A stretch of DNA of 11,089 nucleotides, taken from NCBI GenBank assembly GCA_025351675.1, contig JANXVK010000079.1:1-11089 (forward strand). The letters run 5' to 3'. Positions 1 to 11,089 of the stretch are shown here, piece by piece. Positions within the stretch are counted from its first letter, which is position 1, and the number at the start of each line of letters is the position of its first letter. The notes beneath the pieces are model-generated. The model had not been told where the DNA came from. It saw only the letters and a list, made by a program, of their open reading frames with translations, and did not search any database. Source of the DNA: Rhizobacter sp. (lineage in GTDB: Bacteria; Pseudomonadota; Gammaproteobacteria; Burkholderiales; Burkholderiaceae_C). The translations under genes were made by a program, and so were the position numbers.

Positions 1-516
1 CAGCAGCAGCGGCGGCAGGAAGCGCAGGCCGCACAGATTGGCGGTCTGCTCATAGGGCGGCAGGAAGTCGTCGAAGAAGTAGCGGTTGTAGCTGTTCGGG
101 TGGTACGACTCTTCGGGGCCGCCGGTGGTCGCGACCAGCCACAGGTCCTTGCCGCGCAACGCGGTGCCGCCGGGCCCGTAGGCCCAGCCGAACGCGAGCA
201 CCTCGTCTAGCCAGAGCTTCATCAGCGGCGGCATGCTGTACCAGTGGATCGGGTGCTGCCAGACGATCAGCTTCGCGCTCGCGAGCAACGCCTGCTCTTG
301 GGCCACGTCGATCAGGTAGTCGGGGTAGAGCGAATACAGGTCGCGCACCACGATCAGCGGCGAGCTCCCGGAGGCCGGCAAGCGCCGCGCCGCGCGCATC
401 AGCCGGCGGTTGATGCGCGAGTGTTCCATCTGCGGATGCGCCGTGATGACGACCACATCGGGGCCGGGTGAGTGCGCAGCCGGCGCATCGAGAACGGAGA
501 TCTGGGTGTCGGCCAT
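1..516 (-). CDS. kefF: KefF-like NAD(P)H:quinone oxidoreductase (3' truncated by window edge)
   Basis: Flavodoxin-fold FMN oxidoreductase of the KefF/NQO family. In enterobacteria KefF is a cytoplasmic quinone reductase that also activates the glutathione-gated K+ efflux antiporter KefC. 172 residues are visible and the C-terminus runs off the left edge, with roughly 20-25 residues missing compared with E. coli KefF (about 176 aa). Seen: a beta1/FMN-loop segment VVVITAHP near residues 21-28, LYPDYLID (63-70), the family signature WQHPIHWYSMPPLMKLW (86-102), then FGWAYGPGGTALRGK (109-123) and ATTGG (129-133). The chosen ATG gives about 20 extra residues before the first strand and has only a weak ribosome site; a GTG inside the VVVIT codons is an alternative. 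The gene is divergent from the ParA gene. In this family a kefB/kefC-type antiporter gene usually follows, which would lie outside the window. Family assignment is strong; the Kef partnership is inferred. Confidence 0.9.
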   Translation of the reverse strand, partial: MADTQISVLDAPAAHSPGPDVVVITAHPQMEHSRINRRLMRAARRLPASGSSPLIVVRDLYSLYPDYLIDVAQEQALLASAKLIVWQHPIHWYSMPPLMKLWLDEVLAFGWAYGPGGTALRGKDLWLVATTGGPEESYHPNSYNRYFFDDFLPPYEQTANLCGLRFLPPLLL

Positions 517-625
517 GTGTCCGGAAAACAAGGGTGGGGGCGGGCGGCCGCTGGTTAGTCTCGATGGCGACAGGTTCGCGGGCCCCGTTAACATAACCCG
601 AAACTCGACAACGATGGGGGTTTGT
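517..625. promoter_or_regulatory. Divergent intergenic region between kefF-like and parA-like genes
   Basis: This 109-base gap separates two divergent start codons, so promoters for both genes should lie here. The only A+T-rich spot is GTTAACATAAC at 587-597, which could hold a -10 for the rightward gene (TAACAT 589-594), but I see no convincing -35 at the right distance. A run of five G at 616-620 lies 5 bases before the ATG at 626 and acts as the likely ribosome-binding site of the ParA gene. Confidence 0.3.
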
Positions 626-1243
626 ATGCCGGTGATCGTGGTGGCCAATCCGAAGGGCGGCGTGGGCAAGACCACCTTGTCGACCAACATCGCCGGCTAC
701 TACGCCTCGCGCGGCCAAAAGGTGATGCTGGGCGATGTCGACCGCCAGCAGTCGGCGCGCACCTGGCTCTCGCTGCGGCCGGCGGGGCTGGCGCCGATCG
801 CGGCGTGGGAGGTCACCCACGACGAGGTCGTGCGCCCGCCGAAGGGCACCACGCACGTGGTCCTCGATACGCCCGCCGGTCTGCACGGCAAGCGCCTCGA
901 CGAGGTCATGAAGCTGGCCGACAAGGTGCTGATCCCGCTGCAGCCGAGCATCTTCGACATCCATGCCACCCACGAATTCGTGCGCCAGCTGCTCGCGCAC
1001 AAGCGCAGCGCCAAGGTGCAGATCGCGATCGTCGGCATGCGCACGCGCGAGGGCACGATCTCGACCGACCAGTTGCGCGGCTTTCTCGATGGGCTGAAGC
1101 TGCCGTTGCTGGGCTTCTTGCGCGACACGCAGAACTACGTGCACCTGGCGGCGCACGGCCTGACGCTGTGGGACGTGACCTCGAGCCGCTTCGAGCGCGA
1201 CACCGAACAATGGCAGCCGCTCACGCAGTGGCTGGAGACCTGA
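626..1243 (+). CDS. Orphan ParA/MinD-family ATPase
   Basis: A 205-residue deviant Walker A ATPase of the ParA/MinD superfamily. These proteins dimerise on ATP, bind DNA or membrane, and position plasmids, chromosomes or protein complexes. Seen: the deviant Walker A motif KGGVGKTT (10-17) with signature lysine K10, the switch-I-like motif DVDRQQS (37-43, in place of the usual DxDPQ), and Walker B VVLDTPAG (78-85). There is no N-terminal helix-turn-helix, so this is a small ParA type like VirC1 or PpfA. I chose ATG 626 because the G-run at 616-620 suits it; ATG 614 would add four residues without a ribosome site. No parB or centromere-like repeat is visible nearby, so the cargo is unknown. The MaoC-type gene starts 25 bases downstream. 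It should not be called chromosomal ParA of a parAB pair. Confidence 0.9.
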   Translation: MPVIVVANPKGGVGKTTLSTNIAGYYASRGQKVMLGDVDRQQSARTWLSLRPAGLAPIAAWEVTHDEVVRPPKGTTHVVLDTPAGLHGKRLDEVMKLADKVLIPLQPSIFDIHATHEFVRQLLAHKRSAKVQIAIVGMRTREGTISTDQLRGFLDGLKLPLLGFLRDTQNYVHLAAHGLTLWDVTSSRFERDTEQWQPLTQWLET

Positions 1244-1268
1244 ATCCTCTTCCAAACGAAAGCACCGA

Positions 1269-1721
1269 ATGCGAAGTTTCGAGCACCTCACCGACCTGCA
1301 AGCGCTGGTCGGCCAGACCGTCGGCGTCAGCGAATGGATCACGGTCGACCAGCAGCGCATCAACCTGTTCGCCGACGCGACCGGCGACCACCAGTGGATC
1401 CACCTCGACGCCGAGCGCGCCGCGAAAGGCCCGTTCGGCACGACGATCGCGCATGGCTTTCTCACCCTTTCGCTGCTGCCGGAGATGAGCGCCTCGGCGT
1501 TCGAGGTGCTCGATACGCGCATGGGCGTGAACTACGGTCTCGGCAAGGTGCGGTTCCCGGCGCCGGTGCCGTCGGGCAGCCGGCTGCGCGGCCACTTCAA
1601 GCTGACGAAGTACGAGCCGATCGACGGCGGCGCGCAGTTGACGGTCGAAGTCACGATGGAGCGCGAGGGCGCCGACAAGCCGGTCTGCGTGGCCGAGTCG
1701 CTGGCGCGCCGCTACACCTGA
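1269..1721 (+). CDS. MaoC-like (R)-hydratase, single hot-dog domain
   Basis: A 150-residue single hot-dog protein of the MaoC/PhaJ/NodN group. Characterised members hydrate trans-2-enoyl-CoA to (R)-3-hydroxyacyl-CoA in the cytoplasm, feeding polyhydroxyalkanoate or lipid metabolism. Seen: the hydratase-2 motif FADATGDHQWIHLD (34-47), containing the catalytic Asp/His pair (D40 and H45), followed by the helix segment AHGFLTLSLLPEM (61-73) and the strand VNYGLGKVRFPAPVPSGS (87-104). Length is normal for a complete single-domain member. Start ATG 1269 has a poor ribosome site (purine-rich CGAAAG upstream), perhaps relying on translation from the ParA gene 25 bases before. The substrate cannot be told from sequence; no acyl-CoA dehydrogenase or PHA gene is adjacent. 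Confidence 0.9.
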   Translation: MRSFEHLTDLQALVGQTVGVSEWITVDQQRINLFADATGDHQWIHLDAERAAKGPFGTTIAHGFLTLSLLPEMSASAFEVLDTRMGVNYGLGKVRFPAPVPSGSRLRGHFKLTKYEPIDGGAQLTVEVTMEREGADKPVCVAESLARRYT

Positions 1722-1770
1722 CGCCGCGGCCGATCCGTCGCACCAGGCAGCGTGCGTGGTCGGCGGGGGT

Positions 1771-1776
1771 TAGGAT
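1771..1776 (+). promoter_or_regulatory. Possible -10 element for the two-component operon
   Basis: TAGGAT lies 24 bases before the response-regulator start, in a 78-base gap after the hydratase gene, in a setting (GTTAGGATCACCGCC) often seen for housekeeping promoters in this order. No good -35 lies 16-18 bases upstream (CAGCGT at 1748-1753 is the nearest), so support is weak. The ribosome site GGGGAG at 1788-1793 follows, six bases before the ATG. Confidence 0.35.
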
Positions 1777-1799
1777 CACCGCCTGTCGGGGAGAAGCGC

Positions 1800-2528
1800 A
1801 TGAAGGTTCTGCTGATCGACGACCACCCGCTGATCCTGCAGGCGCTGCAGGCCGTCATCGAGGGCTTGGGCACCGACACCACCGTGATCGGCGCCAACAG
1901 CGCCCGCGCTGCGCGCGAGACGCTAGAGGCCGCATCCGACTTCGATCTCGTGCTGCTCGATCTGCACCTCGGCGATGCCGACGGCTTCGATGTGCTGGTC
2001 GAACTTCGAGCCGCCCACCCGGCGCTGCCGGTGGTCGTGGTCTCGGCCTCGGACCGCAGCAGCGACGTGATCCGCGCGATCGACGCCGGCGCGATGGGCT
2101 TCGTGCCCAAGCGCGCCAGCAACGAGACCTTGTACGAAGCGCTGCACATGGTGATGTCGGGCGGCATCTACGTGCCGCCGATGACGATGGGCTCCGAGCC
2201 GGCCGCCAAGCCCGAAGGTGACACCGTGCCCAGCGTGTTGCGCGTGCTGCGCGAGACTGCGCACGACAGCGGCTTCCAGACCGGCGCGGTGCCGCTGGTC
2301 GATCTCGGCCTCACGCCGCGCCAGACCGAGGTGTTGGCGCTGCTGTTGAAGGGCCAGCCGAACAAACTGATCGCGCGCGAGCTCAACCTGTCGGTCGAGA
2401 CCGTGAAGGACCACGTCGCTGCCGTGTTGCGCACGCTCGGCGTCAGCTCGCGCACCCAGGCGGTGCTCGCGGTGAGCCAGATGTCGGGGCGGGGCGGGCT
2501 GTCGGCTTGGCGCCATTCAGGTCGCTGA
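1800..2528 (+). CDS. LuxR/NarL-type two-component response regulator
   Basis: A 242-residue DNA-binding response regulator, REC plus LuxR-type helix-turn-helix. Seen: acidic pair D7-D8 in LLIDDHP, phosphoacceptor D54 in VLLDLHLGD, the switch serine S82, conserved K104 in FVPKRAS, and a C-terminal HTH (about 171-222) with LTPRQTEVLALLLKG and the recognition region LSVETVKDHV. The linker of about 45 residues between the two domains is longer than usual and rich in P, S and acidic residues. Start ATG 1800 has a clear ribosome site, GGGGAG at 1788-1793. The gene ends one base before the GTG of the histidine kinase, so the two are almost certainly co-transcribed and cognate: the kinase would phosphorylate D54 and so control DNA binding. 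Target genes cannot be inferred. Confidence 0.95.
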   Translation: MKVLLIDDHPLILQALQAVIEGLGTDTTVIGANSARAARETLEAASDFDLVLLDLHLGDADGFDVLVELRAAHPALPVVVVSASDRSSDVIRAIDAGAMGFVPKRASNETLYEALHMVMSGGIYVPPMTMGSEPAAKPEGDTVPSVLRVLRETAHDSGFQTGAVPLVDLGLTPRQTEVLALLLKGQPNKLIARELNLSVETVKDHVAAVLRTLGVSSRTQAVLAVSQMSGRGGLSAWRHSGR

Positions 2529-2529
2529 G

Positions 2530-4437
2530 GTGCGCGCGATACCTGCAACCGTGCCCGCCGCGATCCCGCCCGAAACCCCGCTTGACCACGACCCGCACTT
2601 CGCCGCGGTCATCGAGATCGTCCAGAGCACCTACGTCTACATGCCGGCGGCGCTGGCCGGCTATTTGGCCGGCGTCGGCGTGGTCGCGATGCTGTACTGG
2701 CCGATCGCGCCGCTCGGCCTGCTCGTGCCGTGGGCCGGCGCGTTCGTCGCGATGTGCCTGGTGCGCGGGCTCGTGATCGCGCGCTTTCGCCGCGCCGCGC
2801 CGCGCACCCGCGCGCAGTGGCTGGCGTGGCAGCTGCGCTCGAACCTCGGCACCCTCGTCGCGGCGGCCTTGTGGGGTGCGACCGGCTGGATCTTCTACGG
2901 CCTGGGCGCCGAGCAGCAGCAGGCGACCGGGCTGATCGTGATCGTCTACACCTTCGCGGTCGCGGCGATTCCGGTGCTGTCAACCCAGCCGCGTCTGTAC
3001 ATCGCCTACGCCAGCCTGTGCCTGCTGCCGCTGGTGGTGCGCATCGCCTTGGTCGGCGATGTCCACAGTTATCAGCTGGCCGGCGAGCTGGTCCTGATCA
3101 TCAGCCTGAGCGCGGTGCTCGCCAACAGCTACCGCCAGGCGCTGTTGTGCGCGATCGACCACAAGGTGCAGGCCGACCAGCTCGCCGCGCAGCTGCGCGT
3201 CGAAACCTTGGCGGCCGAAGACGCGCGGCGCGAGGCCGAGATCGCGAACCGCGCGAAGACCCAGTTCTTTACTGCCGCCAGCCACGACCTGCGCCAGCCC
3301 TTGCACGCGATGGGCCTGTTCGCCGAAGCCTTGCGCCAGCGCGTGCGTGAGCCTGCCGGGCCGCCCCAAGGGCAAACACCGGAGGGCGACGCCCGCAGAC
3401 TCAACAATGACGCCGAGGTGGCGCAGCTCGTCAACAGCATCAACGAATCGGTCGACGCGCTCGAAGGCCTGTTCTGCGAACTGCTCGACATCACGCGCAT
3501 CGACAGCGGCGTGATCGAGGTGCATCCGCAGCACTTCGAGGTCGGTGACATCCTGCGCAAGCTGCGTCTGCACTTCGAGCCGAGCGCGTTCGAGAAGGGC
3601 CTGTCGCTGCGACTGCGCGGCGGCGGCCGGGTCGTGTTCGCCGACTCGCTGCTGGTCGAGCGCGTGCTGCGCAATCTGGTCTCGAACGCGATCCGCTACA
3701 CCAACGACGGCACCGTGCTGGTCGGCTGCCGCCAGCGCGGCGACCGGGTGCTGCTGCAGGTCTGGGACACCGGCCTGGGCATCCGTCTCGACGAGCAGGC
3801 GCGCATCTTCGACGAGTTCTACCAGGTGCCGAACACGCCCAAGGTCAGTCCCGACCAGCGCAAGGGGCTCGGGCTCGGCTTGGCGATCGTCAAGCGCTTG
3901 GCCGACTTGATGGGCGCGCCGCTGACGCTGCGCTCCACACCCGGCCGCGGCACCGTGTTTACGCTCGATCTGCCGCAGGGCCGTGCGCCCAAGCCGTCGG
4001 CGCTGCTCGCGATGTCGGGCGGCAAAGGCCCGGTCGGCATCACGCTGGCCGGGCGGCGCATCGTCGTCGTCGAAGACGAGCCCGCGGTGCGCGCCGGCCT
4101 CGAGGTGCTGCTGGCCGGCTGGGGCGCGCAGATTGACGCGTTCGAGAGCGTCGCGGCGAGCCGGGCCTGGGCCGAACGCAGCGACCCGGCGGTCGTCAAA
4201 CCCGATCTGCTGATCGTCGACTACCGGCTCGAAGAAGGGCTGAACGGGGTCGACGCGATCACCGCGCTGCGCGCGCGCTTCGGCCCCGCGATCCCGGCGA
4301 TTCTTGTCACCGGCAGCACGATGACCGGCCACGACAAGGAGGCGCACGACCACAACTTCCACCTGCTGATCAAGCCGGTGGTGCCGAACAAGCTGCGCGC
4401 GATGATCGCGTTCAAGCTCGGCGTGAAGCCGCCATAA
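2530..4437 (+). CDS. Membrane hybrid sensor histidine kinase with C-terminal receiver domain
   Basis: A 635-residue hybrid histidine kinase. The N-terminal part has about six hydrophobic helices (roughly 39-58, 60-78, 106-125, 133-151, 155-175, 183-200) with short loops and no periplasmic sensor domain, so it probably senses within the membrane. A short coiled coil (208-245) leads to the HisKA domain, with phosphoacceptor H252 in ASHDLRQPLH. The ATPase domain has the N-box VSNAIRYT (N386), G1 DTGLGI (413-418) and G2 GLGLGLAIV (446-454). A complete receiver follows: acidic E515-D516-E517, phosphoacceptor D564 in LIVDYRLEEG, T594 and K615. The start is GTG at 2530, one base after the regulator's stop codon. 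Residues about 274-293 are an extra stretch between the two dimerisation helices (see findings). The gene ends 12 bases from the convergent scpA stop codon. Confidence 0.93.
   Translation: MRAIPATVPAAIPPETPLDHDPHFAAVIEIVQSTYVYMPAALAGYLAGVGVVAMLYWPIAPLGLLVPWAGAFVAMCLVRGLVIARFRRAAPRTRAQWLAWQLRSNLGTLVAAALWGATGWIFYGLGAEQQQATGLIVIVYTFAVAAIPVLSTQPRLYIAYASLCLLPLVVRIALVGDVHSYQLAGELVLIISLSAVLANSYRQALLCAIDHKVQADQLAAQLRVETLAAEDARREAEIANRAKTQFFTAASHDLRQPLHAMGLFAEALRQRVREPAGPPQGQTPEGDARRLNNDAEVAQLVNSINESVDALEGLFCELLDITRIDSGVIEVHPQHFEVGDILRKLRLHFEPSAFEKGLSLRLRGGGRVVFADSLLVERVLRNLVSNAIRYTNDGTVLVGCRQRGDRVLLQVWDTGLGIRLDEQARIFDEFYQVPNTPKVSPDQRKGLGLGLAIVKRLADLMGAPLTLRSTPGRGTVFTLDLPQGRAPKPSALLAMSGGKGPVGITLAGRRIVVVEDEPAVRAGLEVLLAGWGAQIDAFESVAASRAWAERSDPAVVKPDLLIVDYRLEEGLNGVDAITALRARFGPAIPAILVTGSTMTGHDKEAHDHNFHLLIKPVVPNKLRAMIAFKLGVKPP
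3348..3410 (+). repeat. Probable in-frame insertion in the kinase dimerisation hairpin
   Basis: About 60 bases encode a Gly/Pro/Gln-rich stretch (REPAGPPQGQTPEGDARR, about residues 273-290) where related kinases have a short turn between the H-box helix and the second helix (ESVDALEGLFCELLDI). The DNA contains GGGCCGCCCCAAGGG followed by ACACCGGAGGGCG, which reminds me of short intergenic repeats scattered through Burkholderiales genomes. That likeness is from memory, and the exact borders are uncertain. The reading frame is preserved. Confidence 0.4.
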
Positions 4438-4449
4438 GCGGCGTGTCGA

Positions 4450-5319
4450 TCAAGCCGGCGCGTACGCCAGCCGCACGTAGATCGGCGCGAACGCCTCGGC
4501 CTGCGTCACTTCGAGCAGGCGCTCGCGCGCAAGCTCCAGCATCGCGATGAAGGTCACGACCAGCACCTGCGGGCCGCGGTTCACGTCGAACAGGTCCTCG
4601 AACATCGCGAAGCGCCGGCCTTGCAGCGCGCGCAGCACGATGCTCATGTGCTCGCGCACGCTCAGCTGCTCGCGCGTGATGTGGTGGTGCTGGTTCAGGT
4701 TGGCGCGTTTCAGGATGTCGGCCCAGGCGGCACGCAGCTCGTCGGCATCGACATCGGGGAAACGCGGCGCCAGCGATTGCTCGATCACGACCTGCGCGCG
4801 CAGAAAGTCGCGGCCGAGCAGCGGCAACTGGTCGATGCGCGCAGCGGCGACCTTCATCTGCTCGTACTCGATCAGCCGGCGCACCAGCTCGGCGCGCGGG
4901 TCTTCAGGCTCGCCGCCATCGAGGCTCTTCTTCGGCGGCAACAACATGCGCGACTTGATCTCGATCAGCATCGCCGCCATCAGCAGGTACTCGCTGGCGA
5001 GCTCGAGGTTCGTCTTGCGGATCTGCTCGACGTAGGCGAGGTACTGCCGCGTGACACTCGCCATCGGGATGTCGAGGATGTTGAAGTTCTGCTTGCGGAT
5101 CAGGTAGAGCAGCAGGTCGAGCGGGCCTTCGAAGGCTTCGAGGAAGACTTCGAGCGCATCCGGCGGGATGTAGAGATCCGTCGGCATCGCGAACAGCGGA
5201 TCGCCGTACAGGCGGGCGACCGCCACGTTGTCGACGACAACGTGGCTTGAATGACCATCGACGTTGTCGATCGCGGTCGGGCCGTCGTTCTCGCCGGCCC
5301 GTTCGGCGATGGCGTGCAT
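4450..5319 (-). CDS. scpA: Segregation and condensation protein A (kleisin)
   Basis: A 289-residue ScpA, the kleisin subunit that joins SMC heads and binds ScpB in the bacterial condensin for chromosome segregation. Seen: the N-terminal SMC-binding segment, with FEGPLDLLLYLIRKQNFNIL (63-82) and IPMASVTRQYLAYVE (84-98), then LASEYLLMAAMLIEIKSRMLLP (108-129) and a C-terminal winged-helix region (about 222-285). The first 60 residues are an extension with ARLYGDPLFAMPTDLYIPPD, which I know from other Burkholderiales ScpA proteins. The frame is open further upstream, but ATG 5319 is chosen because it overlaps the stop codon of the DUF3460 gene as ATGA and the sequence upstream in this frame encodes nothing conserved. 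scpB is not adjacent. A 12-bp inverted repeat lies in codons 25-33. Confidence 0.95.
   Translation of the reverse strand: MHAIAERAGENDGPTAIDNVDGHSSHVVVDNVAVARLYGDPLFAMPTDLYIPPDALEVFLEAFEGPLDLLLYLIRKQNFNILDIPMASVTRQYLAYVEQIRKTNLELASEYLLMAAMLIEIKSRMLLPPKKSLDGGEPEDPRAELVRRLIEYEQMKVAAARIDQLPLLGRDFLRAQVVIEQSLAPRFPDVDADELRAAWADILKRANLNQHHHITREQLSVREHMSIVLRALQGRRFAMFEDLFDVNRGPQVLVVTFIAMLELARERLLEVTQAEAFAPIYVRLAYAPA
5222..5246. repeat. Near-perfect 12-bp inverted repeat inside scpA
   Basis: Arms GCCACGTTGTCG (5222-5233) and CGACAACGTGGC (5235-5246) are exact reverse complements around a single A at 5234. As RNA the hairpin would have an 11-bp stem and a 3-base loop. It lies in codons 25-33 of scpA, encoding the end of the variable N-terminal extension. 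A second smaller inverted repeat, ATCGAC-GTT-GTCGAT, follows at 5257-5271. Confidence 0.7.
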
Positions 5320-5519
5320 CAGCCTTTGGTCTGGTAGACGTAAGGCTGCTGGGCCACCCTCGCGTCGCTGTAGTCGGCTTGCGCGTCGCGGTCGATGCGC
5401 TTGTCCCAGAGCAGATTCCGGCCGTGGCGTTGTTCTTCCTCCAGCGTCGGCTTGTTGGCCTTGAGTTCCTCGATGAACGAGGTAACGTCGGATTTGTAGG
5501 CTTTCCAGAACAATGGCAT
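5319..5519 (-). CDS. DUF3460 family small protein
   Basis: A 66-residue soluble protein of unknown function, matching the DUF3460 family of betaproteobacteria as I know it: an N-terminal helix with FIEELKANKPTLEEEQRHGR (16-35), then LLWDKRIDRDAQ and the conserved tail ARVAQQPYVYQTKG. It has no signal peptide or membrane segment. The ATG at 5519 has no strong ribosome site. Its stop codon overlaps the scpA start as ATGA, so the two genes are translationally coupled, an arrangement that suggests a link to scpA expression. A candidate -10 (TAAAAT, read leftward) lies at 5569-5574. No function is known to me. Confidence 0.85.
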   Translation of the reverse strand: MPLFWKAYKSDVTSFIEELKANKPTLEEEQRHGRNLLWDKRIDRDAQADYSDARVAQQPYVYQTKG

Positions 5520-5552
5520 GACGGCTTGGCGCGCACGCCACAGGGCAGGCGC

Positions 5553-5558
5553 TAGAGT
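5553..5558 (+). promoter_or_regulatory. Possible -10 element for the BamE-like lipoprotein gene
   Basis: TAGAGT lies 32 bases before the lipoprotein ATG. A TTGGCG at 5526-5531 could be a -35, but the 21-base spacing is too long for a standard promoter, so support is weak. The ribosome site GGGGAG at 5577-5582 follows. Confidence 0.3.
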
Positions 5559-5568
5559 GAGGTCCTTG

Positions 5569-5574
5569 ATTTTA
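5569..5574 (-). promoter_or_regulatory. Possible -10 element for the DUF3460-scpA operon
   Basis: Read leftward this is GCTAAAATCAAGG, with TAAAAT about 50 bases before the DUF3460 start. It is a good match to the housekeeping -10 and one of the few A+T-rich spots nearby. The -35 position (around 5592-5597) falls inside the start of the divergent lipoprotein gene and matches poorly. Confidence 0.4.
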
Positions 5575-5589
5575 GCGGGGAGACAGAAG

Positions 5590-6102
5590 ATGAGCTTTCA
5601 CGACCTCCCATGGCGACAAAAGCGCGGCTGGATGGCCGTCCTTGCGATCGCCGCGGCGCTGATCGGCTGCGACGTGCAGAACATCGCCGAACTCGAAGTC
5701 GGCGTCACCACCGAGGCCGACGTGCGCGCCAAGTGGGGCGACCCGGCGGCCGTCTACACCGAGGCCGACGGCAGCAAGACGCTCGAGTACCCGCGCCAGC
5801 CGGCCGGCCAGGTCAACTACATGCTGGCGATCGGCGCCGACGGCAAGCTGGTCGCGATGCGCCAGGTGCTGAAGCCGGCCAACTTCGCGAAGATCCAGAC
5901 CGGCTGGGACAAGGCCCAGGTGCGGCGCCTGCTCGGCCTGCCCGCCAAGACCCAGCGCTACGAACTGAAGCAGCAAGAGACCTGGAACTGGCGTTTCAGC
6001 GATGTCTCCGAGAACAAGCTTTTCTCGGTCACTTTCGACGCCAGCGGCCGCGTCGTCTCCACCGCGACGACGATCGACCCGAAGGACGATGGCGGGCGCT
6101 GA
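5590..6102 (+). CDS. Lipoprotein with two BamE/SmpA-like repeats
   Basis: A 170-residue predicted lipoprotein. The signal sequence has basic KR (11-12), a hydrophobic core (14-26) and lipobox LIGC with lipidated C27. The mature part holds two similar units: AELEVGVTTEADVRAKWGDP (33-52) followed by a strand-rich segment ending in DGKLVAMRQVL, and KIQTGWDKAQVRRLLGLP (101-118) followed by TWNWRF and a strand ending in DASGRVVSTATT. Both match the helix-plus-sheet pattern of BamE/SmpA domains (GxTxxxVxxxxGxP). Asp follows the lipid cysteine; in E. coli this tends to keep lipoproteins in the inner membrane, so an outer-membrane assembly role should not be assumed. Start ATG 5590 is backed by GGGGAG at 5577-5582; ATG 5632 would remove the basic residues of the signal. 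It is not bamE itself, which has one such domain. Confidence 0.82.
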   Translation: MSFHDLPWRQKRGWMAVLAIAAALIGCDVQNIAELEVGVTTEADVRAKWGDPAAVYTEADGSKTLEYPRQPAGQVNYMLAIGADGKLVAMRQVLKPANFAKIQTGWDKAQVRRLLGLPAKTQRYELKQQETWNWRFSDVSENKLFSVTFDASGRVVSTATTIDPKDDGGR

Positions 6103-6172
6103 AGACCCCGACGCGCGCTCGACCGCGGCGCGTTTCATCAAAATCGGCGGGGTCGGCTGTCACGATCCTGTC

Positions 6173-7666
6173 ATGCATGAAATCGAACTGAAGCTGCAGG
6201 TGCCGGCGGCGCGCCGCGCGGCGGTCGACGCGGCCGTGGCGGGCAAGTCAACCGCGCCGCGGATGCGCCTCCAGGCCGCGTACCACGACACGCCCGAGCG
6301 CACGCTCGCCGCCGCCGGCTTGGCGCTGCGCCTGCGCCGCGAAGGTCGGCAGTGGGTGCAGACGCTGAAGGGCGCCGGCGACGATGGCCTGACGCGCGCC
6401 GAGCACAACGTGGCACGCGGCAGTGCTGCAGCGATGCCGGCGATTGAGCCGGCGCTGCATGCCGGAACACAGGTCGGCGAGCGGCTGATCGCGCTGCTCG
6501 GCACCGATGCCGCGCTGCAAACGCTCTACCGCACCGACATCCGCCGCCGCAGCCGCGCGCTGCCGGTGCGCGCGCCGGGGCGGGCCGGGTCGCGCGTCGA
6601 GCTGGCCTTCGATCTCGGCCGCATCGTCGCCGGCGAGTCGGCGATCGAGGTCTGCGAGCTCGAGATCGAGTTGCGCGCCGGGTCGCCGCGCGCCGTGATC
6701 GACACCGCGCGCCGCTGGCTGCCGCGCTTCGGCCTGTGGCTCGACGGCCGCAGCAAGGCCGAGCGCGGCGATCTGCTCGCGCGCGGCGAGGCGATGGCGC
6801 CGCCGCGGCTCGCGACGGCCCTGCGGCTCGACGCGGCGATGCCCGCGGCGGCTGCGTGGCAGGCGGTGCTGCGCAACTGCGCCGACCAGATCCTTGCGAA
6901 CGCGAGCCAGGTTGCCGCAGGCGAGCACGCACCCGAGCACGTCCACCAGTTGCGCGTCGGCCTGCGGCGGCTGCGCAGTGCGATCGCGCTGTTCGATCTC
7001 GACGACGCGGGGCTGGCCGATGGTGCCGGAGCGCTGTTCCGCGCACTCGGCGCGGCGCGCGATCAGGTCGTTGTCGACGCCGAGTTCGGGTCCGCCCTGG
7101 TCGACGCGATGCGGCGTGTGGGCGTGGCGGTCGACGCCGCGCCCGCAGTGCCACCCACGACGGCGGTGTCACCGGCAACGCGGTTGCGCGATGGCGCCAC
7201 CCAGCTCTTCCTGCTCGATCTGCTCGCCGCGATGCAGCCCGAACCCGGCAACGCGGCCGCGGATCCGCAGCCGCTGCGTGACGTGTTGGCCGCACGCCTG
7301 AATCGCTGGCATCGCCAGGTCAGCGGCGACATCAAACGCTACGCCGAGCTCGACGACACCGCACGCCACCGCCTGCGCAAGCGTGCGAAGCGGCTGCGCT
7401 ACGCCGCGGAGTTCTGCGCCGCGCTGTTCGGACGACGCGACGTGCGCCGCTACCTGAAGGTGCTGCGCGCGCTGCAAGAGCGGCTCGGTGCCGTCAGTGA
7501 CGTCCTCATCGCGATCGAAGCGTACGCGCCGCGCGCGCCGACCGACCCGCACGCGATGTTCGCGCTCGGCTGGCTTGCGGCGCGCCGCGAGGCCCTGATC
7601 GATGCGGCGAGCCCCGAGTTGAAGGCCTTCAGGAAGGTCGAGCGTTTCTGGAAGACGGGCGGCTGA
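6173..7666 (+). CDS. CYTH-CHAD protein, predicted inorganic triphosphatase
   Basis: A 497-residue cytoplasmic protein with an N-terminal CYTH domain (about 2-200) and a C-terminal CHAD domain (about 225-490), the layout of E. coli YgiF. CYTH enzymes of this type hydrolyse inorganic triphosphate in a tunnel lined with charged residues; CHAD domains bind polyphosphate. Seen in CYTH: the ExExK signature EIELK (3-7), YHDTP (37-41), RLR (53-55), K66 in TLKG, the second acidic set CELEIELR (161-168) and K195. Seen in CHAD: HVHQLRVGLRRLRSA (256-270) and RLRKRAKRLRYAAEF (400-414), both Arg/Lys/His rich. ATG 6173 puts the signature at residue 3, as usual; an in-frame ATG at 6089 would add 28 unconserved residues. 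Ribosome site weak. It lies 70 bases after the lipoprotein gene and may share its transcript. Confidence 0.93.
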   Translation: MHEIELKLQVPAARRAAVDAAVAGKSTAPRMRLQAAYHDTPERTLAAAGLALRLRREGRQWVQTLKGAGDDGLTRAEHNVARGSAAAMPAIEPALHAGTQVGERLIALLGTDAALQTLYRTDIRRRSRALPVRAPGRAGSRVELAFDLGRIVAGESAIEVCELEIELRAGSPRAVIDTARRWLPRFGLWLDGRSKAERGDLLARGEAMAPPRLATALRLDAAMPAAAAWQAVLRNCADQILANASQVAAGEHAPEHVHQLRVGLRRLRSAIALFDLDDAGLADGAGALFRALGAARDQVVVDAEFGSALVDAMRRVGVAVDAAPAVPPTTAVSPATRLRDGATQLFLLDLLAAMQPEPGNAAADPQPLRDVLAARLNRWHRQVSGDIKRYAELDDTARHRLRKRAKRLRYAAEFCAALFGRRDVRRYLKVLRALQERLGAVSDVLIAIEAYAPRAPTDPHAMFALGWLAARREALIDAASPELKAFRKVERFWKTGG

Positions 7667-7913
7667 GCGGTCTCGGGTTCGGTGACTCAACGGGCTCGAG
7701 CAGGCGTCGACCAGGCCATGAGCGGCAACACCTGCCACTTCGGCACCTACCCCAGCATTCGCGCGGCGGTACACGACGCGGCGAAGTCGCTACGAGGTTG
7801 GTGACCGAGATGACGCATCCAATCTCGGGCAAACGCCGGCGCGAGGCCGACGTCAGTGACAAGTTGACCGCCCGTCGTCGTTGCCGCGGCCTTCCCGGGC
7901 CGGCGTCGACAAC
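7667..7913. other. Intergenic region with a possible small broken reading frame
   Basis: This is a 247-base gap between a rightward gene and a leftward gene, both ending here. I see no strong terminator for either. An ATG at 7718 opens a 28-codon frame starting MSGNTCHFGTYPSIRAAVHD; after its stop codon, an adjacent frame reads on as LVTEMTHPISGKRRREADV, which hints at a decayed gene. I do not recognise the sequence, and it may be chance. Confidence 0.25.
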
Positions 7914-8654
7914 TCACAGCCTCAGCGTTCGCCCGAGGAAGAGCACGGGCCCGGTCGGCCGATTCACCGGCGAGCCGCCTTCGGGTTCGAGCGTAAGTTC
8001 GAACAACTGCTTCTCGCCGACGGCGGGCAGCAGCGCTGCCGGAAGTTCGGTGGTGCGGGCTGCGGCGACCAGGCCCAACGAGGTGGGTCCGGCCGCGCCC
8101 TCGGCCTTGGTCCAGAACTGCAATGCCTTGCCGGCAGGCACGGGTGACATCGGGCCCACCGGGATCAGGCGCACACGGTCACCGCGGGTGACCTCGACGA
8201 CCCAGCCGGTCGAGTTGTCCTGCGGCGCTTGCAGCACCGCCAGGTAGCGCGCCGGCAGCTCGGCAGGCGGCACCAGCAGCTGCAGGCCCAGCACGGTGGC
8301 CAGAACGGCCGAGGCCGCCACGGCGCAACTGCCAATCCACTTCCAGCGCCGAAGCTGCTGCCAAACCGAATCGTTGGCCGCAAGCTCGGCCGCTCGGTGG
8401 CGAGCGACATGAACCACGGCCGCCGTCGGCGTCAGCGCCGATTCGATCACCGGCCACAGATCGGGATTCGGCACTTGCTGGGGCACGCGATCCGTCAGGT
8501 GCAACAAACAGTCCTGCCAAAAATAGACTTCAGCGAGCAGCGCCCGGTCGTTCGGCAGCTCGCGCTCGAAAGCTCCGCGGTCTGCTGCGCTCATGGTGCC
8601 GAGCACATACTCGCCAGCCGTCGCGCTGCGTTCCTGGCTGTCAACAAGCGTCAC
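7914..8654 (-). CDS. RskA-type anti-sigma factor (membrane-anchored)
   Basis: A 246-residue single-pass anti-sigma factor of the RskA family. The cytoplasmic N-terminus has the anti-sigma domain AGEYVLGTMSAADRGAFE (13-30) with YFWQDCLLHL (44-53); one membrane helix follows at about 106-128; the remainder (130-246) is the periplasmic RskA domain with QFWTKAEGAAGPTSLGLV (179-196) and LEPEGGSPVNRPTGPVLFLG (222-241). Such proteins hold their ECF sigma factor inactive until an envelope signal causes release, often through proteolysis. Start GTG at 8654 overlaps the sigma gene's stop codon as GTGA and has AAGGAG eight bases upstream; an upstream GTG is worse placed. Note that the anti-sigma domain has no zinc-binding HxxxCxxC motif. 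Its partner is the sigma factor directly upstream. Confidence 0.92.
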   Translation of the reverse strand: MTLVDSQERSATAGEYVLGTMSAADRGAFERELPNDRALLAEVYFWQDCLLHLTDRVPQQVPNPDLWPVIESALTPTAAVVHVARHRAAELAANDSVWQQLRRWKWIGSCAVAASAVLATVLGLQLLVPPAELPARYLAVLQAPQDNSTGWVVEVTRGDRVRLIPVGPMSPVPAGKALQFWTKAEGAAGPTSLGLVAAARTTELPAALLPAVGEKQLFELTLEPEGGSPVNRPTGPVLFLGRTLRL

Positions 8655-9241
8655 GACAGACACTCCTTCAGGGCGATCAGGCCGCGGCGGATCCACGACT
8701 TGACGGTGCCGACGGGCGTTGCGAGTCGCCGCGAAATCTGCTCGTGCGTGTAGCCTTCGACAAAGGCATAAACGACGCATTCCCGCTTGCGTTCGTCAAG
8801 CGCCTCCAGACAACGGTTCAGTGAATCGGCGTCGACCGACGGCGACGCGCTTGCCGAGTGGCTGCTGGCGTGCCGGTCGGCGTAAGCCTCGATGTCGTCA
8901 CCGACCGCTGTTTCGCGCCCGGCCCGACGCGCCGCATCGAGTGCACGGTGCCTCACAACGGTGTAGACCCAGCCGCGCGCAGATCCCAGCTCGCGCTGGT
9001 AGGTGGTGGCGCGTTGCCATATTTGCAGAAAAGCATCTTGCAGCACGTCGTGCGCCGCATCGCGATCCCGCACGATGCGCAGCGCCACGCCGAGCAACCA
9101 CCGCGATTCGCGGTCATACAGCGCGCGCAGTGCCAGACGCTCGCCGCGTGCACAGGCCTCGAGGGTCGACTCGTAATCAAAGGGATCGAGCGCGCCGGGG
9201 CCGGTGGTGGATCTCAAAGAAATTCTCCGTGTCCTGCGCAT
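8651..9241 (-). CDS. ECF-type RNA polymerase sigma factor (SigK-like)
   Basis: A 196-residue extracytoplasmic-function sigma factor. Region 2 (about 38-107) shows LRALYDRESRWLLGVALRIV, the core-binding HDVLQDAFLQIWQRA (64-78) and GWVYTVVRHRALDAARR (90-106); region 4 (about 140-194) shows LEALDERKRECVVYAFVEGY and the helix-turn-helix HEQISRRLATPVGTVKSWIRRG (written here only as its ends, 166-187). ATG 9241 is used; a TTG at 9217 with GGAGA seven bases upstream is a credible alternative that removes eight residues. The gene overlaps the RskA-type gene downstream by four bases. A GCATCC-N17-GTAGT motif lies upstream on this strand and the same motif drives toward the divergent DUF4394 gene, which suggests autoregulation. 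Confidence 0.94.
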   Translation of the reverse strand: MRRTRRISLRSTTGPGALDPFDYESTLEACARGERLALRALYDRESRWLLGVALRIVRDRDAAHDVLQDAFLQIWQRATTYQRELGSARGWVYTVVRHRALDAARRAGRETAVGDDIEAYADRHASSHSASASPSVDADSLNRCLEALDERKRECVVYAFVEGYTHEQISRRLATPVGTVKSWIRRGLIALKECLS

Positions 9242-9294
9242 TGCCCGCCGATGTGCCGATGGGGCGCGCGGTGGTTCGACGTGACCACTTCCGG

Positions 9295-9324
9295 ACTACG
9301 AAGCAGACCGGCCTTCGGATGCAG
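9295..9324 (-). promoter_or_regulatory. Candidate ECF promoter of the sigma/anti-sigma operon
   Basis: Read leftward: CTGCATCC (9324-9317), 17 bases, then GTAGT (9299-9295). The sigma ATG lies 53 bases further on, leaving a leader of about 45 bases. The same hexamer, spacing and pentamer occur on the opposite strand 31 bases away, pointing to the DUF4394 gene. Other GCATCC copies I found in the window lack GTAGT at this spacing. Confidence 0.6.
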
Positions 9325-9332
9325 GCTCAGGC

Positions 9333-9343
9333 GGAAAAATATT
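9333..9343. promoter_or_regulatory. A+T-rich patch between the two ECF -35 elements
   Basis: GAAAAATATTC sits in the 34 bases separating the two GCATCC elements, in otherwise very G+C-rich DNA. It lies just upstream of both -35 elements, so it could serve as a shared UP element for the RNA polymerase alpha subunit, or as an activator site. This role is inferred from position alone. Confidence 0.35.
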
Positions 9344-9354
9344 CTTGCGTTGCG

Positions 9355-9384
9355 CTGCATCCGGATGCGTCGGCGCCAGGTAGT
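9355..9384 (+). promoter_or_regulatory. Candidate ECF promoter of the DUF4394 gene
   Basis: CTGCATCC (9355-9362), 17 bases, then GTAGT (9380-9384), identical in core and spacing to the motif on the other strand upstream of the sigma gene. Transcription from here would give a leader of about 120 bases before the ATG at 9512, longer than for the sigma gene. The -35 hexamer is also half of the perfect palindrome GCATCCGGATGC (9357-9368). Confidence 0.6.
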
Positions 9385-9511
9385 GCTGCTGATGGGTTGA
9401 ATTGATGTCCGTGCCGCAACCTTGCTCAGGCATTGATTCAACCATCGACCCTCTCTTTTTGCACCCACCACCCGCCTCCTTGAACAAGAAGGCCACTCCA
9501 GGAGAAATAGC

Positions 9512-10426
9512 ATGATGAAACGTCTGTCTTCAATCGCTGCGGCGTGTCTTGTCACCGCCACCTTTGCCACGCCGGCGACCTCCCAGACCCGCACCGACTC
9601 CTGGGGTTCGTACTCCGGCGGCTCGTGCGCCAGCGGCTCCCCGGACAGCAGCAGCTATGACCGATCCAGGACGCTGCAGGTGGTCGGTCTGACCAGCGAC
9701 AACCGGCTCGTCTGCTTCAACGAGTACTCGCCGCAAGAGGCCCGCAACATCAACTTCGTGTCCAACCTGTCCGGCGGTGACACCTTCCTGATCGGGATCG
9801 ACTTCAGGGTCCAGAACGGCTTGCTGTACGGCGTTGGCAATGCCGGCGGTGTCTATGTGATCGACACGGCCAACGCGGTCGCAGAGCTGGTCAACCGCTT
9901 GAGTGTCGCGCTCGACGGGAGTGCGGCGTACGGGGTCGACTTCAACCCGGCCGCAGACCGCCTGCGCATCACCAGCAGCAAGGGGCAGAACCTGCGGCAC
10001 AACGTGAATGCGGGAGGAGTCACCGTTGTCGATGGTGCGCTCAACTACACCCCCGGCGTCACGGCACTGGGCATCGTCGGCTCGGCATACACCAACAACG
10101 ACCTCAACGCCAACACCGCGACCACGCTGTACGCGCTCGACTCGACACTCGACCAGATCGCGCTGCAATCGCCGCCGAACGCCGGCACCTTGGCTGCCAC
10201 CGGAAAACTCACTGTCGATGCCACCGAGGTGGCGGGGTTCGACATCTACAGCACGATTCGAGACGGCGTGACAGTCGAAGTGCAATCGCTGGCGTCGATC
10301 AAGGCAGCTGACGGCTCGACCAGCCTGTACAGCGTGAAGCTGCCGACCGGCAAAGCCACGTTGCGCGGCAGGTTCGGTGCCCAGAACAGCGTGACCGACA
10401 TCGCGATCCCGCTGAACCAGCTCTGA
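9512..10426 (+). CDS. Secreted DUF4394 domain protein
   Basis: A 304-residue exported protein. The signal peptide has KR at 3-4, a hydrophobic core at 8-19 and a likely signal-peptidase site after ATS (22-24). A short Ser/Gly-rich stretch (29-50) leads to a DUF4394 domain (about 55-304), with VVGLTSDNRLVCFNE, LIGIDFRVQNGLLYGVGNAG (93-112), GVDFNPAADRLRITSSKGQN (141-160), SAYTNND (191-197), TLYALDSTLDQIALQSPPN (205-223) and VAGFDIYS (240-247). The repeated strand pattern suggests a beta-propeller-like fold; function is unknown to me. Two cysteines (39 and 68) could form a disulfide. AGGAGA at 9500-9505 is a good ribosome site; ATG 9515 is equally possible. It is divergent from the ECF sigma gene and carries a matching promoter motif, so it is the likely output of that regulon. 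Confidence 0.9.
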   Translation: MMKRLSSIAAACLVTATFATPATSQTRTDSWGSYSGGSCASGSPDSSSYDRSRTLQVVGLTSDNRLVCFNEYSPQEARNINFVSNLSGGDTFLIGIDFRVQNGLLYGVGNAGGVYVIDTANAVAELVNRLSVALDGSAAYGVDFNPAADRLRITSSKGQNLRHNVNAGGVTVVDGALNYTPGVTALGIVGSAYTNNDLNANTATTLYALDSTLDQIALQSPPNAGTLAATGKLTVDATEVAGFDIYSTIRDGVTVEVQSLASIKAADGSTSLYSVKLPTGKATLRGRFGAQNSVTDIAIPLNQL

Positions 10427-10447
10427 CCAGCGTCTACTGCTGACAGC

Positions 10448-10468
10448 CAACCGGCGCATTGCCGGTTG
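10448..10468 (+). terminator. Hairpin after the DUF4394 gene
   Basis: CAACCGGC (10448-10455), loop GCATT, GCCGGTTG (10461-10468): a perfect 8-bp stem 22 bases after the DUF4394 stop codon. No T-run follows, so it is not a textbook intrinsic terminator, but position and symmetry fit a terminator or transcript-end stabiliser. Confidence 0.6.
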
Positions 10469-10707
10469 ACCTTCCGCGAGCGTCGGCGCAGCGTTCGGCC
10501 AACCGCCGTCGCCACACCGCCTGACGCGCTGCGGTTCAAGCGCGCCGGCGGCCTCCCTTGCTGTGTGTTCTCGAACGCGCTCGGTCTTCGCCGGACATCG
10601 ACGCCTTCCTCAAGAGCCTCTCCCCGTGCCGACATCAGCTGCGGCACCTGCCCCAGAGCGATGAGTGAGCAACAGGTACGACCAGCAACCAGCAAGCCAA
10701 GGCGACG
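10469..10707. other. Non-coding or decayed region
   Basis: I see no gene that I can support here. One frame reads without stops up to 10669, ending in DIDAFLKSLSPCRHQLRHL, which looks somewhat protein-like but matches nothing I recognise and has no convincing start. The neighbouring transposase fossil suggests that this stretch is degraded mobile or ancestral DNA. Confidence 0.3.
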
Positions 10708-10958
10708 ATGTCGGCAGTCAAGCGCATGACCGATCCGGGCGGATCGCCTGGAGCCCGCAGGGCGACTGAGAATGCGCCCGGATCCGCCAAACTCAACGGC
10801 CATGACCCCCGGGCCCACCTCAAGGACGTGTTCGAGCGGCTGCCCACGCTATGAGGAACCGCGACCTCGCCCGGTTGCTGCCGCACAACTGGCAGGCCCC
10901 GGTCGCCAGCACCATCGCCGTGACGTTCGTCACCGTGCCGGTCGCCGTCGTCGCATAA
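10708..10958 (+). pseudogene. IS66-family transposase C-terminal fragment, frameshifted
   Basis: A frame ending at the stop codon 10852-10854 encodes GSAKLNGHDPRAHLKDVFER and LPTL, a clear match to the conserved C-terminal segment of IS66-family transposases (TnpC). The remainder, RNRDLARLLPHNWQAPVA, matching the family's final LLPHxW motif, continues in another frame from 10851 to a TAA at 10956-10958. A small indel near 10850 has therefore split the gene. The catalytic DDE domain, and over 400 residues of the usual 500 or so, are missing, and the sequence upstream of 10780 matches poorly, so this is a dead remnant. GGCGTTCGCGGAACG followed by TACG (about 10993-11011) resembles the end of an IS66 terminal repeat (compare a typical ...ACGCTTAC end), which would mark the element's former right boundary; that part is tentative. 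Confidence 0.75.
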
Positions 10959-11089
10959 CGGCCTCGACACGCCGACTTCATCGGCGCAAGAGTGGCGTTC
11001 GCGGAACGTACGGCCTGCCCGCTACCAAGTGGCGCGTTCCCGACCTAAGTGCGGATGAACCGGCAGATCGTGTTCGTGTTGAGAACGCA

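Follow-up and report, generated by a model that had tools for sequence, protein, structure and literature searches.

In the window, by which we mean the whole stretch of 11,089 nucleotides analysed here, two elements of identical form, GCATCC-N17-GTAGT, lie on opposite strands and face outward, one leftward toward an ECF sigma factor gene and the other rightward toward a DUF4394 gene. Judged from sequence and conservation, the pair very probably comprises the autoregulatory promoter of an ECF sigma factor of the SigK/RskA type, set back to back with the promoter of a DUF4394 target gene.

The predicted promoter pair and its flanking genes

A sequence-only reading of this DNA had proposed GCATCC-N17-GTAGT on both strands, and both copies are exact, with CT directly 5' of each hexamer (Table 1). 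It had also judged the pair unlikely to arise by chance, and this was borne out: GCATCC-N15-19-GTAGT occurs at just these two places within the window, compared with a chance expectation of 0.01 per window (mean of 200 dinucleotide shuffles), and none of the 200 shuffles held two copies. From the positions of the –10 elements, transcription would be expected to start near 9288 leftward and near 9391 rightward. The predicted 5' leader of the DUF4394 gene contains an inverted repeat at 9395-9443, GGTTGAAT...ATTCAACC. A regulatory RNA in this leader was considered and rejected, its fold having a z of –1.7 with equal stability in 12 of 200 shuffles.

Table 1. Predicted promoters, candidate shared element and genes around the intergenic region
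Feature	Positions	Strand	Details
Predicted sigma-operon promoter	9295..9322	-	–35 GCATCC 9322-9317, 17-base spacer, –10 GTAGT 9299-9295; weight-model score 26.5
Predicted DUF4394 promoter	9357..9384	+	–35 GCATCC 9357-9362, 17-base spacer, –10 GTAGT 9380-9384; weight-model score 24.1
A/T-rich block AAAAATATTCTT, candidate shared UP element	9335..9346	.	A/T peak in training sites, A/T stretch in divergent loci
ECF sigma factor gene	8651..9241	-	PF04542 E 8.7e-16, PF08281 E 3.2e-14; start uncertain
RskA-like anti-sigma gene	7914..8675	-	PF10099 E 3.3e-23; overlaps sigma gene end; putative start
DUF4394 gene, 304 aa, candidate target of rightward promoter	9512..10426	+	PF14339 E 1.1e-70

Pfam matches agree with the flanking genes as the sequence-only reading had named them, i.e., an ECF sigma factor leftward with an RskA_C anti-sigma factor after it, and DUF4394 rightward. 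The sigma gene could start at ATG 9241 or at TTG 9217, the latter preceded by GGAG. Its product of 196 aa carries Sigma70_r2 (residues 41-109) and Sigma70_r4_2 (140-191) and no other sigma region, which is the architecture of an ECF factor. By sequence, its best solved relative is SigK (4nqw, E 1.2e-22), and Cys144 and Cys194 align with the cysteines of SigK; both are present in 79 of 81 aligned sigma rows, the others being L082, which is cut by a contig end, and L132, which is without both. Against the NCBIfam SigK model NF007228 the protein scored 129.3 bits, below the cut-off of 226, so that it is not SigK proper. An anti-sigma relative adjoins the sigma gene in 77 of the 80 loci among the matches listed; of the three exceptions, one is a locus truncated at its contig end. 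A sequence comparison of the anti-sigma factor with solved structures gave no significant relative; by eye, the start of the protein (ATAGEYVLGTM, GAFEREL) resembles the AS19-1 helix motifs quoted in the available part of PMC7406223. The Pfam matches, the SigK relative and the cysteines support kinship with the SigK/RskA type.

The DUF4394 protein had no match by sequence among solved structures. Its predicted model (mean pLDDT 78.8, from 12 sequences, with residues 1-52 mostly below 50) found largely beta-propellers as its best Foldseek matches, at TM below 0.5. The modelled fold is thus likely of the beta-propeller class, from which no function follows. Several DUF4394 genes elsewhere (L009, L032, L033, L064 and L159) carry the domain twice within a single reading frame.

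Conservation of the motif and of the back-to-back layout

A position weight model was built from 27 sites, one per genus, at loci with 40-56% sigma identity and with the window excluded. Because these sites were selected for GCATCC-N16-18-GTA, with preference for GTAG and then for a spacer of 17, the letters of GCATCC and GTA are circular within the training set. The spacer, for which 16-18 was allowed with a mild preference for 17, was 17 bases in 26 of the 27 sites. Features that had not been preset were a T before the hexamer (0.84), an A after it (0.74), a G two bases ahead of GTA (0.71) and, at 11-19 bases upstream of the hexamer, a block rich in A/T (A/T 0.52 to 0.93). The refined motif reads tGCATCCA, 17 bases, gGGTAGTA-like, with this same block ahead of the –35. 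Apart from the pair itself (scores in Table 1), no place in the window exceeded 12.3; 200 first-order Markov windows reached 22.2 at most, with a 99th percentile of 16.9.

A profile scan of genome contigs with an alignment of eight sigma factors yielded 406 confirmed candidates, 80 loci being among the matches listed. With a threshold of 14.6, which was fixed after seeing the weakest DUF3455 site, sense sites were present within 2 kb upstream of the sigma gene at 5 of 7 loci with at least 57% identity (untrained), 34 of 36 with 45-56%, 13 of 24 with 40-44% and 7 of 13 with less than 40%, the training sites coming from the two middle tiers. The antisense reading of the same regions gave 0/7, 5/36, 5/24 and 2/13 in the same order, and these matches are in part divergent promoters. 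At a stricter threshold of 18, the four tiers retained 2, 32, 12 and 4 loci. Away from sigma genes, 14.6 was reached in 7 of 1494 segments of 600 bases each, a control rate that has to be scaled by three since a segment is about a third of the length tested at sigma; the highest of the seven is the DUF4394 promoter of L101. The exact pattern TGCATCC-N17-GTAGT occurs 12 times across 11 genomes with the sigma factor and once across 10 genomes without it (no sigma match at E 1e-30), and the reversed pattern at none in the 21, counts to be read with the fact that 6 of the 11 sigma-bearing genomes were taken from a list of DUF4394 genomes and that several of the 12 sites were known beforehand. Ten of the 12 stand before a sigma operon, a DUF4394 gene or a DUF3455 gene. 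Two exact sites, G029:C23:136952-136980 and G081:C1:266151-266179, have no recognised member downstream.

Among the matches listed, DUF4394 is upstream of and divergent from the sigma gene at seven loci (L108, L114, L115, L116, L118, L126 and L133), all alphaproteobacterial, and each of the seven has a back-to-back –35 pair, GGATGC-N24-28-GCATCC. The gap between the –35 elements is thus 24-28 bases there, as against 34 in the window. On the sigma side of these pairs GTA follows at 17 bases in 6/7 and GTC in 1/7; on the DUF4394 side GTA follows at 16-18 bases in 3/7 and GTC at 18 in 4/7. The sequence-only reading had suggested that GCATCC-N17-GTAGT, if its interpretation was right, gives the recognition sequence directly, and had named conservation at orthologous loci as one check on it. 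The –35, the spacer and the position withstood this check, which lends support to the proposal of matched promoters for the sigma gene and a divergent target. The –10 is less fixed, with GTAGT on 0 of the 14 sides in these alphaproteobacterial pairs. Back-to-back GCATCC and GAATCC sites also occur at a more distant sigma locus (L017:1355 and 1393), with scores of 25.7 and 19.1.

The centres of the seven divergent pairs are rich in A/T, their best 12-base stretch holding 8 to 12 A/T. An A/T tract upstream of the –35 is present in the window and recurrent in both the training sites and the divergent loci. In the window, AAAAATATTCTT lies 11-22 bases upstream of the right –35 and 13-24 bases upstream of the left one, approximately at the A/T peak of the training sites, and is perhaps a common UP element of both promoters. 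The looser pattern GGATGC-N15-60-GCATCC gave 16 matches among the 80 listed loci, compared with 2.2 expected for uniform letters. Chance may account for six of these (L127 twice, L139, L142:8495, L145 and L128), in which an A/T tract is scant or absent; further matches with a tract are L098, L134 and L142:4867.

Among the 80 listed loci, DUF3455 is upstream on the same strand at 36 and DUF4394 is present in any position at 17, with both at none. A tree of 81 sigma factors, made by a quick method with SH-aLRT as its only support measure, places the window in a starred set of nine that is separate from the divergent loci of the alphaproteobacteria. Within this set DUF4394 is co-directional at L078, L079 and L080 and downstream at L083 and L085, L081 and L084 have DUF3455, and at L082 neither DUF4394 nor DUF3455 was found. 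The label 'divergent' needs four changes on the tree, at least two of them forced by starred branches. Given this placement and the forced changes, the window's mirror pair likely arose as an independent arrangement.

Further sites in the genome and competing explanations

The genome of the window is a 3.64 Mb draft, 81.7% complete and in 675 contigs. A genome scan with the bare pattern, which the sequence-only reading had suggested as a route to the regulon, recovered a site before a second DUF4394 gene. As a regulon finder it proved too weak, since GCATCC-N16-18-GTAGT occurs 7 times compared with 2 for the reversed control, and the weight model was used instead. Open frames were uninformative as to an intergenic position of the other sites, since every one of these, including the second DUF4394 site, is covered by a long frame. 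That site (G000:C178, L060:2979-3006) is GCATCC-N17-GTAGT with a score of 16.7, its first base 94 bases before the ATG, and the gene encodes a PEP-CTERM end. A further site, GCATCC-N17-GTAAA with a score of 18.0 (G000:C259, L173:1289-1316), precedes a DUF3455 gene, 101 bases from its ATG; by eye, this gene has a lipoprotein start and a terminator-like hairpin lies before the promoter-like site. Both genes are probably under the same sigma factor, as far as their upstream sequences indicate.

Across 22 genomes, each of the 11 DUF3455 genes found has, in the 600 bases upstream of the domain, a site that scores 14.6 or more; one of these sites has GCATCT and one GTTGT, and two of the 11 genes are in genomes without a close sigma factor. 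For DUF4394 genes in sigma-bearing genomes, 7 have a site (the window's own included) and 6 do not (G014, G081, G147, G061 and two of G410; one of these six, L035, offers 334 bases upstream only). In G031 an unlinked DUF4394 gene has a site, though the sigma operon there is of the DUF3455 type. DUF4394 is present in 10 of 11 sigma-bearing genomes, but this co-occurrence is overstated because 6 of the 11 were preselected for DUF4394; in the genomes chosen by sigma alone (G014, G015, G029, G031 and G038) it is present in 4 of 5, compared with 36 of 399 in the order.

The arrangement suggests the following mechanism. On release from its RskA-like membrane anti-sigma factor, the sigma factor would direct RNA polymerase to both GCATCC/GTAGT copies. 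From the leftward copy, the genes for sigma and anti-sigma factor would be transcribed, i.e., autoregulation, and from the rightward copy the DUF4394 gene, whose product is secreted. Lying between the two –35 elements, the A/T-rich block could serve as an UP element in both directions. The same sigma factor would probably also drive the second DUF4394 gene and the DUF3455 lipoprotein-like gene.

We weighed three other explanations of the pair. Chance similarity in a GC-rich intergenic region could draw on the five further occurrences of the bare pattern in the genome, one of which is the site before the second DUF4394 gene. Its probability is negligible, given the shuffled expectation, the 7/7 divergent pairs, the scores of both copies and the conservation upstream of the sigma genes of relatives. 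The mirror halves might alternatively be, instead of two promoters, the dyad operator of a dimeric transcription factor, and the window does hold the inverted repeat CTGCATCC / GGATGCAG, with the –35 pair kept in divergent loci. The distance between halves, however, varies from 24-28 in the seven alphaproteobacterial loci to 34 in the window, and single halves, with GTA 17 bases on, stand before co-directional or unlinked genes, so that an operator is very improbable.

That the elements are ECF promoters read mainly by another ECF sigma factor is also improbable, if somewhat less so. The genome encodes four further ECF relatives at E ≤ 1e-12, among them a paralogous sigma/RskA-like pair at G000:C249:1352-1888 (L194), whose sigma factor is 35% identical. 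G009 and G020 have DUF3455 sites (19.1 and 20.8), yet their sole sigma relative, at 155-156 bits, is of this paralog type, so that another sigma factor may read some sites; those two are either read by the paralog type or are relics. Upstream of the G020 paralog itself there is a weak candidate (12.4, spacer 16), which lies 287 bases from the first matched residue. Against this reading, the paralog has no upstream site of at least 14.6 in G000, G009 or G020, while strong sites stand at the operon of the window-type sigma factor in alpha-, beta- and gammaproteobacterial relatives. We therefore favour the adjacent sigma factor as the reader of both promoters.

As a more tentative extension, which we hold to be possible but on balance doubtful, the shared UP-like block would make the region a bidirectional unit that couples the output of sigma factor and target. 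The layout would then have arisen at least twice, in the alphaproteobacteria and in the lineage of the window, whose nearest DUF4394 loci are co-directional, and DUF4394 and DUF3455 proteins would be interchangeable extracytoplasmic products of one conserved pathway.

Relation to known ECF systems

The proposed mechanism is an ordinary one, ECF autoregulation with a divergent target, and as a reading of the sequence it is supported by conservation. What is new is the refinement of the motif, the A/T block that both promoters may share, and the connection of both DUF4394 and DUF3455 with a single regulator. The analysis supplies a candidate promoter sequence for SigK/RskA-like sigma factors of a branch that is widespread in proteobacteria, and by tying two uncharacterised families to one regulator it would make their function testable through that regulator. 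The sequence-only reading had likened GCATCC to CCATCC as the –35 of mycobacterial SigK. A SigK promoter with CCATCC was not found in the literature searched, and the available parts of PMC4821874 and PMC8103513 do not give a SigK motif. GCATCC occurs in two published ECF settings: in the available text of PMC6180224 it is a –10 of group ECF29, and in that of PMC5507510 it is one site of an RpoE/ChrR-type sigma factor whose consensus is TGATCC-N16-CGTA. ECF18 and ECF19 are absent from the accessible text of PMC3817407, which has its motifs in figures, and of PMC10880074; a promoter motif for the ECF18/ECF19-type group may already be in print elsewhere.

The literature searched held no mention of DUF4394, alone or with 'sigma factor', and no link of DUF4394 or DUF3455 to such a sigma factor. 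In the same literature, the publications that mention DUF3455 are fungal by title, apart from one bacterial study (PMC7725335). In the part of that study available, expression of two DUF3455 genes of Delftia acidovorans on soybean roots was 20-fold higher at day 7 compared with day 2; the words 'sigma factor' do not occur. At a Delftia locus among those listed, L110, a site stands before DUF3455 and sigma. By analogy with this rise on roots, the pathway may respond to root life.

Among described systems, the sigma factor is most readily compared with the SigK/RskA type (ECF18/ECF19), with which it shares the ECF architecture, the RskA_C anti-sigma factor downstream, both cysteines and SigK 4nqw as the closest solved relative. 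The equivalents of SigK Cys133 and Cys183 are present in 94% of ECF18 and 56% of ECF19, as given in the available part of PMC7509140, in which the targets are MPT70/MPT83, whereas the candidate targets here are DUF4394/DUF3455 proteins. RpoT/ecf18 of Pseudomonas belongs to group ECF18 and has its anti-sigma factor in the operon (PMC3597554, in the part available). Of the 15 Pseudomonas loci listed, 12 have GCATCC-N17-GTAG before a DUF3455-sigma-anti-sigma cluster; unlike the window, none of the 15 has DUF4394. Most ECF sigma factors autoregulate, a property used to derive 29 promoter motifs in 43 subgroups (PMC3817407, from the text accessible). The window resembles such autoregulated promoters in having –35 and –10 elements at a spacing conserved upstream of the sigma operon in relatives, and differs from them in general in that a single A/T-rich block is flanked by two promoters placed back to back.
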